From positions 1 through 64,000 of the forward strand of contig JAFUAO010000061.1 in the NCBI GenBank assembly GCA_017460665.1: a stretch of 64,000 bases of DNA. Direction: 5' to 3'. The DNA is from Ruminococcus sp. (GTDB lineage: Bacteria; Bacillota; Clostridia; Oscillospirales; Ruminococcaceae). The notes under the pieces are model-generated. The model searched no databases. It saw nothing but the letters and a program-made list of their open reading frames with translations, and was not told where the DNA came from. A program made the translations under genes and the position numbers. This document shows positions 1 to 64,000 of this stretch, in pieces (the first letter of the stretch is position 1; each line of letters opens with the position of its first letter).

Positions 1-135
1 GAGTTTGCTTTCTTTAATTCTGTAGAATATTATAAAAGTCGTGGACTCTTAGCTCTTGCAAATCATCATCTTAAAATTGCTAGATCTCTTCATGATGCTC
101 TTGATGATACTTTATCAGATCACGATGATACTTGA
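1..135 (+). CDS. C-terminal tail of an unidentified protein (cut by window edge)
   Basis: Frame 1 is open from the first base to a TGA at 133-135, giving 44 residues that end in an acidic DDTLSDHDDT tail. The codons are AT-rich compared with the housekeeping genes downstream, which hints at an acquired gene. I do not recognise the family. The -35 box of the next promoter overlaps its last codons, so the recombinase is probably transcribed independently. Confidence 0.45.
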   Translation, partial: EFAFFNSVEYYKSRGLLALANHHLKIARSLHDALDDTLSDHDDT

Positions 136-160
136 TTTCTTGGGGGAAATGTTGTATAAT
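132..160 (+). promoter_or_regulatory. Sigma-A promoter for the tyrosine recombinase
   Basis: TTGATT at 132-137, a 17-bp spacer and a perfect TATAAT at 155-160. Transcription would begin near 167, so the inverted repeat at 191-224 lies in the leader. The -35 overlaps the stop codon of the upstream gene. Confidence 0.7.
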
Positions 161-190
161 GTATTCAACGCCCCTGTTGAAACTACATAC

Positions 191-224
191 AAAGTTGCAC
201 CAAATCAAAGTTTGGTGCAACTTT
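191..224. repeat. Perfect 14-bp inverted repeat with 6-nt spacer in recombinase leader
   Basis: AAAGTTGCACCAAA (191-204) and its exact reverse complement (211-224) flank TCAAAG. No U-tract follows, so it is a poor terminator. Arms around a 6-bp centre match the layout of tyrosine-recombinase core sites of the dif type, and it lies 28 bp from the recombinase start codon. It could instead be an operator or an mRNA leader hairpin. Confidence 0.75.
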
Positions 225-251
225 AGATCGAATAAATGGAAGGAGCCTGCT

Positions 252-1238
252 GTGAAGGTCAATAATGCGGAAAACCCCGAATTTCTCAATGAATACCTGG
301 TCCATCTAAAGGTCGTGAAAATGCTCTCTGAGCGTACTATAAGCGAATATTACCTTGATGTCAGGCTGTTTCTGAAATACTTTTATGAATGTTTGAGAGA
401 TACCGGAAAAAACATCGAGGATATTTCAATTGCGTCGATGACTATAAGTGATCTGCGCAGAGTTAATATTTCAGACATTTATAATTTCATATTCTACACT
501 GCTGATGAGCGCCAGAACGCTGACAAGGCTCGCTACAGAAAGCTGTCGGCTCTCAGGAGCTTTTTCAAATATCTGACTAAGGTAGTTCACATTCTGGAAA
601 ATGATCCGACTAAGGATATAGATGTTCCTGTGCCGAAGCACGCTTTGCCGAAATTTCTTTCGCTTAGCGAAAGTTTGCGTCTTTTGGAGACCGCCGGAAG
701 CAAGGATTCGCTCCGTGACTATTGTATCATCACGATCTTTCTCAACTGCGGAGTTCGACTCAGTGAGCTTGTGGGCATGAACATTGCTGACATAGACTTT
801 GAAGAAAACCGCATGAAGGTCCTTGGTAAGGGCAACAAAGAACGCATGATCTATCTTAACGAGGCTTGCATCAATGCTTTAGTTAAATATCTGAAAATAA
901 GAAAAGAAAACCCCAAGGCCGCCGAAGAGCCTGCTCTGTTCATCAGCAATCAGAACAAGCGGATCTCCAAGCGAAGGGTCCAGCAGATCGTTGAGGATAC
1001 TCTGAAACAGGCCGGTCTTGACGGCAAGGGCTTCACTACTCATAAGCTGCGGCACACGGCGGCGACTCTTATGTATCAGTACGGCGACGCCGATGTTCTC
1101 ACGCTAAAGGAGCTCCTCGGCCATGTCAGTGTTAGTACAACTGAGATCTACACTCATCTCAATGACCAGAACGTCCGCAGCGCTGTTGAGAGCAACCCAC
1201 TTGCTAAGGTAAAGAACGGACGGAAAAAGGACGAATGA
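252..1238 (+). CDS. Tyrosine recombinase, XerC/XerD-like
   Basis: This is a DNA strand-exchange enzyme of the phage integrase family. I place the start at GTG 252, preceded by GGAAGGAG at 238-245, giving 328 residues; the frame stays open upstream to 132 but that part is AT-rich and lies over the promoter. The N-terminal SAM-like core-binding domain spans about residues 10-110. The catalytic set is visible: Arg in GVRLSEL, Lys in GKGNKER, HKLRH, the His of LLGH and the nucleophilic Tyr in EIYTHL. Length and layout fit Xer proteins, but a neighbouring inverted repeat leaves open an element-specific integrase. Xer-type is confident, the particular subfamily is not. Confidence 0.88.
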   Translation: MKVNNAENPEFLNEYLVHLKVVKMLSERTISEYYLDVRLFLKYFYECLRDTGKNIEDISIASMTISDLRRVNISDIYNFIFYTADERQNADKARYRKLSALRSFFKYLTKVVHILENDPTKDIDVPVPKHALPKFLSLSESLRLLETAGSKDSLRDYCIITIFLNCGVRLSELVGMNIADIDFEENRMKVLGKGNKERMIYLNEACINALVKYLKIRKENPKAAEEPALFISNQNKRISKRRVQQIVEDTLKQAGLDGKGFTTHKLRHTAATLMYQYGDADVLTLKELLGHVSVSTTEIYTHLNDQNVRSAVESNPLAKVKNGRKKDE

Positions 1239-1242
1239 TCAG

Positions 1243-1287
1243 AACAGCCCGAAAGCTGCTATATAGCGGCCTTCGGGCTGTTTTTAC
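1243..1287. terminator. Bidirectional terminator between recombinase and arsC-like gene
   Basis: AACAGCCCGAA pairs with TTCGGGCTGTT around an inner stem-loop, followed by TTTTT on the plus strand. It overlaps the last codon of the converging minus-strand gene, so it can serve both transcripts. Confidence 0.8.
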
Positions 1288-1631
1288 AGGAGCTCCTGCC
1301 ATTCCTTTTCCTTAAAACCGGTCAGGATCTTCTCGCCGCTGATCAGCAGCGGACGCTTGACCAGCATACCGTCCGTGGCCAGCAGCCGGAGTTGCTCCTC
1401 CTCGGACATACCGGGCAGCTTGTCCTTGAGCTCAAGGGACTTATAAAGCAGGCCGCTGGTATTGAAGAACCTTTTCAGAGGCAGGCCGCTGGCGGCGTAC
1501 CATTTTTTCAGCTCCTCATAGCTGGGGTTATTTTCTTTTATGTCTCTCAGCTCGTAGCTCAGGCCGTTGTCGTCCAGCCACTTCTGAGCCTTTTTGCAGG
1601 TGGAGCACTTTGGATAGCAGATAAAGATCAT
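1284..1631 (-). CDS. ArsC/Spx-family thioredoxin-fold protein
   Basis: A 115-residue single-domain protein of the ArsC/Spx fold. The redox CxxC is intact near the N-terminus (YPKCSTCKKA, about residues 6-15), followed by the family segments RDIKENNPS and the C-terminal VKRPLLI. Members of this family are arsenate-reductase-like oxidoreductases or Spx-type RNA polymerase regulators; sequence alone does not separate them, though the PKCSTC form is common in YffB/YusI-type proteins. It is the last gene of the ligA-gatCAB operon, 2 bp after gatB, with no arsenic genes nearby, so an arsenate role is not supported by context. Confidence 0.8.
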   Translation of the reverse strand: MIFICYPKCSTCKKAQKWLDDNGLSYELRDIKENNPSYEELKKWYAASGLPLKRFFNTSGLLYKSLELKDKLPGMSEEEQLRLLATDGMLVKRPLLISGEKILTGFKEKEWQELL

Positions 1632-1633
1632 AG

Positions 1634-3079
1634 TCAGACCTCCTTGTCATTGATGAGTTTTTCGGCGAATTTTCGGACCATAGCAGGATCTGCACGGCCC
1701 TTTGAGGCCTTCATGCAGAGCCCGATGATGTGGTTGAGAGCGCTCGTCTTTCCATTGCGGAACTCTCTGACAGCTTCCGGCTGCTGAGCGATCACCTGGG
1801 TGACTAGCTTTTTGATGCTCTCCGGGTCGGAGTCCTGTTCAAGCCCGAGGCGCTTCGTTATTTCTTTTACATTACCGCCCACGGTCAGCAGCTCCTTCAG
1901 CACCTTCTTGGCAGAAGAAGAGGAGATCCTCCCCTGCTCTGTGTCCCCTGCCAGCTCAGCCAGCTCCTCCGGTGTCAGCCTCATGTCCCGGATCTCGCAG
2001 CTGTTATCCTTTAGGAACTTCGTGATCTCGCCGACTATAAGGCTGCACAGAGTTCTGGCGGAGGCCTTCTTGGAGCTGAGACTTGCCTCAAAAAGCCGGG
2101 CCTTTTCGGTGTCAAAGGCGATGATCTTGGCCTCCTGCTCCTTGAGTCCCAGCTCCTCCGTGTACCGGAACAGCTTTTCTCCGGGCAGCTCAGGCATGGA
2201 GCTCCTGATCCGGCTGATAAGTTCCTCAGGGACCGTGATCAGGCCAAGGTCCGGCTCAGGGAAAAACCTGTAGTCCATGGCGTTTTCCTTGGTTCGCATA
2301 ACTGTGCTGAGCCCCTTAGCGTCGTCCCAGCGGCGAGTCTCCTGCCTGATAGTCTCCCTTGCTGTCAAAAGCCGGAGCTGGCGTGAGATCTCGTATTCGA
2401 TCCCACGGACTGCTCCGCTGAAGCTGTTGACGTTCTTCATCTCGCATCTTGTGCCAAGGGAAGGGCTCCCCTTCTCTCTCAGCGAAACGTTCACATCGCA
2501 CCTGACCGAGCCCTCCTGCATCTTGCAGTCGGAAATATCCAGAGCCTTCAGCGTGCTGCGGACTGTCTCCAGAAAGGCGTGGGCCTCCTGAGAGGAGCCT
2601 ATATCCGGCTCAGTGACGATCTCTATGAGCGGCACTCCGCAGCGGACATAGTCGGCGAGGGTAGTTCCGCTTTGAGGGTCGTGGATCAGCTTTCCGGCGT
2701 CCTCCTCGATGTGGATCCGTTCGATCCTGACACGCTTGCGCTGTCCCTCGACCAGCACGTCCAGATACCCGTTTTTACACAGCGGCCTCTCGGATTGCGA
2801 GATCTGATAGGACTTCGGCAGATCGGGATAGAAGTAGTTCTTCCTGTCCTGATAGGAGCCCTGCTGAATGGTGCAGTTCATTGCGATACCGGCCTTTACA
2901 GCAAGCTCCACGGCCTTTTTGTTGAGCCGAGGAAGAGTTCCCGGGAGGCCCATGCAGACGGGACAAACGAGAGTGTTCGGCTCTGCGCCGAAACGGTTCT
3001 CGCAGCTGCAGTACATTTTCGAGGCAGTCTTTAGCTCCGCATGGACCTCAAGCCCGATGACTGGCTCATATTCGACCAT
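1634..3079 (-). CDS. gatB: Aspartyl/glutamyl-tRNA amidotransferase subunit B
   Basis: GatB activates and amidates tRNA-bound Glu (and Asp) within the GatCAB complex, giving Gln-tRNA(Gln) in bacteria without GlnRS. The 481 residues have normal length. The N-terminal catalytic cradle starts VIGLEVHAEL, with Zn-type cysteines around residues 23-42 (CSCENRF, CPVC). The C-terminal tRNA-binding YqeY-like domain ends in the GRADP...KFAEKLI motif. It directly abuts gatA (stop and start adjacent), consistent with coupled translation of complex partners. Confidence 0.97.
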   Translation of the reverse strand: MVEYEPVIGLEVHAELKTASKMYCSCENRFGAEPNTLVCPVCMGLPGTLPRLNKKAVELAVKAGIAMNCTIQQGSYQDRKNYFYPDLPKSYQISQSERPLCKNGYLDVLVEGQRKRVRIERIHIEEDAGKLIHDPQSGTTLADYVRCGVPLIEIVTEPDIGSSQEAHAFLETVRSTLKALDISDCKMQEGSVRCDVNVSLREKGSPSLGTRCEMKNVNSFSGAVRGIEYEISRQLRLLTARETIRQETRRWDDAKGLSTVMRTKENAMDYRFFPEPDLGLITVPEELISRIRSSMPELPGEKLFRYTEELGLKEQEAKIIAFDTEKARLFEASLSSKKASARTLCSLIVGEITKFLKDNSCEIRDMRLTPEELAELAGDTEQGRISSSSAKKVLKELLTVGGNVKEITKRLGLEQDSDPESIKKLVTQVIAQQPEAVREFRNGKTSALNHIIGLCMKASKGRADPAMVRKFAEKLINDKEV

Positions 3080-4537
3080 TCAGACACCTCCTGACCTAAT
3101 GACATTTTCAAAGCCGCCTGTCAGCTCCTCAAAGGCGAATGCGGCAGAAATAAGCTGTTTTTCGGCAAATTTCCGTCCTATGAGCTGCGCTCCGAGAGGG
3201 AGGGAGCTCTCCCCCGATCCGCAGGGGAAACTGATCGCCGGCAGACCTGTGATATTTGCCGAAACAGTGCAGATATCCGACGTATACAGCTCAGTCGGGT
3301 CAGTTCGCTGCTGGCCCAGAAGAGGAGCTGTTCCAACGGCAGAGGGCGAGGCTATCACGTCGCAGGAGGAAAAAGCCTCCTCAAAGCCGGCACACAGCCT
3401 TTTTCTCATGGCAGCAGCCCGTCGGTAGTACCTGTCTGCATAGCCTGAGCTGAGAACGTAGGTGCCCAAAAGGATCCTGCGCTTGACCTCCCGGCCGAAG
3501 CCCTCGCTCCTTGAATTGCGGCAAAGCTCTGCAAGGCTCCCGTGGTCCTGAGAGCTGTGTCCGAAGCGGATCCCGTCATAGCGGCCAAGGTTTGAGGAGG
3601 CCTCTGCGGAGGCGATGATGTAGTAGGCGCTGACGCTGTAGCGGAGCTCCGGGATCGACAGCGGAACGAGCACAGCGCCGTGCTTTTCCATGAAGCGAAG
3701 GGCCTTCATCACTGCTGTTTTTGCGCTGTCGGAGATCTTATCGCCGAAGAGCTCCTCCGGGACACCGATCCTGAGCCCTAAAAGTCCGCCCTTTTCAGGC
3801 GAAAGGTCGGCCTCGCTCTTCATAACACAGGTGGGGTCCATGGGATCGGGTCCTGAGATCACTGACTGAAGAAGTGCCGCATCTGCCGTCGTTCTGCCAA
3901 GAGTTCCCACTTGTTCGAGGGACGAGGCAAAGGCGATCAGTCCGCTGCGAGAGGTACTGCCGTAGGTCGGCTTGATGCCGACAATGCCGCACAATGCGGC
4001 GGGCTGACGAACAGAGCCTCCGGTATCTGTCCCAAGGGCGAGGACTGCTTCTCCTGCGGCTACAGCCGCCGCCGAGCCCCCTGAGGATCCGCCGGCTGAC
4101 CGGGAAGGGTCCCGGGGGTTCCTGACAGCTCCAAAGATCGAGTTTTCAGAGGTTGAGCCCATGCCGAACTCATCCATATTGGTCTTGCCAATGATCACGG
4201 CTCCGGCTTTTTTCAGGCGTTCAACGACTCCTGCGTCATAGGGCGGAACGTAGTTTTCCAGCATTTTCGAGGCACAGGTGGTCCGCAGCCCCTTGGTGGA
4301 GATGTTGTCCTTCACAGCCACCGGGATCCCTGCCAGCGGCGGCAGATCCTCCCCGGAGCTGATCCTTCGGTCGGTCTCCTGTGCGGCCCTCAGAGCCTCC
4401 TCATTTAGGGTGATATAGGCGTTGAGCTGAGAGCTATGCACTCTTTCAAGGTGGGCTGAAAGGATCTCCTCAGCGCTTATTTTTCGGCCAAGGAGCAACT
4501 CTCGGAGCTGGCTGACCGTCATTTTGCAGAGCTCCAT
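3080..4537 (-). CDS. gatA: Aspartyl/glutamyl-tRNA amidotransferase subunit A
   Basis: GatA is the amidase-signature subunit that releases ammonia from Gln or Asn for GatB. At 485 residues it is full length. The catalytic Lys lies in GIPVAVKDNI, and the Ser-cisSer segment in the glycine-rich AGGSSGGSAAAVA followed by GTDTGGSVRQPA gives the Ser-Ser-Lys triad of this family. One base separates its start from the gatC stop, so gatC, gatA and gatB are one translational unit. Confidence 0.97.
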   Translation of the reverse strand: MELCKMTVSQLRELLLGRKISAEEILSAHLERVHSSQLNAYITLNEEALRAAQETDRRISSGEDLPPLAGIPVAVKDNISTKGLRTTCASKMLENYVPPYDAGVVERLKKAGAVIIGKTNMDEFGMGSTSENSIFGAVRNPRDPSRSAGGSSGGSAAAVAAGEAVLALGTDTGGSVRQPAALCGIVGIKPTYGSTSRSGLIAFASSLEQVGTLGRTTADAALLQSVISGPDPMDPTCVMKSEADLSPEKGGLLGLRIGVPEELFGDKISDSAKTAVMKALRFMEKHGAVLVPLSIPELRYSVSAYYIIASAEASSNLGRYDGIRFGHSSQDHGSLAELCRNSRSEGFGREVKRRILLGTYVLSSGYADRYYRRAAAMRKRLCAGFEEAFSSCDVIASPSAVGTAPLLGQQRTDPTELYTSDICTVSANITGLPAISFPCGSGESSLPLGAQLIGRKFAEKQLISAAFAFEELTGGFENVIRSGGV

Positions 4538-4538
4538 A

Positions 4539-6907
<2,369 letters not shown>

Positions 6908-6909
6908 TT

Positions 6910-7593
6910 ATGCTGATCGAACTGCTGAAAAACCTGGTTTTCTTCGCCCTTCATGTGGAGAGCGGAGGGGCCTTCCCGAAGCCGCTCTCTAAGGCGGAGG
7001 AGCTGGAGCGCTTCAAAAAAATGGAGTCCGGCGACCGGAAGGCCAAAAACGAGCTCATCGAGCACAACCTGCGCTTGGTCGCACATATCGTCAAAAAGTA
7101 CGGTCAGTCCTCGGCGGAGCAGGACGAGTTGATCTCGATCGGGACCATTGGCCTGATTAAGGCCGTTTCTACCTTTGACTACAAGAAGGGAGCGAAATTC
7201 GCCACCTATGCCAGCAGGTGCATCGAAAACGAGATACTCATGACCTTCCGGGCGGCAAAGAAATCGGCCGGAGATGTTTATCTCAACGAGCCGGTGGAGA
7301 CCGACAAGGACGGCAACGCCCTCTCGCTGATAGACCTGATCGACGATGGGGTCGATATACACGAGCAGGTGGATCTGCTCATGCGCTCACGCCAGCTTTA
7401 TGGCTTCTTGGAGAAGACCCTTGACGAAAGGGAGCTCGAGATCGTGGTCTATCGCTACGGGCTCTACGACAATGAGCCTCATACTCAGAAGGAGACTGCC
7501 CAGCGCCTCGGGATCTCACGGTCCTATGTCTCACGGATCGAAAAACGGGCGATCGCCAAGCTGCGGAAGATGTATGACTCCAGCCCGGTATAA
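6910..7593 (+). CDS. sigK: RNA polymerase sigma factor SigK-like (sporulation mother cell type)
   Basis: A 227-residue sigma-70 family factor. Region 2 carries the core-binding and -10 segments (NLRLVAHIVKKY, LISIGTIGLIKAVSTFD, FATYASRCIENEILM). Region 4 ends in the helix-turn-helix QRLGISRSYVSRIEKRA. The hydrophobic N-terminus followed by FPKPLSKAEE matches the pro-sequence layout of SigK. The reading frame is uninterrupted, so no skin-type excision is needed. GGAGGTG lies 7 nt before ATG 6910. In Ruminococcus-like genomes such genes persist in strains not known to sporulate, so activity in spores is inference. Confidence 0.85.
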   Translation: MLIELLKNLVFFALHVESGGAFPKPLSKAEELERFKKMESGDRKAKNELIEHNLRLVAHIVKKYGQSSAEQDELISIGTIGLIKAVSTFDYKKGAKFATYASRCIENEILMTFRAAKKSAGDVYLNEPVETDKDGNALSLIDLIDDGVDIHEQVDLLMRSRQLYGFLEKTLDERELEIVVYRYGLYDNEPHTQKETAQRLGISRSYVSRIEKRAIAKLRKMYDSSPV

Positions 7594-7595
7594 AA

Positions 7596-7630
7596 ACAGC
7601 CGCACAGCGTAAACTGTGCGGCGCAAGTTT
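7596..7630. terminator. Bidirectional terminator between sigK and lipoprotein gene
   Basis: GCCGCACAG (7599-7607) pairs with CTGTGCGGC (7614-7622). The minus strand continues with TGTTTTTA, the plus strand with a weaker GCAAGTTTTA. Confidence 0.85.
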
Positions 7631-8877
7631 TATTGATCGTTAGTTTCAAGGACCAGCTTGAACGGCGAATATCGTCTGAACGCTGACTTGTTCCTCTCAA
7701 CGGTCATACCGTCGGCGATGCCCTCCATATAGGCTACGAAATCATCGTAGTAGCGGAGCTGCTGAAGGTTGGTGATGTAGGTCTCGTTCCACAGGTCGTC
7801 CTCGGTGAGACGCTCTCTCAGGTCTGTCCTGATCACGACGTAGATCGTATCGTCGCTGTAATCGTAGACCGTTGCGGTATCCATGGCCAGCTCATCAAAG
7901 ACGAAGTCCTTGAACTTGGTCAGGTCCTCGTTGGTATCGGCAGCCTCGGTCTCGGTGGTCTCGGTGCTGCCCTCAGCAGAGGCTGTCGTAGTAGTGTTCC
8001 TCTGGAGGAGCATCTCGTTCTCGTGGGGATTAGTGGTAGTAGTCTCAGTGGTCTCGGTCTCTGCATCGTCAGCAGCGGCTGTGGTCGTGGTCTCGATGAG
8101 CAGAGCGTCCTCCGCAGAGGTCGTGGTCTGAGCGGCAAGATAGTCGCTGTACTGCTGCTTGATCGTGTCCATCTCGAACATCTTGTCCTGACCCTTGGAC
8201 TTCTTATTGACCTGAGCGGCATAATCCTCGGCCAGCTTGCGGACCTTTCTCGCCTCGTCCTCAGTCAGAGCGTTGCCCTCTGAGTCTGTAAGGCTCATGG
8301 AAACGTACTCTACACGGGCGAAGTTCTCGTCGAAGTAGTCCTTGAGCTCCTCCTCAGAGCAGCCCTTCTCGCCGTCGAAGCCGTAGTAGTGCTGGAAGAT
8401 CTGCTCCTCCCTGAAGGTGTTCTCAGCGATCTCTTTCATGGAGTCGAGGCTGATACCGTTGAGAGAGTTCCTCTCATCGCCGCTGTAATAGTACTGAGCC
8501 ATCTCAGCGGCGTCCTCCTTATCAGCAGCACTGAGCTGGCCGCCGATGTTGTCGTATTCCTTCTTGACTGCCGCAAAGGACTTGCAGTAGTCAGCGGCCT
8601 TGTCCTGGATCCAGTCACTGGACTCGATCTCGTCGATATAGGCGTTCTTTACGTCCTTTAATGTTGGAGAGGTCCCGCCGTTCTGCTCAGAGATGACTGA
8701 GATAGCGTCATCGTAAGCCTGCATGGTGTAGTAGATGAAAATACCGGACTTTATCTCATATCCGTCGGCTGTAAGAGCATTCTGAGAGCCGGCTCCGATC
8801 GAGGGAGTACATCCGTATGAGCCTGCTGCAAGAGCAAGTGCGCTCAGACCTGCTGCGATCTTCTTTAATGACATCAT
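7630..8877 (-). CDS. PrsA/SurA-like lipoprotein with Thr/Glu-rich insert
   Basis: A 415-residue secreted lipoprotein: the signal peptide ends in a lipobox-like GSYGC with Cys about residue 23. The N-terminal half (GYEIKSGIFIYYTMQAYDDA...) and the later EEELKDYFDENFARVEYVSMSLTDSEG stretch resemble PrsA/SurA-type foldases. Where a parvulin domain would be expected there is a low-complexity TTT/ETTE insert at about residues 245-315, so peptidyl-prolyl isomerase activity is doubtful. GGAGG sits 10 nt before ATG 8877. Its role may be extracellular protein folding; the family call is tentative. Confidence 0.6.
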   Translation of the reverse strand: MMSLKKIAAGLSALALAAGSYGCTPSIGAGSQNALTADGYEIKSGIFIYYTMQAYDDAISVISEQNGGTSPTLKDVKNAYIDEIESSDWIQDKAADYCKSFAAVKKEYDNIGGQLSAADKEDAAEMAQYYYSGDERNSLNGISLDSMKEIAENTFREEQIFQHYYGFDGEKGCSEEELKDYFDENFARVEYVSMSLTDSEGNALTEDEARKVRKLAEDYAAQVNKKSKGQDKMFEMDTIKQQYSDYLAAQTTTSAEDALLIETTTTAAADDAETETTETTTTNPHENEMLLQRNTTTTASAEGSTETTETEAADTNEDLTKFKDFVFDELAMDTATVYDYSDDTIYVVIRTDLRERLTEDDLWNETYITNLQQLRYYDDFVAYMEGIADGMTVERNKSAFRRYSPFKLVLETNDQ

Positions 8878-8919
8878 TTTAACTTATCCTCCGATAAATA
8901 AATTTCCATTAGCTTTTTA

Positions 8920-8948
8920 ATTATACTACATATTTTCGGATTTGTCCA
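8920..8948 (-). promoter_or_regulatory. Promoter for PrsA-like lipoprotein
   Basis: Minus strand TGGACA (8948-8943), 17-bp spacer, TATAAT (8925-8920). It is divergent from the thyX promoter about 80 bp away. Confidence 0.65.
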
Positions 8949-9026
8949 TAGCAAAGTGAAAATTTTCTTGATTTTTTCACATTTGGTCCTGCTGAGCCGC
9001 CTACAGACAGAAATTTGGAATTTTCC

Positions 9027-9055
9027 TTGACTTGAAAGCAAAAAAATGTTAAAAT
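9027..9055 (+). promoter_or_regulatory. Promoter for thyX operon
   Basis: TTGACT (9027-9032), 17-bp spacer, TAAAAT (9050-9055); GGAAGG follows at 9077-9082. It would drive the six-gene run to the terminator at 14554. Confidence 0.65.
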
Positions 9056-9091
9056 GATAATATATGTTTTTATGCAGGAAGGATGAGAGAA

Positions 9092-9862
9092 ATGAAAGTC
9101 ACTCTGCTGGCGCATACCCCCGACCCGGAAAACCTTGCAGCCACCGCAGCCAAGCTGTGCTATTCAAGCAGCGGCATAGGTGAGCTCAGGGAGGGCCTAG
9201 ACCCCGAAAAGACCGAAAAATTCATCGATATGATCGTTTCTATCGGACACGAGAGCGTCTTAGAGCACGTTAGCTTCACCTTCGGGATCGAGGGCATTTC
9301 ACGGGCCTGCTCACATCAGCTAGTCCGCCACAGGATCGCCTCATACTCTCAGAAGAGCCAGCGCTACGTTGACGAGAGCGGCTTTGAGTTCATCACTCCC
9401 CCGGCTATCCAGGATCTCCCGGAGGCCAAGGAGGAGTTCGACAGGGTAATCGCTTCTCTGACCCAGAGCTATGAGAAGATCGCCGATCTGCTCTGTGAGA
9501 ACCACAAAGAGCGCTTCCTTGCTGAGGGACTTACTGAGAAGGCTGCTGCTTCTAAGGCCAGAAAGCTGGCAAATGAGGACGCAAGGTTCCTCCTCCCGAA
9601 TGCCTGCGAGACCAAGATCGTTGTCACTATGAACGTCCGCTCGCTGTTCAATTTCTTCCGTCACCGCTGCTGCAACCGTGCTCAGTGGGAGATACGGGCC
9701 GTGGCCAACGAGATGCTCAGGCTCTGCTTGAAGGAGGCGCCCACGATCTTCCGATATGCCGGTCCTTCCTGTGTTGCCGAGGGCAAATGTCCCGAGGGCA
9801 AGATGAGCTGCGGCAAAATGAAGGAAGTTAGGGCATATTTCGACAGCTTTAAGCAAAACTGA
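9092..9862 (+). CDS. thyX: FAD-dependent thymidylate synthase ThyX
   Basis: ThyX makes dTMP from dUMP with methylene-THF, NADPH and FAD, replacing ThyA. The signature RHRIASYSQKSQRY lies at about residues 79-92, and EHVSFTF and the second RHRCCNRAQWEIR block are present. I choose ATG 9092 because GGAAGG is 9 nt upstream; an ATG at 9083 overlaps that site. The 256 residues are normal length. It shares its operon with 5-formyl-THF cyclo-ligase, a folate enzyme. Confidence 0.95.
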   Translation: MKVTLLAHTPDPENLAATAAKLCYSSSGIGELREGLDPEKTEKFIDMIVSIGHESVLEHVSFTFGIEGISRACSHQLVRHRIASYSQKSQRYVDESGFEFITPPAIQDLPEAKEEFDRVIASLTQSYEKIADLLCENHKERFLAEGLTEKAAASKARKLANEDARFLLPNACETKIVVTMNVRSLFNFFRHRCCNRAQWEIRAVANEMLRLCLKEAPTIFRYAGPSCVAEGKCPEGKMSCGKMKEVRAYFDSFKQN

Positions 9863-9877
9863 CACAGGAGGTCCTTT

Positions 9878-10759
9878 ATGCTCGAATTCAGAGCTTTGGA
9901 TATAAATGACAGAGACAGGGCGAACAAGGCCCTGCGCAGCTCCGACTTTATGGGCTGCGAGTACACATTCGCCAATAACCTTGCGTGGTGCAGGCTGGCT
10001 GACACGAAGGTCTGCTTCTACAAGGACTTTTACATACTTTGCGCCTTCGGCGGCGAGGGACCTTCCTTCGTGCTCCCGGCAGGTCAGGGCGACCTGAGAG
10101 AGGCTTTGGCCGAGATGAAGCGCTTTTCTGAGAGCCTTGGGGCTCCGCTGGTGCTGACAGGTGTCACAAAGCCTTCGCTGGATATGCTGGAGGAGATGTA
10201 TCCCGGACAGTTCATAACTGAGCCGGACAGGGACGGCTCCGATTACATCTACCTTTCCTCGGACCTTATCAGTCTGGCAGGAAGGAAGTTCCACGGCAAG
10301 AGGAACCACCTTGCCCGGTTCAAGGAGCTGGACTACAGCTACTCCCCTATCATAGAGAGGGATATGGACGACGCTATCCTGTTCTGCACCTCAGCCTATA
10401 ACGAGATCGCAGAGGCAGATCATTCCTCGGTGGCCGAGCAGTACGCTATAAACACCTATTTCAGCTACTTTGACAGGCTTGAGCTGAAGGGCGGTATCAT
10501 CAGGATCGGTGGCGAGGTCGCTGCCGTTACGATCGGCGAGGGGCTGAACTCCGATACGTTCTGTGTCCACATCGAAAAGGCAGACAAGGCCTATAACGGC
10601 GCTTATGCCGGCATAAACAATCTCTTTGCTGAGAGCTGCATGGCCGGCTACAAATACGTCAACCGTGAAGAGGATCTGGGGCTCGAGGGCCTGCGAAAGG
10701 CAAAGCTCTCCTACAACCCGGTCTTTCTTCTTGAAAAAAATATCGTAACATTCAAATGA
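9878..10759 (+). CDS. DUF2156-like protein (phosphatidylglycerol lysyltransferase C-terminal type)
   Basis: A 293-residue soluble protein with the tandem GNAT-like fold seen in the C-terminal domain of LPG synthases (DUF2156). Supporting stretches are HGKRNHLARFKEL in the middle and the end motif YKYVNREEDLGLEGLRKAKLSYNP. No membrane segments are present, so it is not a full MprF flippase/synthase. The natural substrate is unknown; members are presumed aminoacyl or acyl transferases. It sits 15 bp after thyX. Confidence 0.75.
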   Translation: MLEFRALDINDRDRANKALRSSDFMGCEYTFANNLAWCRLADTKVCFYKDFYILCAFGGEGPSFVLPAGQGDLREALAEMKRFSESLGAPLVLTGVTKPSLDMLEEMYPGQFITEPDRDGSDYIYLSSDLISLAGRKFHGKRNHLARFKELDYSYSPIIERDMDDAILFCTSAYNEIAEADHSSVAEQYAINTYFSYFDRLELKGGIIRIGGEVAAVTIGEGLNSDTFCVHIEKADKAYNGAYAGINNLFAESCMAGYKYVNREEDLGLEGLRKAKLSYNPVFLLEKNIVTFK

Positions 10760-10771
10760 AAGGATAAGCAT

Positions 10772-11314
10772 ATGATCTACGTTTTTCTTGCAAACGGCTT
10801 TGAAGAGACCGAGGCGATCGCTCCTATCGACCTGCTCAGACGGGCAGGCAAGCAGGTGGTGACTGTGGGCGTGGGCGACAACATCATCGTTGGCTCTCAC
10901 GGGATCCCGGTGGCCGCTGATACGATCGCTCAGGAGGCTCCTCTTACGGACGAGCTGGAGATGATCGTTCTCCCCGGCGGTATGCCCGGAACTCTCAATT
11001 TGGAGAAGTCTGACTACGTTCAGGCGGCTATCGACTACTGTGCTGAAAACAACAAATTCATCGGAGCTATCTGCGCTGCACCCTCTATCCTTGGCCACAA
11101 GGGACTGCTCAGCGGCAAGACTGCCGTTTGCTATACCGGCTTCGAGGAGCAGCTCACCGGTGCCAGCATCGGCGACGGCCCTGTAGCTGTTGACGGGAAC
11201 ATCATCACATCAAGAGGCGCTGGTGTTGCAGTGGAATTCGGCCTGAAGCTGGTGGAGCTGGCTGTTTCTCCCGAGGAGAGCCGCCGCCAGCGCAATGCTA
11301 TCCTCTGTGTCTGA
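10772..11314 (+). CDS. DJ-1/PfpI family protein (YajL/ThiJ-like)
   Basis: A 180-residue class I glutamine amidotransferase-like fold protein. The DJ-1 active-site set is visible: Glu in NGFEETEA near residue 14, the LPGGMPGT loop, and the elbow cysteine in GAICAAPSILG at about residue 102. Members act as deglycases, chaperones or glyoxalases in carbonyl stress; the exact activity is debated in the family. It lies 12 bp after the DUF2156-like gene. Confidence 0.88.
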   Translation: MIYVFLANGFEETEAIAPIDLLRRAGKQVVTVGVGDNIIVGSHGIPVAADTIAQEAPLTDELEMIVLPGGMPGTLNLEKSDYVQAAIDYCAENNKFIGAICAAPSILGHKGLLSGKTAVCYTGFEEQLTGASIGDGPVAVDGNIITSRGAGVAVEFGLKLVELAVSPEESRRQRNAILCV

Positions 11315-11315
11315 T

Positions 11316-11891
11316 ATGCAGGACAAAGAGGAGCTCCGCAGGCGCTTCTCACAGCTCAGGAAGGGCGCAAAGTCTCCCGAAAAGGACAGGCTCATCGTAC
11401 AGCGGCTCCTTGGGGAGATCGGCGGCGCTGACACAGTGCTGATCTTCGCCTCATTCGGCTCTGAGCCGGATACTTGGACTGTTGCAGAGGAACTGCTTAA
11501 AGCCGGCAGGAATGTATGCTTCCCTAGGTGCAGGGCCGGCGGACAAATGACCTTCCACAAGGTGACAGAACTGGCTCAGCTAGTGGAAAACCCCGACAGC
11601 TTCGGGATCCGTGAACCGGACGAGTCGCTCCCCTGCCCTGTCATCGGCAGTGATGCGGTCTGTATAGTGCCGGGGCTGGCCTTTACCGAAAAGGGCGAAA
11701 GGCTTGGCTACGGCGGAGGCTTCTACGACAGGTTTTTGGCAAAGAACAAAGTTCATACGATCGCACTTGCCTATGAAGAGTGCGTTACCGATACGCTGCC
11801 ACAGTCGCAGCACGACCTTCGGGTCGATATGATCGTTACAGAAGAAAGGACGGTGCTCTGTAAGTGGATAACGACAACAAGGATCTTGTAA
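11316..11891 (+). CDS. ygfA: 5-formyltetrahydrofolate cyclo-ligase
   Basis: It converts 5-formyl-THF to 5,10-methenyl-THF with ATP, returning a folate storage form to the pool. The family motifs are CIVPGLAFTEKGERLGYGGGFYDRFL near residues 120-150 and the N-terminal KEELRRRFSQLRKG. Two starts are possible: ATG 11295, overlapping the DJ-1 gene, or ATG 11316 one base after its stop. Neither has a good Shine-Dalgarno, so translational coupling is likely; I prefer 11316. The 3' end overlaps mltG by 28 bp. Confidence 0.88.
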   Translation: MQDKEELRRRFSQLRKGAKSPEKDRLIVQRLLGEIGGADTVLIFASFGSEPDTWTVAEELLKAGRNVCFPRCRAGGQMTFHKVTELAQLVENPDSFGIREPDESLPCPVIGSDAVCIVPGLAFTEKGERLGYGGGFYDRFLAKNKVHTIALAYEECVTDTLPQSQHDLRVDMIVTEERTVLCKWITTTRIL

Positions 11892-13264
11892 ACGATATTC
11901 TCAAAGAGCTTGAAAACGACAGCAGCAAGGCTAAGGCCTCTGAGCCGGAGCCGGTGGAGGAGCAGGCTCCTCCGCCAAGCCATGAGGCTCAGCCTGTGAG
12001 CCATGAAAAGGCGCCGGAGCAGGCTGTCTCTCCGGAGCAGAACATTCGCCGCACTATGGAGAGCGGAGCTCCCATGCAGCCGCAGCGAGAACCCGGTGCT
12101 CAGATGAGAGATCCAAGGCAGGCTCAGCCTGTCCGCAGGAGGAAGCGCCACAAGAAAAAGCAGCGCAGCAGACTGCCGGGCGTTCTTATCCTGACCACGT
12201 TCATCTTCGGTCTGTCTATAGTTCTCTCCATGGTTATCATCGGCTACGGAAAGGATATGCTGGGCATCGGAAAGAGCGACCGCACTCAGCTCATGATCAT
12301 TCCTGAGGGCGCTACGACTGACGACATCGCTAATATGCTGGAGACCGAGGGGATCATCAAGTCTCCCAAGGCCTTCAAGCTCTTCTCAAGGCTGAGAAAG
12401 GCTGACGGGCTGTATATCCCAGGCGAGCACTTCGTTCGCCCGAATATGGCCTATGAGACCCTTATCAAAGAGCTCACCAGCGAGCAGGTGGAGGAGCAGG
12501 GCGAGACCGTAGAGGTCACCTTCCCGGAAGGTATCACTCTCATCGATGCCGCCCAGAGACTGGAGGAGAACAACATCTGTTCAGCAGACGACTTCCTGTT
12601 CTATTTCAACTCAGGCGGCTACGGCTTCGAGTTCGAGGATAAGCTGCCGCTGAATTCCTCCCTCAAATTCATGAGGATGGAGGGCTATCTCTTCCCGGAT
12701 ACCTATTTCTTCTACGAGGGCATGGATCCTGAGCAGGTCTGCCAGAAGATCTACCTCAACTTCGACAGCAAAATGACTGAGGAGCGCTACGCGAGAATGG
12801 ACGAGCTGGGATATTCTCTGGACCAGATCATAACTCTTGCCTCTATCGTTCAGAAGGAGGCTGCTACTGACGACGTTATGGTCAAGGTCGCTTCTGTATT
12901 CTGGAACCGTCTTGACAACTGGGATCCTGCTCTTCTCCAGTCGGATCCTACCTCAAATTACGCAAACGACGTGATCAAGCCCAATATGGAGGTGCTTGAC
13001 CTGACTATCGCAAATTCCTACGACACCTATCTTACAGGAGGCCTCCCGCCCGGAGCTATCTGCAACCCCGGTCTTGCGGCGATCGACGCTGTTCTGGAGA
13101 GGTTCGAGTCTGAGGACTTCTTCTTCGCAGCTAATATCAACACCAAGATCACCTACTTCGCAAGGACCGACGAGGAGCATGAGGCTAACCTGGCTATGAT
13201 CGAGGAGCAGTATGCTGAGGAGGCTGCTGCTGCCGAGGCCGCCGAGAACGGCGAGAGCTGGTAA
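11864..13264 (+). CDS. mltG: Endolytic transglycosylase MltG (YceG-like)
   Basis: MltG cleaves nascent peptidoglycan strands at the membrane. This 466-residue form starts at GTG 11864 inside the end of the previous gene. A long charged, proline-rich cytoplasmic segment (about 1-105) ends in RRRKRHKKKQRSR before a single membrane helix (VLILTTFIFGLSIVLSMVII). A LysM-like region follows (MIIPEGATTDDIANMLE). The catalytic Glu is in ASIVQKEA. The acidic, Ala/Glu-rich C-terminal tail is an extension. The U32 gene downstream is also near mltG in Bacillus (yrrL-yrrN-yrrO). Confidence 0.93.
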   Translation: MDNDNKDLVNDILKELENDSSKAKASEPEPVEEQAPPPSHEAQPVSHEKAPEQAVSPEQNIRRTMESGAPMQPQREPGAQMRDPRQAQPVRRRKRHKKKQRSRLPGVLILTTFIFGLSIVLSMVIIGYGKDMLGIGKSDRTQLMIIPEGATTDDIANMLETEGIIKSPKAFKLFSRLRKADGLYIPGEHFVRPNMAYETLIKELTSEQVEEQGETVEVTFPEGITLIDAAQRLEENNICSADDFLFYFNSGGYGFEFEDKLPLNSSLKFMRMEGYLFPDTYFFYEGMDPEQVCQKIYLNFDSKMTEERYARMDELGYSLDQIITLASIVQKEAATDDVMVKVASVFWNRLDNWDPALLQSDPTSNYANDVIKPNMEVLDLTIANSYDTYLTGGLPPGAICNPGLAAIDAVLERFESEDFFFAANINTKITYFARTDEEHEANLAMIEEQYAEEAAAAEAAENGESW

Positions 13265-13275
13265 GGAGGCCGAGT

Positions 13276-14493
13276 ATGAACAAGCTGGAGGTCCTTGCTC
13301 CCGCCGGAGACGAGGAGCGCCTTGCCGCAGCGCTGAATTTCGGCGCAGATGCGGTCTATCTGGGACGTGAGCAGTTCGGTATGAGAGCCTCACCGCAGAA
13401 TTTCAGCTTCGAGCAGCTCTGCAATGCCGTGGAGCTGGCTCACAGCAAGGGTGTCAAGGTCTATCTTACCTGCAACACCCTTCCCAGGAACGACGAGATC
13501 AAATTCTTCGAGAGGTTCGTCCGTGAGGCTGTAGAGGCAAAGGTGGACGCACTTATCGTTGCGGACATCGGGCTTTTGATGCTGATCAAGAGATATGCTC
13601 CGGATATGGAGATCCACATCTCAACCCAGACCGGTATCGTCAATTACGTCACCGCCCGTGAGCTCCATGAGCTGGGCGCAAAGAGAGTGGTCCTTGCAAG
13701 GGAGCTCTCCCTGGACGAGATAGCTGAGATCAGGGCCAAGACCAGCCCTGACCTTGACATAGAGTGCTTCGTCCACGGTGCGATGTGCGTTTCCTTTTCC
13801 GGAAGATGCCTGCTGTCCCAGTACCTTGTGGGCAGAGATGCTAACCGTGGAGAGTGCGCTCAGCCCTGCCGCTGGGGGTATCACCTTATGGAGGAGAAGC
13901 GCCCCGGCGAGTTCTTCCCCATATTTGAGGACGAAAAGGGCACCTATATCCTAAATGCCAAGGATATGTGCATGATCGAATACATCGACAAGCTGGCAGA
14001 GGCCGGCGTTTACAGCCTGAAGATCGAGGGCAGGGCGAAGTCCGCCTACTATGTCACCGTTGTGACGAACGCCTACAGAATGGCCGTGGACGAGTATTAT
14101 AAGCACCCTTACGTTTTCAAGCTCCCTGACTGGATCCGGGACGAGGTCTACAAGGTAAGCCACAGAAAATACTGCACGGGCTTCTTTTTCGGAAGGCCTG
14201 AGGAGTCCCAATATTACGAAAACAGCGGCTATATCCGCAACTACGACGTTGTGGCGGTCGTTGACCGGTGCGAGAACGGCACTGTTTACTGCACCCAGCG
14301 GAACAGGTTTTTCGCCGGCGACAAGGTGGAGCTGCTCTCCCCTTCCTCAAAGCCTGTTGAGCTGACACTGACGGAGCTCTTCGACGAGGAGGGCCAGCCG
14401 ATCGAGACAGCAAATCACGCAATGATGAGGTTCTCGTTCAAGTCTGATCTGGAGTTCCCCTCGGGGACCGTTATCCGCAAGGAGACAGAATAA
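13276..14493 (+). CDS. Peptidase U32 family protein, TrhP/YegQ-like
   Basis: A 405-residue U32 family member. The opening LEVLAPAGDEERLAAALNFGADAVYLG is diagnostic. The Cys-rich region ECFVHGAMC...GRC...GECAQPCRW is the iron-sulfur type cluster site of the RlhA/TrhP group, and KDMCMIEYIDKLAEAGVYSLKIEGR follows. In Bacillus the homologues TrhP1/TrhP2 take part in hydroxylating tRNA U34, and they also neighbour mltG. A tRNA-modification role is therefore more likely than proteolysis. It ends the thyX operon. Confidence 0.87.
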   Translation: MNKLEVLAPAGDEERLAAALNFGADAVYLGREQFGMRASPQNFSFEQLCNAVELAHSKGVKVYLTCNTLPRNDEIKFFERFVREAVEAKVDALIVADIGLLMLIKRYAPDMEIHISTQTGIVNYVTARELHELGAKRVVLARELSLDEIAEIRAKTSPDLDIECFVHGAMCVSFSGRCLLSQYLVGRDANRGECAQPCRWGYHLMEEKRPGEFFPIFEDEKGTYILNAKDMCMIEYIDKLAEAGVYSLKIEGRAKSAYYVTVVTNAYRMAVDEYYKHPYVFKLPDWIRDEVYKVSHRKYCTGFFFGRPEESQYYENSGYIRNYDVVAVVDRCENGTVYCTQRNRFFAGDKVELLSPSSKPVELTLTELFDEEGQPIETANHAMMRFSFKSDLEFPSGTVIRKETE

Positions 14494-14553
14494 AAAGGCA
14501 GATCTTTCGTGTACCTGCCTTATCAGATCTATGATCGTCATTTTAATAGTTAC

Positions 14554-14588
14554 AAAAACGTCCTCGGAGCATTTCGAGGACGTTTCTT
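14554..14588. terminator. Terminator between U32 gene and cohesin-dockerin gene
   Basis: AAACGTCCTCG (14556-14566) pairs perfectly with CGAGGACGTTT (14575-14585) around an 8-nt loop. Plus-strand side has TTTCTT, minus-strand side has TTTTTGTA, so it can act both ways. Confidence 0.85.
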
Positions 14589-14628
14589 CATGTATACATT
14601 TTTTAGGGGGATCGCCGTTCCTTCGGGC

Positions 14629-15996
14629 CTATAGAGTTTTGACATATTCCCTCATGGTCTGCTTTCCGCCGCTCATGACGAAGGCGTAATAAACAAGGAT
14701 CCGTGAGGCGTCGCTGGCGTCGATGACGCCGTCGAAGTTCACATCGCCAAGGAGGAACTGCTCCGAGTCGAAGGTGGGCTCCTTGCCGGTCTGGGTCCGT
14801 GCATACTCCATAAGGACCTCAGAAGCATCAGAGGCATCGGTCTTATGGTCACGGTCCACATCGCCAAGATCGTAAAGGCTCTCAGGTGTAGTTGTCGTAA
14901 CGGTCGTTACTTCGCTAGTTGATGTTGTCTGCGTAGAAGCTGCGGAGGTCGTCGATGTAGTATCCTCTCCGCTTGTCGTAGCTTCTGTGGTCGATGTCAG
15001 CGCTCCGGTAGCCGTTGTCGTTGTGCTTGAATTGGTAGATGCAGAGGTCGTGGCAGCAGTCGAAGCGCTTTCCTTCGAGGTCGTAGAGAGGACCGTAGTT
15101 TCGGTCGCCGGCTTAGTTGAGATGGTAGTCGTTCTTGAAGTTGTGGCGGCAGTTGCTGTGACAGTAGTGGTCGTTGTCTCAACTCCAGTCGACGTAGATG
15201 TAGTAGTTGCTTTAGCAGTAGTCGTAGCTATTGCCTTTGTTGTAGTCGCAGCGGCAGAAATCGTTGTTTTGATCGTTGTTGAGGTGGTCGTAGTTTTTGC
15301 CTTTGTTGTAGTTGGAGCAGCAGAAGTTGTTGTTTTGATCGTTGTTGAAGTGGCCGTGGGAGTTGCTGTTGTTGTAGTTGTGGCGGCAGAAGTTGTTGTT
15401 TTGATCAAGGTTGAGGTGGTCATGGGAGTTGCTGTTGTTGTAGTTGTGGAGGTAGTAGTTGTAGTTGTTGTGGCCGTAGAAGTGGTCACAGTCGTTGTTT
15501 CTTCTTTTTTTACAAGGTCTACAGTTCCATTGCTGACCGATACGGCCAGCTTCACAGCATCCTTGCTCACTACCCCGGGACTGCAAAGCTGTACGGTAGC
15601 GCTTCCCTCAGCCGCTGTGTCTGCTATCTCAAACACAAGTGTGAAGAACACGCCTGTGCCAGTGAAGTTTTCCTTTCCGGAATAATCGCCGAAGTTCAGA
15701 CGATAGCTGCCGCTGTTCTCTATCTCAGCAGCATTATTGTTCGGTGCGAGCTCCTCCGAATAATCGACTTCTATCAGCTTGAGCGCACTGCTGTCCCATG
15801 AGACATCGACTGCTCCGACGGCGTATCCGCTGTTCACATCGGCACGGATAGCCAGCTCGACTGTATCGCCTGCATTCAGCTCTGCGGAGAGCGTATCCGC
15901 GGAGAGCACAAAGTCAGCAATGGCGTAAGCGCTCGCCGGGATCATCATGAAAATCATGAGCACCGCAGTCAGAAGGAGGGTAAATGATCGTTTCAT
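14629..15996 (-). CDS. Adaptor scaffoldin: one cohesin, Thr-rich linker, one dockerin
   Basis: A 455-residue secreted cellulosome component. A signal peptide (MKRSFTLLLTAVLMIFMM...ASAYA) is followed by a cohesin domain at about residues 28-168: FVLSADTLSAELNAGDTVEL, AVDVSWDSSALKLIEV, the RLNFGDYSG core and the closing VSNGTVDLV strand. A threonine linker of about 210 residues, partly in 22-residue repeats, leads to a C-terminal dockerin with two near-identical calcium loops (DVDRDHKTDASDAS and DVNFDGVIDASDAS). A single cohesin plus a dockerin is the layout of adaptor scaffoldins that re-route enzyme binding. AGGAGG precedes ATG 15996, and the gene sits 11 bp after the frameshifted dockerin gene. 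Confidence 0.88.
   Translation of the reverse strand: MKRSFTLLLTAVLMIFMMIPASAYAIADFVLSADTLSAELNAGDTVELAIRADVNSGYAVGAVDVSWDSSALKLIEVDYSEELAPNNNAAEIENSGSYRLNFGDYSGKENFTGTGVFFTLVFEIADTAAEGSATVQLCSPGVVSKDAVKLAVSVSNGTVDLVKKEETTTVTTSTATTTTTTTSTTTTTATPMTTSTLIKTTTSAATTTTTATPTATSTTIKTTTSAAPTTTKAKTTTTSTTIKTTISAAATTTKAIATTTAKATTTSTSTGVETTTTTVTATAATTSRTTTISTKPATETTVLSTTSKESASTAATTSASTNSSTTTTATGALTSTTEATTSGEDTTSTTSAASTQTTSTSEVTTVTTTTPESLYDLGDVDRDHKTDASDASEVLMEYARTQTGKEPTFDSEQFLLGDVNFDGVIDASDASRILVYYAFVMSGGKQTMREYVKTL
15251..15451 (-). repeat. 66-bp tandem repeat encoding Thr linker units
   Basis: The GCAGAA anchor recurs at 15254, 15320 and 15386, an exact 66-bp period. Each unit encodes 22 residues of the form TTTxxATxTxTSTTIKTTTSAA. 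Such repeats can vary in copy number and change the linker length between cohesin and dockerin. Confidence 0.8.
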
Positions 15997-16007
15997 ATGC
16001 TCCTCCC

Positions 16008-17066
16008 TTATACTGTCTTGGTCACGATGTACGCATCATAGCCTTCCCAGCCGGCAATATACCTTGCAAGTATCATCGCATCTGCATTATCGACGGTATC
16101 GTCGCCGTTGAGGTCAGCAGACTTGAGATCGATCACGATATTCACCCATGCAGCCGCATAGCGTGAAAGCAGCATTGCGTCGATGCTGTCCACAGTGCCG
16201 TTGCTGTTGACATCGCCCATCAGGACCTCCTCAGCCATATTGACGGTGATAGTCTGATTCTCGAAGGAAGTTCCGCTGAACGAGTCCACATACGTCCTCT
16301 TGTTGCCGTCATCGGTGAAGGTCGTATCCACTGTTTCCACAACATTATGATCGCTGTCCTTAGAGCAGACCATCTCAGCGGTGACCTTTGAATAGTCGTC
16401 GCTCCATGTGTAGGTGGGAACAAGATACGCATGGCCTGTTGCGGGATAGATCGTCGGCCAGTAGTCCTGGATCGACGCCTGAGCGCCAAGGGGGTATCGT
16501 GGTGACTCCTCCGCACCTTGTGCAGACCCTGCAAGTCCTGTCGTAGCCGTCAGTTTCGCAGGTTGGGTCGGAAGGCCCGACATAGACCCGATCATGGCCT
16601 AAAGCAGGCAGAACTGTCTCCTCCAGTGTACACTCTTCCTCAGCGGCCTCGTCCTTGAAGATCTTGCCGCAGGTGCAGGTATAATGCTCGATCTGACCGG
16701 CGTGAGTGCAGTCCGGCTCGATTCCCTCGACCTTTGGGAGCCTGTCCGCATGGACGTGAGCGCCGCCGATAATGACGCTCTCAGCGACCGTTACGCCGTC
16801 GCTCTCAAAGATACTTTCAGCGATAACAGCCTCCTCGGGGGAATCCACCTCATAGTCCTCGATGTAGATACCGCCCTCGAAGCCCTTGATGCCATTGGGA
16901 GCATTTATCTCGGAGCGGACGATGTTGAGGGTACAGCCTGTTTTATTGGTGGTACCGGAGATCGTAGCATTGACGGTGGCGTCAATTACGTTCACGGTGG
17001 AATCGAGAGTTACTGCGATCAATGCGCCGTTTTCTGCGGTAAGAGTTCCGGGGCCGGTTATGGGTC
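16008..17066 (-). pseudogene. Frameshifted surface protein ending in a dockerin
   Basis: Three reading frames join into one protein-like sequence. Frame one ends in HFASYDP at the TAA at 17058-17060, and adding one base in the GGG at 17062-17064 continues into ITGPGTLTAENGALIAVTLDS. A second break at the five-G run 16490-16494 would be cured by removing one base, giving GGVTTI then PLGAQASIQDYWPTIY. Content: beta-helix-like repeats, Cys-rich GH-D motifs (CTHAGQIEHYTCTCG, CETDGYDRTC), a YTWSDDYSKVTAEMVC module, and a C-terminal dockerin with loops DVNSNGTVDSIDAM and DLNGDDTVDNADAM. Both breaks are in G runs, so assembly error or slippage is possible. Its upstream part is fused to a receiver domain (17058-17900). 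Confidence 0.75.
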
Positions 17067-17900
17067 GTAGGAGGCGAAATGCTCGCCGGTTTCACGCTTT
17101 TCAGCAGCGTCCGAGCTTTTCGTGAAGAAGGTCTCCAGCTTGTCGATGTTCTCATTAGTGAGCAAATTAAGGTTAATGAGGACGCCGTATGACCGCACGC
17201 CGGTTATTTGCAGCTCGCCAGTGACGGGCTCACCGTCCTTATCGACGACAGCGCCGTCCTTGACCTCTGCGTCCTCGGGAGATGAGATAAAGCTGCCGTT
17301 AATGGTGATACCGCCGTCGAAGCCCTCAATAGCGGAGAGGTCGGAGGTGCCTTTGGCGGTGAGGCCGCAGCCGTTGAGAATGAGTTTTTCGCCTGTGCCG
17401 CTTCCTCTGATATTGCTGTTGACATCAAAGGTCTTGCTGTTGATAGTAAGGGTCGCCCCATTCCCCACGGTCACGCCGCTCCATTCTCTTGTGATAGAGA
17501 CATTTGTGTCGCAGTTTTTCGTGCCGATTACTGTATCCGCATTTATTTCGAGATCGCCGACACTGAGCCCGGTCTTGCCCTCAGCGGCAGCGATGATCAG
17601 CCTGTCGCAGCTTTGGTTGAAGATCTCCGGCTCATAGTTTGAGAGGAGCAGTGTATTCGTGCTGGGGTCATAGATCGGCACAGAGGAAGCTCTCCTTATC
17701 CTCCGGCAGACCTCCTCGCCGGGAATGTCCGGCAGCATAAGGTCGAGAACGATAAGGTCAGGCTGGTCTGCTGCGAATATCTCAAGGGCCTGCTGACCGG
17801 TCTCGGCAGTTAGGACCCAGATCCCCTTGTGTGTCAGATAGTCCAATACCGCCTCACGGATCTTGGCATCGTCGTCAACTGCGAGCATGATTATGTCCAT
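17058..17900 (-). CDS. Truncated response-regulator receiver fused in frame to surface-protein sequence
   Basis: Residues 1-76 are the start of an OmpR-type receiver: acidic VDDDAKI, phospho-acceptor Asp in DLIVLDLMLPD, then RIRRASSVPI. At that point, where a receiver continues with its T/A loop, the frame switches to YDPSTNTLLLSNYEPEIF and then to beta-strand-rich repeats (VTVGNGATLTINSKTFDVNSNI, GFDGGITINGS) typical of exported proteins. There is no signal peptide and no DNA-binding domain. It looks like a deletion joining two genes; the product is probably non-functional. A start at ATG 17888 would also fit. The frame stops at 17058 through the first frameshift described for the next entry downstream. 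Confidence 0.7.
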   Translation of the reverse strand: MDIIMLAVDDDAKIREAVLDYLTHKGIWVLTAETGQQALEIFAADQPDLIVLDLMLPDIPGEEVCRRIRRASSVPIYDPSTNTLLLSNYEPEIFNQSCDRLIIAAAEGKTGLSVGDLEINADTVIGTKNCDTNVSITREWSGVTVGNGATLTINSKTFDVNSNIRGSGTGEKLILNGCGLTAKGTSDLSAIEGFDGGITINGSFISSPEDAEVKDGAVVDKDGEPVTGELQITGVRSYGVLINLNLLTNENIDKLETFFTKSSDAAEKRETGEHFASYDP

Positions 17901-17912
17901 TATCTCAGTATA

Positions 17913-17921
17913 ATTATACCA
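17913..17921 (-). promoter_or_regulatory. Extended -10 element upstream of receiver chimera
   Basis: Minus strand reads TGGTATAAT, an extended -10 (TG plus TATAAT). No good -35 is visible. The leader to ATG 17900 would be only a few bases, or about 18 to ATG 17888. Confidence 0.45.
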
Positions 17922-17943
17922 TATCTATAGGAAAAGAAGAGTA

Positions 17944-18411
17944 TCATCTCCAATTTGCGAAAATGTTTTTTGAGCTCACCAGCAGGTCGTAGGGTATAGT
18001 AACTGTATCCTCAGTGTCGGAGCGCTCTGCGGCGCTTATGGCCCAGGGACTGCAACCGCCGTTGGAATTGGCTCCCACCTGATCGGCAGTGAAATGGAAG
18101 CCGCAGTTCTGGCAGACAAGGTCTGTGCCCTCCACCTTGTACCTTCCGTTCCCGGAGGTATAGCATGACTGGCAGGTGTTGAAGGCCGTGCGGATATTGC
18201 CGGAGCTGTCCTTCACCGCAAAGACCTCCATGTCGGTGCCCTCCACGGTCACAGGGTAGAATTTGGCAGTCTCCGTGATCTCGCTGACAGGGATCACAAG
18301 GTCGGCCCTTTCGCCGGAGACCTCTGCTGCCTGGTCAGCTCCCGAACTTCCGCAGCCGTAAAGCCCAAACGATACCGCCGCTGCTATGACGGCACACATC
18401 ATCTTTTTCAT
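17944..18411 (-). CDS. DUF2318-type lipoprotein, likely metal binding
   Basis: A 155-residue lipoprotein: the signal peptide ends in LYGC (Cys about residue 20). The mature part has the DUF2318 layout with CQSC near residue 81, CQNCGFHF near 101 and GGCSPWAI near 118. These cysteines suggest a bound metal or iron-sulfur site outside the membrane. It is the last gene of the copper operon, 4 bp after copA, so a role in copper handling at the cell surface is inferred. Confidence 0.75.
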   Translation of the reverse strand: MKKMMCAVIAAAVSFGLYGCGSSGADQAAEVSGERADLVIPVSEITETAKFYPVTVEGTDMEVFAVKDSSGNIRTAFNTCQSCYTSGNGRYKVEGTDLVCQNCGFHFTADQVGANSNGGCSPWAISAAERSDTEDTVTIPYDLLVSSKNIFANWR

Positions 18412-18415
18412 ATGC

Positions 18416-20926
18416 TCAACCTCCTACTACCGTGTAGCCCTTATCAGCGATCGCCTGCTTCATCTCATCAAGGTGTGCCAATTCGCCCGACAGCGTGAGG
18501 ACTGCCGTTCCCTTTTCATGGCTGGCTGTTGCCTCCTGCACCTCGTCAAAGTTTTCGAGACACTTCTTGACGGTCGCCTCGCAGTGCGGACACATCATGC
18601 CATCTATTTTCAGTGTGTATGTATTGCCGCTTAAATTCATATTTATCAGCTCCTTCACTGTATCCTTTCGTGGTCTGTCGTTTTTCGTATCGAATATTTT
18701 TGCAAGGTTCAGCCGAAGTGCATTTGTCACCACCGAAACGCTTGACAAACTCATTGCCGCCGCACCGAACATCGGATCCAGCTCCCAGCCGAAAAGCCTG
18801 ATATACGCACCTGCTGCAAGAGGTATGCCGATGACATTATAAATGAACGCCCAAAAGAGATTTTGCCTGATATTCCGCATAGTTTTACGGCTGAGTCTGA
18901 GTGCTGCGGCAGCGTCCGTCAGACGGCTTTTCATCAGAACTACATCTGCGGCATCTATGGCAATGTCCGTTCCTGCGCCGATCGCAATTCCGATATCCGC
19001 CCTTGTCAGCGCAGGAGCGTCATTGATGCCGTCGCCGATCATAGCCACCTTGCCCTGCTTTTGCAGTCGGCGGACCGCGCTTTCCTTTTCATTCGGAAGA
19101 ACCCCTGCAATGACCATATCCACACCGACTTGTCTGCCTATTGCATTTGCCGTGCGCTCGTTGTCCCCGGTAAGCATGACGGTCTTCAGCCCCATATTTT
19201 TGAACTGAGTGATCGCTTCGGGAGAATCCTCCTTGATAGTGTCTGCTACAGCTATTATTCCGAGAAGTCTGTTCTCGTCAGCAAAGAACAAAGGCGTTTT
19301 TCCCTCGTCCGCAAGTTTTTGAGCTGTTTCTTTCATTTCATTGGAGATCGTTACCTTGCTTCCGATAAACTCCGCATTTCCTCCGAAATAAGCGCTTTTC
19401 CCAAGCATTGCAGTCAGTCCGCTGCCAGAAAGCGCCTTAAAATCTGTTGCCTCAGACAGCTTTATATCATTCTCCTCAGCGTATGTAACTATAGCTTTTG
19501 CAAGGGGATGCTCGCTTTTCTGTTCGAGCGCATACGCCGTTTCGATAAGCATTTTTTCGTCCGAATCAACGGGGATAACGTTCGTGACAGACGGCTCGCC
19601 CTTTGTGATCGTTCCTGTCTTATCAAGGACAACTATCTGCGCCTTTCCCGTTTCTTCGAGTGAGACTGCGGTCTTGAAAAGAATGCCGTTCTTTGCACCC
19701 ACGCCGCTGCCCACCATGATCGAAACAGGTGTTGCAAGCCCCAATGCGCAGGGACAGCTTATCACAAGAACAGAAATTGCACGGGCCAGAGCATAGCCCA
19801 CAGTCTGCCCGACAGCAAGCCAGATCACGAGCGTTACAAGTGCAATGCCGATGACCGCAGGCACGAACACGCCCGACACTCTGTCTGCAAGCTTCGCTAT
19901 TGGCGCTTTTGTTGCGGCGGCATCGCTGACCTTTTTGATGATCTGAGAAAGCGTTGTGTCCTCGCCCACCTTGACTGCTCTGCACCGCAGAGAACCCGAC
20001 TGATTTACCGTACCTGCCGAAACGCTGTCACCTTTCAGCTTGTCTGCGGGTATGCTCTCGCCGGTCAGTGCCGATTCATCGACTGCACTGGTGCCGTCAA
20101 GAACAGTTCCGTCCACCGGGATATGCTCGCCGGGGCGTACCACAAAAACATCACCGATCTGTACCTGTTCCGCAGGGATAGTCTGCTCCTTGCCGTTGCG
20201 TTCGACCACCGCCGTTTTCGGGGAAAGCTCCATAAGTCCTTTGAGCGCATTGGTGGTTTTTCCCTTAGAATAGGCTTCAAGCGTTTTTCCAACTGTTATA
20301 AGAGTGAGGATCATCGCCGCAGCTTCAAAATAGAAGTTCATCATGTCATCCATAACGGCTTCTTCATTTCCTGCGACGACTGCCCCTGTCATGTGGAACA
20401 GCACATATACGCTCCACAAAAATGATATGCCCGACCCCATCGCCACAAGTGTGTCCATATTCGGGCTTTTGTGGATAACAGCCTTGCATCCGCTAATAAA
20501 AAATTTCTGGTTTATCACCATGATAATTGCCGTCAACAGAAGCTGCACCAGACCCATGGCCACATGATTTCCGTCTAAGAATGAAGGGAGTTTCCAGTCC
20601 CAGAGCATATGCCCCATCGAGAGATACAGCAGCGGCAGAAGGACGATTACAGATGCGACAAGCCGTTTTATCATAAGAGGAGTTTCCCTGTCGGCAAGCT
20701 CGTCTGCACGCTCTGTTGATCTTTCTTGACCTTTTACTGATGCTCCATAGCCTGCATTTTCAACCGCTTTGATGATCGCAGACGGACTTGCTGGACCCTC
20801 AACGCCCATGGAATTTGTCAGCAGGCTGACCGAAACAGAGGAAACTCCCTCCACCTCAGATACAGCCTTTTCAACTCGTGCGCTGCAAGCTGCACAGCTC
20901 ATGCCTGTTACATTATACTGTTCCAA
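18416..20926 (-). CDS. copA: Copper-translocating P1B-type ATPase with N- and C-terminal HMA domains
   Basis: CopA pumps Cu(I) out of the cytoplasm. The 836 residues contain an N-terminal metal-binding HMA domain ([11 protein letters not shown]), the actuator TGES loop, the CPC membrane motif ([12 protein letters not shown]), the phosphorylation motif [11 protein letters not shown], the SEHPLA nucleotide-binding motif and [10 protein letters not shown]. Unusually, a second HMA domain is at the extreme C-terminus ([16 protein letters not shown], about residues 768-783), like a fused CopZ chaperone. It is translated with the CC-rich lipoprotein gene 11 bp upstream. Confidence 0.95.
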
Positions 20927-20937
20927 AACGCCCCTCC

Positions 20938-21231
20938 TTACTCGCCGCAGCAGCTGCCGATCTCAGAAATATTGGGAGAACAGCAGCCCGGAACTCTGTC
21001 CTCGTCCACTGCTGTGTCCAAGCTTGTCTGAGGCGTACAGCACTCTTCATTCGCAGCTCCGTCAGCGACAGAGATCTGCTGCGCAGTTGTTGTTTCATAA
21101 GCAGTCTCATTCTGAGAAGCAGTAGTGACTTCTGCGCCGACCGGTTCAAGAACTGCCTGTTCAATATCTGTTCCGCAGGAACTGAGCATCAGGCATATTA
21201 CAGCCGAGATAAAAATGATAGATCTTTTCAT
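20938..21231 (-). CDS. Small CC-rich lipoprotein in copper operon
   Basis: A 97-residue predicted lipoprotein not recognised as a named family. The signal peptide ends in LMLSSC (Cys about residue 19). A Thr/Gln/Glu-rich spacer leads to three evenly placed double cysteines: EECCTPQ, PGCCSPN and GSCCGE at the C-terminus. This pattern suggests soft-metal binding outside the membrane. It lies between the SafE-cupredoxin gene (13 bp) and copA (11 bp), which supports a copper-binding or transfer role by context only. Confidence 0.72.
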
Positions 21232-21244
21232 AGTGACCGTCTCC

Positions 21245-22561
21245 TTACTTTGTAACGTGAATACTTCCGTATATCATTCCCATCCAGCAGGAATAGCTTA
21301 TTTCTCCTGCATCTTCGGGAGTGAATTCAATGATATTATTCCCCTCGTGAAATTCATATTCCAGACCGATATCTTTACATACGATCATGTAATTACAGCC
21401 ATTGATGCTGCTTTTTTCAGCGTGGATATTCCAGCGTACAGGAACACCTGCCTTCACAGTTATCTCGGGATACTTTCCCGGTGTCAGCTCGCTTTCAACG
21501 ATCTGAACACCGCCGATATCCACCGCTGTGTCCTTTGCTGAGCCTGCTGATGCTAGCGCTGTCGGCAGCAAACCGCTCAATACGCCGCCCTGCGTCAGCA
21601 GAGCCAGACCCATAACTGCGACAACTACTGCTCCAACGCTTTGGACGGCATGAGCGAACTTCTTTCCAAGAGCCGCCACAAGAGAGCCAAGCCCCAGCAT
21701 CAGCGGCAAAGTTCCGAGACTGAACAGCAGCATTGACAGACCACCCTTTATGGGACTTCCGCTTGCAAGTGCGATCAGCCACATTGCCTGTAACGGTCCA
21801 CAGGGCATGATACCGTTCAGCAGTCCGACTATGAATGGTGCCTTTTCCTTTGCCGAAGCTCTGCCGAATATCCTGACAATTTTTTTCGGCAACGGTACGG
21901 AAAATCTTTGCAGCCATGAAAATGCACCGACAAGCCGAAGTCCCATGATAAGCAGCATAACTCCTACAATGATCTTGATGATACCCTGCAATGTAAGAGG
22001 GAGCGATAATCCGGAGCCACCGACAAAATATCCGATTGTTCCGAGTACCGCACCTATCGCCGTGTATGAAACTACTCTACCAAAATTATATAAAAACGGT
22101 CTGACAATGCTGTGCTTCCCCTTTGGATCGGGTATGCTCTGAGAAAGGCTGATACCGCCGCACATGGCAATACAATGCACCGAGGTCACTGCGCCTATGA
22201 GAAACAGCGCACCGTAGCCCATTCCTGACCGTGCAAGCTGTGAGGGGGCGAGCTTGTTTAGCAGCCCTGTATATTGCAGCAGCATATAGAGTACCATGAT
22301 CGCTGCAAGTGATAATAGACCTTTGATCGGCAAGCCGCTGTCCGCCAAGCCTGCGACCTTGTATCCCTCATTTTCAATTACTTTTACGATATTGTCATAG
22401 GGGACGGAATTGTCGCTTTCAAAGTCTGCTTTGGCTTTTTTGTAGCTTACGTTGATGTTATGAACGCCTTTCATATTCTGCAAGGCTTTGGCTATCTTAT
22501 GTTCACACTGAACGCAGTACATTCCAGATATTTTCAAGTGATATGCTGTTCTTTCTGCCAT
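21245..22561 (-). CDS. HMA - SafE/UreH-type membrane - cupredoxin fusion protein
   Basis: A 438-residue three-part protein. An N-terminal HMA domain carries GMYCVQCEHKI. About eight membrane helices of the sulfite-exporter/urease-accessory (UreH_2, DsbD-like) type follow, with VTSVHCIAMCGGI and the GIMPCGPLQAMW loop. The C-terminus is a cupredoxin-like domain ending in ISYSCWMGMIYGSIHV with Cys and Met ligands. I choose ATG 22561, behind GAGGTGAGG, not the upstream ATG at 22585. First gene of the operon; likely exports or inserts copper, or passes reducing power across the membrane. Confidence 0.85.
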   Translation of the reverse strand: MAERTAYHLKISGMYCVQCEHKIAKALQNMKGVHNINVSYKKAKADFESDNSVPYDNIVKVIENEGYKVAGLADSGLPIKGLLSLAAIMVLYMLLQYTGLLNKLAPSQLARSGMGYGALFLIGAVTSVHCIAMCGGISLSQSIPDPKGKHSIVRPFLYNFGRVVSYTAIGAVLGTIGYFVGGSGLSLPLTLQGIIKIIVGVMLLIMGLRLVGAFSWLQRFSVPLPKKIVRIFGRASAKEKAPFIVGLLNGIMPCGPLQAMWLIALASGSPIKGGLSMLLFSLGTLPLMLGLGSLVAALGKKFAHAVQSVGAVVVAVMGLALLTQGGVLSGLLPTALASAGSAKDTAVDIGGVQIVESELTPGKYPEITVKAGVPVRWNIHAEKSSINGCNYMIVCKDIGLEYEFHEGNNIIEFTPEDAGEISYSCWMGMIYGSIHVTK

Positions 22562-22686
22562 AGACCTCACCTCACGATATATCATAACAGGTAATTATGT
22601 GTTTTTTATGTGCATATAGGCTCTGGAAAAACTTTTATTGAAACACTTGATCTTTATACAGAAACAAACAGCTTCTGAAAAAAACA

Positions 22687-22730
22687 GAGCTATGGCTTCC
22701 GTATTCGGTCACGGAGGACATAGCCCTTTT
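22687..22730. terminator. Hairpin terminator, strong on minus strand
   Basis: GCTATG...TTCCGT pairs with ACGGAG...CATAGC. The minus strand continues TCTGTTTTTTT and the plus strand CCTTTTCTT. It separates the ABC remnant from the copper operon. Confidence 0.75.
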
Positions 22731-22814
22731 CTTATGTTATGTTTGTGTTCTTACAGCGAACATACACCAACACTTTACGATCGATCAAAAAGTGTAATAA
22801 ACAGACGATTTTGC

Positions 22815-22893
22815 TATAATAAGATCCCCTATTTGATGGCGGCACTAATTGAAAGGCATACAGATACTTAATTGGTATTTGTATGCCTTTTTT
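22815..22893 (+). terminator. Hairpin terminator on plus strand, overlapping the ABC remnant end
   Basis: AAAGGCATAC...GATAC (22852-22867) pairs with GTAT...TGTATGCCTTT (22875-22890), ending in a six-T run. A TATAAT box lies just upstream at 22815-22820, but no convincing -35 is present, so a tiny plus-strand RNA of about 65 nt is possible yet weakly supported. The minus-strand ABC frame reads straight through this hairpin. Confidence 0.6.
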
Positions 22894-23534
22894 ACATATT
22901 CATAGTGAAAGCAGAATAGACAGCCATGTTTTCTTTTTCGCACGGACGGTATCTCCTCCGGCTCTGTCAGGTCGAAAATGCGGATATGTCCGCCTTCTGT
23001 TTCCTCCACACGGGAAAAATTACCGGTAAGGAGCAGTTTAGTTCTGCTTATCGGCTCGTCCAGTATCAGCAGAGCAGGGTCGCCCAGCAGGGCCATTGCG
23101 ATGCCGACTCTCTGCTTCATGCCGAGGGAGCATTTCTTGAATTTGAGCTTTGCGTTGTCCTCCATGCGGACGATCTTCAATACACGCCGAATTTCCTCAT
23201 CTCTGTTTTCAAGACCTAAGTTGATCGCCTGCATCATCAGATTCTGATAAATACTTGAATTTGGAAAGCAGCCTGCGTTCTCGATAAGCGCACCGACACG
23301 AACTCTAACACCCGGATTATTGTATTGCTTTCCAAACAGACGTATTTTTCCGCTGTCGGGCACAAGATGTCCGCAGATGAGCTTTTCGGTGGTGGACTTG
23401 CCCGAACCGTTTTCGCCGATAAAGCCGTATATCGCACCGACGTGGACGGTCATATCCAGTCCGTCCAGCGCATACAGTCCCCGGAAGGATTTGGTCAGCC
23501 CCCTTATCTCAATTGCGTTGATGTTATCGCTCAT
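22845..23534 (-). pseudogene. Truncated ABC transporter ATPase (BcrA/lantibiotic-immunity type)
   Basis: The first 170 residues are a normal ABC ATPase: Walker A GENGSGKST, Q-loop region, signature CSLGMKQRVGIAMALLGD and Walker B LLILDEPIS. Directly after Walker B the expected GLDP D-loop and H-loop are missing, replaced by RTKLLLTGNFSRVEETEGG and a tail that ends inside a terminator hairpin. No permease gene is present. The protein could bind but probably not hydrolyse ATP properly. GGGAGTG precedes ATG 23534. I call it a deletion remnant. Confidence 0.7.
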
Positions 23535-23631
23535 ACACTCACTCCCTTTTGCAGTTGTTGGTATTATGATACCAATTGGCTGTTTGAAAAATGTTGCAGA
23601 AATGTTTGAGAAATGTTAAAATGCGCAGTAT

Positions 23632-25020
23632 TTACTCCGATTCGCTGTTCTTCTTTATCCCAAACAAGCTGACGAAAAGCATGATAACGGAAACAAGCGC
23701 CATACCTAAAAATGCCATATTAAGACCGTGTATGCCTGCATTTTCTCCGTATTTTTCTGCACTGACCGATGAAACAAATGTCATGATACCGACAAAAACA
23801 GCAGAGCCGATCGCTCCGGCGATGGTTCGGAGCGATGTGATCAAAGCGTTTCCGTGAGCCGTATTGTCCGAGCTGATACCCGTTACGCCCCATGTGACAA
23901 ACGGCATCATCACACAGCCTATGGAGATGCAGCGTATGATAAACAATGCAGAAGCAACCCATACCGGAGTTTCAAGTGTGATGAGGAACATTCCGACAGA
24001 GCTGAGCAAAAGCCCGATCGCACCGCTCACCGCAAGCTTCTTCATGCCGACTTTGTCATATATTTTCCCTGCAAACGGGCTGACGATCGCCATTGCAAGC
24101 GATCCCGGAAGTGTTACCAAGCCCGATACGGTCGCGGATCTTCCGAGGATCGTCTGCACATATAACGGCATGATCACAGAACCGCCCATCATAACGAAAT
24201 ACAGAAACATACTTCCGAGTACGCTTATCGTAAATCTTTTGTTGGAAAATACCCGCAGTTCCAGAAACGGCTGCTCCATTTTCAGCTGACGGAGGATAAA
24301 AAACGCACTCCCTATTATCCCGATCATCAGCGGAACGGCGGATACCGGGTTTGTAATTCCCCGGCTGATATTTCCGATGCCTAATGTGAGACCGCCGAAG
24401 GCAAATATACTCAATATAAACGAGACTACGTCAAACCGCCTGTTTTCCGTATCGAGCACATCGTCAAAGCAGATAAAGGCAAATATCAATGCCGCTGTCA
24501 GGATACAAAGGGTCACTATAAAGATCATACGCCACCCCACCGTATCTACAAACAGTCCCGCTATCGTCGGAGCGATGACCGGGGCGGCGCCTACCGATAA
24601 TCCGTACCAGCCCATGATCGTTCCCTTTCTTTCGGGAGGATAGATGGTCAGAAGAACTACCTGTGCAAGAGAGGTGGTAATGCCGTTGCTGCAAGCCTGA
24701 AGCACCCGCCCTGCCATTAACATGGGAAAGCTGTTTGCAGCCGTACAAACGATAAGACCTGCCACCAGAATAAACAATGCCGTGATGTACAGTTTTTTTG
24801 TTGAAAATCGTTTTATGAGAAAAGCGGTCAGCGGCATCGTTATCCCCATAACAAGGGAATAGATACTTGTCAGCCACTGTCCCTTTGCCGCGTCGATCCC
24901 GAACTCTGCAATGATCGGAGGCAGCGCAGTTGTGAGAGCCGTAGATAAAAAAGATGTGGCAATACAGGTTATCAGCAGGTTCAAGAATATAAGCGTCCTT
25001 TTTCTATCGTTTATTTCCAT
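23632..25020 (-). CDS. MFS drug efflux transporter, DHA2 (EmrB/QacA) family
   Basis: A 462-residue, 14-helix major facilitator. Family features are the N-terminal ALTTALPPIIAEFGID stretch, the motif-A-like loop FLIKRFSTKKLYI, and motif C-type GLSVGAAPVIAPTIAGLFVD. I choose ATG 25020, with AGGAG 8 nt upstream, over ATG 25026. It is divergently transcribed from a TetR gene, the usual layout for a drug-inducible proton antiporter. The substrate cannot be read from the sequence. Confidence 0.9.
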   Translation of the reverse strand: MEINDRKRTLIFLNLLITCIATSFLSTALTTALPPIIAEFGIDAAKGQWLTSIYSLVMGITMPLTAFLIKRFSTKKLYITALFILVAGLIVCTAANSFPMLMAGRVLQACSNGITTSLAQVVLLTIYPPERKGTIMGWYGLSVGAAPVIAPTIAGLFVDTVGWRMIFIVTLCILTAALIFAFICFDDVLDTENRRFDVVSFILSIFAFGGLTLGIGNISRGITNPVSAVPLMIGIIGSAFFILRQLKMEQPFLELRVFSNKRFTISVLGSMFLYFVMMGGSVIMPLYVQTILGRSATVSGLVTLPGSLAMAIVSPFAGKIYDKVGMKKLAVSGAIGLLLSSVGMFLITLETPVWVASALFIIRCISIGCVMMPFVTWGVTGISSDNTAHGNALITSLRTIAGAIGSAVFVGIMTFVSSVSAEKYGENAGIHGLNMAFLGMALVSVIMLFVSLFGIKKNSESE

Positions 25021-25188
25021 GATCATAACTCCTTTTTCGCTTTTTGGTTTTCATTTGATAAGATTTTCATTTTTCTTCCTGATTTTAATATCATATACAG
25101 CGAGACAGCGATATAAGTAAGACAAATAAAGCCGCCGCTTACAGTGAACATAGTGTCTGTAAATAATCTCTGATCTCTTTAAAAGCGG

Positions 25189-25217
25189 TTGACATTTGTG
25201 CGATATTGTTGTATAAT
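25189..25217 (+). promoter_or_regulatory. Consensus promoter for TetR gene in 327-bp divergent intergenic region
   Basis: TTGACA (25189-25194), 17-bp spacer, TATAAT (25212-25217): both hexamers perfect. The leader to ATG 25348 is about 125 nt and AT-rich. The rest of 25021-25347 holds the MFS leader; I could not pick a firm operator or minus-strand promoter in it. Confidence 0.75.
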
Positions 25218-25347
25218 ATCCTTGAAATATTATATACACTTGTTCCCGTCAACTATTATATCATAGTACATCTGTTGATTCAAGCATTTGAAGAACACTT
25301 TAAACACATCTTGAGATCTGTTTCATATATGTGAAAGGAGACAATGC

Positions 25348-25875
25348 ATGAGTACCCACGAGGATGCTGAAAGAACAAAGAAATATATTACCGAAGCTCT
25401 GTTCCAGCTAATGAAAACAACTCCGTATGAAAAGATAACGATCCTTGAGATCGCAAAAAAAGCAGGCGTGGGCAGGGTGACATATTACCGCCATTTCAAA
25501 AGCAAGAATGACATCATCATACAGTATTTCAGCAAAGAGACAGCCGCTTTTGCCTTACTTTTTCCCAAAAAGCCTCAGACAAAGGACGATTACTACGAGC
25601 TGCTCTTTACCGTTTTCCATTTCCTGCGTGAAAAGAAAGAGCTTATGCAGCTTATCCAAAAAGCAGGGCTTGAAATGATATATCTGGATTTTTTGAATCA
25701 GACGCTTCTCGAAAATTTTGAGGTCAGCCAAAGAAAAGAAACAGTATATTCTGCTTACTATGCCGCAGGCTGTCTGTTCAACGTTTCCATGCAGTGGGTG
25801 AAAAACGACTGTAAGGAGTCCGTCAAATTCATTGCTGATACTTATTATGAGCACGTTTTTTCGGATTTTAATTGA
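25348..25875 (+). CDS. TetR family transcriptional regulator
   Basis: A 175-residue repressor-type protein. The N-terminal helix-turn-helix reads ILEIAKKAGVGRVTYYRHFKSKNDII (residues 32-57), typical of TetR proteins, followed by a variable helical ligand domain. AAAGGAG lies upstream of ATG 25348. It is divergent from the MFS pump and most likely controls it and itself. Confidence 0.9.
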   Translation: MSTHEDAERTKKYITEALFQLMKTTPYEKITILEIAKKAGVGRVTYYRHFKSKNDIIIQYFSKETAAFALLFPKKPQTKDDYYELLFTVFHFLREKKELMQLIQKAGLEMIYLDFLNQTLLENFEVSQRKETVYSAYYAAGCLFNVSMQWVKNDCKESVKFIADTYYEHVFSDFN

Positions 25876-25878
25876 AAA

Positions 25879-25910
25879 GGGACTGCTGTGGTCACAGCAG
25901 TCCCCGATTT
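25879..25910 (+). terminator. Hairpin after TetR gene
   Basis: GGGACTGCTGTG (25879-25890) pairs perfectly with CACAGCAGTCCC (25893-25904). The following T-run is short (CGATTT), so it is a strong hairpin but a modest intrinsic terminator. Confidence 0.65.
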
Positions 25911-26026
25911 GTATCAAAAACAATTTACTCTTTTCAGCTACAGCGGCAGATCCTTCATAAACAGTATATTTGAAATCATGATTTGTATAATGCACGGAAT
26001 GAAAATAGCGTCCCAGAAAAACTGAG

Positions 26027-26350
26027 ATGCGAAATTGGCTGCGCAAGCTGATGCTCATCGGCACGGGCGGTCTAACATTGTTCCCAGGCACTCCGCTTCT
26101 GGAAGAAGCACATAGGGGCGAGTTTTCACCTCTGTCCGAAAAGGAAATGCTGATCGAACTGAAAACCTTTGTCGAGAACCTGACCTGTGACTGCACATCC
26201 ATCACACACCATACCGTTTCAGGTAAGAACCTGATAGGTCCGAATCTTCTAAAACGCAAGAAAAGTATCATTTCTGCACTACAATATGAAATTGATAGTG
26301 GTGATATTGAAGCTATGGCGGCTATCAGAAGAAGCAAGAGGTCACTATGA
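26027..26350 (+). pseudogene. 3' remnant of a radical SAM protein gene
   Basis: The 107 residues match only the C-terminal part of an Elp3/HemN-like radical SAM protein: LFPGTPLLEEAHRGEFSPLSEKEMLIELK then HHTVSGKNLIGPNLLKRKKSIISAL. The radical SAM core with its CxxxCxxC cluster is missing, and no start signal or upstream frame restores it. It ends in an ATGA overlap with a second remnant (DUF3795), so both come from one broken operon. Confidence 0.65.
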
Positions 26351-26415
26351 GTGTCAAGGGATCTGAGCGCAATGACGTGTTTTTTTCTCTATGTTGGCTT
26401 AGAATGTTTGACTGA
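26347..26415 (+). pseudogene. 5' remnant of a DUF3795-type gene
   Basis: A 22-residue frame reading MSVKGSERNDVFFSLCWLRMFD then stop. The SERNDVFFSLC start resembles the beginning of small Cys-rich DUF3795 proteins (RNxFFALCGLNCGLCP), broken where the cysteine motif should begin. ATGA-coupled to the radical SAM remnant. Confidence 0.4.
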
Positions 26416-26458
26416 TACATGGAAAACGAACAAGCTGTCAAAAGAAAGAAAAAACAGC

Positions 26459-26493
26459 TTGAAAAAACGGCAAGGAAAGTGCTTCTCCTTGCC
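26459..26493 (-). terminator. Terminator for the minus-strand gene at 26501
   Basis: On the minus strand GGCAAGGA, a 9-nt loop and TCCTTGCC are followed by GTTTTTTC. It lies 7 bp beyond the stop codon. Confidence 0.85.
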
Positions 26494-26500
26494 ATACAGA

Positions 26501-26971
26501 TCATAATAACTTCAATTCGTCTTTTAGAAATTGCGGATCATATCTTTTTCTATATTCCTTTATCATGATCCTTATTATTTTTCTCTTTTTAACCTCGTCG
26601 ATCAAAACCGAAGGAATATTATGTGTTGCATCACATAGTAAATACGACCGGCTCATATCATCACAACTATCCAACATCTCACGAAGTATTGCGGATATTA
26701 TGGAATAGACAACTTCTTGTTTTATGATATATACGTTTGTTGGATATGCGTTATCAACTAACAGCCATGAAAGGATTTCATCGATCTCATTATAATATGG
26801 TCTAATTATTTTTCTAATGTTATTATGGTCAACGTAACGGACTTGTGGTGTCATTGTGTAATCAATAATATCATTTAGTGCAGACTTATAATCAGATAAA
26901 CGTTCTGGCTTGCTCCGAAAAAATATAAATAGAGCTTGTAAATCATAGAAATCATAATTTATAAGATACAT
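26501..26971 (-). CDS. Hypothetical protein, AT-rich
   Basis: A 156-residue protein not recognised. It is rich in Ile, Tyr, Lys and Asp, has no signal peptide, no long hydrophobic segment and no familiar motif; a YKSALNDIIDY stretch and the KKRKIIRIMIKEYRKRYDPQ tail suggest a mostly helical, basic-ended protein. Codon use is markedly more AT-rich than flanking genes, a sign of transfer. A strong terminator follows and it has its own direction, so it is probably a real, independently expressed gene. Confidence 0.6.
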   Translation of the reverse strand: MYLINYDFYDLQALFIFFRSKPERLSDYKSALNDIIDYTMTPQVRYVDHNNIRKIIRPYYNEIDEILSWLLVDNAYPTNVYIIKQEVVYSIISAILREMLDSCDDMSRSYLLCDATHNIPSVLIDEVKKRKIIRIMIKEYRKRYDPQFLKDELKLL

Positions 26972-27061
26972 ACCATATCACCTGTAAATCCTACTGAACA
27001 AGTTGCGAAATGCCTTCTTTTTTAAATTATAGATCACAGTTTGGAAAAAGTCAACAACTTC

Positions 27062-27181
27062 ATGAAAAAGAAAGGAAATGAGTGGCTTCATATTCACGCA
27101 AACAGTCGTGGACACATATCCTGTGCGATAGAAAGTATTAGCAGCCAAGCCCCTAGAGCATTTTCTAAGGGTCCCACTTGA
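27062..27181 (+). CDS. Possible 39-residue ORF or gene scrap
   Basis: ATG 27062 opens a 39-residue frame (GNEWLHIHANSRGHISCAIE...), preceded by AT-rich DNA with no clear Shine-Dalgarno. The amino-acid order looks protein-like and not random, but I do not recognise it. It may be another remnant like those at 26027-26415. Confidence 0.25.
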   Translation: MKKKGNEWLHIHANSRGHISCAIESISSQAPRAFSKGPT

Positions 27182-27194
27182 ATTTTATGCCACT

Positions 27195-27527
27195 TTAATT
27201 TCTGTTCTTATCTCCCCACTCACACATCATATCCAGGATCGGGATCAGTGACTTTCCACGCTCGGTAAGCGAGTATTCTACTTTTGGCGGGATCTGCGGA
27301 TACTCCTCACGGTGAACAAGACCGTCCGCTTCCAGCTCTTTGAGGTTATGGCTCAAAGTCTTGTAGGAAATATCTCCGATGTACTTCTTCATCTCGTTGA
27401 AACGGACGATCCCGAACTCCATAAGCGTATAGAGAATGATCATCTTGTATTTCCCATTGATCAGCGACAGCGTGTAGCTGAAGCCTGTGGTATCAAGGCT
27501 CTCGTCTGCGATACAGCGTCCTAACAT
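27195..27527 (-). CDS. HxlR family transcriptional regulator
   Basis: A 110-residue winged-helix regulator of the HxlR/YodB type. The core reads LSLINGKYKMIILYTLMEFGIVRFNEMKKYIGDISYKTLSHNLKEL, then the wing (REEYPQIPPKVEYSLTERGKSL). One Cys near the N-terminus (GRCIADE) is the position used for electrophile or thiol sensing in several relatives. It is divergent from the lumazine-binding-like/nitroreductase cluster, its likely target. AAAGGAG precedes ATG 27527. Confidence 0.9.
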   Translation of the reverse strand: MLGRCIADESLDTTGFSYTLSLINGKYKMIILYTLMEFGIVRFNEMKKYIGDISYKTLSHNLKELEADGLVHREEYPQIPPKVEYSLTERGKSLIPILDMMCEWGDKNRN

Positions 27528-27573
27528 CTTTTACACTCTCCTTTAGGTAAGTATATAACCTCGATGTGCGTAC

Positions 27574-27601
27574 TTGACAGAAGTTATGTTTGTGCTATAA
27601 T
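27574..27601 (+). promoter_or_regulatory. Promoter for the reductase cluster, with possible HxlR operator
   Basis: TTGACA (27574-27579), 16-bp spacer, TATAAT (27596-27601). Just upstream, AGGTAAGTATATAACCT (27544-27560) is an imperfect inverted repeat suited to an HxlR dimer. Confidence 0.65.
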
Positions 27602-27657
27602 TATAATACAGGCAGGCGAAAAAGTCAAGCCTGAAATGACAATTGGAGGTATTTATC

Positions 27658-28026
27658 ATGGATAAGATCAAGGTTTCGGACTACGAGGAAGTTCTGGCGG
27701 TTGTTGGAAAGTATACAGAGGGCTGCAAGGTTGGCAGGAGCGACATTATGAAGCCTGCGTTTACCGCAAATGCCCTGATGTACGGCTATCTGAACGGCGA
27801 ATACTACAACGGTTCTATCGAAGCTCTCTACGGTGCAGTTGATGCGTTCGGTGCAGCGCCCGATACCCTTGTCCGTGTTGATGTTCTCTCGATCGAGGGT
27901 ACTGCGGCAGCCGTTAGAGTTACCCTTGAAAACTGGCACGGTCTGTCCTTCACCGACTTCCATAACTTGATCAAAGAGGACGGACAGTGGAAGATCGTTG
28001 CAAAGGTGTTCCACCAGTACAATTAA
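27658..28026 (+). CDS. NTF2-like protein, putative lumazine-binding type
   Basis: A 122-residue cone-fold protein of the SnoaL/NTF2-like group (Lumazine_bd_2 type): YTEGCKVGRSDIMKPAFTANALMYGY and the closing LIKEDGQWKIVAKVFHQYN are characteristic. ATG 27658 follows GGAGG by 8 nt. These proteins often accompany oxidoreductases and may bind small ring compounds. First gene of a four-gene cluster with nitroreductase, an NAD(P)-binding protein and a flavin reductase. Confidence 0.75.
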   Translation: MDKIKVSDYEEVLAVVGKYTEGCKVGRSDIMKPAFTANALMYGYLNGEYYNGSIEALYGAVDAFGAAPDTLVRVDVLSIEGTAAAVRVTLENWHGLSFTDFHNLIKEDGQWKIVAKVFHQYN

Positions 28027-28035
28027 GGTGAGATC

Positions 28036-28554
28036 ATGGACTTTCTGGAATTTTCAAGAAAACGTTTCTCGGTGCGCTCCTATTCCGACAGACAGGTAGA
28101 GGACGAGAAGATACAGAAGATCTTGCAGGCAGCAATGATCGCTCCGACAGCGGTGAATTACCAGCCGCAAAAGATATATGTGCTGAAAAGTGATGAAGCT
28201 CTGCGAAAGATAAGGGGCATTACCAGAAGCACCTACGACGCTCCCCTTGTGTTTCTGATCTGCTCGGATACGGAAAGGAGCTGGCACAGTCCCTTTGTCA
28301 AGGGCTATGACAGCGGCGAAATGGACGCTTCTATCGTTTGCACCCACATGATGCTGGAAGCGGAGGACTTGGGACTTGGCTCGGTGTGGGTACTGCTGTT
28401 TGATCCCCATAAGGTAAAGCGAGCGTTTGGTCTGCCCGACCATATCGAGCCGATCTGCCTTTTGCCTGTGGGCTATCCTGCGAACGATGCCGTTCCTTAC
28501 GCACCGTGGCACGATACGTTCCGTGAGATGAGCGATATAGCGGAAGAACTATGA
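28036..28554 (+). CDS. Nitroreductase family protein
   Basis: A 172-residue FMN-dependent NAD(P)H oxidoreductase. The start FSRKRFSVRSYSDRQV carries the FMN-phosphate Arg residues; APTAVNYQPQKIYVL and DLGLGSVWVLLFDP follow. Reduction of nitroaromatics, quinones or other electrophiles is typical; the substrate is open. Nine bp after the NTF2-like gene. Confidence 0.9.
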   Translation: MDFLEFSRKRFSVRSYSDRQVEDEKIQKILQAAMIAPTAVNYQPQKIYVLKSDEALRKIRGITRSTYDAPLVFLICSDTERSWHSPFVKGYDSGEMDASIVCTHMMLEAEDLGLGSVWVLLFDPHKVKRAFGLPDHIEPICLLPVGYPANDAVPYAPWHDTFREMSDIAEEL

Positions 28555-28566
28555 CGGAGGTGCATT

Positions 28567-29202
28567 ATGAAAATATTTGTTGTGGGAACAGGCAGAGTTG
28601 CAAAGTGCGTGATAGATAAGCTGACCGCAAAGGGACATACTATCGTGTGCGGCTCCCGTCACCCTGAGAGCATAGCTGAAACTGAGCAATGCAAGCCTGT
28701 GCTGTTTGATCTTCACTCTGAAAAAAATGATATCACCGAAACAGTCAAGGGCTTTGATGCGGTGTATTTCCTTGCAGGCTCACGGGGCAAAGACCTTTTG
28801 CAGACGGACGCTTTCGGTGCTGTGAAGCTGATGCAGGCTTGTGAAGCGGTGGGTATCAAGCGCTTTATCCTGCTTAGCTCCATTTTTGCCTTGGAACCCG
28901 AAAAATGGGCGCAGGAGAAGTCTTTGCAGAACATCACGAATTACAACATCGCAAAATTCTTTGCGGACAACTACCTTGTGAGCTGCATCGACCTCGACTA
29001 TACCATTGTTCAGCCCAGCGTTCTGAAAGAGGAGGAAGGCAACGGAATGATCGAGCTTGACCCAGAGCATGACGGCTCAAACCCTATCCCCGATGTGGCT
29101 GAGGTGCTTGTATCTGTTCTTGAAAGAAAAAACACATTCAAAAAGGTGATCAAAATGCGGAGCGGCGATACGCCGATCGGCTCCGCACTTGCAAATATAT
29201 AA
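28567..29202 (+). CDS. NAD(P)-binding Rossmann protein (atypical SDR, NmrA-like)
   Basis: A 211-residue atypical short-chain dehydrogenase. The dinucleotide loop reads VVGTGRVAKCVIDKL, a deviation from the usual GxTGxxG. AVYFLAGS, the LLSSIFA strand and TIVQPSVL follow the NmrA/YwnB pattern. Probably acts with the neighbouring nitroreductase in redox or electrophile defence. Confidence 0.82.
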   Translation: MKIFVVGTGRVAKCVIDKLTAKGHTIVCGSRHPESIAETEQCKPVLFDLHSEKNDITETVKGFDAVYFLAGSRGKDLLQTDAFGAVKLMQACEAVGIKRFILLSSIFALEPEKWAQEKSLQNITNYNIAKFFADNYLVSCIDLDYTIVQPSVLKEEEGNGMIELDPEHDGSNPIPDVAEVLVSVLERKNTFKKVIKMRSGDTPIGSALANI

Positions 29203-29218
29203 TACGGAGGTAATCACA

Positions 29219-29791
29219 ATGAGAAAGAATTTAGGACCACAGCCGGCGCTTTTCCCCATGCCAGTCGTTATCGTAGCAGCATATGGAGCTGACGGCAATA
29301 TCTGTGCCATGAACGCAGCTTGGGCCCAGATCTGCGATATGGACAAGATAGCGCTGTTCATCGACGCAGACCACAAGACCACCAAGAACATCATGGAGAC
29401 AAAGGCTTTCACAGTGAGCATCGCCGATGTTCCAAACATGGAAACTGCGGATTTCTTCGGTATCGCAACAGGCAACAAGATGCCCGACAAGTTCGAGAGA
29501 AGCGGCTGCCACGCTGTCAAGAGCGAGTTCGTCAACGCACCGATCATCACGGAATATCCCGTGACGCTGGAGTGTGAGCTTGCCGAGGAGATCAACACCG
29601 AGAATATGCACGCTATCGTTGGCAAGATCGTCAATGTCAGCGCCGAGGAGTCGGTCGTAGGCGACAAGGACAAGATCCTTCCCGAAAAGGTCAATGCGCT
29701 GATCTTCGACCAGTACCGCAGCGGTTACTTTGCTGTCGGCGAAAAGGTGGGTCAGGCTTGGAATGCCGGTGCCGGACTTATGAAGAAATAA
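29219..29791 (+). CDS. Flavin reductase-like (FMN-binding split barrel) protein
   Basis: A 190-residue DIM6/NTAB-type flavoprotein. The start RKNLGPQPALFPMPVVIVAAYGADGNICAMNAAW is the family signature; later KFERSGCHAVKSEFVNAPIITEYPVTLECEL. I choose ATG 29219 (GGAGG 9 nt upstream). It ends the HxlR-linked cluster. A truncated relative lies at 37057-37203. Confidence 0.9.
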   Translation: MRKNLGPQPALFPMPVVIVAAYGADGNICAMNAAWAQICDMDKIALFIDADHKTTKNIMETKAFTVSIADVPNMETADFFGIATGNKMPDKFERSGCHAVKSEFVNAPIITEYPVTLECELAEEINTENMHAIVGKIVNVSAEESVVGDKDKILPEKVNALIFDQYRSGYFAVGEKVGQAWNAGAGLMKK

Positions 29792-29828
29792 TATAACTTT
29801 GGACCCAATGGATCCAAAGTGCAAGATC

Positions 29829-29862
29829 AGAGCTGTTGCTTCGGCAGCAGCTCTTTTCTTTT
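29829..29862 (+). terminator. Terminator of the reductase cluster
   Basis: AGAGCTGTTGC and GCAGCAGCTCT form an 11-bp stem closed by a TTCG tetraloop, followed by TTTTCTTTT. Confidence 0.9.
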
Positions 29863-30014
29863 CAGAAGGACGATTTTTGCTATCTGTTATAAAAAGACAA
29901 GTGGCAGAAAAGCGATAGACTCGAAACTACGGGGAAATGAAAAATCATGAAAAATGCTCGTTTTGGTAGATAGTTGGTAGACGGGCATAGGAATAGTAAA
30001 ATGGTAGACAAGCA

Positions 30015-30281
30015 TTAAAGTTGGAAGATAAAGCTGTTGACAGGTAAAGAAATAGCGGACGATGTTTCATTGAAAGTGAAGCATCGTCCGCTGGTTTTAT
30101 ATCCGAATACCGTACAGGCACCGCATACCTTAGCCTTGCTCATACCTCCGCCGAAGCAGGCGCCTATCTGCAATGCCTGTTTTTCGGTTATGCCGAACTG
30201 TTCTGAAAATGCAGCAAATATAGCCTGTGAACACATGAATCCCCGACCAAAAAGGTCAGCAGCCTTTGATACATTATCCAT
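30015..30281 (-). pseudogene. 3'-truncated C_GCAxxG_C_C family protein
   Basis: The first 55 residues match the C-GCAxxG-C-C redox family (GFMCSQAIFAAFSEQFG, GACFGGGMSKAKVCGA). After VCGA the sequence becomes CTVFGYKTSGRCF and then reads through a strong hairpin (30054-30092), so the normal C-terminal half is missing. It overlaps the acr3 stop by TAATG. Likely a deletion remnant at the operon end; a short functional variant cannot be excluded. Confidence 0.6.
30047..30092 (-). terminator. Terminator of ars operon
   Basis: AGCGGACGATG (30054-30064) pairs perfectly with CATCGTCCGCT (30082-30092). On the minus strand ATTTCTTT follows. It lies inside the reading frame of the truncated gene. Confidence 0.7.
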
Positions 30282-31339
30282 TATTGAAGCCTCCGATCTT
30301 TATTGAAATATCTTTTTGTTTTGTTAGCAATCCTGCACAGCAAAAGCATAACAGGCACTTCAGTCAGCACTCCCACAGTAGTAGCAAGAGCCGCAGGAGA
30401 AGATGTACCAAACAAAGCGACAGCCACCGCAACAGCAAGCTCAAAGAAATTGGACGCTCCTATCATTCCCGCAGGGGCGGCTATATCGTGGGGCTGTTTT
30501 AACAGCTTGCAGGCGATATAAGCGAGTGCAAAAATAATGAATGTCTGCAATACAATGGGAACGGCGATAAGCAGTATATGCAAAGGATCATCAAGAATGA
30601 TACTCCCTTGAAACGAGAATATCAGTATCAAGGTGAGCAGTAAGCCTATCGTTGTAATGCCGTCAAATTTGCGGATAAAGTTTTTTTCAAAGTATTCTGT
30701 CCCTTTGCTTTTCGTGACGATCACTCTTGTGAGAATGCCGAGGGCAAGCGGTATTACCACAAACAGCACCACAGAAAGAAACAGCGTAGTCATTGGCACT
30801 TGCACATTCGATACACCGAGCAGGAGCTTGACGATAGGCACGAATGCGATGAGGATGATCAAATCATTGGTAGCGACCTGCACAACGGTATAGGCAGGAT
30901 CTCCCTTTGTCAGCGTACTCCACACGAACACCATAGCAGTGCAAGGAGCAGCACCGAGCAGAACAGCTCCGGCGAGGTATTTCGCAGCAAGCTCGGGATC
31001 AATGAAAGCCTTGAAAACACCCCAAAAGAACAGGCTTGCGATCCCGTACATCGAAAATGGCTTTATCAGCCAGTTCACCACCCAAGTGACAAACAGCCCT
31101 TTTGGATCATTGCCGACATTTTTGATACTCTGAAAATCGACCTTCATCATCATCGGATATATCATATGCCATATCAATATTGCCATAGGTATTGAGATAC
31201 CTGCATATTCAAACTGATCCAGAAAGTCTGGTATCTGGGGAAGAAACCGTCCTATCAGCACTCCCGCCACCATACACAGCGCCACCCAGATCGTAAGGTA
31301 TCGCTGAAACATGCTGATACCGCTGTTCTTTTGTTCCAT
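30281..31339 (-). CDS. acr3: Arsenite efflux transporter, Acr3 family
   Basis: A 352-residue, ten-helix transporter of the bile/arsenite/riboflavin superfamily. GAAPCTAMVFVWSTLTKGDPAYTVVQVATND is the Acr3 signature with the conserved cysteine; the later IGASNFFELAVAVAVALFG is the second discontinuous helix. It exports arsenite using the proton motive force. It lies downstream of arsR, separated by 81 bp with a hairpin. Confidence 0.95.
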   Translation of the reverse strand: MEQKNSGISMFQRYLTIWVALCMVAGVLIGRFLPQIPDFLDQFEYAGISIPMAILIWHMIYPMMMKVDFQSIKNVGNDPKGLFVTWVVNWLIKPFSMYGIASLFFWGVFKAFIDPELAAKYLAGAVLLGAAPCTAMVFVWSTLTKGDPAYTVVQVATNDLIILIAFVPIVKLLLGVSNVQVPMTTLFLSVVLFVVIPLALGILTRVIVTKSKGTEYFEKNFIRKFDGITTIGLLLTLILIFSFQGSIILDDPLHILLIAVPIVLQTFIIFALAYIACKLLKQPHDIAAPAGMIGASNFFELAVAVAVALFGTSSPAALATTVGVLTEVPVMLLLCRIANKTKRYFNKDRRLQ

Positions 31340-31392
31340 AGTATCACCCCAAAATATATTTATAAATTGAAATCAATCAATATATAGTGCTG

Positions 31393-31418
31393 AATAATAG
31401 TCGTGCATACACACGACT
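31393..31418 (-). terminator. Hairpin between arsR and acr3
   Basis: AGTCGTG and CACGACT around a 6-nt loop begin 2 bp after the arsR stop; the minus strand continues ATTATT. It may attenuate transcription or stabilise the arsR message. Confidence 0.5.
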
Positions 31419-31420
31419 TA

Positions 31421-31732
31421 TCATTCACCGCAGCAGCGTTTACCTTCGGTTTCCGTGACCGCTGTCAGCTCGGATATACACTTGATCGCAGCCTCTGCAC
31501 CATCAGCCGAAATAGAGTAGTGCGTCCACTTCCCCTCTTTCCTGCCGACCACAAGTCCGCTGTCACAGAGAATTTTCATGTGGTGAGAAAGTGTCGGTTG
31601 GCTTAATTGCATTTCATCAAGCAGCTCACAGGCGCACCGTTCACCGCCTTGCAGAAGCCTGAATATCTGCACTCTGTTCTCATCGCACAGGGCTTTGAAG
31701 ATAACAGTTATCTGCTTGTTTGATAGATCCAT
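31421..31732 (-). CDS. arsR: ArsR family arsenic-responsive repressor
   Basis: A 103-residue winged-helix SmtB/ArsR repressor. Metal site: ERCACELLDEM (the CxC of the alpha-3 type), with QLSQPTLSHHMKIL as recognition helix. The C-terminus has an extra CC (KRCCGE). ATG 31732 is preceded by GAGGTGAG; the frame also opens at GTG 31741. Arsenite binding would release it from the promoter just upstream. Confidence 0.93.
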   Translation of the reverse strand: MDLSNKQITVIFKALCDENRVQIFRLLQGGERCACELLDEMQLSQPTLSHHMKILCDSGLVVGRKEGKWTHYSISADGAEAAIKCISELTAVTETEGKRCCGE

Positions 31733-31762
31733 ATCGCTCACCTCATATTGAAAATTTTCTAT

Positions 31763-31791
31763 ATTATATCACACATATTGAAGTATGTCAA
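31763..31791 (-). promoter_or_regulatory. Consensus ars promoter with ArsR operator-like repeats
   Basis: Minus strand TTGACA (31791-31786), 17-bp spacer, TATAAT (31768-31763). The sequence TTCAATATG occurs in the spacer and again before the arsR start, and CATACTTCAATATG is an imperfect palindrome, suiting an ArsR dimer. Confidence 0.75.
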
Positions 31792-31944
31792 TAGGTTCTG
31801 GAACATTTCAATGGTAAATTTACGGACAAAGTAAAGCGTTCTCTCCGAAAAACCAGAAAGAACTCTGTGCTTACAATATGTCTTTAGGGTATGTGAGGAT
31901 TTTGGTATGCTCCACACTTCTTATTATAACTTGTGAGGATCTGT

Positions 31945-32331
31945 TTATAGGTGTGCCATTGGACTACGGGTCATTGGTATAGCAATGATCACAATGCTGC
32001 TCTTCGATCGCTTATCCTGCCAGTTGAGATCGGCAGACGTATACGATACGGCAGGGCTTATCTCATACAGGTCTGCACCTGCCGTTTCTGCTAAGTTTTG
32101 TCTGCCTTTGCGGTCACGCCGCTTGCAGAAAAATACGCTACCATCATTTTGTACACAGTTGGCCTCATATCCACAGGCAACACAGCCTGTGCAGGGATCT
32201 ACATTCAGTCGACAGACGTTGATCTGCTCGACAGTGTGACCGCTTTCCTCTGCTCCTCTTTTGAAATTCTCAGCAAGAATGCTCGTTGAGCCATTCGGGT
32301 TGGGACTGCCCATAAGTATCACGATCTTCAT
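31945..32331 (-). pseudogene. Chimeric remnant: FMN reductase head joined to frameshifted flavodoxin
   Basis: Residues 1-62 are the start of a NADPH-dependent FMN reductase/iron-sulfur flavoprotein (MKIVILMGSPNPNGSTSILAENF, CTGCVACGYEANC). The frame then enters flavodoxin DNA. One frame reads VAYFSASGVTAKADKT, the classic FMN-phosphate loop, and another reads LAETAGADLYEISPAVSYTSADLNWQDK, so a frameshift splits the domain. After KSSI it degenerates to a stop. ATG 32331 has GAGGTG upstream. At least two junctions plus a frameshift: non-functional. Confidence 0.8.
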
Positions 32332-32374
32332 ATTGCACCTCACATAAATGTTCTCTTTTTATTCATACGCTATC

Positions 32375-32459
32375 AGGAAAAGCAAGAGGGCTGTCAGCAC
32401 CACATCGACCACTCTCTTGGGGACAGTTTTTGTCTTTGTCTGCATCGTCAGCCCTCTTT
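32375..32459 (-). terminator. Long-loop inverted repeat after flavodoxin lipoprotein gene
   Basis: AAGAGGGCTG (32384-32393) and CAGCCCTCTT (32449-32458) are exact complements about 55 nt apart. The minus strand continues GCTTTTCC. The large loop makes it a weak terminator; a deleted element between the arms is possible. Confidence 0.35.
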
Positions 32460-32461
32460 GT

Positions 32462-33160
32462 TCAGTTCAGTCCGCTTATCCAAGTGCTGAGCTCGTCCTC
32501 GGAGATACCACCGTCGAGCCTGTCACCGTCAAGCCAGTTTCCGTTGCCTGCCTGTGAAGCAAGGTTGCTGCCGCTTCTGCCGATACCGCTGCCGCCCGAG
32601 GTACAAAACGGAATGACGGTCAGACCACTGAAATCGTGAGTTTCCACAAAGGTACTCATTATTCTCGGAGCATCGCCCCACCATATCGGATAGCCGATAT
32701 AGACTGTCGAATACCCGTCAAAGGATACTATATCATCAGCGATAGCAGGACGTGCATCCGGATCGTTCATTTCGATCGTGGTGCGGCTGTTCTTATCGTT
32801 CCAGTCAAGGTCGGCATCGCAGTAAGGCTCAGCAGGGATGATCTCATAAAGATCAGCATTTGTGACATTTGCGATACGTTCTGCAACGCCTTTGGTAGTG
32901 CCGGTTGCGGAAAAGAATACCACGATCGTATCCCTGCCCGTTGTCTCAACATGATCCACCTTTTCGGGTGCTGCCGTTGTATCAGCAGGAGCAGACATAT
33001 CATTGCTGTTTTCTTCCTGTTCCGCCGTTTCTGTCTGCTGTGCTTCTGTCTGGGTGATTGTTACAGATGAAGCCGTATCGCTTTCATTCTCCGAATTTCC
33101 GCAGGCAGACAAGCCCATCATACATAACATCATGAGAAAGGGAATTATGATTCGTTTCAT
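32462..33160 (-). CDS. Secreted flavodoxin lipoprotein
   Basis: A 232-residue lipoprotein: signal peptide with lipobox LSAC (Cys about residue 20), a Thr/Glu-rich spacer to about residue 72, then a flavodoxin_4 domain. FMN-loop FFSATGTTKGVAERIA, then NADLYEIIPAEPYCDADLDWND, GYPIWWGDAPRIMSTF and FCTSGGSGIG are all present. An extracytoplasmic flavodoxin suggests electron transfer at the cell surface or reduction of secreted substrates. Confidence 0.88.
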   Translation of the reverse strand: MKRIIIPFLMMLCMMGLSACGNSENESDTASSVTITQTEAQQTETAEQEENSNDMSAPADTTAAPEKVDHVETTGRDTIVVFFSATGTTKGVAERIANVTNADLYEIIPAEPYCDADLDWNDKNSRTTIEMNDPDARPAIADDIVSFDGYSTVYIGYPIWWGDAPRIMSTFVETHDFSGLTVIPFCTSGGSGIGRSGSNLASQAGNGNWLDGDRLDGGISEDELSTWISGLN

Positions 33161-33172
33161 GGAGATCTCTCC

Positions 33173-33928
33173 TTATCTCAGCTTGGAATAGTCCTCTTCG
33201 GAAACAGCCTCACACCACTCCGTACTGCCGTCCTCACCGGGGATCTCAAGAGCAAGATGTGAGAACCACGAATCGGGCGCTGCCCCGTGCCAGTGCTTGA
33301 CCTCGGCGGGGATATTGATGGCCGTACCGGGCGTGAGCTCGACTGCCTCCTTGCCCCACTCCTGATAATACCCACGTCCGCCGACACAGATCAGCATCTG
33401 ACCGCCGCCGCTCTTAGCGTGGTGGATATGCCAATTATTACGGCAGGCAGGTTCAAAGGTAACATTGAAGATAGGCACTTGCTCTGTTGAGACAGGTGCA
33501 AGATAACTCTGCCCGACAAAGTAGTCGCCATAGGGGTTCGGCTCGCCAATGGGGAAGAATATCTCGTTCTGATACCTGTCCTTTTCGGTTAGGACGGGTG
33601 TCTCTTCGTTCCAGATGTCCTTTGCAAGTCTGAAGACCGCCCAGCCCTTTGGCCAGCCGACATACATAGTGGCGTGGGTAATAATGGCTGCGATCTCCTC
33701 CTTGGTGACGCCGTGCGTCTTTGCGTTCTGCAAATGATAGGCAAGGGAGCTGTCCGTGATGCCCGAAGCCATAAGCGACACAACAGTTATTATGCACTTA
33801 GTCTTCACGTCTATTGCCTGTTCGTTCCATACCTCGCCGAACAGCACATTGTCATTGAGATGTGCAAACATCGGCGAAAAATCACCGAGCTGGTCTCTGC
33901 CAGCGGTCTGTACGATCTTTTCACTCAT
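33173..33928 (-). CDS. Carboxymuconolactone decarboxylase-cupin fusion protein
   Basis: A 251-residue protein in two halves. The first (about 15-110) is CMD/AhpD-like: DNVLFGEVWNEQAIDVKTKCIITV and EEIAAIITHATMYVGWPKGWA, without the CxxC of AhpD. The second (about 130-245) is a cupin: TFEPACRNNWHIHHAKSGGGQMLICVGGRGYYQEWG and PAEVKHWHGA with metal-binding histidines. I choose ATG 33928 behind GGAGGG; the upstream open frame is flavodoxin debris read out of phase. Likely electrophile or peroxide detoxification. Confidence 0.87.
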   Translation of the reverse strand: MSEKIVQTAGRDQLGDFSPMFAHLNDNVLFGEVWNEQAIDVKTKCIITVVSLMASGITDSSLAYHLQNAKTHGVTKEEIAAIITHATMYVGWPKGWAVFRLAKDIWNEETPVLTEKDRYQNEIFFPIGEPNPYGDYFVGQSYLAPVSTEQVPIFNVTFEPACRNNWHIHHAKSGGGQMLICVGGRGYYQEWGKEAVELTPGTAINIPAEVKHWHGAAPDSWFSHLALEIPGEDGSTEWCEAVSEEDYSKLR

Positions 33929-33992
33929 AATAAATCCCTCCGTTATATTAGCGAGAATGTGACACTCACATTTCCATCGCCAAGAAATGATC

Positions 33993-34416
33993 TCAATTCG
34001 TCCTGTGTGATATTGTCGATATGTCTGCTTTTTCCAAATGGAGTGAATTGTACCACCCCTCCACGTCGTCCATTGAAGCTGTTGCTGCAAACCTTCTGCC
34101 GGCAAGCTGATCACTGATCGGCACAAGGTCAGCGATATTCTTCTCACTCGTAGCGATACCGCTGCTTGCAGAGGTGCAGAACGGTATCACTGTTTTATCA
34201 GAGAAGTCATAGCTTTCAAGAAAAGTTACCATTCAGATCTTCCTCCGTAGGCTGTGCAAGCAGGAAATCCTGCAAATTACAAATATCTTGTATCGTATAG
34301 GAAACTGCCTCTGCCTGAGCATTTTCTATCTCTGCTGATCGTACCGAAGCATTTCCGCTCAGAAATACCGTCAGTGCAGTCATACCCGCCATCAATACAG
34401 AGATCATCTTATTCAT
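33993..34416 (-). pseudogene. Signal-peptide/dockerin-like head joined out of frame to a flavodoxin tail
   Basis: The upstream part (34216-34416) encodes a signal peptide and then YTIQDICNLQDFLLAQPTEEDLNGN, the first half of a dockerin-like calcium motif, before a stop. Overlapping it by 17 bp in another frame, 33993-34232 encodes the last third of a flavodoxin (TFLESYDFSDKTVIPFCTSASSGIATSEKN). The FMN-loop is absent. The join is out of frame, so neither part is a complete protein. Confidence 0.7.
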
Positions 34417-34456
34417 ACGATCACTTCCTTAAACAGTGCGATCGAAAAAGAAACAG

Positions 34457-35389
34457 TTACTTCATTTCCTTTTCCCACATACGGATAACATTCAGTCCGA
34501 GACTGTCTGAAACGCTTTCAAGCTCCGATACATCAGCAGCAGTCAGTGTGATATTCGCCGCTTTTACAGCGTCCTCCACATGGCTGACCTTTGTGACACC
34601 GATGATCGGCAGCGTACCCTTTGCGATAGCCCACGCAACAGGAATTTGTGCGATACCGACGCCGTACTTGTCTGCTATCTTGCCAAGGGTGCTGTTCAGT
34701 ATCTCCAGCTTGTCGAGAACAGGGTCGTATGTTGCTGCCCTTGCCGAGCCTGCGGGCATGGGGTGAGCGGTGTCATATTTGCCCGAGAGTGCGCCCTGTT
34801 CAAGTACCATATATGAGAAGAATGTGATTCCGTTTTCCTTGCAGTAGTCAAGAATGCCAGACTCCTCCGAGGAACGGTTGATAAGGCTGTAATGGTTCTG
34901 TACCGCCGAGAGCTTCAAGCCGTGCGCCTGCAATATCTCGTTCGCCTGCCTGATCTCCGCAAGATCATGATTTGAAACTCCTATCAGCGGAGCATTGTCT
35001 TTCCCCTCAAAATACTTTGCAAGCTCTGTGATCCACTTGGGAGCGTACCAGACATTGTGTATCCAGTAAATATCAAAGCGGTCAAGCTCCATTAGACCGA
35101 GCTGCATTTCTATCATGTCCTGCATAGCTGTCGGTGACGAACTTGCGCACTGGGGCGTGAACTTATCCGAGATCAGATAGCTGTCTCTCGGCAGCTCCTT
35201 GACAAAGCCTGCAAGCACCTTTTCGGAAGTACCCATACCGTAGGCGTAAGCAGTATCCCACAGGTTTAAGCCGTTCTCCATTGCCTTGTCAAAGATCGGA
35301 CGGAGCGTATCTGCTGTCGGGCTTCCGCCGAATGTTCCGTCATTTCCCCAAGCCCACGCACCAAGGGCGATCTTCGGTAAATTAGTCAT
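34457..35389 (-). CDS. Aldo/keto reductase
   Basis: A 310-residue TIM-barrel NADPH reductase. Catalytic tetrad parts are visible: Asp and Tyr in NLWDTAYAYGMGTSE, Lys in YLISDKF, and the His of WIHNV. The C-terminal cofactor region reads LPIIGVTKVSHVEDA. I choose ATG 35389 behind AAGGAGG; the frame open upstream to 35509 overlaps the previous gene. Second of two AKRs in a TetR-led operon, probably carbonyl detoxification. Confidence 0.92.
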   Translation of the reverse strand: MTNLPKIALGAWAWGNDGTFGGSPTADTLRPIFDKAMENGLNLWDTAYAYGMGTSEKVLAGFVKELPRDSYLISDKFTPQCASSSPTAMQDMIEMQLGLMELDRFDIYWIHNVWYAPKWITELAKYFEGKDNAPLIGVSNHDLAEIRQANEILQAHGLKLSAVQNHYSLINRSSEESGILDYCKENGITFFSYMVLEQGALSGKYDTAHPMPAGSARAATYDPVLDKLEILNSTLGKIADKYGVGIAQIPVAWAIAKGTLPIIGVTKVSHVEDAVKAANITLTAADVSELESVSDSLGLNVIRMWEKEMK

Positions 35390-35402
35390 AGTATTATCCT
35401 CC

Positions 35403-36440
35403 TTATATTTTCTGATTGCCGGTACCCCAGACGTGCTTTTCGTCCTTGTTGGCAGGCTTGTTCTGTGCCATAACGCCTGCCAGCGCATGAGGTACATAGG
35501 GTTCTTCAAGATAGGTTATTTCATCTTTTGTAAGTTCAAGTTCAACAGCCTTTGCTGCACCCTCGATGTGGTGGAGTTTCGTCGCACCGACTACGGGAGC
35601 TGATACCTTCGTCAGCAACCACGCAAGGCTCACCTCCGTCATGGAAACGCCGTGCTTTTCGGCGATCTCAGCCACACGCTTGATGATCACATCGTCCTGC
35701 TCCTTTGTGGCGTCGTACTTGAATTTTGCGTAGCTGTCCTCCTCGGCACGTTTGGAAGTCTCGCCGGGGAGACTGGCAAGTCTGCCGCTTGCAAGTGCGC
35801 TGTATGGCGTCATTGCGATGTTGTCTTCAGCGCAGAGCATCGCCATTTCACGCTCTTCCTCACGGAAGATCAGATTGTAATGCCCCTGAACGCTCACAAA
35901 TTTCGCAAAGCCCTCACTCTCGGCAAGGGCATTCGCTTTTGCAAGCTGCCACGCATAGCAGTTATAAATGCCGATATATCTTGCTTTGCCAGCCTTAACT
36001 ATCCTGTTCAGACCGTCCATAATATCATAAACAGGTGTGTTCCAGTCCCACATATGATAGATATAAAGATCAACATGATCCATTCCGAGATTTTCAAGGC
36101 TCTTGTTTATCATGCGCTCGATGTGCTGTTGACCACTGATCCCTGCTTCAATATCCGCAGGAGTTCTCGGCAGGAATTTCGTTGCAACTACCACTTCATC
36201 ACGCTTTGCAAAGTCACGCAGAGCCCTGCCCACATATTGCTCGCTTGTGCCCGACTGATAACCGATCGCAGTATCATAAAAGTTGACACCAAGATCAAGC
36301 CCACGCCTGATGATCTCACGGGACTGTTCTTCGTCTATCGTCCATGAGTGCTGGCCGTTTGCCGCATCTCCGAAACCCATACAGCCCATACAGATACGGG
36401 ACACGTTCAGGTCAGAATTGCCGAGTTTTGTGTATTTCAT
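35403..36440 (-). CDS. Aldo/keto reductase
   Basis: A 345-residue aldo/keto reductase of the larger GSP69/YhdN type. Start MKYTKLGNSDLNVSRICMGCMGFG, catalytic NFYDTAIGYQSGTSE, VVVATKF and DLYIYHMW. Close to the C-terminus the NADP-binding VSAPVVGATKLHHIEGA. ATG 36440 overlaps the TetR stop by ATGA and has GGGAGG upstream. Only moderate similarity to its neighbour, so not a recent duplication. Confidence 0.92.
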   Translation of the reverse strand: MKYTKLGNSDLNVSRICMGCMGFGDAANGQHSWTIDEEQSREIIRRGLDLGVNFYDTAIGYQSGTSEQYVGRALRDFAKRDEVVVATKFLPRTPADIEAGISGQQHIERMINKSLENLGMDHVDLYIYHMWDWNTPVYDIMDGLNRIVKAGKARYIGIYNCYAWQLAKANALAESEGFAKFVSVQGHYNLIFREEEREMAMLCAEDNIAMTPYSALASGRLASLPGETSKRAEEDSYAKFKYDATKEQDDVIIKRVAEIAEKHGVSMTEVSLAWLLTKVSAPVVGATKLHHIEGAAKAVELELTKDEITYLEEPYVPHALAGVMAQNKPANKDEKHVWGTGNQKI

Positions 36441-37057
36441 ATCGCGCCTCCCAAAAGCTGGATAACACATTGATAAATGATCTCATAAATGCTGTGCAGT
36501 CTGAACTGTATATTTGCCTCTTTCATAGCGTTCAGTTGTTTTTCCGTTGCGACCGTGTACGGATATACGCCGAATAGGAACGGGAAAAAAACGAAGATAA
36601 AACGCTCTCTGTCAATATGGGGGAAGAACTTGTCAAGGCAGGCTCGCACAGCACTCAGCGAAGCGTTGTATGCGACCTTGAACTCCTTCAGCCGTTCGGG
36701 GCGGGAATGCTCCTCCATATCGTAGTGATTCATGGCAAGCAGTTTCAGGAGCTGTTCACGCTTTTCAAGGGAATGTGCGAGAGCCGCTGCAAAAACCTCG
36801 GCTGTCATCGTTTCATTCTCCGATGACAATGCACTCACCTCTGCCGCCCACAGCTCATATTCACGCTGCATAAGAGCGAGGAAGATCTCCTCTTTAGTCT
36901 GAAAATAGTTGTATATCGACGGTCTTGAAAAGCTGGTCTCCACGCTGATCTCTTTGAGAGTTATTTCTTTGAAGCTCATGGTCTGATAGAGCTTTTCGCA
37001 GGCGTTTATTATCTCCTCTCGGCGTGAAGCTGTCAGTTCGGGTGAACCTTTTGGCAT
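36437..37057 (-). CDS. TetR family transcriptional regulator
   Basis: A 206-residue TetR protein. Helix-turn-helix at about residues 26-55: EITLKEISVETSFSRPSIYNYFQTKEEIF. The C-terminal part (FPHIDRERFIFVFFPFLFGVYPYTVATEKQ) matches a clostridial TetR subgroup. It is coupled to both neighbours (TAATG upstream, ATGA downstream) and probably represses the operon at the paired 13-bp palindromes in 37228-37276. Confidence 0.92.
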   Translation of the reverse strand: MPKGSPELTASRREEIINACEKLYQTMSFKEITLKEISVETSFSRPSIYNYFQTKEEIFLALMQREYELWAAEVSALSSENETMTAEVFAAALAHSLEKREQLLKLLAMNHYDMEEHSRPERLKEFKVAYNASLSAVRACLDKFFPHIDRERFIFVFFPFLFGVYPYTVATEKQLNAMKEANIQFRLHSIYEIIYQCVIQLLGGAI

Positions 37058-37203
37058 TATTTCGCCTCCTTCAAGCTAAGGCACTTTACAATGATCCCGA
37101 TATGTGCCGCCAGCGTCCATGTAGATTTATCGCCGTTCATCGTGCTGATCACAGTCACTGACGTAGGGTAGAGTGCCAGCTTTGTATCGATGTATTTCTT
37201 CAT
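37057..37203 (-). CDS. Truncated flavin reductase head (48 residues) at operon start
   Basis: A small frame from ATG 37203 (GGAGTG upstream) to TAA overlapping the tetR ATG (TAATG). Residues 1-38 resemble the start of a flavoredoxin-type flavin reductase: KKYIDTKLALYPTSVTVISTMNGDKSTWTLAAHIGII, then KCLSLKEAK and stop, whereas the family has about 180 residues. Its intact start signals, position just after the promoter and coupling to tetR suggest it is translated. It may now serve as a leader that couples tetR translation. Confidence 0.55.
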   Translation of the reverse strand: MKKYIDTKLALYPTSVTVISTMNGDKSTWTLAAHIGIIVKCLSLKEAK

Positions 37204-37227
37204 ACAGATCACTCCTCAGCAGTATTC

Positions 37228-37277
37228 TGACATTGTGTCATTACTAATATTATAGCGCTATTCTGACGCGATGTCAA
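37228..37277 (-). promoter_or_regulatory. TetR-controlled promoter with two 13-bp palindromic operators
   Basis: Minus strand TTGACA (37277-37272), 17-bp spacer, TATAAT (37254-37249). Palindromes TGACGCGATGTCA (37264-37276) and TGACATTGTGTCA (37228-37240) share the half-site TGACA/TGTCA. One covers the -35, the other the start region, 36 bp centre to centre. Confidence 0.8.
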
Positions 37278-37394
37278 TACCAAATAAAGATTTTTTGATC
37301 TTAGGCGTTATCCATAAGAAACGAGCTCTGTTTTGTTGTATATTGCACAAAGGGATAGTTGTTAAGGTGCTGGCTGCGGTACGGCTCCTCACAC

Positions 37395-37433
37395 TAAAAA
37401 AGCTGATACCCACACATAGGTATCAGCTTTTCA
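37395..37433. terminator. Bidirectional terminator after ComEA-like gene
   Basis: AAAAGCTGATACC (37398-37410) pairs with GGTATCAGCTTTT (37419-37431). It begins at the stop codon of the minus-strand gene. Confidence 0.85.
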
Positions 37434-38159
37434 TTCCTGTGGACAGACTGTCACATAACCGATGATCTCGGCGACCTGATCCTGCTCCAGCTCTTCCACA
37501 TAGAGTAGCTCATAACAATGGGAGAACCCGTGGATAGCCTCCCTGAGCGACAAAATGCTCTGGGCGATGTCCTCGGTCACATATGGCAGGAGCTCAAGCT
37601 GCCATTGCTCCGCTGTGTTCAGGTCGATAGGAGCTATGTCCTCAATGGTGAGCTCCGGCTCTTCTTCCGGCTCCTCGTAGGGGATCTCCTCCTCTTCATA
37701 GATCGGCTCAGGATCAGGCGGAGGCTCTTCGGTCGGCGGCTCAGTTGGCGGAAGGGTGGTGGGCTCCTCGTACACGGGGTCCGTCACATAGATGTAGGAC
37801 CTCAGCCCGTCAAATATCCCCTGTCCGATGCCGTTTACGTCCATGAGCTCCTCTATATTGCGGAATTGCCCGACGCTGGCACGGTAATCGACTATCCGCT
37901 GTGCAAGGCTCTGACCGATCCCAGGGAGGAGCTGGAGCTCCTCGGCTGTTGCAAGGTTCAGTTCCAGAAGGAGCGGCTCGGTGGGCGCAGGCTCTGCCTC
38001 AGTGCTGACAGGCTCGGTGGTGTCGGAGCCCTCCAGCTTTTCGATAACGATAGGATCCCTATGCTTCCTGTCGTGGCGCTCGATCACAAAGGCTCCAACG
38101 GCGCTGCTAAAGAAGATCAGTGCTGCCAAAGCTGTGAGAAGCGTATCCTTGGTTTTCAT
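37431..38159 (-). CDS. Membrane-anchored ComEA-like helix-hairpin-helix protein
   Basis: A 242-residue protein with one N-terminal membrane anchor (LLTALAALIFFSSAVGAFVI). After a Thr/Glu/Pro spacer comes a ComEA-type HhH domain (LELNLATAEELQLLPGIGQSLAQRIVDYRASVGQFRNIEELMDVNGIG, about residues 64-112). A long acidic Pro/Glu linker (about 125-175) leads to a second, degenerate HhH module (APIDLNTAEQWQLELLPYVTEDIAQSILSLREAI). ATG 38159 has AAAGGGG upstream. DNA binding in uptake is inferred; the anionic linker and paired modules are unusual for ComEA. Confidence 0.78.
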   Translation of the reverse strand: MKTKDTLLTALAALIFFSSAVGAFVIERHDRKHRDPIVIEKLEGSDTTEPVSTEAEPAPTEPLLLELNLATAEELQLLPGIGQSLAQRIVDYRASVGQFRNIEELMDVNGIGQGIFDGLRSYIYVTDPVYEEPTTLPPTEPPTEEPPPDPEPIYEEEEIPYEEPEEEPELTIEDIAPIDLNTAEQWQLELLPYVTEDIAQSILSLREAIHGFSHCYELLYVEELEQDQVAEIIGYVTVCPQE

Positions 38160-38190
38160 AAAGCAGTCCCCTTTCCACCTTGATAACACT

Positions 38191-38219
38191 ATTATAGCAT
38201 AGTTTTTGTCGAAATGCAA
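38191..38219 (-). promoter_or_regulatory. Promoter for ComEA-like gene
   Basis: Minus strand TTGCAT (38219-38214), 17-bp spacer, TATAAT (38196-38191). Confidence 0.65.
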
Positions 38220-38243
38220 TAGTTTTTGGTAAAAATTAACAAA

Positions 38244-38284
38244 CCACCGGCGATCCTTCTGGGGAAAGCCGGTGGCCTTTTTTC
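38244..38284. terminator. Terminator of the pectinase gene
   Basis: CCACCGGC (38244-38251) pairs with GCCGGTGG (38268-38275). T-rich sequence follows on both strands (CCTTTTTTT plus; TTTGTTAATTTTT minus). Confidence 0.8.
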
Positions 38285-38286
38285 AT

Positions 38287-41200
38287 TTATCCATGGAGCG
38301 CATTGAGCTGGTCCTGGGTCACAGGCAGGATATCCGGATCCAGCAGCTTTGCGTCGATCATCTGGACTGCCAGAGCGTCTATGCCGGTAACGCCGCTGGT
38401 GCCGTTGTCAACGATATCTGCGTTGGCCATGCCCTGTTCTGTAAGGGCGTATTTTGCCGGAAGAGCAGCATACTGGAGGATAGCGACTGCGTCTGTGAGA
38501 TCAACCTTTCCGTCGCAGTTTGCGTCTCCCATTATCGCAGAGCCGGGCTCTGTGCTGGGAGCTGTGGTAACAGGCACTGTTGTGACAGGTGCGGTGGTGG
38601 TCGTTGTAGTTACAGGAGCTGTCGTTGTGGTAACTATGATCTCCTGCTCCTTAACGAAAACAGTGTACTGCATAACTCCGCTGGACTGTCCGTTCGTCCC
38701 GAGAGTCACCCTGTCGCCGGAATTTACATTCAGAGCGTAAACATCGAAGCTCCTGTCGGCTGTACCGTCGTTGAAGATTACAGACTCGCCGGTAGCTGTA
38801 TAGCTGCCCAGCCACGAAGGGAGAGCCGTGACACGGCTGTCGATCGCAACATAGACAGTTGCGAACGTACCGGCTGTAAAGGCGGCCAGATCCTCTGTGC
38901 TGTTCTTTGAGTCGCAGGCTGTGATGATACGCTCGGCACCGGTCAGAGCGACGGGAAGTATGCCGTAGGTGAAGTCACGGTCGCCAAAGACCTTGTCTCC
39001 GGCCTGTGCGTTCTCTGCGATAGACCAGTCTGCGGAGTTCTCGCCGTCGTAGACCACAAGGTCCTTAGCGATGATGCCGCTTATGGGAAGTGTGACAGGA
39101 ATGAGCTGCCAGTCCTGACAGTTGAAACCGTTCACTGTCCACTGCTGTACGTTTGCGCCGTAGTCCATGCTGCCGTTCTCGATCTCTACAGCGGACTTGT
39201 CTCCGGAGATCTTGGTGAGGATCTTGTAGGAGCCGTCGCTGTTCTGCACGAATTTGAATTGCTGATTATCGCCGTTATTTGGCTGATACAGGTCGATATT
39301 AGTGCCGTCGTCAGCCTTTTTGCCTGCAACGTCCAGCACGAAGCTGCTGCCTCCTGCCAGTGCAGAATAGATGTAGTAGTAGCCGTCGCCGGCGGACATG
39401 AGCTTCCAGGTATTCCACTCGCCGGCACCGTTAGTTCCGCTGCCGTTGTTCTCCCACTGCTGGATATTGGAGCTGTTGGCTGCATTTCCGTCTGTAACTT
39501 CCATGTAAAGGCCGCTGTTAACGTTCTTGAACATGAACAGTGCGCCGTCAGTGAACTCTGCCGCAGTATTCCCGGAGGAAGAGGAACCGCCGTTGTAGGT
39601 CTTCTTCTGGTCCATTCGTCCTGAGTACTCCTTACACTCAGTCTTAGCCTGATCAGCGGTCTGAGGTGTGTAGCTGTACATATTCAAGTCGAAGTTGTCG
39701 TAGGCGTCTCCGCCGGACTTCTGGTTTGCGATAGAGGCGCTGGTATTTCTTGAGGTCACGATAGCGTATGCCAGAGCGCTGCCCATGGTGCAGCCGTCGA
39801 ACTTATCGTTATAGGACTTGATCGTTCCTGAGTAGGCGTCTGAGCCCATTGCCTCTGCTGCTAAGGGCTTGTAGGTGCCCTCGAAGTAATTGGCCTCAGA
39901 GAAGATCTTGGAGTTGTAGGAGGCTCCCAGACCGTACTGCTTGTTAGTTGTGAAGTAGTTATTGTAGCTGTGGATATGTGCGTTCCTTGCACGGGGGTTT
40001 CTAGACTCTGTATTGCAGAACCAGTTGTGGTGGTATGTGATGTAGTCCTGGAACTGAGTGGGACCGCCGCCTACCAGAGAGGTCTTGTGGCAGTTGATGT
40101 AGTAGTTGTAGGAAACAGTGATATACTCAGACCACTTGATGTCTGTTGAGCCGTCGCCGTCCGCCTTGTCATCATCAACTGTACCGTTTCCGGCGTAGGC
40201 GTTGTAGCCCTTCTCGATAGTGTTGTTGTGTACCCACATATGTGTGGACTTGTTGGAGGAGTCTCCGGTCATGGAGATGCCGTCATCGGGATACTGTCCC
40301 AGCCAGAGGTTCCTTACCTCACAGCTAGTGCAGCGCTTCATCTCGAAGCCCCATTTGTTGAGGTCAGCGTTATAGCCGATACCCTCGATAGTCACGTTCT
40401 CGCCGTACTGGAGGTAGAGCATACTTGAGCCGTCGTTCTGCTTGCCGTCGTTGGCCTTAGCACCGCTGGGAACGTCGATAGTCCCTATGAAGCGGAAGCA
40501 TACGTTGCTGGGCTTTGCGCTGTAGAAGATGTTGTAAAGGCCGGTCTTTCCGCCGTAAGAGATAGTGTCCTTGTTGGAGTTGGTAACATAGATCACGGTA
40601 ACGCCTGATTTGAGCGTACCGTCGTCCTTATAGGCGCCTACGCCTGATGTGTAGTTGTAGTGAGCATAGCCGCTGCGGTCGAACTTCATGGTAGTGATCT
40701 CGCAGGTTGCTGAGCCGGAGGAGCCCTCTAACTTCAGAGTATAGAAGGTATTCCCCTTCAGACCGGGAATGTCTACACGGTTGCTGCGGATCAGCTCTGA
40801 GTCGACTTCTGTAAAGGAGGAGCTGCCTGACTGGGCGTAGCTGACCTTGACATTGCTGCCAATCTTTGAGCTGTCCCACTCAGCGAAGGCCTCCTCGTAC
40901 CAGCCGCCGCAGAGAGTTATCGCACCGTCGGCGGCTCCTGTGGAGCCGGAGGAGCTTGATCCGGTGGAGGCTGACTCGGCAAGATAGGTGGGGGTCCAGT
41001 TTTTCATATAGTCTGTGAGCTTGATGCCCTCGGCATCGGAGGCTGAGAGGGTGTGGCCTTTTCTGGAGGAAAGACTCACTGCTGTGCCGTTTGCCAGCTT
41101 TGTGCCGTACTCCTTGAATCCGGCAACGTTCTCGGGCTGCACGCCGCTCATGGAGTACCAGCCTGCTGCGTCGATACAGTCGGCGCTCTCAAGGGTGGTA

Positions 41201-42189
41201 TTCACGAACATGACCTTGGCCGTGTCACGCCAGGGGCGTCCCAGATAGCCGGATTTTACGGTGAGAGAGGGGCTCTTCTTAACTGTGCAGTTGGAGAACA
41301 GATAGCCTGTATCGTCATTGCTCTCGTCTCTTGCGGCAGTGATGTAGCCGCCGGAGGCTCCTGAGCTGTAGCCCTTCCACACCAGATCGCAGGTGTCGAA
41401 AACTGCGGAGGAGTCGCCGAAGATGTAGTCGGTCTGGCCTTCGATATGGCAGTTCTTGAAATAGAGGGGCGAACCGCCTGTATAGAGAGTGTCCTGACTT
41501 GAGAGGAACTTACAGCCAAGGAATTCAGCGTAGGCTGCGTCTGCGGAGAGGGCCGCTGCACGCTCTGTTGCTGCCTTGGACTGAACGTCTGTGGAGGAAT
41601 TTCTCACCTGAGAGATGCTCGATGTTGCGGAGTCGTTCAGTAGGGCAACTCCGTCGGCGACCTCCTCGGTGGTCATATAGCGGTTGAACGAGTTCTCAAA
41701 GACGATGTTCTTTGCCTTGAAATAGGTAGCCTTAGGCCAAAGCTGGACCGTAGCGCCCCAGCGGTAGCTGGCAGGCTTCTTTGCGGACTTTGCAGAAGCT
41801 GCGCTGCTGTCGTAGTAGCCCTTGTCGTTGCAGCTATAATAAGTATAGCCGATGCCGTAATACCATGTGAGGACAACGTCGCCTTTGGAGGGCTCGTCGT
41901 TCACGAAGGTGATGTAGGGCGTCTGGACGATGACCTGCTGGCGGTATGTACCGGGAGCGATGTGTATGGTCACACGGTCATTCTCTGATGAAGGGGCGAT
42001 GCTCGCCGCCTTGTTTACAGCGTCCTGAACTGTGGAGAAGTTGTTGGCTTTGCTTGAATAGCCAACATACAGGTCAGTTCCGGCTGCACTTGCTGTCTGC
42101 TGAGGGAAGACGAGAAGCTGTGCCAGCAGCATACAGATCACAGCGAAAACTGAGATCATAGAAAGCTGCGCCTTTCTGTTTCGGATCAT
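38287..42189 (-). CDS. Cellulosomal pectin methylesterase (CE8)-pectate lyase (PL1) with RICIN-like module and dockerin
   Basis: A 1300-residue secreted multimodular enzyme. After a signal peptide (cleavage near residue 36), a CE8 domain spans about 40-395 with GQTDYIFGDSSAVFDTC and YLGRPWRD. A fibronectin-like piece (about 415-505) precedes a PL1 pectate lyase (about 510-850) with HMWVHNNTIE, ITYHHNWF and the catalytic ESRNPRARNAHIHSYNNYF. A ricin-type CBM13 module (QQWENNG, QQWTVNG repeats, about 885-1015), a beta-rich domain (about 1030-1165), a TTT/VTT linker and a dockerin with loops DANCDGKVDLTDA and a weaker DNGTSGVTGIDALA follow. De-esterification and cleavage are thus combined. ATG 42189 follows AAGGAG by 9 nt. 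Confidence 0.92.
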   Translation of the reverse strand: MIRNRKAQLSMISVFAVICMLLAQLLVFPQQTASAAGTDLYVGYSSKANNFSTVQDAVNKAASIAPSSENDRVTIHIAPGTYRQQVIVQTPYITFVNDEPSKGDVVLTWYYGIGYTYYSCNDKGYYDSSAASAKSAKKPASYRWGATVQLWPKATYFKAKNIVFENSFNRYMTTEEVADGVALLNDSATSSISQVRNSSTDVQSKAATERAAALSADAAYAEFLGCKFLSSQDTLYTGGSPLYFKNCHIEGQTDYIFGDSSAVFDTCDLVWKGYSSGASGGYITAARDESNDDTGYLFSNCTVKKSPSLTVKSGYLGRPWRDTAKVMFVNTTLESADCIDAAGWYSMSGVQPENVAGFKEYGTKLANGTAVSLSSRKGHTLSASDAEGIKLTDYMKNWTPTYLAESASTGSSSSGSTGAADGAITLCGGWYEEAFAEWDSSKIGSNVKVSYAQSGSSSFTEVDSELIRSNRVDIPGLKGNTFYTLKLEGSSGSATCEITTMKFDRSGYAHYNYTSGVGAYKDDGTLKSGVTVIYVTNSNKDTISYGGKTGLYNIFYSAKPSNVCFRFIGTIDVPSGAKANDGKQNDGSSMLYLQYGENVTIEGIGYNADLNKWGFEMKRCTSCEVRNLWLGQYPDDGISMTGDSSNKSTHMWVHNNTIEKGYNAYAGNGTVDDDKADGDGSTDIKWSEYITVSYNYYINCHKTSLVGGGPTQFQDYITYHHNWFCNTESRNPRARNAHIHSYNNYFTTNKQYGLGASYNSKIFSEANYFEGTYKPLAAEAMGSDAYSGTIKSYNDKFDGCTMGSALAYAIVTSRNTSASIANQKSGGDAYDNFDLNMYSYTPQTADQAKTECKEYSGRMDQKKTYNGGSSSSGNTAAEFTDGALFMFKNVNSGLYMEVTDGNAANSSNIQQWENNGSGTNGAGEWNTWKLMSAGDGYYYIYSALAGGSSFVLDVAGKKADDGTNIDLYQPNNGDNQQFKFVQNSDGSYKILTKISGDKSAVEIENGSMDYGANVQQWTVNGFNCQDWQLIPVTLPISGIIAKDLVVYDGENSADWSIAENAQAGDKVFGDRDFTYGILPVALTGAERIITACDSKNSTEDLAAFTAGTFATVYVAIDSRVTALPSWLGSYTATGESVIFNDGTADRSFDVYALNVNSGDRVTLGTNGQSSGVMQYTVFVKEQEIIVTTTTAPVTTTTTTAPVTTVPVTTAPSTEPGSAIMGDANCDGKVDLTDAVAILQYAALPAKYALTEQGMANADIVDNGTSGVTGIDALAVQMIDAKLLDPDILPVTQDQLNALHG

Positions 42190-42244
42190 AGTATACAACT
42201 CCTTAAATATAATGATATTTCAGCCAATTGACTATAAAAGCTAG

Positions 42245-42296
42245 AATTGGCCAATTATATTTATTAAACTATACCATATTATTAAGTTTTTGTAAA
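42245..42296 (-). promoter_or_regulatory. Pectinase promoter with palindromic operator
   Basis: Minus strand TTTACA (42296-42291), 17-bp spacer, TATAGT (42273-42268). The perfect 12-bp palindrome AATTGGCCAATT at 42245-42256 lies just after the predicted start, and a CCAATT half recurs near 42224. This suits an operator for a sugar-responsive repressor. Confidence 0.6.
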
Positions 42297-42358
42297 TGAT
42301 ATTTTGTACTTTATAGCTGAGCTATTATGCTATATCGGTCAGCCGGGAAACTATGGGC

Positions 42359-42384
42359 AAAAAAAGGGACGCATTTGCGTCCCT
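42359..42384 (-). terminator. Terminator of glmS
   Basis: On the minus strand GGGACGC, loop AAAT, GCGTCCC, then seven T residues. Confidence 0.9.
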
Positions 42385-42389
42385 TCGGC

Positions 42390-44228
42390 TTATTCAACTG
42401 TTACGCTCTTTGCAAGGTTCCTGGGCTTATCGACGTCATAGCCCTTTGCGACCGATACATAGTAGCCTAAGAGCTGGAGCGGGATAACTGAGAGGCTCCC
42501 TGCGAAATGGGGGTCTGTCTGAGGAATGTAGACCGTGAAGTCTGCTGTGTCCTCGATGCTGTAGTTCCCATAGGTGGTAAGGCCCATGAGGAAGGCTCCT
42601 CTGCTCTTGACCTCTACCATATTGCTGACGGTCTTTTCGTAAAGGTCCTGCTGGGTCAGCACGCTGATCACAAGGATACCGTCCTCGATAAGGCTGATAG
42701 GTCCGTGCTTGAGTTCTCCGGCAGCGTATGCCTCGGAGTGGATATAGCTGATCTCCTTCATCTTGAGGCTGCCCTCAAGAACGATAGCGTAGTCGATGCC
42801 ACGGCCGATGAAGAATGCGTCCTTTGCTCCTGCCAGCTTATTTGCGAACCACTGGATACGCTCCTTGTCCTCAAGGATCTTCTCCATTTTCTCAGGGAGC
42901 GTATTGATCTCGGCGATGAGCTCGTCGCAGCGCTCCTCTGTCATTTCGCCTCTTGCAACTGCAAAGCCCATTGCCAGAAGATACCCGGCGATAAGCTGAG
43001 TGCTGTAGGCCTTGGTCGTAGCGACTGAGATCTCAGGGCCTGCAAGAGTATAGAACACATTATCGGCCTCTCTTGCGATAGATGAACCGACAACGTTGAC
43101 GATACCGAGGGTCTTTATCCCCTTTTCCTTAGCCTCTCTGAGAGCGGCAAGGCTGTCGGCAGTCTCTCCGGACTGGCTGATGATGATGACCAGGCTGTCC
43201 TTGACCAGTGTCATCTTCCTGTAGCGGAACTCAGAAGCAAGCTCCACTCTGACAGGGATAGACGTGAAGTCCTCGATAACGTACTGTACAGCCATTCCGA
43301 CGTGATATGCAGAGCCGCAGGCCACGATGTAGATCTGGCTGATCTTCTGCATCTCCTCATTCGTAAGGCCGATACCGCTGAAGTCGATCTTTCCGTCCTT
43401 GACGATGGAATTGATAGTATCCTTAACGACCTTGGGCTGCTCGTGGATCTCCTTGAGCATGAAGTGTTCATAGCCGCCCTTTTCGGCAGCCTCGGCGTCC
43501 CACTTGATCTCAGTGAGGGGCTTCTCGATGACCTCACGGTCGATATTGTAGAAGGTCACGCTGCCCTTTTCAAGGCGTGCGATCTCCATGTTGCCGATGT
43601 AGTAGACGTTTCTTGTGTATTTGAGAATCGCAGGAACGTCTGAGGCCACATAGGTCTCGCCGTCTGCGATGCCGATGATCATGGGGCTGTCCTTACGGGC
43701 AGTGTAGATCTCGCCGGGGAAGTCCTTGAACATTACTGCCAGCGCATAAGATCCACGGATCCTGATCATTGCTCTTGCGATAGAGTCCACAGGACCCTGA
43801 CCATACTTCTTGAAATAGTAGTCGATGAGCTTGACTGCAACCTCTGTATCAGTCTGAGACTTGAACTCATAGCCGCTCTTTGAGAGCTTCTCACGGAGCT
43901 CCTGATAGTTCTCGATGATACCGTTGTGAACGGCGATAACGTTCTCGTCGTCGCTGGAATGGGGGTGAGCGTTGAGAGTAGAGGGCTCACCGTGGGTAGC
44001 CCAGCGTGTATGGCCGATACCGCAGTTTCCCTGCACGGCCTCGCCGTCGTTGGTCATTTCCTTGAGCACCTTGAGCTTGCCTTTAGCCTTGACTACCTCC
44101 GGCTCATCGCTGCCGTCACGAACAGCGATACCAGCCGAGTCATAGCCTCTGTATTCAAGCTTTGAAAGGCCGTCCAGCAGGATAGGAGCTGCCGGATGTT
44201 CACCTGTAAAGCCTACGATCCCACACAT
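42390..44228 (-). CDS. glmS: Glutamine-fructose-6-phosphate aminotransferase
   Basis: GlmS makes glucosamine-6-phosphate, the entry to cell-wall amino sugars. The 612 residues start MCGIVGFTG, so Cys2 is the glutaminase nucleophile; RGYDSAGIAV, HTRWATHGEPS and two SIS domains follow (SQSGETADSLAALREAKEKG; GRGIDYAIVLEGSLKMKEISY). The C-terminal LAKSVTVE carries the catalytic Lys region. No glmS ribozyme was seen in the short leader. Confidence 0.97.
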   Translation of the reverse strand: MCGIVGFTGEHPAAPILLDGLSKLEYRGYDSAGIAVRDGSDEPEVVKAKGKLKVLKEMTNDGEAVQGNCGIGHTRWATHGEPSTLNAHPHSSDDENVIAVHNGIIENYQELREKLSKSGYEFKSQTDTEVAVKLIDYYFKKYGQGPVDSIARAMIRIRGSYALAVMFKDFPGEIYTARKDSPMIIGIADGETYVASDVPAILKYTRNVYYIGNMEIARLEKGSVTFYNIDREVIEKPLTEIKWDAEAAEKGGYEHFMLKEIHEQPKVVKDTINSIVKDGKIDFSGIGLTNEEMQKISQIYIVACGSAYHVGMAVQYVIEDFTSIPVRVELASEFRYRKMTLVKDSLVIIISQSGETADSLAALREAKEKGIKTLGIVNVVGSSIAREADNVFYTLAGPEISVATTKAYSTQLIAGYLLAMGFAVARGEMTEERCDELIAEINTLPEKMEKILEDKERIQWFANKLAGAKDAFFIGRGIDYAIVLEGSLKMKEISYIHSEAYAAGELKHGPISLIEDGILVISVLTQQDLYEKTVSNMVEVKSRGAFLMGLTTYGNYSIEDTADFTVYIPQTDPHFAGSLSVIPLQLLGYYVSVAKGYDVDKPRNLAKSVTVE

Positions 44229-44289
44229 ATTATGTACCTCCTGAGTGAATTTGATATAGTATATTTAGGTATAAGTGCTTAATATGTTT

Positions 44290-44318
44290 ATTATACACTA
44301 AACTGTGTGTTTTGTCAA
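44290..44318 (-). promoter_or_regulatory. Consensus promoter for glmS
   Basis: Minus strand TTGACA (44318-44313), 17-bp spacer, TATAAT (44295-44290), followed by AGGAGGT before ATG 44228. It begins 5 bp after the stop of the upstream gene. Confidence 0.8.
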
Positions 44319-44322
44319 CCGC

Positions 44323-45693
44323 TTATTTCCTGAAGGGCGGCCTTACGGGAGGACCTGCCTGCGGTCTTTTGTTCTGGATAGGCGGAGCTCCGCCTCCTCC
44401 GCTGTTATTGCGTATGATAGGAGTCTTGTCCAGCTTTTTGTAGAGGAAGATGTCTCTGTTGTCGCTTAGGCGGAGGCTGTCGTTTATCTTGTAATCTGCG
44501 GCGGTCTGCTTGCTGTGGACAGTTTTTAGCTGAGCCTTCAGCGAGCCCACAACGATGAAGGTCATTATGGCCCCCACCACAAGCCCAGTGACGATGTGAG
44601 GAGCAGTGATCTGACCTGCGAAGAGGAACAGCACTCCGATAGTCACGATAAAGGCGATGATGAAGGTGCATATGCTGTGCTTAGTGACAGCAGACTTGTC
44701 CACAGGAAGGTCTCCCACGAATTTACCGGTCTGGCCGTTCATGGCGAAGGTGTACTTCTCGCCGTTCCAGCTCGTATTCAGCAGCCACACGGGGTAAAGG
44801 GCGTACTTTGCCTTTCCGTTGTGGAGCCGCACGCTGCTGTGCTCGCAGTTGACAGAGCTGTAGCCGCTGACAGTAGAGGCGAAGGTCTGCTCTGTACTGC
44901 GCTTGATCCGTGAATTTGCCCTGTCGATGCTGTCCTCGGCGGAAACATCGTACCTGTCGGCCATATATCCGGAAAGGTATGCGGTCTTGAAGTCCACGGC
45001 CTGAGAGTAGTCATAGGGCTCGATAGACTCCATGAGCTGGTCGTCCATTTTCTCCGAACCGTCAACAGGCACGTTCTTGAAGGCCAGCTTTCCCGAACGG
45101 TAGGCCGAATACATATTATGCTCGATATAGGCGAACTGCTGATCCTGCCAGGAGCGTGTCTTCTCGCACTTGAATACCATGTCAGCGTCTGCCTCGGCGT
45201 CGAACAGCCATACCGGGACATAAACGCCCTTGATCTCGTCGATGTGGTTCTGTTCCTTGAAAACGCTGGGGAGGAGCTTCTTGCCGCTCATGTGGACGAT
45301 AAGAGCAGCCTTTGCCGCCTCCTTGTCCACCTTGAAGGGGATTATGGTGTCAGGCCGCCTGTCTCCCGAGAACGTTCCGGACATGACCACGGGATTGTCG
45401 CAGTAGGGGCATTTCGAGGCTCCTGTTGTGGAGTCTGCGATGATCTCGCCGCCGCAGGACTGACAGGAATACACGTTCATACCGCCAAGCTCGCTGCTCT
45501 GCCACTCTCCCCCGGCCTGGGTCTCCCAGTCCATCTGGTCCCCTGAGGATTGAGAAATAGTGTTATTGTAGTCCTGTACCGCCTGGATCTCGAATTCAGA
45601 CTCGCAGAACGGGCACTTCATCTTCTGCACAGTGCTGTTGAATTCCAGCTTTCCGCCGCAGCACGGGCATTTGTATTCGTTTATATCTGCCAA
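44323..45693 (-). CDS. Zinc-ribbon membrane protein, YdjG-like
   Basis: A 456-residue protein. Two TFIIB-like zinc ribbons open it: CPCCGGKLEF...CPFCESEF (residues 9-33) and CQSCGGEII...CPYCDNPV (about 76-99). A mixed domain (FKVDKEAAKAALI, GVYVPVWLFDAEADAD) follows, then two membrane helices near residues 340-385. The tail is Gly/Pro-rich (PPIQNKRPQAGPPVRPPFRK). In Bacillus, YdjG pairs with the SPFH protein YdjI in a membrane-stress complex with PspA; here the SPFH gene is directly upstream but no pspA is in view. Confidence 0.75.
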   Translation of the reverse strand: MADINEYKCPCCGGKLEFNSTVQKMKCPFCESEFEIQAVQDYNNTISQSSGDQMDWETQAGGEWQSSELGGMNVYSCQSCGGEIIADSTTGASKCPYCDNPVVMSGTFSGDRRPDTIIPFKVDKEAAKAALIVHMSGKKLLPSVFKEQNHIDEIKGVYVPVWLFDAEADADMVFKCEKTRSWQDQQFAYIEHNMYSAYRSGKLAFKNVPVDGSEKMDDQLMESIEPYDYSQAVDFKTAYLSGYMADRYDVSAEDSIDRANSRIKRSTEQTFASTVSGYSSVNCEHSSVRLHNGKAKYALYPVWLLNTSWNGEKYTFAMNGQTGKFVGDLPVDKSAVTKHSICTFIIAFIVTIGVLFLFAGQITAPHIVTGLVVGAIMTFIVVGSLKAQLKTVHSKQTAADYKINDSLRLSDNRDIFLYKKLDKTPIIRNNSGGGGAPPIQNKRPQAGPPVRPPFRK

Positions 45694-45714
45694 ATATCCT
45701 CACCTCAAATCGTA

Positions 45715-45745
45715 TTAAGAAAAGGGCGGACGCTCAGGTCCGCCC
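45715..45745 (-). terminator. Hairpin between SPFH and zinc-ribbon genes
   Basis: GGGCGGAC and GTCCGCCC around a 6-nt loop; the minus strand continues TTTTCTT. It would reduce read-through from the SPFH gene into the zinc-ribbon gene. Confidence 0.75.
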
Positions 45746-45754
45746 GAGATGTCA

Positions 45755-47146
45755 TTATGAAACGATGTCAGAATCGTCGAAGGGGTCGCCGCACTCAGCG
45801 CAGAACTTAGGCGGATCGAATGGATCCTCAGGCTCCCAGCCGCACTTGTCACAGCGGTAGAGAGGAGCACCTGCCGGCTTGGGCTTGCCGCACTCAGCGC
45901 AGAACTTGCCCTTGTTGATAGCTCCGCATGAGCAGGTCCAGCCTACAGGCGTACCGTCAGCAGGCTTGGGCTTGCCGCAATTAGCGCAGAACTTGCCTAC
46001 GTTCGATGTGCCGCAGGAGCACTGCCACTGTCCGGCAGGAGCAGGCTTCTGCTTACCGCAGTTAGCGCAGAACTTGCCTGTGTTGGAAGTTCCGCAGGAG
46101 CAGGTCCATGAGTCAGCGGGCGCCTGGTTCTGCTGGTTCTGCTGGTTCATAGCGAAGAGGTTCCCGGCATTTAGACCGCCGGCCTGCTGAGCCATTCCCA
46201 TACCGAAGAAGCCTGTCATAGCTCCGCCGGCGTTACCGGCAGCGGTATTCATAGCGGAGGCCTGAGCTTCTACCATAGTTGCAGCAGCATTGCCGGGATC
46301 CCTGTTCCAAGCGGTATCCTCGGTCTTCTTGATCCTGTCCTCGTCCTCCTTGGAGATAGTGACGGAATTGATCGAAACTGTAGCAACAGACAGTCCTCTG
46401 TGCTCCTTCCAGCGCTTTGCAAGAGCCTCGTTGAGGGCGTCGCAGAGCTCGAAGGTATAGCCGGGGAGCTGGTCGTATGTCACGCCCGAAGCAGAGATCT
46501 TTGCAAATGCAGGCTGGAGAGCGTTAAGGAACTCGGCCTTGAGCTGGTTGTCGATATCTGCTCTTGTGTAGCGTGAAGCCACATTTCCGCAAACATTGGT
46601 ATAGAAAAGCAGGGGATCTGAGATCTTGTAGGAGTAAACGCCGTTGCAGCGAACGCCCACTGTAAAGCTCTTGCCCAGATCCTGATAAGTCACTCTAAAG
46701 GGAACGGGATTTTGAGTGCCGAACTTATTGTCGATGAGCTCCTTGGTGTTGAAGTAGTAGATGCGCTGGTCGTGGCCGGTATCTCCGCCGTAGCCGATAC
46801 GCTTCCAGATGGTCTTGAGGGTCTCCTTAACGCTGGCGCCGAAGCTGCCGGAGAAAAGTCCGGGCTCGGTGGACATATCGTATGTATATTCGCCGGGAAC
46901 AGCGCAGATCTCAACGACCTGGCCCTGATCCACGATGATCATGCACTGACCGTCGGCAACTGCGATGGTGCTTCCGTTGGTGATGATGTTATCGCTGCCC
47001 TTGGTGTTGGACGAGTGCTTGCCTGTGCGCTTCTGTCCCTTAACTGCTAAAACGTCGGGCGGAAGGGCGTCGCAGTAGAAGAATTCCTTCCATGTATCGG
47101 CAAGAGTCGAGCTTGCACCAACGAGAGCGGCCTGAATAAGTCCCAT
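45755..47146 (-). CDS. SPFH-domain protein with C-terminal zinc-ribbon array, YdjI-like
   Basis: A 463-residue protein. The N-terminal part (about 1-300) is the SPFH/virion-core-like domain: KGSDNIITNGSTIAVADGQCMIIVDQGQVVEI, YDMSTEPGLFSG, and RWKEHRGLSVATVSINSVTISKEDEDRI. A Gln/Asn/Ala/Met-rich flexible stretch follows, then four zinc modules: three WxCSCGxxNxGKFCAxCGKxKP repeats and a final CDKCGWEPEDP...KFCAECGDPFDD. ATG 47146 has AAAGGAG upstream. Likely a membrane-associated scaffold; the zinc array is longer than the single ribbon often seen. Confidence 0.82.
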   Translation of the reverse strand: MGLIQAALVGASSTLADTWKEFFYCDALPPDVLAVKGQKRTGKHSSNTKGSDNIITNGSTIAVADGQCMIIVDQGQVVEICAVPGEYTYDMSTEPGLFSGSFGASVKETLKTIWKRIGYGGDTGHDQRIYYFNTKELIDNKFGTQNPVPFRVTYQDLGKSFTVGVRCNGVYSYKISDPLLFYTNVCGNVASRYTRADIDNQLKAEFLNALQPAFAKISASGVTYDQLPGYTFELCDALNEALAKRWKEHRGLSVATVSINSVTISKEDEDRIKKTEDTAWNRDPGNAAATMVEAQASAMNTAAGNAGGAMTGFFGMGMAQQAGGLNAGNLFAMNQQNQQNQAPADSWTCSCGTSNTGKFCANCGKQKPAPAGQWQCSCGTSNVGKFCANCGKPKPADGTPVGWTCSCGAINKGKFCAECGKPKPAGAPLYRCDKCGWEPEDPFDPPKFCAECGDPFDDSDIVS

Positions 47147-47237
47147 AGTGATTACTCCTTTCACAGCCAGCCAAAGGGCGGCTTTTGAAAAAACATATTT
47201 CTTGTGAATTTGTATGATCAACACACACTATATTGCT

Positions 47238-47266
47238 ATTATAACACACTTTTTCAGAAAATGCAA
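47238..47266 (-). promoter_or_regulatory. Promoter for SPFH gene
   Basis: Minus strand TTGCAT (47266-47261), 17-bp spacer, TATAAT (47243-47238). Confidence 0.7.
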
Positions 47267-47323
47267 CAATTATGGAGAAATAATTCCTGTTTTTTTATTT
47301 ACTTCGTAGGAGCACAGTTTATG

Positions 47324-47665
47324 TCACTGCCAGTCCTTCCAGATGTCGGGCTGGTATCCGACAGTTGCCTGTTTCCCGTTGCGGACTATGGGGAGCCTTA
47401 TGAGGTGCTGCTCCTCAAAGAGCTTCTCCTCGGCGTCTGAGTCGGAAAGATACCTCATCAGGGTCAGGGTCTGCTTGTCCTTGGCGTTCTCGTCGATGAG
47501 TGCCTTGAAGCCTCCGAGGGCCTTTACAACGCTGTCGAACTCTCCCCTGCTCATGCCCTTTTCCTTCATGTCGATGAATTGCAGCTTTATGCCACGCTCC
47601 TTGAAATAGCGCTCCGCCTTCTTGGAGTCGTTGGACTTTTTGCTGCCGAAGATCTGTATGTTCAT
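47324..47665 (-). CDS. ArsC-fold protein lacking all cysteines
   Basis: A 113-residue ArsC/Spx-family protein. The fold signature is clear (MNIQIFG, KKAERYFKERGIKLQFIDMKEKGMS, and the cis-Pro RLPIVRNGKQATVGYQPDIWKDW). Where relatives carry KCxDTKK or CSTC, this one reads KKSNDSKKA, and the protein has no cysteine at all. Classical arsenate reductase or thiol-switch chemistry is therefore impossible. AAGGAGG precedes ATG 47665. Confidence 0.8.
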   Translation of the reverse strand: MNIQIFGSKKSNDSKKAERYFKERGIKLQFIDMKEKGMSRGEFDSVVKALGGFKALIDENAKDKQTLTLMRYLSDSDAEEKLFEEQHLIRLPIVRNGKQATVGYQPDIWKDWQ

Positions 47666-47721
47666 GTTCTCCTCCTTGAATGGTATACCTCAATGATAAC
47701 ACATCGCCGGTGAAAATGCAA

Positions 47722-47753
47722 GAAAAAAGTCCCGCCTTTCTAAGACGGGACAC
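47722..47753 (-). terminator. Terminator of the DUF3793 gene
   Basis: On the minus strand GTCCCGTC...GGCGGGAC, then TTTTTTCTT. Confidence 0.8.
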
Positions 47754-47768
47754 AGGAAAGAGGTGTTG

Positions 47769-48317
47769 TTAGACAGTTGCCACAGCAAGGCGCTCCAGTG
47801 AGCAGCCCTCGCTCCAGCAATTGTAGTAAACGTTCATGCATTTGCGGTAGCTGGCAAAGCGCTTCTTGGCCAGCTCAGGGTCGCCGTAGACCTTCCAGAA
47901 GCCGGTCAGCTTGCAGCTCCTCTTCTCGATGAAGCCGGTGACGTCCTCCGGAGGGTATCCAAGGAAAAGCCCGATCTCATGGGGGAAATCCTCGCTGGTC
48001 TTGAGCCTTTCGATGAGCCTTCCGATACACTTCCCCGTGCTCTTGCAGGAGTAGCCGCAGCTCTTCAGCACTTCACATGCGCTGCTGTTTTTCAGGTCCT
48101 CCTTCAGCCTATCGGGGCGGTAGATGTAGATGAGCGCCCGGTTGTCCTTGTAGCGCAGGGGGATCGCTCGAAGCCCCTTCTTCACGAAGATCCGGTTGAG
48201 GCGGCAAAGCTCGCAGCGCAGGTCCTCCTTGCCGGAGAAGGCAGCAGTGAACATATTCCCGGTCTTTAGGCCGGCCAGTGTCGGCGAGCAGTGGCGGACT
48301 ACGAGCTCCTCGGACAT
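47769..48317 (-). CDS. DUF3793 family protein
   Basis: A 182-residue Cys-rich protein of the DUF3793 family, known from anaerobic Firmicutes. Family features: the start VRHCSPTLAGLKTGNMF, FLGYPPEDVTGFI, and the C-terminal YRKCMNVYYNCWSEGCSLERLAV. Eleven cysteines suggest metal or cluster binding, but no function is established. AAAGGAGATG lies before ATG 48317. It is expressed from its own promoter flanked by TTAGTT repeats and is often metal- or iron-linked in related genomes (inference). Confidence 0.85.
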   Translation of the reverse strand: MSEELVVRHCSPTLAGLKTGNMFTAAFSGKEDLRCELCRLNRIFVKKGLRAIPLRYKDNRALIYIYRPDRLKEDLKNSSACEVLKSCGYSCKSTGKCIGRLIERLKTSEDFPHEIGLFLGYPPEDVTGFIEKRSCKLTGFWKVYGDPELAKKRFASYRKCMNVYYNCWSEGCSLERLAVATV

Positions 48318-48333
48318 ATCAGCATCTCCTTTG

Positions 48334-48409
48334 TTAGTTTGTTCTAACTATATTTTATCATGGCGAGCAGCAGTTGTCAAAGGCTGGCAAGGATATTAGT
48401 CCTAACTAA
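48334..48409 (-). promoter_or_regulatory. DUF3793 promoter bracketed by TTAGT/ACTAA repeats
   Basis: Minus strand TTGACA (48380-48375), 17-bp spacer, TAAAAT (48357-48352). TTAGTTTGTTCTAACTA (48334-48350) lies in the leader and TTAGTCCTAACTAA (48396-48409) just upstream of the -35. Both are TTAGT...ACTA(A) inverted repeats, the shape of MarR-type operators. Confidence 0.6.
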
Positions 48410-48522
48410 CAAAATTATTTCCCCTTCCTGCCTGATCGTTGTGGAGGACGACGTATTTTTCCATTAAAGCTGTTTCGCATGGCTAACAATTTGTATTATC
48501 CTACAATTTTTCGGCGATATAC

Positions 48523-48551
48523 TTTACTTTTTGCTGATAGGGTGGTATAAT
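48523..48551 (+). promoter_or_regulatory. Promoter for VanY-like lipoprotein
   Basis: TTTACT (48523-48528), 17-bp spacer, TATAAT (48546-48551). Confidence 0.55.
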
Positions 48552-48584
48552 ATCTAAAGAAAAATATATTTGGAGATGACTTTT

Positions 48585-49613
48585 ATGAAGTTCAAAAGAA
48601 TAGCGGCTGTTTTTACAGCCTTTTCCGTGCTTTTCGGGCTTTCGGCCTGCGGGAAAAATGCTGCGGTGCCCAGAGATGAGCAGGAGCAGCAGGTCACTGT
48701 CCCCTCTGAGGCTCAGGAGACGACCGAGGCTCCGACCTTAGACTCTGCCGTGACTACTGCCCAGGAAGTGACCGATACCCCTGCTGTGACGACAACCGTC
48801 GTCCATGGAGCTGACGATGTGGAGTCTATTTACCTTACCTTCTATGAGGCGTCCCTCAGCGTCGGCCAGTCGACCATGCCTTTCGTTACAATGCTCCCGG
48901 ATAGCGCTCCGAACAAGTCAGAGAAGTGGACGAGCTCTGACAGCAGCGTCGCCAGAGTGGACGAGCTGGGAAATATCACCGCTGTCGGCGAAGGGACCTG
49001 CACGATCACAGTTACCTCTGTTTCAACTCCCGATGTGAAGGCTGACGTTGCAGTCACTGTCGCTCCTCAGCCGGGACTGACCTACATGGAGGGTGTACTT
49101 ATCGCTAACAAGACCTACGGGCTGCCTTCTGATTATAACCCCGGCGGACTTACTCCCGAGACAAGCGCTGCCTTCGACAGGCTCGTTCAGGGAGCTGCAA
49201 ATGACGGGATCAACATCTACCTCTCGTCAGGCTTCCGTTCCTATGATTATCAGAACGAGATCTATAACAACTACATCGCCGCTTACGGAAAGGCCGCTAC
49301 AGATACCTTCTCCGCCCGTCCCGGACACTCCGAGCATCAGACAGGCATGGCGATCGACGTCAATATCATCGACGACAGCTTCATCGGGACTCCCGAGGCG
49401 ATATGGATCGAGGAGCACTGCGAGGAGTACGGCTTCATCCTTCGCTATCCTCAGGGCAAGGCTGACATCACCGGCTATAAATATGAACCTTGGCACATCA
49501 GATACGTCGGCGAGGACTTCGTCAAGAAGTTCCGTGAGGCCGCTGATAAGGCTGGAGACCCTAAATACACTCTTGAGGAATACTTCGGTATCGACTCAGT
49601 ATATCAGGATTGA
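48585..49613 (+). CDS. D-alanyl-D-alanine carboxypeptidase (VanY/M15B) lipoprotein with Big2 domain
   Basis: A 342-residue exported zinc peptidase. Lipobox LSAC (Cys about residue 22), Thr/Glu-rich spacer, then a bacterial Ig-like Big2 domain (about 85-165: EKWTSSDSSVARVDELGNITAVGEGTCTITV). The C-terminal M15B domain has LSSGFRSYDYQ, the zinc motif SEHQTGMAIDV and EPWHIRYVG with the third histidine. It trims stem peptides of peptidoglycan. ATG 48585 follows GGAGATG. Monocistronic, with its own terminator. Confidence 0.93.
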   Translation: MKFKRIAAVFTAFSVLFGLSACGKNAAVPRDEQEQQVTVPSEAQETTEAPTLDSAVTTAQEVTDTPAVTTTVVHGADDVESIYLTFYEASLSVGQSTMPFVTMLPDSAPNKSEKWTSSDSSVARVDELGNITAVGEGTCTITVTSVSTPDVKADVAVTVAPQPGLTYMEGVLIANKTYGLPSDYNPGGLTPETSAAFDRLVQGAANDGINIYLSSGFRSYDYQNEIYNNYIAAYGKAATDTFSARPGHSEHQTGMAIDVNIIDDSFIGTPEAIWIEEHCEEYGFILRYPQGKADITGYKYEPWHIRYVGEDFVKKFREAADKAGDPKYTLEEYFGIDSVYQD

Positions 49614-49632
49614 CCTGAAATAAGTATTTCAC

Positions 49633-49670
49633 AGACCCGAAAGCGTATCATTCGCCTTCGGGTCTTTGTT
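49633..49670 (+). terminator. Terminator of VanY-like gene
   Basis: AGACCCGAA (49633-49641) pairs with TTCGGGTCT (49657-49665), with an inner GCG/CGC extension, then TTTGTT. Confidence 0.8.
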
Positions 49671-49739
49671 ATGCTGCACAAGATCTTTGTCTGCGATTTG
49701 TGCAGGGTGACATAGGAAGGAAAATATTAAGGTTTTTCC

Positions 49740-49768
49740 TTGCAATTGTGATGATCTTGTGATATAAT
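49740..49768 (+). promoter_or_regulatory. Promoter for putP
   Basis: TTGCAA (49740-49745), 17-bp spacer, TATAAT (49763-49768). The transcript would begin near 49775, giving a leader of about 60 nt. Confidence 0.65.
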
Positions 49769-49802
49769 AAATATTGCAGTTTTGCGTATTAAATCACTGA
49801 AA

Positions 49803-49840
49803 GGAGGGTATGATCAGATAACTCTGATCAGATCATCATG
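49803..49840 (+). promoter_or_regulatory. Hairpin inserted between Shine-Dalgarno and start codon of putP
   Basis: GGAGGG (49803-49808) is 29 nt from ATG 49838, far too distant. Between them TGATCAGA (49811-49818) and TCTGATCA (49823-49830) form a perfect 8-bp hairpin with a TAAC loop. Folding removes 20 nt and leaves a 9-nt effective spacing. The same palindrome could also be a DNA operator. Confidence 0.65.
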
Positions 49841-51379
49841 TCAAGATCCGTTATCTGCATACTTATCACCATTTTGGTCTATATGGCCATGATGGTAGTT
49901 ATCGGCGTTGTCTTCTCAAAGAAGAACAACAACGTCGGAGATTTCTACTTGGGCGGCAGAAAGCTGGGCCCGCTGGTCTCTGCTATGAGCGCTGAGGCCT
50001 CCGATATGAGCAGCTACCTGCTCATGGGACTTCCGGGACTTGCTTACCTCTGCGGTGCTGCCGAGGTGGGCTGGACTGCTATCGGTCTGGCTATCGGCAC
50101 CTATCTCAACTGGCTGATCGTTGCCAAGAGACTGAGAGTTTACTCAGCGAAATGTCTCAACTCTATCACGATCCCGGACTTCTTCTCTAACCGCTTTAGG
50201 GACAGCAAGAAGATCATCATGGGCATCTCTGCGCTCATCATCATCATCTTCTTCGTTCCCTACACAGCTTCAGGCTTCTCGGCCTGCGGAAAGCTCTTCA
50301 ACCAGCTCTTTGGCTGGGATTACCATGTGGCTATGCTGATCAGCGCCGCTATCATCATCGCCTACACCTCTCTGGGAGGCTTCCTCGCAGCCAGCTTCAC
50401 TGACCTTATCCAGAGCATCGTTATGACCACCGCTCTTGTGATCCTGGTCATCTTCGGCGTAAGTACTGCCGGCGGCATCGATAATGTTATCGAGAACGCA
50501 AAGGGCCTGACGAATTACCTCAACTTCACTAAGACCGTGACCGCTGACGGCGAGCCTGTTTCATTTGGCTTTATCCCGATAGTTTCGACTCTGGCTTGGG
50601 GACTTGGCTACTTCGGTATGCCTCATATCCTGCTCAGGTTCATGGCTATCGACGACAAGAACAAGATCCGTATCTCCAGAAGGATCGCTTCTATCTGGGT
50701 AGTTATCGCAATGGGCGTTGCTGTCTTCATCGGCTTTATCGGAAGAGCTCTAACAGCTCAGGGCGACGTCAAGGAGCTCCTTGACTCCTCCTCTTCTGAG
50801 ACTATAGTTCTGGAAATGGCTACCCTGCTCAGCAAGCACAGCGTTATCGCAGCTCTGGTGGCCGGACTCATCTTCGCCGGTATCCTCGCCTGCACCATGT
50901 CTACTTCCGACTCTCAGCTCCTTGCAGCTTCGTCAAGTATGTCCGAGAACCTGCTCAAGGGAGTTTTCAAGATCAAGCTCTCTGAGAAGGCCTCTATGAT
51001 GGCGGCAAGAGCTGTACTGCTCATTATCGCAGTTCTGGGCGTTATCCTTGCTTGGGACAGCAGCAGCTCAGTATTCCGTGTAGTTTCCTTTGCTTGGGCC
51101 GGATTTGGCGCAACATTTGGACCTCTCATGCTGACCTCCCTCTTCTGGAGGCGCACCAACAAGTACGGCGCTATCGCCGGTCTTGTAGTCGGCGGCGTGA
51201 TGATCTTCGTTTGGAAGTTCGCTGTTCGTCCTCTCGGCGGAGCCCTTGACATCTACGAGCTCCTCCCTGCATTCATCTGCGCACTCATAGCGATCGTTGT
51301 AGTTTCGCTGGTAACTCCTGCTCCTTCTAAGGAGATCACAGACGAGTTCGACGCAGTAAAGGCTGAGTTAGATCAGTAA
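49838..51379 (+). CDS. putP: Sodium/proline symporter
   Basis: PutP imports proline with Na+. The 513 residues have about 13 membrane helices of the SSS family. Family motifs are DFYLGGRKLGPLVSAMSAEASDMSSYLLMGLPG (unwound first helix) and GWTAIGLAIGTYLNWLIVAKRLR; IPDFFSNRF and GYFGMPHILLRFMAI follow. ATG 49838 is the only start giving the N-terminal helix, but its Shine-Dalgarno is separated by a hairpin. Other SSS solutes remain possible. Monocistronic. Confidence 0.92.
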   Translation: MSRSVICILITILVYMAMMVVIGVVFSKKNNNVGDFYLGGRKLGPLVSAMSAEASDMSSYLLMGLPGLAYLCGAAEVGWTAIGLAIGTYLNWLIVAKRLRVYSAKCLNSITIPDFFSNRFRDSKKIIMGISALIIIIFFVPYTASGFSACGKLFNQLFGWDYHVAMLISAAIIIAYTSLGGFLAASFTDLIQSIVMTTALVILVIFGVSTAGGIDNVIENAKGLTNYLNFTKTVTADGEPVSFGFIPIVSTLAWGLGYFGMPHILLRFMAIDDKNKIRISRRIASIWVVIAMGVAVFIGFIGRALTAQGDVKELLDSSSSETIVLEMATLLSKHSVIAALVAGLIFAGILACTMSTSDSQLLAASSSMSENLLKGVFKIKLSEKASMMAARAVLLIIAVLGVILAWDSSSSVFRVVSFAWAGFGATFGPLMLTSLFWRRTNKYGAIAGLVVGGVMIFVWKFAVRPLGGALDIYELLPAFICALIAIVVVSLVTPAPSKEITDEFDAVKAELDQ

Positions 51380-51388
51380 AAAGTTTGA

Positions 51389-51417
51389 GCGCCGAGGGAC
51401 TGCCTCGGCGCTTTTTT
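51389..51417 (+). terminator. Terminator of putP
   Basis: GCGCCGAGG, loop GACTG, CCTCGGCGC, then TTTTTT. Confidence 0.93.
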
Positions 51418-51426
51418 CTGCAAACA

Positions 51427-51467
51427 GAAAAGCCATAGTACCTCGGCTGATCCGAGATACTATGGCT
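51427..51467 (-). terminator. Terminator of pfkA
   Basis: AGCCATAGTA (51431-51440) pairs with TACTATGGCT (51458-51467), with an inner CTCGG/CCGAG stem; the minus strand continues TTTTCTGTTT. Confidence 0.85.
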
Positions 51468-51484
51468 AATTTTGCTTCTCTTGC

Positions 51485-52447
51485 TTAGAATGCGATCTGC
51501 TCTGCGATCTTGTGGAGCTTGATATCGTAAGGCTTCTGCATCGCCAGAGCCTCCTGGATATCGTAATCAACGATCTGGTTGTCCTTGATGCCGACAACTC
51601 TGTTGCTGGCTCCCTGCTCAAGGAGCTCAACTGCGTAGTAGCCCATTCTTGTGGCCTCTACACGGTCTCTAACTGTAGGAGAGCCGCCTCTCTGAACGTG
51701 GCCAAGGATAGTTGCACGGGCCTCGATACCGGTCTTCTCCTGGAGAGCAGTAGCGATCTCCTGAGAATGTCCGATGCTCTCGGCAACGATAACGACGAAG
51801 TTCTGCTTGCCCTTCGCCTTCTTAGCCAGCATGGTGTTTGCGATAGCGTCAAGGTCGTAGGGGACCTCCTGAGTGATTATGTCAGTTGCACCGCAGGCGA
51901 TACCTGTATTTACTGCGATATGTCCGGCACCTCTTCCCATTACCTCAACAACGGAGATACGGTCGTGGGACTGTGATGTATCACGGAGCTTATCCACCAG
52001 CTCCATAGCGGTATTCATAGCAGTATCGAAGCCGATAGTATAATCAGTGCAGGCGATGTCGTTGTCGATAGTTCCGGGGATACCGATACACAGCATACCC
52101 TGTGCGGACAGGTCAGCAGCACCTCTAAATGAGCCGTCGCCGCCGATAACTACCAGACCCTCTATGCCGAGCTCGTCGCACTTGGCCTTAGCCTTTGCAA
52201 CGCCCTCTGCTGTTCTGAACTCGGGGCATCTTGCGGTATAAAGGATAGTTCCGCCGTTATGGATAATATCGGAAACGCTCCTCTCGTCCATTTTGAAAAT
52301 GTCACCGTTGATAAGGCCGACGTATCCTCTGTGGATGCCGTAGACCTCCATGCCCTTGCTGAGAGCCGTCCTAACGACTGCTCTTACAGCGGCATTCATT
52401 CCGGGGGCATCTCCGCCGCTAGTTAATACTCCGATTTTCTTGATCAT
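51485..52447 (-). CDS. pfkA: ATP-dependent 6-phosphofructokinase
   Basis: PfkA phosphorylates fructose-6-phosphate in glycolysis. At 320 residues it has the bacterial length. Motifs: GVLTSGGDAPGMNAAVRAVVR, the GGDGSFRGA loop whose Gly (not Asp) indicates ATP rather than PPi use, catalytic PGTIDNDIACTDYTIGFDTA, and the substrate loop EVMGRGAGHIA. It is apart from dnaE by 157 bp with its own promoter. Confidence 0.96.
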   Translation of the reverse strand: MIKKIGVLTSGGDAPGMNAAVRAVVRTALSKGMEVYGIHRGYVGLINGDIFKMDERSVSDIIHNGGTILYTARCPEFRTAEGVAKAKAKCDELGIEGLVVIGGDGSFRGAADLSAQGMLCIGIPGTIDNDIACTDYTIGFDTAMNTAMELVDKLRDTSQSHDRISVVEVMGRGAGHIAVNTGIACGATDIITQEVPYDLDAIANTMLAKKAKGKQNFVVIVAESIGHSQEIATALQEKTGIEARATILGHVQRGGSPTVRDRVEATRMGYYAVELLEQGASNRVVGIKDNQIVDYDIQEALAMQKPYDIKLHKIAEQIAF

Positions 52448-52534
52448 ACATATTCTCCATTCTGCGCTTGCGCGTATATTATTGAGCTGCCGGAGCTTGA
52501 AGCATACCCAGCTTGCATAATTCCATACATATAT

Positions 52535-52562
52535 ATTGTACTACTTTTCTGAGATTTGTCAA
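52535..52562 (-). promoter_or_regulatory. Promoter for pfkA
   Basis: Minus strand TTGACA (52562-52557), 16-bp spacer, TACAAT (52540-52535). The leader would be about 80 nt. Confidence 0.6.
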
Positions 52563-52604
52563 GGGGATTTCGGGAATTTTTGTAATTTGTTTATGATCTT
52601 TGGG

Positions 52605-55600
52605 TCATTTTGCGGCTATCAGACCCAGATCCTCGGCTCTGTAGAGCTTTTTCAGCTCCTCGAAGCTCTCTCTTGTGACGGAAATGCTCAGGTCCTGTTT
52701 TGGGATCAGCTTCTTTTTTAGGTCAGAAGCGTAGAAGCAGACTCTTGTCTGCCCGGGGCATCTTGCCCCTATCGCTGAGAGCTCAGGAGTCATGCCGACC
52801 TTGTCAGAGGTGGTCTTTATGCAAAGGAGCTGGCGCTGCACTAGAGCCTGAAAGTCCCTTTCGGTCCAGATAGCGCCGCAGACTATGCTGCGCTCGTCGT
52901 CCTTTACTGAGATCCTTCCGCTGATCAGCACGATCGTCTCCTCGTTAAGTGCATGGCCGGAGACTGTGAACAGCTCCGGGAAAACGATGGCGTCGATCTC
53001 TCCCCCTCCGTCAGATAAGGTCAGAAAGCACATTCTGTCCCCTTTTTTGGTGACGTGGAGCTTCTTCCCTTGGATCAGACACATGAGCCTTACGCTGTCG
53101 CCGTCTTTCAGCCTTTCGTCAGAAAGCACAGTACTGATGCTTTGCAGGTGCATGAGCTGCTGCAAATAGCCGTACTCGTCTAGAGGGCTGCCGCTGATGT
53201 ACATTCCTGTGGCTTCCTTTTCCATTGCAAGGAGCCGCTTATAGTCGAATTCCTCCTTGTAGGGGATCCTTGCCCGGAGCTTTTCTGTCTCCTCGCCGCC
53301 GAAAAGGTCGAGCTGGCCCTCCATTATCCCACGGGAGCTCTCCCCTGCTGCGTCAAGGAGCATCTCGAAGCTCTCCAGCATTTGCCGGCGGTTGAGTCCC
53401 ATTCCGTCGAAGGCTCCGGATTTGATCAGGCTCTCAAGAGCCTTTTTGTTCAGCTCTCTGCCCTCGGTGCGCTCGCAGAAGTCCTGTAGACCGGTGAAAT
53501 CTCCGCCCTTTCTGCGCTCGTAGATGATCTTCTGGCACAGCCCTGAGCCCACGCCCTTGATCCCCATCAGGCCGAAATACATCTTGCCCTCTGAGTAGTA
53601 GAACCCTGTTAGGCTCCGGTTTATATCCGGAGGAACGATCTGGATCCCGGCGCTCCTACAGTCTGAGATGTACTCAGCCAGCTTTGCCGTGTTCGCCATG
53701 ACGCTGGACATTGTAGCTGCCATGTACTCGCCACGGTAGTAGTATTTGAGGTAGGCCGTCTGATAAGCCAGATAGCCGTATGCGGCGGCGTGGGATTTGT
53801 TGAAGGCGTAGGAGGCAAAGCTGACCATATCGTCAAAGATTTTGTCAGCGGTCTCCTTGGGAACGCCGTTTTTTAGGGCTCCGGAAACGAAGCTCTCACG
53901 CTCCTTTAGCATGACCTCGTGCTTTTTCTTGGACATCGCACGGCGCACTACATCTGCGTGGCCGTAGGAGTAGCCTGCCAGCTTCCGGCAGATCTCCATT
54001 ACCTGCTCCTGATACACCATAACGCCGTAGGTCTCCATAAGGATGTCCTTCAGCAGAGGGTGGAGGAACTTGATGTGCTCCGGATCCTTTTTGTTGGCGA
54101 TATAGGTGGGTATGCTCTTCATGGGACCGGGGCGGTAAAGTCCCAGAACGACGATGATCTCCTCCAGCTTAGTAGGCTGTATATCCATGAGGCACTGTGT
54201 TATGCCGGCGCTCTCGAACTGGAAAACTCCCATAGTATCGCCCGCGGACAGCATTTTGTAGATGTTGGGGTCGTCGGTGGGTACGGCGTCTATGTCGAAG
54301 CTCGGCTCTTTGCGCCGGATAGCCTCTACAGCCTCATTGATCATGGTCAGGTTGCGAAGGCTCAGCAGGTCGAATTTCAGCAGGCCGATCTCTTCAAGGA
54401 TAGGCGCAGGGTACTGGGTCTCTACTGCTCCGTCATTTAGGCGGATAGGAACGATCTCGTTCAATGGGAAGGCTGAGATCACGACTCCTGCTGCGTGGGT
54501 GGAGGTGTGCCTCGGCATACCCTCGATCCCCATGGAAAGGTCGATGAGCCGGCGCACAGAGCGGTCTGAGCGATAGAGCCCGGCCAGCTCGTCATTGGTC
54601 TTTAGCTCCTCGGAAAGCTCAGACCGCCCGTCGATCATCTTTGCCACCTTGTCGCAGAGCTGATATGAGATCCCCAGGACCCTTCCGACGTCCCGGACAG
54701 CGGCCTTGGCCTTCATGGTATCGAAGGCGATTATGTCAGAGACCTTGTCCTCGCCGTATTTTCGGACCACATAGTCCTTTACCAGGTCACGCTTTATGAT
54801 ACAAAAATCAATGTCCAGATCCGGCATACTGACTCTCTCGGGGTTGAGAAAGCGCTCAAAAAGCAGTCCGAAGCGCATGGGGTCGATACCCGTGATCCCC
54901 ATGCAGTAGGCGCAGATACTGCCGGCGCCGGAGCCTCTTCCCGGACCCACCGGGATAGAATTCCTCTTGGCGTAGCCGATGAAGTCCTGAACGATCAGGA
55001 AGTAGTCCACATAGCCCATTTTTTCGATGACCGAGATCTCATATCCAAGGCGCTCAGTGATGCGGCTCTCCGGTGAAGGTCCGTAGCGCCGGTGAAGGCC
55101 CTCGTAGCAGAGCCTTCTGAAATACTCACGGTTGTCGCTGACGCCTTCCATGGTGAACCGGGGCAGCTTGATATTGCCGAATTCCAGCCTTACATCGCAC
55201 CTTTCTGCGATACGCACAGTGTTCAGCAAAGGCTCCTCCCTTCCGCTGAAAAGGGTGTGCATCTCGTTGGCGGACTTGACGTAGAACTCCTTTGTCTCAA
55301 AGCTGAGAGCGTCGGGGTCCCCGAGAGTTTTTCCTGTTTGGATATGGAGGAGAACGTCCTGCAATTCGGCGTCCTCGCTGCGGATATAATGGCAGTCATT
55401 AGTTGCCGCAAGAGGTATGCCTAGCTCCTCGGAAAGCTCGTATAATTTGGGGAGAACGGCTTTTTCCTCCTCGATACCGTGGTCCTGGATCTCAAGGAAA
55501 TAGTTCCCCTCGCCGAAGATCTCAAGATACTCAAGGGCAGTTTTTTTGGCGCTCTCTGTCTCCCCTTTCAGCAGGAGCCGGGGGATCTCCCCTGCTATGC

Positions 55601-56018
55601 AGCCGGAAAGACAGATGAGGCCCTTGTGGTACTTTTTCAGCAGCTCCCTGTCGACTCTCGGCTTGCTGTAGAATCCCTCCAGCTCTGCGGCAGAGACCAG
55701 CTTTACAAGGTTGCTGTAGCCCTCGTTGTTCTCGCACAGTAGGATCAGGTGATAGGGCTTGCTGTCGATCCTTGGCTCCTTGTCGAAGCGTGTCCTTGGC
55801 GCAACGTATACCTCACAGCCGATGATCGGCTTGATCCCGGCAGACGTGGCCTTTTTCCAGAACTCGACTGCTCCGTACATATTGCCGTGATCGGTTATCG
55901 CTATGGCGGTCTGGCCCAGCTCCTTGACCCTGTCGATCAGCTTGTCTATGCGGCAGGCTCCGTCAAGAAGACTATACTCGGTGTGAACGTGGAGGTTCAC
56001 GAATTCATCAGCTCTCAT
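52605..56018 (-). CDS. dnaE: DNA polymerase III subunit alpha, DnaE type
   Basis: The replicative polymerase alpha subunit, 1137 residues. N-terminal PHP domain: NLHVHTEYSLLDGACRIDKL and AITDHGNMYGAVEF. The polymerase core has GPGRGSGAGSICAYC and the catalytic aspartates in MPDLDIDFCIIKRDLV. MVYQEQVMEICRKLAGYSYGHADVVRRAMSKKKHE, tandem HhH and an OB fold (VRLMCLIQGKKLHVTKKGDRMCFLTLSD) follow. No exonuclease insert, so not PolC. It overlaps whiA by 11 bp, so it is co-transcribed with that operon. Confidence 0.96.
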   Translation of the reverse strand: MRADEFVNLHVHTEYSLLDGACRIDKLIDRVKELGQTAIAITDHGNMYGAVEFWKKATSAGIKPIIGCEVYVAPRTRFDKEPRIDSKPYHLILLCENNEGYSNLVKLVSAAELEGFYSKPRVDRELLKKYHKGLICLSGCIAGEIPRLLLKGETESAKKTALEYLEIFGEGNYFLEIQDHGIEEEKAVLPKLYELSEELGIPLAATNDCHYIRSEDAELQDVLLHIQTGKTLGDPDALSFETKEFYVKSANEMHTLFSGREEPLLNTVRIAERCDVRLEFGNIKLPRFTMEGVSDNREYFRRLCYEGLHRRYGPSPESRITERLGYEISVIEKMGYVDYFLIVQDFIGYAKRNSIPVGPGRGSGAGSICAYCMGITGIDPMRFGLLFERFLNPERVSMPDLDIDFCIIKRDLVKDYVVRKYGEDKVSDIIAFDTMKAKAAVRDVGRVLGISYQLCDKVAKMIDGRSELSEELKTNDELAGLYRSDRSVRRLIDLSMGIEGMPRHTSTHAAGVVISAFPLNEIVPIRLNDGAVETQYPAPILEEIGLLKFDLLSLRNLTMINEAVEAIRRKEPSFDIDAVPTDDPNIYKMLSAGDTMGVFQFESAGITQCLMDIQPTKLEEIIVVLGLYRPGPMKSIPTYIANKKDPEHIKFLHPLLKDILMETYGVMVYQEQVMEICRKLAGYSYGHADVVRRAMSKKKHEVMLKERESFVSGALKNGVPKETADKIFDDMVSFASYAFNKSHAAAYGYLAYQTAYLKYYYRGEYMAATMSSVMANTAKLAEYISDCRSAGIQIVPPDINRSLTGFYYSEGKMYFGLMGIKGVGSGLCQKIIYERRKGGDFTGLQDFCERTEGRELNKKALESLIKSGAFDGMGLNRRQMLESFEMLLDAAGESSRGIMEGQLDLFGGEETEKLRARIPYKEEFDYKRLLAMEKEATGMYISGSPLDEYGYLQQLMHLQSISTVLSDERLKDGDSVRLMCLIQGKKLHVTKKGDRMCFLTLSDGGGEIDAIVFPELFTVSGHALNEETIVLISGRISVKDDERSIVCGAIWTERDFQALVQRQLLCIKTTSDKVGMTPELSAIGARCPGQTRVCFYASDLKKKLIPKQDLSISVTRESFEELKKLYRAEDLGLIAAK

Positions 56019-56925
56019 ATCCGCCTCGCTTTCTGATGTCGTCGGCGATCTTGGCCAGCTTCTTGAAGCGGTGGTTGACTCCAGAGCGGCTTATGGACTC
56101 TGAGAGGGCTTCGCCTATGTCGGAAAGGCTCATGCCGCTGTTTTCAAGGCGGAGCTCTGCTACTTCACGGAGCTCCGGGGTAAGGCTGTCAAGGCCGGAA
56201 ACAGAGGCGATGAGCCTTATATCCTCGATCTGCTTCATGGCTGCGTTGACCACCTTGTCGATGTTTGCGCTGTCGCAGTTTGCGATGCGGTTGACCTTAT
56301 TGCGGACGTCCTTGTAGATCTTCACGTTCATTATCTCAAGAGTACACTGCTGGGCTCCGATGAAGGTGAGAGTGTCCTCGATGGACTCGCTCCCCTTGAT
56401 GTAGACTATATGTGCTCCACGGCGAAGGACTGTCTTGGCCTTGACTCCGATGTCAGCAAGAAGAGCTACCAGCTCTCCTGCAAGGGCCTCCTCGGGGGCT
56501 GAGAACTCCAGATGATACTCCTTCGAGGGATCGTTGACGCTGCCGCAGGCAAGAAAGATCCCTGCTGTGAAGATCCCAAGGCTGCTGGTGGTGATGATCT
56601 CGGAGTTGATATGCCTGGGGAGCTCAGGATCTATGCGGTACTTCGTCATCACAGAGCCGATGAGCTCCCTGTCATCTATATCGAAGGTGTACAGCACCGA
56701 GCCGCTTTTCCTCTCATTGGTCCTGCACAGGGGCTCCGTCTTGAAAACACGGGAGAAGAGCTCAGAGAAAGTATCGGCAGAGATCCTGCTCTCGGTCTGG
56801 AAGACTATCCTCTCACGGCTCAGTGTCCGGGAGAAGAGCAGCGCTCCGTAAAGGCAGGAATAGCGCTGATTTTTATCGGAGATCGACTCGCAGATCTCCT
56901 TTCTGACATCATTGGAAAACGACAT
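56008..56925 (-). CDS. whiA: DNA-binding protein WhiA
   Basis: WhiA has a LAGLIDADG-like N-terminal fold and a C-terminal helix-turn-helix; it affects cell division and, in actinomycetes, sporulation. The 305 residues show the family start SFSNDVRKEICES, the central FLACGSVNDPSKEYHLEF and the HTH end LTPELREVAELRLENSGMSLSDIGEAL then SGVNHRFKKLAKIA. I choose ATG 56925 (GGAGCTG upstream) over the open extension to 56961, which contains a hairpin. It follows rapZ without the usual yvcK between. Confidence 0.94.
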   Translation of the reverse strand: MSFSNDVRKEICESISDKNQRYSCLYGALLFSRTLSRERIVFQTESRISADTFSELFSRVFKTEPLCRTNERKSGSVLYTFDIDDRELIGSVMTKYRIDPELPRHINSEIITTSSLGIFTAGIFLACGSVNDPSKEYHLEFSAPEEALAGELVALLADIGVKAKTVLRRGAHIVYIKGSESIEDTLTFIGAQQCTLEIMNVKIYKDVRNKVNRIANCDSANIDKVVNAAMKQIEDIRLIASVSGLDSLTPELREVAELRLENSGMSLSDIGEALSESISRSGVNHRFKKLAKIADDIRKRGGYES

Positions 56926-56948
56926 TTTATCAGCTCCAGTCAAAATTT

Positions 56949-56976
56949 GTCCGCACACCATTCAAGGTATGCGGAC
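56949..56976 (-). terminator. Hairpin between rapZ and whiA
   Basis: GTCCGCATACC and GGTGTGCGGAC form an 11-bp stem with one mismatch; the minus strand continues AAATTTTGA. The U-tract is poor, so it is probably an attenuator or processing site within the operon. Confidence 0.55.
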
Positions 56977-56982
56977 CTATGA

Positions 56983-57855
56983 TCAGAATTTTTTGTCCTT
57001 GGTAATGTCTCTGTGGTATTTCTGGACCTTGTAATTGTTTTCGGTGAGGTGCTTTGCCATGAGCTCCGCAAAGGTGATCGAGCGGTGCTTTCCGCCGGTG
57101 CAGCCAAATGCTATGACCAGTTGGCTCTTGCCCTCATGGACATAAAGCGGTATCAGGTAATCTATCAGGTCAGTGAGCTTCTCCAGCAGCTTTTGTGACT
57201 GCTCGAAGCTCATAACGTAGTCCCTTACGCAGGCCTCGCACCCTGTATGGCTGCGGAGCTCGTCGATGTAGTAGGGATTAGGCAGACACCTTACATCGAA
57301 GACCAGATCCGACTCAGTGGAGACTCCGTACTTGAAGCCGAAGGACATGACCTTGATCGTCATCGAGTCTGAGCGGCGGTCCAAGAAGATCTCCTTGACC
57401 TGCTCCTTTAGCTGGTTTGCGCTCAGGTCAGAGGTCTCGATGTAGAAATCGGCGATCTCTCTGAGCTGTGCGAGCTGGTTCCACTCATACTTTATGGCCG
57501 CATGGAGGTTCCCGTTGAACTTCTCGTCAAGGGGGTGCTTCCTGCGGGTCTCCTTGTAGCGCTTGATCAAGACCTCGTCGCTGGCCTCGATGAAGAGGAC
57601 CTTGACCTCCACATCGGTCTCGTCCTTTAGGGACTGGAGAGCTCGGAAGATCTCGGCGAACATATCGCCTGTCCTTATATCTACCGCCACGGCGATCTTG
57701 TTGATCCCTGTCTCGGACTTCCGGCACAGATCTACAAATCGAGTGATCAGCTTTGGTGGGATGTTGTCTATGCAGTAGTATCCTATGTCCTCCATAACGT
57801 CCATGACGCTGGACTTTCCGGAGCCGGACATACCTGTAACTATCAGAAGCTGCAT
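56983..57855 (-). CDS. rapZ: RNase adapter/nucleotide-binding protein RapZ (YvcJ)
   Basis: A 290-residue P-loop protein. Walker A GMSGSGKSSVMDVMEDIGYYCIDNIPP is at the N-terminus; the C-terminal half carries DVRCLPNPYYIDELR and AFGCTGGKHRSITFAE. In E. coli RapZ senses glucosamine-6-phosphate and guides decay of the GlmZ sRNA; in Firmicutes YvcJ hydrolyses nucleotides and affects competence. glmS lies 13 kb away in the same window. Confidence 0.94.
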   Translation of the reverse strand: MQLLIVTGMSGSGKSSVMDVMEDIGYYCIDNIPPKLITRFVDLCRKSETGINKIAVAVDIRTGDMFAEIFRALQSLKDETDVEVKVLFIEASDEVLIKRYKETRRKHPLDEKFNGNLHAAIKYEWNQLAQLREIADFYIETSDLSANQLKEQVKEIFLDRRSDSMTIKVMSFGFKYGVSTESDLVFDVRCLPNPYYIDELRSHTGCEACVRDYVMSFEQSQKLLEKLTDLIDYLIPLYVHEGKSQLVIAFGCTGGKHRSITFAELMAKHLTENNYKVQKYHRDITKDKKF

Positions 57856-57877
57856 TCCTTTACCTCCTGTATCGTTC

Positions 57878-58783
57878 TCACTTCAGTATCACCGGTTCGA
57901 GCTCCAGCTGGAAGCCGGTCTTATCCTTTACGATACTCTTGATCTGGTCACAGAGCTCAAGGACATCTGCGCAAGTGGCGTAGCCCTTGTTGATCACGAA
58001 GCCGCTGTGCTTTTCGCTGACCATAGCTCCGCCGCAGGAAAGTCCCTTTAGGCCGCACTGGTCGATGAGGAGGGAGGCGTAGCTCCCCTCCGGGCGCTTG
58101 AAGGTGCTCCCGGCGCTGGGGTATTCAAGGGGCTGCTTGGAGCTGCGCTTCTGCATACACTCTGTCATGGCCTCCTTGATTTTGTCGGGGTCTCCCTCTG
58201 AGAGCTGGAGAGTGACTGAGGTGATCACGCAGCCTGTACCTGTGAAGATGCTCTTGCGGTAGCCGAGCTGCATCTCTTCATTCGTTATACTGCGGATATT
58301 GCAGTCCTCGTCGATGTACTCCGCAGAGACCACTATATCCTTCATCTCGCTGCCGTAGGCTCCGGCGTTCATGTAGAGCGCTCCTCCCACAGTTCCTGGG
58401 ATACCGAAAAGGTTCTCCATGCCTGTCAGTCCCTGATGCTGAGCGTGTACGCAGGCTGAGGACAGGAGCACTCCGGCCTGACATTTGAGCCTTGTACCCT
58501 CGATCTCAAGACGTGCGAAATCTCCTCCGAAGAGCAGGATCACGCCGTCGAAGCCTTCGTCCGGCACAAGGACGTTGCTGCCTCTTCCGAGGATGCCGAA
58601 GTGGACCTCGTTCTGCTTCAGATAGCGGATCAGCTCAGCGGCAGATCTTGCCGAATTTACGCTGATAAGGGCCTTGCAGGGGCCTCCGAAGCGGAAGGTG
58701 ATGTACTCGCTGAGCGAGCAGTCTGGCGTTATACGGCAGCCCAGCTTTTCGCTGAGCGCAGTCAGTGAATCAATATCTATCAT
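57878..58783 (-). CDS. murB: UDP-N-acetylenolpyruvoylglucosamine reductase
   Basis: MurB reduces UDP-GlcNAc-enolpyruvate to UDP-MurNAc with FAD. The 301 residues include TFRFGGPCKAL, GRGSNVLVPDEGFDGVIL, GIPGTVGGALYMNAGAYG and the type II active-site region YRKSIF. The catalytic Ser lies in PSAGSTFKRP and the closing AMVSEKHSGFVINKGYAT is typical. Set between hprK and rapZ, a frequent clostridial order. Confidence 0.95.
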   Translation of the reverse strand: MIDIDSLTALSEKLGCRITPDCSLSEYITFRFGGPCKALISVNSARSAAELIRYLKQNEVHFGILGRGSNVLVPDEGFDGVILLFGGDFARLEIEGTRLKCQAGVLLSSACVHAQHQGLTGMENLFGIPGTVGGALYMNAGAYGSEMKDIVVSAEYIDEDCNIRSITNEEMQLGYRKSIFTGTGCVITSVTLQLSEGDPDKIKEAMTECMQKRSSKQPLEYPSAGSTFKRPEGSYASLLIDQCGLKGLSCGGAMVSEKHSGFVINKGYATCADVLELCDQIKSIVKDKTGFQLELEPVILK

Positions 58784-58810
58784 CGTTATCTCCTATATCA
58801 AAAGCATATC

Positions 58811-59770
58811 TTAGAACGTGTCGTATTCCTTGACGGTCTCTTTGGGGTCGGAGTCCATACCGAGCCTGTTAAGGAGCTCCTGAGCGGCATTGTAGCCCAT
58901 TTTCTTCTGCCTGTTGTTCATAGCGGCTACCTCAAGGATAACGGCTAGGTTCCTTCCGGGCTTGACAGGGATAGTCAGTGACGGGATCTTCACGCCAAGA
59001 AGTGTGACATACTCGGTGTCAACGCCCATTCTGTCATAGATCTTCTCAGAGTTCCACTGCTCCAGCTCGACCACAAGGTCCAGCTTCTCCGTCATCTTAA
59101 CAGCGCCGATACCGAAGAGGCGCCTTGCGTTGATGATGCCGATGCCACGGAGCTCAAGGAAGTGGCGGATATTGTCCGGAGAGCTTCCCACGAGGCTGAT
59201 GTTAGAGACCTTTCTGATCTCGACTGCGTCATCTGCAACAAGTCTGTGGCCACGCTTTACCAGCTCGATGGCGGTCTCGCTCTTTCCGACGCCGCTCTCG
59301 CCTGTTATGAACACGCCCTCGCCGTAGATCTCGATGAGAACGCCGTGGCGGGTGACTCTGGGGGCAAGATTGAGGTTGAGGAAGGCGATGAGCCCTGACA
59401 TGAAGTTTGACGTGCTCTCCTTGCTGCGAAGGAGAGGCACCTCGTATTCCTTGGCAAGCTCCAGCATTTCCGCAAAATAAGGCAGCTCTCTTGTGATTAT
59501 CAGCGCAGGGAGCCTCTGAGCAAAGAGCAGCTCCAGACGCTCACGGCGAGTTTTCTCGTCGATAGTCGAAAGGTAGGCGAACTCCATTTTTCCGATGATC
59601 TGGATACGCTCAGGGTTGAAATACTCATAAAAGCCCATGAGCTGGAGGCCCGGCCTGTTCACGTCGTTTTCGTCGATAAGTATGGACTCAGCGTCCTTGT
59701 GGATATAAATGACTTCCAGCTTGAACTCATCTATCACCTTTTGCAGTGAGACCTTGAAATTCTCTGCCAT
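58811..59770 (-). CDS. hprK: HPr kinase/phosphorylase
   Basis: HprK phosphorylates HPr on Ser46 and reverses it, controlling carbon catabolite repression. The 319 residues have the N-terminal DRTGG-like domain and the C-terminal kinase with GESGVGKSETAIELVKRGHRLVADDAVEI and LELRGIGIINARRLFG. VKPGRNLAVILEVAAMNNRQKKMGYNAA is the K3-type end. ATG 59770 is preceded by GGAG; the frame extends to 59803 without a better signal. Confidence 0.95.
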   Translation of the reverse strand: MAENFKVSLQKVIDEFKLEVIYIHKDAESILIDENDVNRPGLQLMGFYEYFNPERIQIIGKMEFAYLSTIDEKTRRERLELLFAQRLPALIITRELPYFAEMLELAKEYEVPLLRSKESTSNFMSGLIAFLNLNLAPRVTRHGVLIEIYGEGVFITGESGVGKSETAIELVKRGHRLVADDAVEIRKVSNISLVGSSPDNIRHFLELRGIGIINARRLFGIGAVKMTEKLDLVVELEQWNSEKIYDRMGVDTEYVTLLGVKIPSLTIPVKPGRNLAVILEVAAMNNRQKKMGYNAAQELLNRLGMDSDPKETVKEYDTF

Positions 59771-59807
59771 AGTTTTCTCCGTTCTCCCTTGAAAAAGGGG
59801 CATATTC

Positions 59808-61001
59808 TCAGCCGATAACGAATGAAGTATATCCGAGATCGGCGATCTCTTCCTTCGCCTTGATCAGCTCCTCGGTAGTGGCCGAGCTCCCTGAGATCCT
59901 TACAGCCACATTGAAGCCCTCCAGCTCGTCACCGATGAAGCCAAGGCATTTTTTCGATTTTTCCGCCGGGGTCCCGCTGAACTCATACACTGTCCAGCCG
60001 TCAGAGATCCCCCAGCTTATCTCGTCCATGTTTATGTCCACTATCACCGTGTCCGCCGTGAGCATCATGGGCTGGAGGATGTCAGCGTTGCGGCTGAGGA
60101 TCTCAGCCGCAGAGACCTCCACGATCATTCGTGATCCGCCGGTGGTGATCTTGTCATAGAGCAGGTTCGCAGCCGAGGTAAGAGCCATGAACCGGTCCTT
60201 TCCGGCAAGTCTTTGGTCTAACAGTTCCAGATCGGTGGGCCTGAAATGAGGGAACATGAAGTCCGAGCAGACTATCCTGTCAAAGCCGGCAGAAACTGCC
60301 TCATCTGTGATCTGGCAGACATAATCGACCGCAGCGTCAGCATAAGGCGACACCCAAGGCTTTCCGCCGGAATCGTAGTTATCGTCGATCCACTGTGAGC
60401 CGTCGTCTACGGTGACATAGCCGGTCTGAGGATAGGTCGAGGGCAGGACGTTGTCCCAGAAGGTGCTTATGACCGCAGCCGGCTTATACCCGGCAGACTC
60501 GATCGCTGAGACGATCTCGTCAAGGGTCAGCGAGGACTGGACAGCTCCCGAGGACTGAGCCTCATAGACCTTAGTGCTGTAGTAGATATTGCCTCCCGAG
60601 GCCTTCAGCGGCACCTCGACATACTCTATCCCTTGATCTGCTGGAACAGCTTCCAGCGCAGCGTTCAGAGCGTTGATGCTGTTCATGGCATTTACGGACA
60701 GAGCGGCTGCCTTGTATTGCTGATCGGTCCTTACGTTAGGGACCAGCTCGGCAGATGAGGACTCGTCAGGGACCGTTGTCACCTCAGTTGGCTCTGTAGT
60801 AGTCTCAACGTTGGAGGCGTCGTCGTCCACCTTTTTGTTGTAGTTCAAAAGCGGCTCAGCAACGCTGTAGCCGATGAAGCCGAGCCCGCCTATGAGAAGT
60901 ACGGACAAAACGGCTGAAAAGACCTTCCCTACCGGGCTCTTGCCGTAGTAGTTCTTTTCCTTGGTCTTGTAAAGTTTCCTTCCTTTTTTATTTGTTCTCA
61001 T
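59808..61001 (-). CDS. Membrane-anchored putative glycoside hydrolase-like protein
   Basis: A 397-residue protein with a basic N-terminus, one membrane anchor at about residues 27-50 (GKVFSAVLSVLLIGGLGFIGYSV) and a Thr/Glu spacer. The extracellular part looks like a TIM-barrel of the putative glycosidase (DUF4015-like) group: EYVEVPLKASGGNIYYSTKV, AVISTFWDNVLP, WVSPYADAAVDYVCQITDEAVSAGFDRIVCSDFMFP and VIVDINMDEISWG. Catalytic residues cannot be assigned. Its place between rnfA and hprK is not explained by carbohydrate function alone. Confidence 0.6.
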   Translation of the reverse strand: MRTNKKGRKLYKTKEKNYYGKSPVGKVFSAVLSVLLIGGLGFIGYSVAEPLLNYNKKVDDDASNVETTTEPTEVTTVPDESSSAELVPNVRTDQQYKAAALSVNAMNSINALNAALEAVPADQGIEYVEVPLKASGGNIYYSTKVYEAQSSGAVQSSLTLDEIVSAIESAGYKPAAVISTFWDNVLPSTYPQTGYVTVDDGSQWIDDNYDSGGKPWVSPYADAAVDYVCQITDEAVSAGFDRIVCSDFMFPHFRPTDLELLDQRLAGKDRFMALTSAANLLYDKITTGGSRMIVEVSAAEILSRNADILQPMMLTADTVIVDINMDEISWGISDGWTVYEFSGTPAEKSKKCLGFIGDELEGFNVAVRISGSSATTEELIKAKEEIADLGYTSFVIG

Positions 61002-61033
61002 TTTTTTCTCCTAAATGCAGTCAGGCTTTTTCT

Positions 61034-61606
61034 TTATTTCAGTGCCCATACTGCCATTGATATTATGCCAAGATAAACGAGCATCGCCGGGGATCCTCTG
61101 AACGCTGCCGGGACCTTCGCTGAATTCAGCTTATGGAAGGCGGCGGAAAGGATCAGTGCGGCGAGGACGAAGCCTACGCCGGCCTCAAGTCCGGCGAACA
61201 CATAGCTCCCGATGTTGCTCAGAGCCGGGTCCTCGGAGGCTCTTCCACTGATCGTGAAGAGAGTTCCCATCACAGCGCAGTTGAAAGCCGAAATGTGGAT
61301 ATACCTTCTGACGCTCTTGAAGCGCTCCTTACTGATGAAGTAGAAGACTGTCAGGAAGATCACATACAGCAGGCTGACTGTAAGTGTGTAGCAGAGCAGC
61401 GTGAGGTAGCTGTACTGCGAGGGCAGAAGGCTGTCAACGGCATATGCCGCCGCAGCACCTGCGGTGGTGAAGAGAGTTATGACCAGTGTGGTGGCTACCA
61501 GCTTTCTGCGGCTCCCGGAGGCGATGAAGATCGTGCTCGTGCCGAGGGCCTGTGTGAGTATCAGATTTGCCGCAAGAAGGGCGATGAAGTCGTTGATAAG
61601 GAACAT
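61034..61606 (-). CDS. rnfA: Rnf/Nqr-type membrane subunit A
   Basis: A 190-residue, six-helix membrane protein homologous to RnfA/NqrE. NDFIALLAANLILTQALGTSTIF resembles the family start, and SAFNCAVMGTLFTISG carries the cysteine expected in the half-membrane segment. In full Rnf complexes RnfA and RnfE ligate an intramembrane iron-sulfur cluster. Five bp after rnfE. Confidence 0.82.
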   Translation of the reverse strand: MFLINDFIALLAANLILTQALGTSTIFIASGSRRKLVATTLVITLFTTAGAAAAYAVDSLLPSQYSYLTLLCYTLTVSLLYVIFLTVFYFISKERFKSVRRYIHISAFNCAVMGTLFTISGRASEDPALSNIGSYVFAGLEAGVGFVLAALILSAAFHKLNSAKVPAAFRGSPAMLVYLGIISMAVWALK

Positions 61607-61611
61607 TCACA

Positions 61612-62226
61612 TCACTCCCTTCCTGTGCTCTGCTCAGCCGGGAACAGAGAGCGGACAGCACGGTAGGCTCCGCAGAGAAGGCCTAAGAAGATGAAGCCGC
61701 CGAAGGGCTGGCCGAGGCCGGAAATAAGAGTATCTGCGTCCACCATGCGGTTGTTGATAGTTCCGTAAGCAAGGAGCTCACGAATGAATGCGGTGATCAG
61801 TATGACTGCGTCGAAGCCTGCCACATAGAACAGCAGCGCAGGTATCATTTTAAGGCGCTTCATGCGGAAAAACTTTGCCTCTGTCTGGACCACGATGAGG
61901 GAGTTCACCGCAAGCAGAGGGAAATATATCCCGATCCTTGTGATGATGCCCGGGAAGAATTCCTGGGCCGCCATCCTCACCGGAATGTAGATCAGAGATG
62001 AGATCACGGCGTAAATGATGATCTTTACTGCGTAGGGCAGTCTTTTGGGAATGAACGAGCATAGCAGCACCGACAGCAGCGTGATCGCTGTGAAGGCCAT
62101 TGCCAAGGCCTCGGCGTTGCGGAGAGTGTCGCCGCAGATGATCACCGGCGAGATGACCATACAGGACGAGAGCACCGTATTATCGGCCAAAAGTCCGTCA
62201 AAAACAGACTGGTTCTTATTCTTCAT
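61612..62226 (-). CDS. rnfE: Rnf/Nqr-type membrane subunit E
   Basis: A 204-residue, six-helix membrane protein homologous to RnfE/NqrD. It starts VFDGLLADNTVLSSCMVISPVIICGDTLRNA, with the cysteines used by this subunit, and has the GIYFPLLAVNSLIVVQTEAKFF loop. Its start overlaps the rnfD end by 11 bp. Confidence 0.82.
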   Translation of the reverse strand: MKNKNQSVFDGLLADNTVLSSCMVISPVIICGDTLRNAEALAMAFTAITLLSVLLCSFIPKRLPYAVKIIIYAVISSLIYIPVRMAAQEFFPGIITRIGIYFPLLAVNSLIVVQTEAKFFRMKRLKMIPALLFYVAGFDAVILITAFIRELLAYGTINNRMVDADTLISGLGQPFGGFIFLGLLCGAYRAVRSLFPAEQSTGRE

Positions 62227-63322
62227 CGCCGGTCACCTCCTCTTCCTCCTGATCCTCGGAGAGCTCAGGCTCTTCTTCTAAAGGAGGCTCCTCAGAGTCA
62301 GCTTCCGGGATCTGCTCCTCGTCAGTATCCTCCGGAGAGCTCTCTTGGGCAGGCTCCTCAGCAGACTGCTCTTCCTTGAGAGCCCTCTCAGCTTCGGCCT
62401 GTGCGTCCAGGTCATCGATGCGTTTTTCGAGGTTCTTGAAGGCCAGTGCGATAGGCGTGAACAGCAGAGCAACGATGACTATGGCGTTCTCCTTGGCCGT
62501 CGTGAGCACTATTATATATGAGGTCATGGCTATGAAAAGCCCGTAGAAAAATGCGTAGTAATGCCTTCTGGGAGCGATCCTCTTGTCTGAGACGATATAG
62601 ACCGCCGCAAAGAGCACCATATTTGTTACAAGAGGGTATTTTACTGAGTCGGCGATCCTGCCGGACATTGGGACGAGGTACGAAAGGATCACAGTTCCCG
62701 TTACAGTGCCGATGAAGGCTCCGCCGGAGATGTCCCCTCTCAGAATCAGGATCAGCGCCGCTACCGCAAGGAGCAGTATGCTGACTGCGCCGGCCGGTCC
62801 GCTGAAATTTCCCATGAGGAGCTCAAAGTCAGTGGCGTCCATCTCACCGGTCAGGTTGAAGCTGTGGCTTGCGGAGGTCACCAGTCCTGTCGCCTTTTCA
62901 AGGACCCCGGTATGGACGTGGGGCTGAGTGAACTGGAGGACCTGATTTCGCCATGAGGTCAGCATAAAAACGTAGGCCGCTGCTGCCGGTGAGAAGATCA
63001 TGTTCAGCCTTCCGCCGAAGATGTTCTTGGCCACGACTACTGCGAAAACACAGCCGATAGCTGCGATCTTGTAGTCGATGACGGTGGGCAGCATGAGGGC
63101 GATGATCAATGCGTCGGAGGTGCAGGTCAGGTCGTCTGCGGAAAACCTCCTGTGCATAAGGCGCAGGGATATGAACTCCGCAGCAGCAGACACCGCAACG
63201 CAGGCTCCCCCCAGCACAAGGGCGCGGAGCCCGTAGTAAAAGTATGCCATAAGCTCCAAAGTAAGGAGGGTCAGCATTATATCGAGCCAGATAAGGCGTT
63301 CCTGTTTTGCTTTTTTCAGCAT
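62216..63322 (-). CDS. rnfD: Rnf/Nqr-type subunit D with acidic C-terminal tail
   Basis: A 368-residue membrane protein of the RnfD/NqrB family, with about nine helices (LIIALMLPTVIDYKIAAIGCVFAVVVAKNIFGGRLNMIFSPAAAAYV, GPAGAVSILLLAVAALILILRGDISGGAFIGTV). The covalent-FMN site of RnfD (usually a Thr in SGAT-like context) may be in GLVTSASHSFN but is degenerate. The last 70 residues are a cytoplasmic, Glu-rich tail (EEQSAEEPAQESSPEDTDEEQ) absent from standard RnfD. Overlaps rpe by 7 bp. Confidence 0.82.
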   Translation of the reverse strand: MLKKAKQERLIWLDIMLTLLTLELMAYFYYGLRALVLGGACVAVSAAAEFISLRLMHRRFSADDLTCTSDALIIALMLPTVIDYKIAAIGCVFAVVVAKNIFGGRLNMIFSPAAAAYVFMLTSWRNQVLQFTQPHVHTGVLEKATGLVTSASHSFNLTGEMDATDFELLMGNFSGPAGAVSILLLAVAALILILRGDISGGAFIGTVTGTVILSYLVPMSGRIADSVKYPLVTNMVLFAAVYIVSDKRIAPRRHYYAFFYGLFIAMTSYIIVLTTAKENAIVIVALLFTPIALAFKNLEKRIDDLDAQAEAERALKEEQSAEEPAQESSPEDTDEEQIPEADSEEPPLEEEPELSEDQEEEEVTGDEE

Positions 63323-63975
63323 TTGTTTCCTTCCTTGATGAGTTCTACAGTCTTTTTCATGTCATCGGCACGGAAGAGGAAGCTCCCGGAAACGATGACG
63401 TTCGCTCCTGCTTTCTTTGCCTCCGGAGCGGTCTGGGCGTTTATGCCGCCGTCTACTTCGATGTCAAGATCCAGTCCGGTCTCCTGAGCTCTGCGGCGGA
63501 TGATCTCCACCTTTTCGAGAGTCTCAGGGATAAGGCTCTGTCCGCCGAAGCCGGGCTCGACAGTCATTACCAGCACCATGTCCACCAGCGGCAGATACTC
63601 GAAAACGCTCTGCGCAGGAGTTGCCGGCTTTATGGCGAGGGAGACCTTTGCTCCCGCTGCCCTGATCGCAGAGATGGTCCCTCTGACATCATCGGTGGCC
63701 TCCAAGTGGAACGAGATGATGTCGGCCCCTGTCTTTGCGAAGCGCTCCACATAGCGCTCAGGCCTGGTTATCATAAGATGTACGTCCAGTATCATATCCG
63801 TACAGCTCCTCACCTGCTCCAGCAGGGGCAGTCCGTAGGATATGTTGTTTACGAAGATACCGTCCATTACGTCGAAATGGAGCATATCTGCTCCGCTCTT
63901 TTCGAGCCTGTCTATCTCAGCTCCAAGGTGCAGCAGGTCTGCGCTGAGGACCGATGCGGACACTTGATCTTTCAA
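63316..63975 (-). CDS. rpe: Ribulose-phosphate 3-epimerase
   Basis: Rpe interconverts ribulose-5-phosphate and xylulose-5-phosphate. The 219-residue TIM barrel shows SASVLSADLLHLGAEI, the metal-binding FDVMDGIFVNN, DVHLMITRPERY, VLVMTVEPGFGGQSLIPE and DIEVDGGIN. The start is TTG 63975, overlapping the stop of the upstream gene (TTGA), with GGAAGAAG upstream. It overlaps rnfD. Confidence 0.95.
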   Translation of the reverse strand: MKDQVSASVLSADLLHLGAEIDRLEKSGADMLHFDVMDGIFVNNISYGLPLLEQVRSCTDMILDVHLMITRPERYVERFAKTGADIISFHLEATDDVRGTISAIRAAGAKVSLAIKPATPAQSVFEYLPLVDMVLVMTVEPGFGGQSLIPETLEKVEIIRRRAQETGLDLDIEVDGGINAQTAPEAKKAGANVIVSGSFLFRADDMKKTVELIKEGNKC

Positions 63976-64000
63976 TCTATCACTTCTTCCATCAGATCAC
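63972..64000 (-). CDS. 3' end of an upstream gene (cut by window edge)
   Basis: Minus-strand frame ending DLMEEVID then TGA, overlapping the rpe TTG start. Nine codons are too few to identify it; rsgA is a common neighbour of rpe, but that is only context. Confidence 0.4.

Follow-up and report, generated by a model that had tools for sequence, protein, structure and literature searches.

Four consecutive minus-strand genes on a Ruminococcus sp. contig raise the question of how an anaerobic bacterium of this kind might deal with Cu(I): through an ordered outward relay across the membrane, or through an exporting ATPase accompanied by accessory proteins. We analysed the 64,000-nucleotide stretch that contains them (the window). 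A sequence-only reading had proposed a copper operon encoding an HMA-SafE-cupredoxin fusion, a lipoprotein with three CC pairs, a CopA with HMA domains at both ends and a DUF2318 lipoprotein, with metal sites in the cytoplasm, in the membrane and outside.

Organization of the operon

All four genes were found where that reading had placed them, separated by 13, 11 and 4 nt in the order of transcription (Table 1), and the analysis supported the proposal of a copper operon, in which Cu(I)-type sites occur in all three compartments. The first gene has a second in-frame ATG upstream, at 22585. This codon coincides in part with the proposed -10 hexamer, which favours 22561 as the start.

Table 1. 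Coordinates of the operon genes, control elements and neighbouring relic in the window
Feature	Position	Strand	Basis or remark
HMA-DsbD_2-CupA membrane protein gene	21245..22561	-	438 aa from likely start; Pfam, ligand motifs, alignment, homologues, topology
C-terminal CupA-type cupredoxin domain, predicted extracellular	21260..21523	-	sequence search of solved structures
97-aa lipoprotein gene, three CC pairs, last one C-terminal (SCCGE)	20938..21231	-	syntenic CC lipoproteins in L003, L005
CopA-type P1B-1 ATPase gene, HMA at both ends	18416..20926	-	Pfam and motifs; TTG start
FtrD-like/DUF2318 lipoprotein gene	17944..18411	-	PF10080; five conserved cysteines (CxxC, CxxC, C)
Direct repeat CACATAAAAAACACATAA (CACATAA-N4-CACATAA; two 7-mers, 11-bp period)	22595..22612	-	candidate PhoB/OmpR-type response regulator site
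-10 hexamer TATGAT, exactly 8 nt past the repeat	22581..22586	-	+8 spacing in homologues
Relic of the operon's response-regulator gene (5' end)	17673..17918	-	93% identical over 246 bp to intact C45 copy

The HMA-DsbD_2-CupA membrane protein

Pfam assigned only an HMA domain (PF00403) and a DsbD_2 domain (PF13386, E = 4.7e-47) to the first gene product, and the TauE/SafE model gave no match at E <= 0.1. The SafE label was therefore dropped from the proposed fusion, while its HMA and cupredoxin parts stood. The cupredoxin domain is uncalled by Pfam; a sequence search of solved structures matched it to pneumococcal CupA (2mry/4f2e, E = 1.8e-8) and to the N-terminal domain of pneumococcal CopA (4f2f, E = 3.8e-4). 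In the CupA alignment the outer domain retains the complete Cu(I) ligand set of two Cys and two Met; the Cu(I) sites of CupA itself are C74/C111 and C74/M113/M115, as described in excerpts of PMC5646241.

Ligand motifs were counted in all 80 unfiltered homologues because the 52-row transporter alignment, in which C397 is invariant, had been picked out of the 80 on length and presence of ligand motifs. A GMxCxxC-type HMA motif was present in 78 proteins, HCxxMC in 79, PCG in 80 and C[WG]MxM in 79, frequencies that are partly due to selection since the patterns used to find homologues included ligand motifs. The exceptions were L001, which has CRMGM, and L063 and L072, which are late starts. Conserved membrane cysteines are located in an early core helix (C138, C142) and in a later one (C262).

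With helix limits set by hand, the charge distribution fits seven helices and an N-in/C-out topology: mean K+R was 3.98, 7.31 and 2.58 in the supposed inside loops and 1.0, 0.15 and 0.19 in the supposed outside loops. This distribution predicts that the CupA-type domain lies outside the cell.

CopA and the FtrD-like lipoprotein

Cu+ P1B-1 ATPases are recognized by the membrane motifs CPC, YNx4P and MxxSS together with an N-terminal HMA domain. The P-type ATPase of the window has all of these motifs and belongs to this class; two PF00403 matches and two GMxCxxC motifs bear out the HMA domains claimed for both of its ends. Among 41 full-length neighbouring CopA proteins, the three membrane motifs occur together in 39 and a C-terminal HMA domain in 23.

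The last gene product matched PF10080 well above the cut-off (E = 1.9e-21; 76.6 bits against 26.3) and has the five-cysteine pattern, so that its designation as a DUF2318 lipoprotein was correct. These cysteines are invariant in 39 aligned proteins: that of the window plus 38 of 45 separately encoded ones, the other seven having been omitted from the alignment. FtrD of Bordetella and Brucella is a PF10080 member with the same five-cysteine pattern.

The CC lipoprotein and CC tails

The small lipoprotein gave no above-cut-off match in Pfam or NCBIfam. Comparison with its relative in L003 yielded a dN/dS of 0.24 and showed no loss among the six cysteines of the mature protein, indicating a real gene under purifying selection. 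Its three CC pairs, as originally described, were confirmed and arose in 50 of 200,000 shuffles of the mature part. A separate CC lipoprotein is encoded in two of the 80 loci, with synteny in L003 and L005. It is missing from the close relatives L001 and L004 and thus is not essential. In 15 of the 80 transporter homologues a CC pair lies in the tail behind the cupredoxin domain (2000 shuffles gave a mean of 0.84 and at most 4); because these proteins end in an extracellular CC tail instead, the lipoprotein resembles a detachable tail. A function as copper sink is plausible, the more so as homologues have CC tails in the equivalent position.

Matches to the lipoprotein at E <= 1 occurred in 121 of 297 family genomes, those better than 1e-4 only in its own genome and in G065. 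Judging from the neighbourhoods viewed (L086, L087 and L096), the other weak matches look like chance similarities of signal peptides and acidic linkers. Two scans for small ORFs with a near-terminal CC returned mostly sequences that were out of frame or unrelated by eye and were dropped; manual sorting retained CC-ended ORFs in L003, L005, L039, L049, L062 and L080.

Co-occurrence of the genes

The trio of HMA-DsbD_2-CupA protein, DUF2318/FtrD-like protein and CopA recurs in Clostridia and Treponema. On the same strand within 6.5 kb, the 80 loci contain FtrD in 44 cases as a separate gene and in one as a fusion, CopA in 41, a response regulator in 25, a kinase in 22 and CsoR in seven. FtrD, CopA, kinase or CsoR was found anywhere in the locus in 70 of 80 cases; the other ten lack every partner sought, and the combinations vary widely. 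A gene-neighbourhood survey had been suggested as a check of the four-gene set: three of the genes do co-occur across genomes, so that for them the outcome named as refuting did not arise, but the full set is rare, as the CC lipoprotein is present in only the two loci mentioned. Since CsoR adjoins the operon in seven loci, control is not uniform. Record titles place many of the 80 loci in bacteria of the rumen and gut.

The promoter repeat and its putative regulators

A search of the 80 loci (1.71 Mb, both strands) identified 15 repeat sites with <=1 mismatch, each of which precedes a transporter, FtrD or CopA gene; 14 of them have a -10 at +8. TAnnnT at +8 was seen in 19 of 21 homologous sites, plus the window (L164). 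The repeat also precedes distant homologues, and relatives of the operon carry it in part only. There are just two sites at <=1 mismatch in the window's own genome; the second was dropped as an independent regulon member, because it belongs to the promoter of a second, decayed operon copy. Among 11 transporter genomes in a pattern search, the repeat stands before the transporter at <=1 mismatch in G065 alone, the genome to which L003 belongs. Further regulon members in 15 other genomes (11 with transporter) were likewise discarded: 16 sites were listed at <=1 mismatch, and a -10 at +8 was present only before the G065 transporter.

The repeat and the operon associate with a linked PhoB/OmpR-type regulator and kinase. 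At <=2 mismatches the repeat was found in 17 of 27 loci with regulator genes and in 4 of 53 without (p = 2.6e-7), and in a shorter upstream stretch in 15 of 27 and 4 of 53, respectively (p = 4.7e-6), so that 10 or 12 of the 27 regulator-bearing loci lack it. Phylogeny-corrected pairs, based on a quick tree, gave on average 3.6 same and 0.0 opposite cases of 8, which is non-significant (median p 0.125). The CACATAA repeat is the proposed binding site of this regulator.

The kinase sensor motif is mostly H-D-M-x2-C-x3-M in an alignment that left out one of 24 matches (L046, partial and without HDM). Transporter-linked kinases without the standard motif have HN-x3-C (L046, L148, L149), HDT (L057) or no Cys (L060). 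Across 325 genomes, 14 have the transporter, 11 the kinase sensor and seven both (p = 1.5e-8); with the window's own genome excluded, both occur together in 6 of 324 (p = 2.2e-7). The HDM motif is not universal, hence two of the seven (G367 with L148, G523 with L149) have the HN form; three others belong to one genus.

Response regulator and kinase genes follow FtrD in L003 and L004. In the window, the response-regulator relic reads through, in frame, into an ORF at 17058-17900 that is unrelated to it, and the genome keeps an intact regulator pair on a separate contig, C45. Control by CsoR in this genome was rejected, as PF02583 gave no match at E <= 0.001 in the assembly (92.9% complete) and matched in 6 of 14 control genomes. 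The L003 pair stayed below the cut-offs of TIGR01386 and TIGR01387 (scores of 210.9 and 170.6 bits, cut-offs of 292.55 and 279.2, respectively).

Proposed mechanism and alternatives

Gene order, homologies, conserved ligands, a repeat at fixed distance from the -10 and the association of both repeat and operon with the regulator pair are the observations to be explained. On balance, and by a modest preference, we regard the locus as a two-component-controlled Cu(I) detoxification operon with an outward relay in an anaerobic Ruminococcus-like bacterium. The cytoplasmic HMA domain would take up the metal, presumably Cu(I), and the membrane ligands H137, C138, M141, C142 and C262 would pass it outward to the CupA-type domain (C397, C433, M435, M437). 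From there it might be handed to the CC lipoprotein, which would hold it at the cell surface. CopA would export Cu(I) in parallel at the expense of ATP, and the five-cysteine FtrD-like lipoprotein could be a redox or copper partner outside. The kinase would sense outside copper through its H-D-M-x2-C-x3-M motif, and the response regulator, acting on the direct repeat, would switch expression on. The sequence-only reading had instead let CopA feed the surface sinks. This is unsupported as stated; the HMA-DsbD_2-CupA protein, with conserved ligands from cytoplasm to outside, is the better feeder of the outer domain.

Electrons instead of copper may cross the membrane, because DsbD_2 proteins are kin of the DsbD/CcdA thiol-electron relays. 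The DsbD_2 protein would then carry reducing equivalents outward, supplying electrons to Cu(II) at the outer CupA domain and maintaining the FtrD-like CxxC and lipoprotein CC thiols in the reduced state, and copper export would be left to CopA alone. The core cysteines in an early and a later helix suit this explanation, and one homologue (L080) additionally matches DsbD_TM. Partial accounts also report Cu(II) reduction by CupA in vitro (PMC5646241) and suggest a redox role for the DUF2318 CxxC motifs (PMC10783030). However, the cytoplasmic side bears HMA rather than thioredoxin, no thioredoxin family matched any of the four operon proteins in Pfam, and a simple dithiol relay accounts less well than Cu(I) for H137 and M141 beside the membrane cysteines. 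We consider an electron relay unlikely, though the strongest competitor.

An ordinary copper operon, in which CopA works under a copper regulator and the remaining proteins are interchangeable accessory chaperones with no ordered relay, would explain the changing membership of the loci, and, in the sections of PMC4938975 available, part of the set had been predicted as CsoR targets. Such a loose assembly is rather improbable given the ligands conserved along the whole membrane protein, a single homologous protein (L024) that combines HMA, DsbD_2, DUF2318 and a weakly matching cupredoxin, and a promoter element common to families, all of which point to a coordinated unit. Uptake of a scarce metal, or loading of an outside metalloprotein, recalls the presence of DUF2318 in the Campylobacter FetA and P19 iron system (parts of PMC6083913 and PMC10783030) but is very improbable beside CopA proteins with Cu+ motifs and CsoR in seven loci, and neither an iron permease nor a P19 partner was found in a scan of eight window proteins, including four from flanking genes.

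Comparison with known systems

The component kinds of this operon are already known; for their arrangement with this sensor pair and control element we found no experimental description. In the searched open-access portion of the literature, there was no experimental account of the fused protein, the sensor or the repeat. The earlier statement that the set is not a described system holds to this extent and fails for one part: as far as the sections available of Hobbs et al. 2016 (PMC4938975) go, CsoR control of COG2836 proteins (HMA, DsbD_2, DUF2318) and of DUF2318 proteins, beside the main members CsoR and CopA, was predicted for gut Firmicutes. The same sections presume CsoR to be the sole copper regulator of Clostridiales, and the word "cupredoxin" is absent from the main text as available. 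Here, in contrast, CsoR was not found in the genome, the repeat element is another one, and regulation probably lies with a two-component pair.

With its short, near-unique operator, the regulator pair offers a directly testable alternative to CsoR and a means of spotting copper regulons in gut metagenomes. Livestock feed commonly contains added copper. We suggest, tentatively and with less confidence than the relay itself, an undescribed copper response of gut anaerobes that combines an outside-sensing H-D-M-x2-C-x3-M kinase, a dedicated CACATAA-N4-CACATAA box, a transmembrane Cu(I) relay (HMA, HCxxMC plus PCG, outer CupA) and modular cysteine-pair sinks, built as C-terminal tails or separate lipoproteins, and that may replace CsoR in some Clostridia.

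The Streptococcus pneumoniae cop operon (CopY-CupA-CopA) shares a membrane-anchored CupA-type cupredoxin with the binuclear Cu(I) ligand set beside CopA. According to the accessible parts of PMC5646241 and PMC7558416, that protein has been described in only a few streptococci and acts toward CopA from inside, whereas the domain analysed here is part of an HMA-DsbD_2 fusion, is predicted to lie outside and is distributed over Clostridia, Treponema and others. In the model for the pneumococcus, CupA supplies CopA from the inner face, so that an outer CupA domain would be a change of place. Its fusion to HMA-DsbD_2 in several phyla widens a protein so far described from few streptococci. With the DsbD/CcdA family (PF13386, PF02683) the membrane protein shares the domain family and the conserved core cysteines (HCxxMC and PCG), but HMA replaces thioredoxin, a cupredoxin lies outside and HCxxMC has an extra His and Met. 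A question that follows is whether copper itself can be carried by membrane proteins of the DsbD type.

Like CusRS/CopRS (TIGR01386/TIGR01387), the regulator pair consists of a membrane sensor kinase and an OmpR-family regulator adjoining copper genes; it differs in the scores of the L003 pair, which fall below both model cut-offs, in its sensor motif and in its direct repeat, the CusR box being a palindrome. The FtrD-like lipoprotein, finally, has the CxxC, CxxC, C pattern of the FetA/P19-linked DUF2318 proteins (PF10080). Those are almost always encoded in iron-uptake clusters, as stated in part of PMC6083913, whereas here a small lipoprotein or single-helix protein is tied to copper genes.

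Organization of the operon and its transporter

As the sequence-only reading had placed it, the window carries a real copper operon of four genes on the minus strand, with gaps of 13, 11 and 4 nt in gene order. The cupredoxin assigned to the first protein was confirmed: the C-terminal 107 residues match pneumococcal CupA (E = 1.8e-8) and also the N-terminal cupredoxin of pneumococcal CopA (E = 3.8e-4). The proposed SafE membrane part had to be abandoned. Pfam recognizes HMA and DsbD_2 and there is no TauE/SafE match, and hence we name the protein HMA-DsbD_2-CupA.

Coordinates of the operon genes and of other features discussed in the text
Feature	Location	Strand	Assignment
Transporter gene HMA-DsbD_2-CupA	window 22561..21245	minus	Pfam HMA + DsbD_2
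97-aa CC lipoprotein gene	window 21231..20938	minus	no family above cut-off
P-type ATPase gene (CopA)	window 20926..18416	minus	Pfam: two HMA domains
FtrD-like (DUF2318) gene	window 18411..17944	minus	Pfam FtrD-like
Frame entered by the partial regulator gene	window 17058-17900
Dockerin-like protein and overlapping frames	window 14629-17022		by eye
ABC ATPase frame	window 22845-23534
Transporter-FtrD junction	contig C28:13949-14220 (L165)
61-aa PPCCQ protein	L039:2203-2388
Extended CsoR	L013:7639-8055		CC
Extended CsoR	L065:2980-3366		CC, CPxC-SGKH
Extended CsoR	L018:3111-3578		CC, CPxC-SGKH
Extended CsoR	L019:3111-3578		CC, CPxC-SGKH
Extended CsoR	L020:3227-3580		CC, CPxC-SGKH

A scan of 84,980 species genomes gave 262 confirmed transporter places, of which the best 80 were kept. 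The copper-binding residues of CupA, given in an excerpt of PMC5646241 as C74, C111, M113 and M115, all have counterparts (two Cys, two Met) in the alignment of the transporter with CupA. Without filtering, the HMA cysteine motif occurs in 78, HCxxMC in 79, PCG in 80 and C[WG]MxM in 79 of the 80 homologues (L001 carries CRMGM), frequencies that partly reflect selection, as the search patterns spanned some ligand motifs. Two homologues (L063, L072) have late starts. C397 (446-aa frame numbering) is also invariant in the 52-row alignment, whose rows were picked for presence of the ligand motifs. Some long forms (L010, L080) show a weak second cupredoxin-like match below the Pfam cut-off, and L051 has two CxMxM motifs. 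With seven helices, their limits set by hand, mean K+R per loop was 3.98, 7.31 and 2.58 inside and 1.0, 0.15 and 0.19 outside; this alternation predicts the HMA domain inside and the cupredoxin outside.

Gene neighbourhood and distribution

On the same strand and within 6.5 kb of the transporter gene, the best 80 of 262 places include FtrD-like genes in 44 loci plus one fusion, CopA in 41, a response regulator in 25, a kinase in 22 and CsoR in seven. FtrD, CopA, kinase or CsoR occurs anywhere in the locus in 70/80; the remaining ten, several of them short, have none of these. In L024, HMA, DsbD_2, a weakly matched cupredoxin and DUF2318 are united in one protein. The four-gene set taken earlier as a unit held in part: three genes are widespread, but the CC lipoprotein is lineage-specific (window, L003 and L005). 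Some CsoR copies have a cysteine-rich N-terminal extension (see table); those of L006 and L036 carry the CPxC-SGKH motif only.

The transporter is sporadic, being found in 8 of 297 family genomes (E <= 1e-30) and in one of five sampled genus genomes. On a quick tree of 81 proteins, supported branches force at least three changes of the label Spirochaetota, a pattern that would suit transfer between phyla, without proving it.

A recurring cysteine pair

A separate CC lipoprotein gene follows the transporter gene in two of the 80 loci, and none was found in the remaining ones. In L003 the product is a close homologue of the window lipoprotein; in L005 the gene has the same position, but divergence puts its product beyond the reach of phmmer at 1e-3. 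Between window and L003 the lipoprotein gene has a dN/dS of 0.24, and the values of the three other operon genes range from 0.05 to 0.13. The transporter tail past the cupredoxin holds CC in 15/80 homologues (2000 shuffles: mean 0.84, maximum 4), and a C[CH] pair with at most eight residues after it occurs in 23/80. The CC tail requires at least nine changes on the quick tree. Where the lipoprotein is present (window, L003, L005), the transporter lacks such a tail. L039 has, flanked by its transporter and FtrD genes, a gene for a 61-aa single-helix protein whose C-terminal PPCCQ is probably outside. We infer that lipoprotein and tail represent a cysteine-pair module that sits at the outer face and can be detached; the lineage-specific lipoprotein fits such a recurring module. 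Shortly after the transporter gene, loci from Treponema and other Spirochaetia (L049, L062, L080) also encode small single-helix CC proteins; as their CC comes after a positively charged stretch, it is probably inside.

Promoter repeat and regulator–kinase pair

The promoter element and the regulator pair are specific additions to the observations of the sequence-only reading. Upstream of the operon lies the 11-bp direct repeat CACATAAAAAACACATAA, followed after 8 nt by TATGAT; we take its period and −10 spacing to resemble PhoB-type activator sites. Allowing one mismatch, 15 sites were found in the 80 loci (1.71 Mb, both strands counted). Each sits near the start of a transporter, FtrD or CopA gene, at most 230 nt before it or 20 nt beyond it, and TAnnnT stands at exactly +8 in 14 of them. 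At up to two mismatches the repeat occurs in 21/80 loci, 19 with the −10 at +8. It is present in 17/27 loci with regulator genes versus 4/53 without (p = 2.6e-7); with a shorter upstream stretch, in 15/27 with regulator genes (p = 4.7e-6). Correction for descent left the direction the same, but the association was no longer significant (median p 0.125 over 8 pairs). Whole-genome searches of 11 further transporter genomes place the box (<= 1 mismatch) before the transporter in the genome of L003 only, which counts against the element; three-mismatch look-alikes at this position in several others were not counted.

In L003 and L004, response regulator and kinase genes lie downstream of FtrD. OmpR/PhoB models cover the whole of the L003 regulator, with scores below their equivalog cut-offs. 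The kinase sensor region is present in 24/80 loci. Across 23 aligned sensors, the 24 minus L046, which has HN-x3-C, residues W97, D98, H102, D103 and M111 never vary and M104 and C107 hardly do. In further genomes, the kinases of L136 and L159-L162 have the H-D-M-x2-C-x3-M form and those of L148, L149 and L156 HN-x3-C, L148 and L149 adjoining transporter and CopA. Kinases of the same sensor family in L154, L155, L157 and L158 carry HK-x2-EC, have no transporter nearby and perhaps have another metal specificity.

Among 325 order genomes, 14 have the transporter (E <= 1e-40) and 11 the sensor (E <= 1e-20). Both occur in seven (p = 1.5e-8), of which three belong to one genus and two (G367 and G523, the genomes of L148 and L149) have the HN form; leaving out the own genome gives 6/324 (p = 2.2e-7). 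The two genes are on different contigs in 5/7. By eye, 627-628-aa neighbours of the L154, L155 and L157 kinases resemble P-type metal ATPases.

Regulator copies and relics in the own genome

No CsoR match was found in the own genome. An intact regulator–kinase pair lies at the end of contig C45, and its kinase shares 71% identity with the L003 kinase. Of a second regulator-gene copy the window has the first part only, which is 93% identical to the intact copy over 246 bp and continues, without a change of frame, as an unrelated protein. On contig C28 the same promoter precedes a transporter start joined to an FtrD end, which reads as a deletion relic of another operon copy. Assembly error may account for the relic junctions, that in the window being a rearrangement or an assembly chimera. 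Given the partial regulator copy and the C28 relic, the genome probably once had two copies of the operon.

Elsewhere in the window, a threonine-rich dockerin-like protein lies beside overlapping frames that resemble one broken dockerin-type gene. An ABC ATPase frame, flanked by the operon promoter and an EmrB-type transporter, has an atypical C-terminus and may be truncated.

Comparison with known copper systems

The sequence-only reading knew the gene set as no described system. This applies to the fused protein, for which, as for the sensor and the repeat, we found no paper in the open-access literature; the three widespread operon genes were partly predicted before. In the part of Hobbs et al. 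(2016) available, COG2836 (HMA, DsbD_2, DUF2318) and DUF2318 proteins are placed in the CsoR meta-regulon of gut Firmicutes, and CsoR is presumed to be the sole copper regulator of Clostridiales. Excerpts of a 2020 review and of PMC5646241 restrict CupA to a few streptococci. According to an excerpt of PMC6083913, DUF2318 genes almost always accompany iron-uptake clusters, whereas in the loci described here they stand with the transporter and often with CopA.
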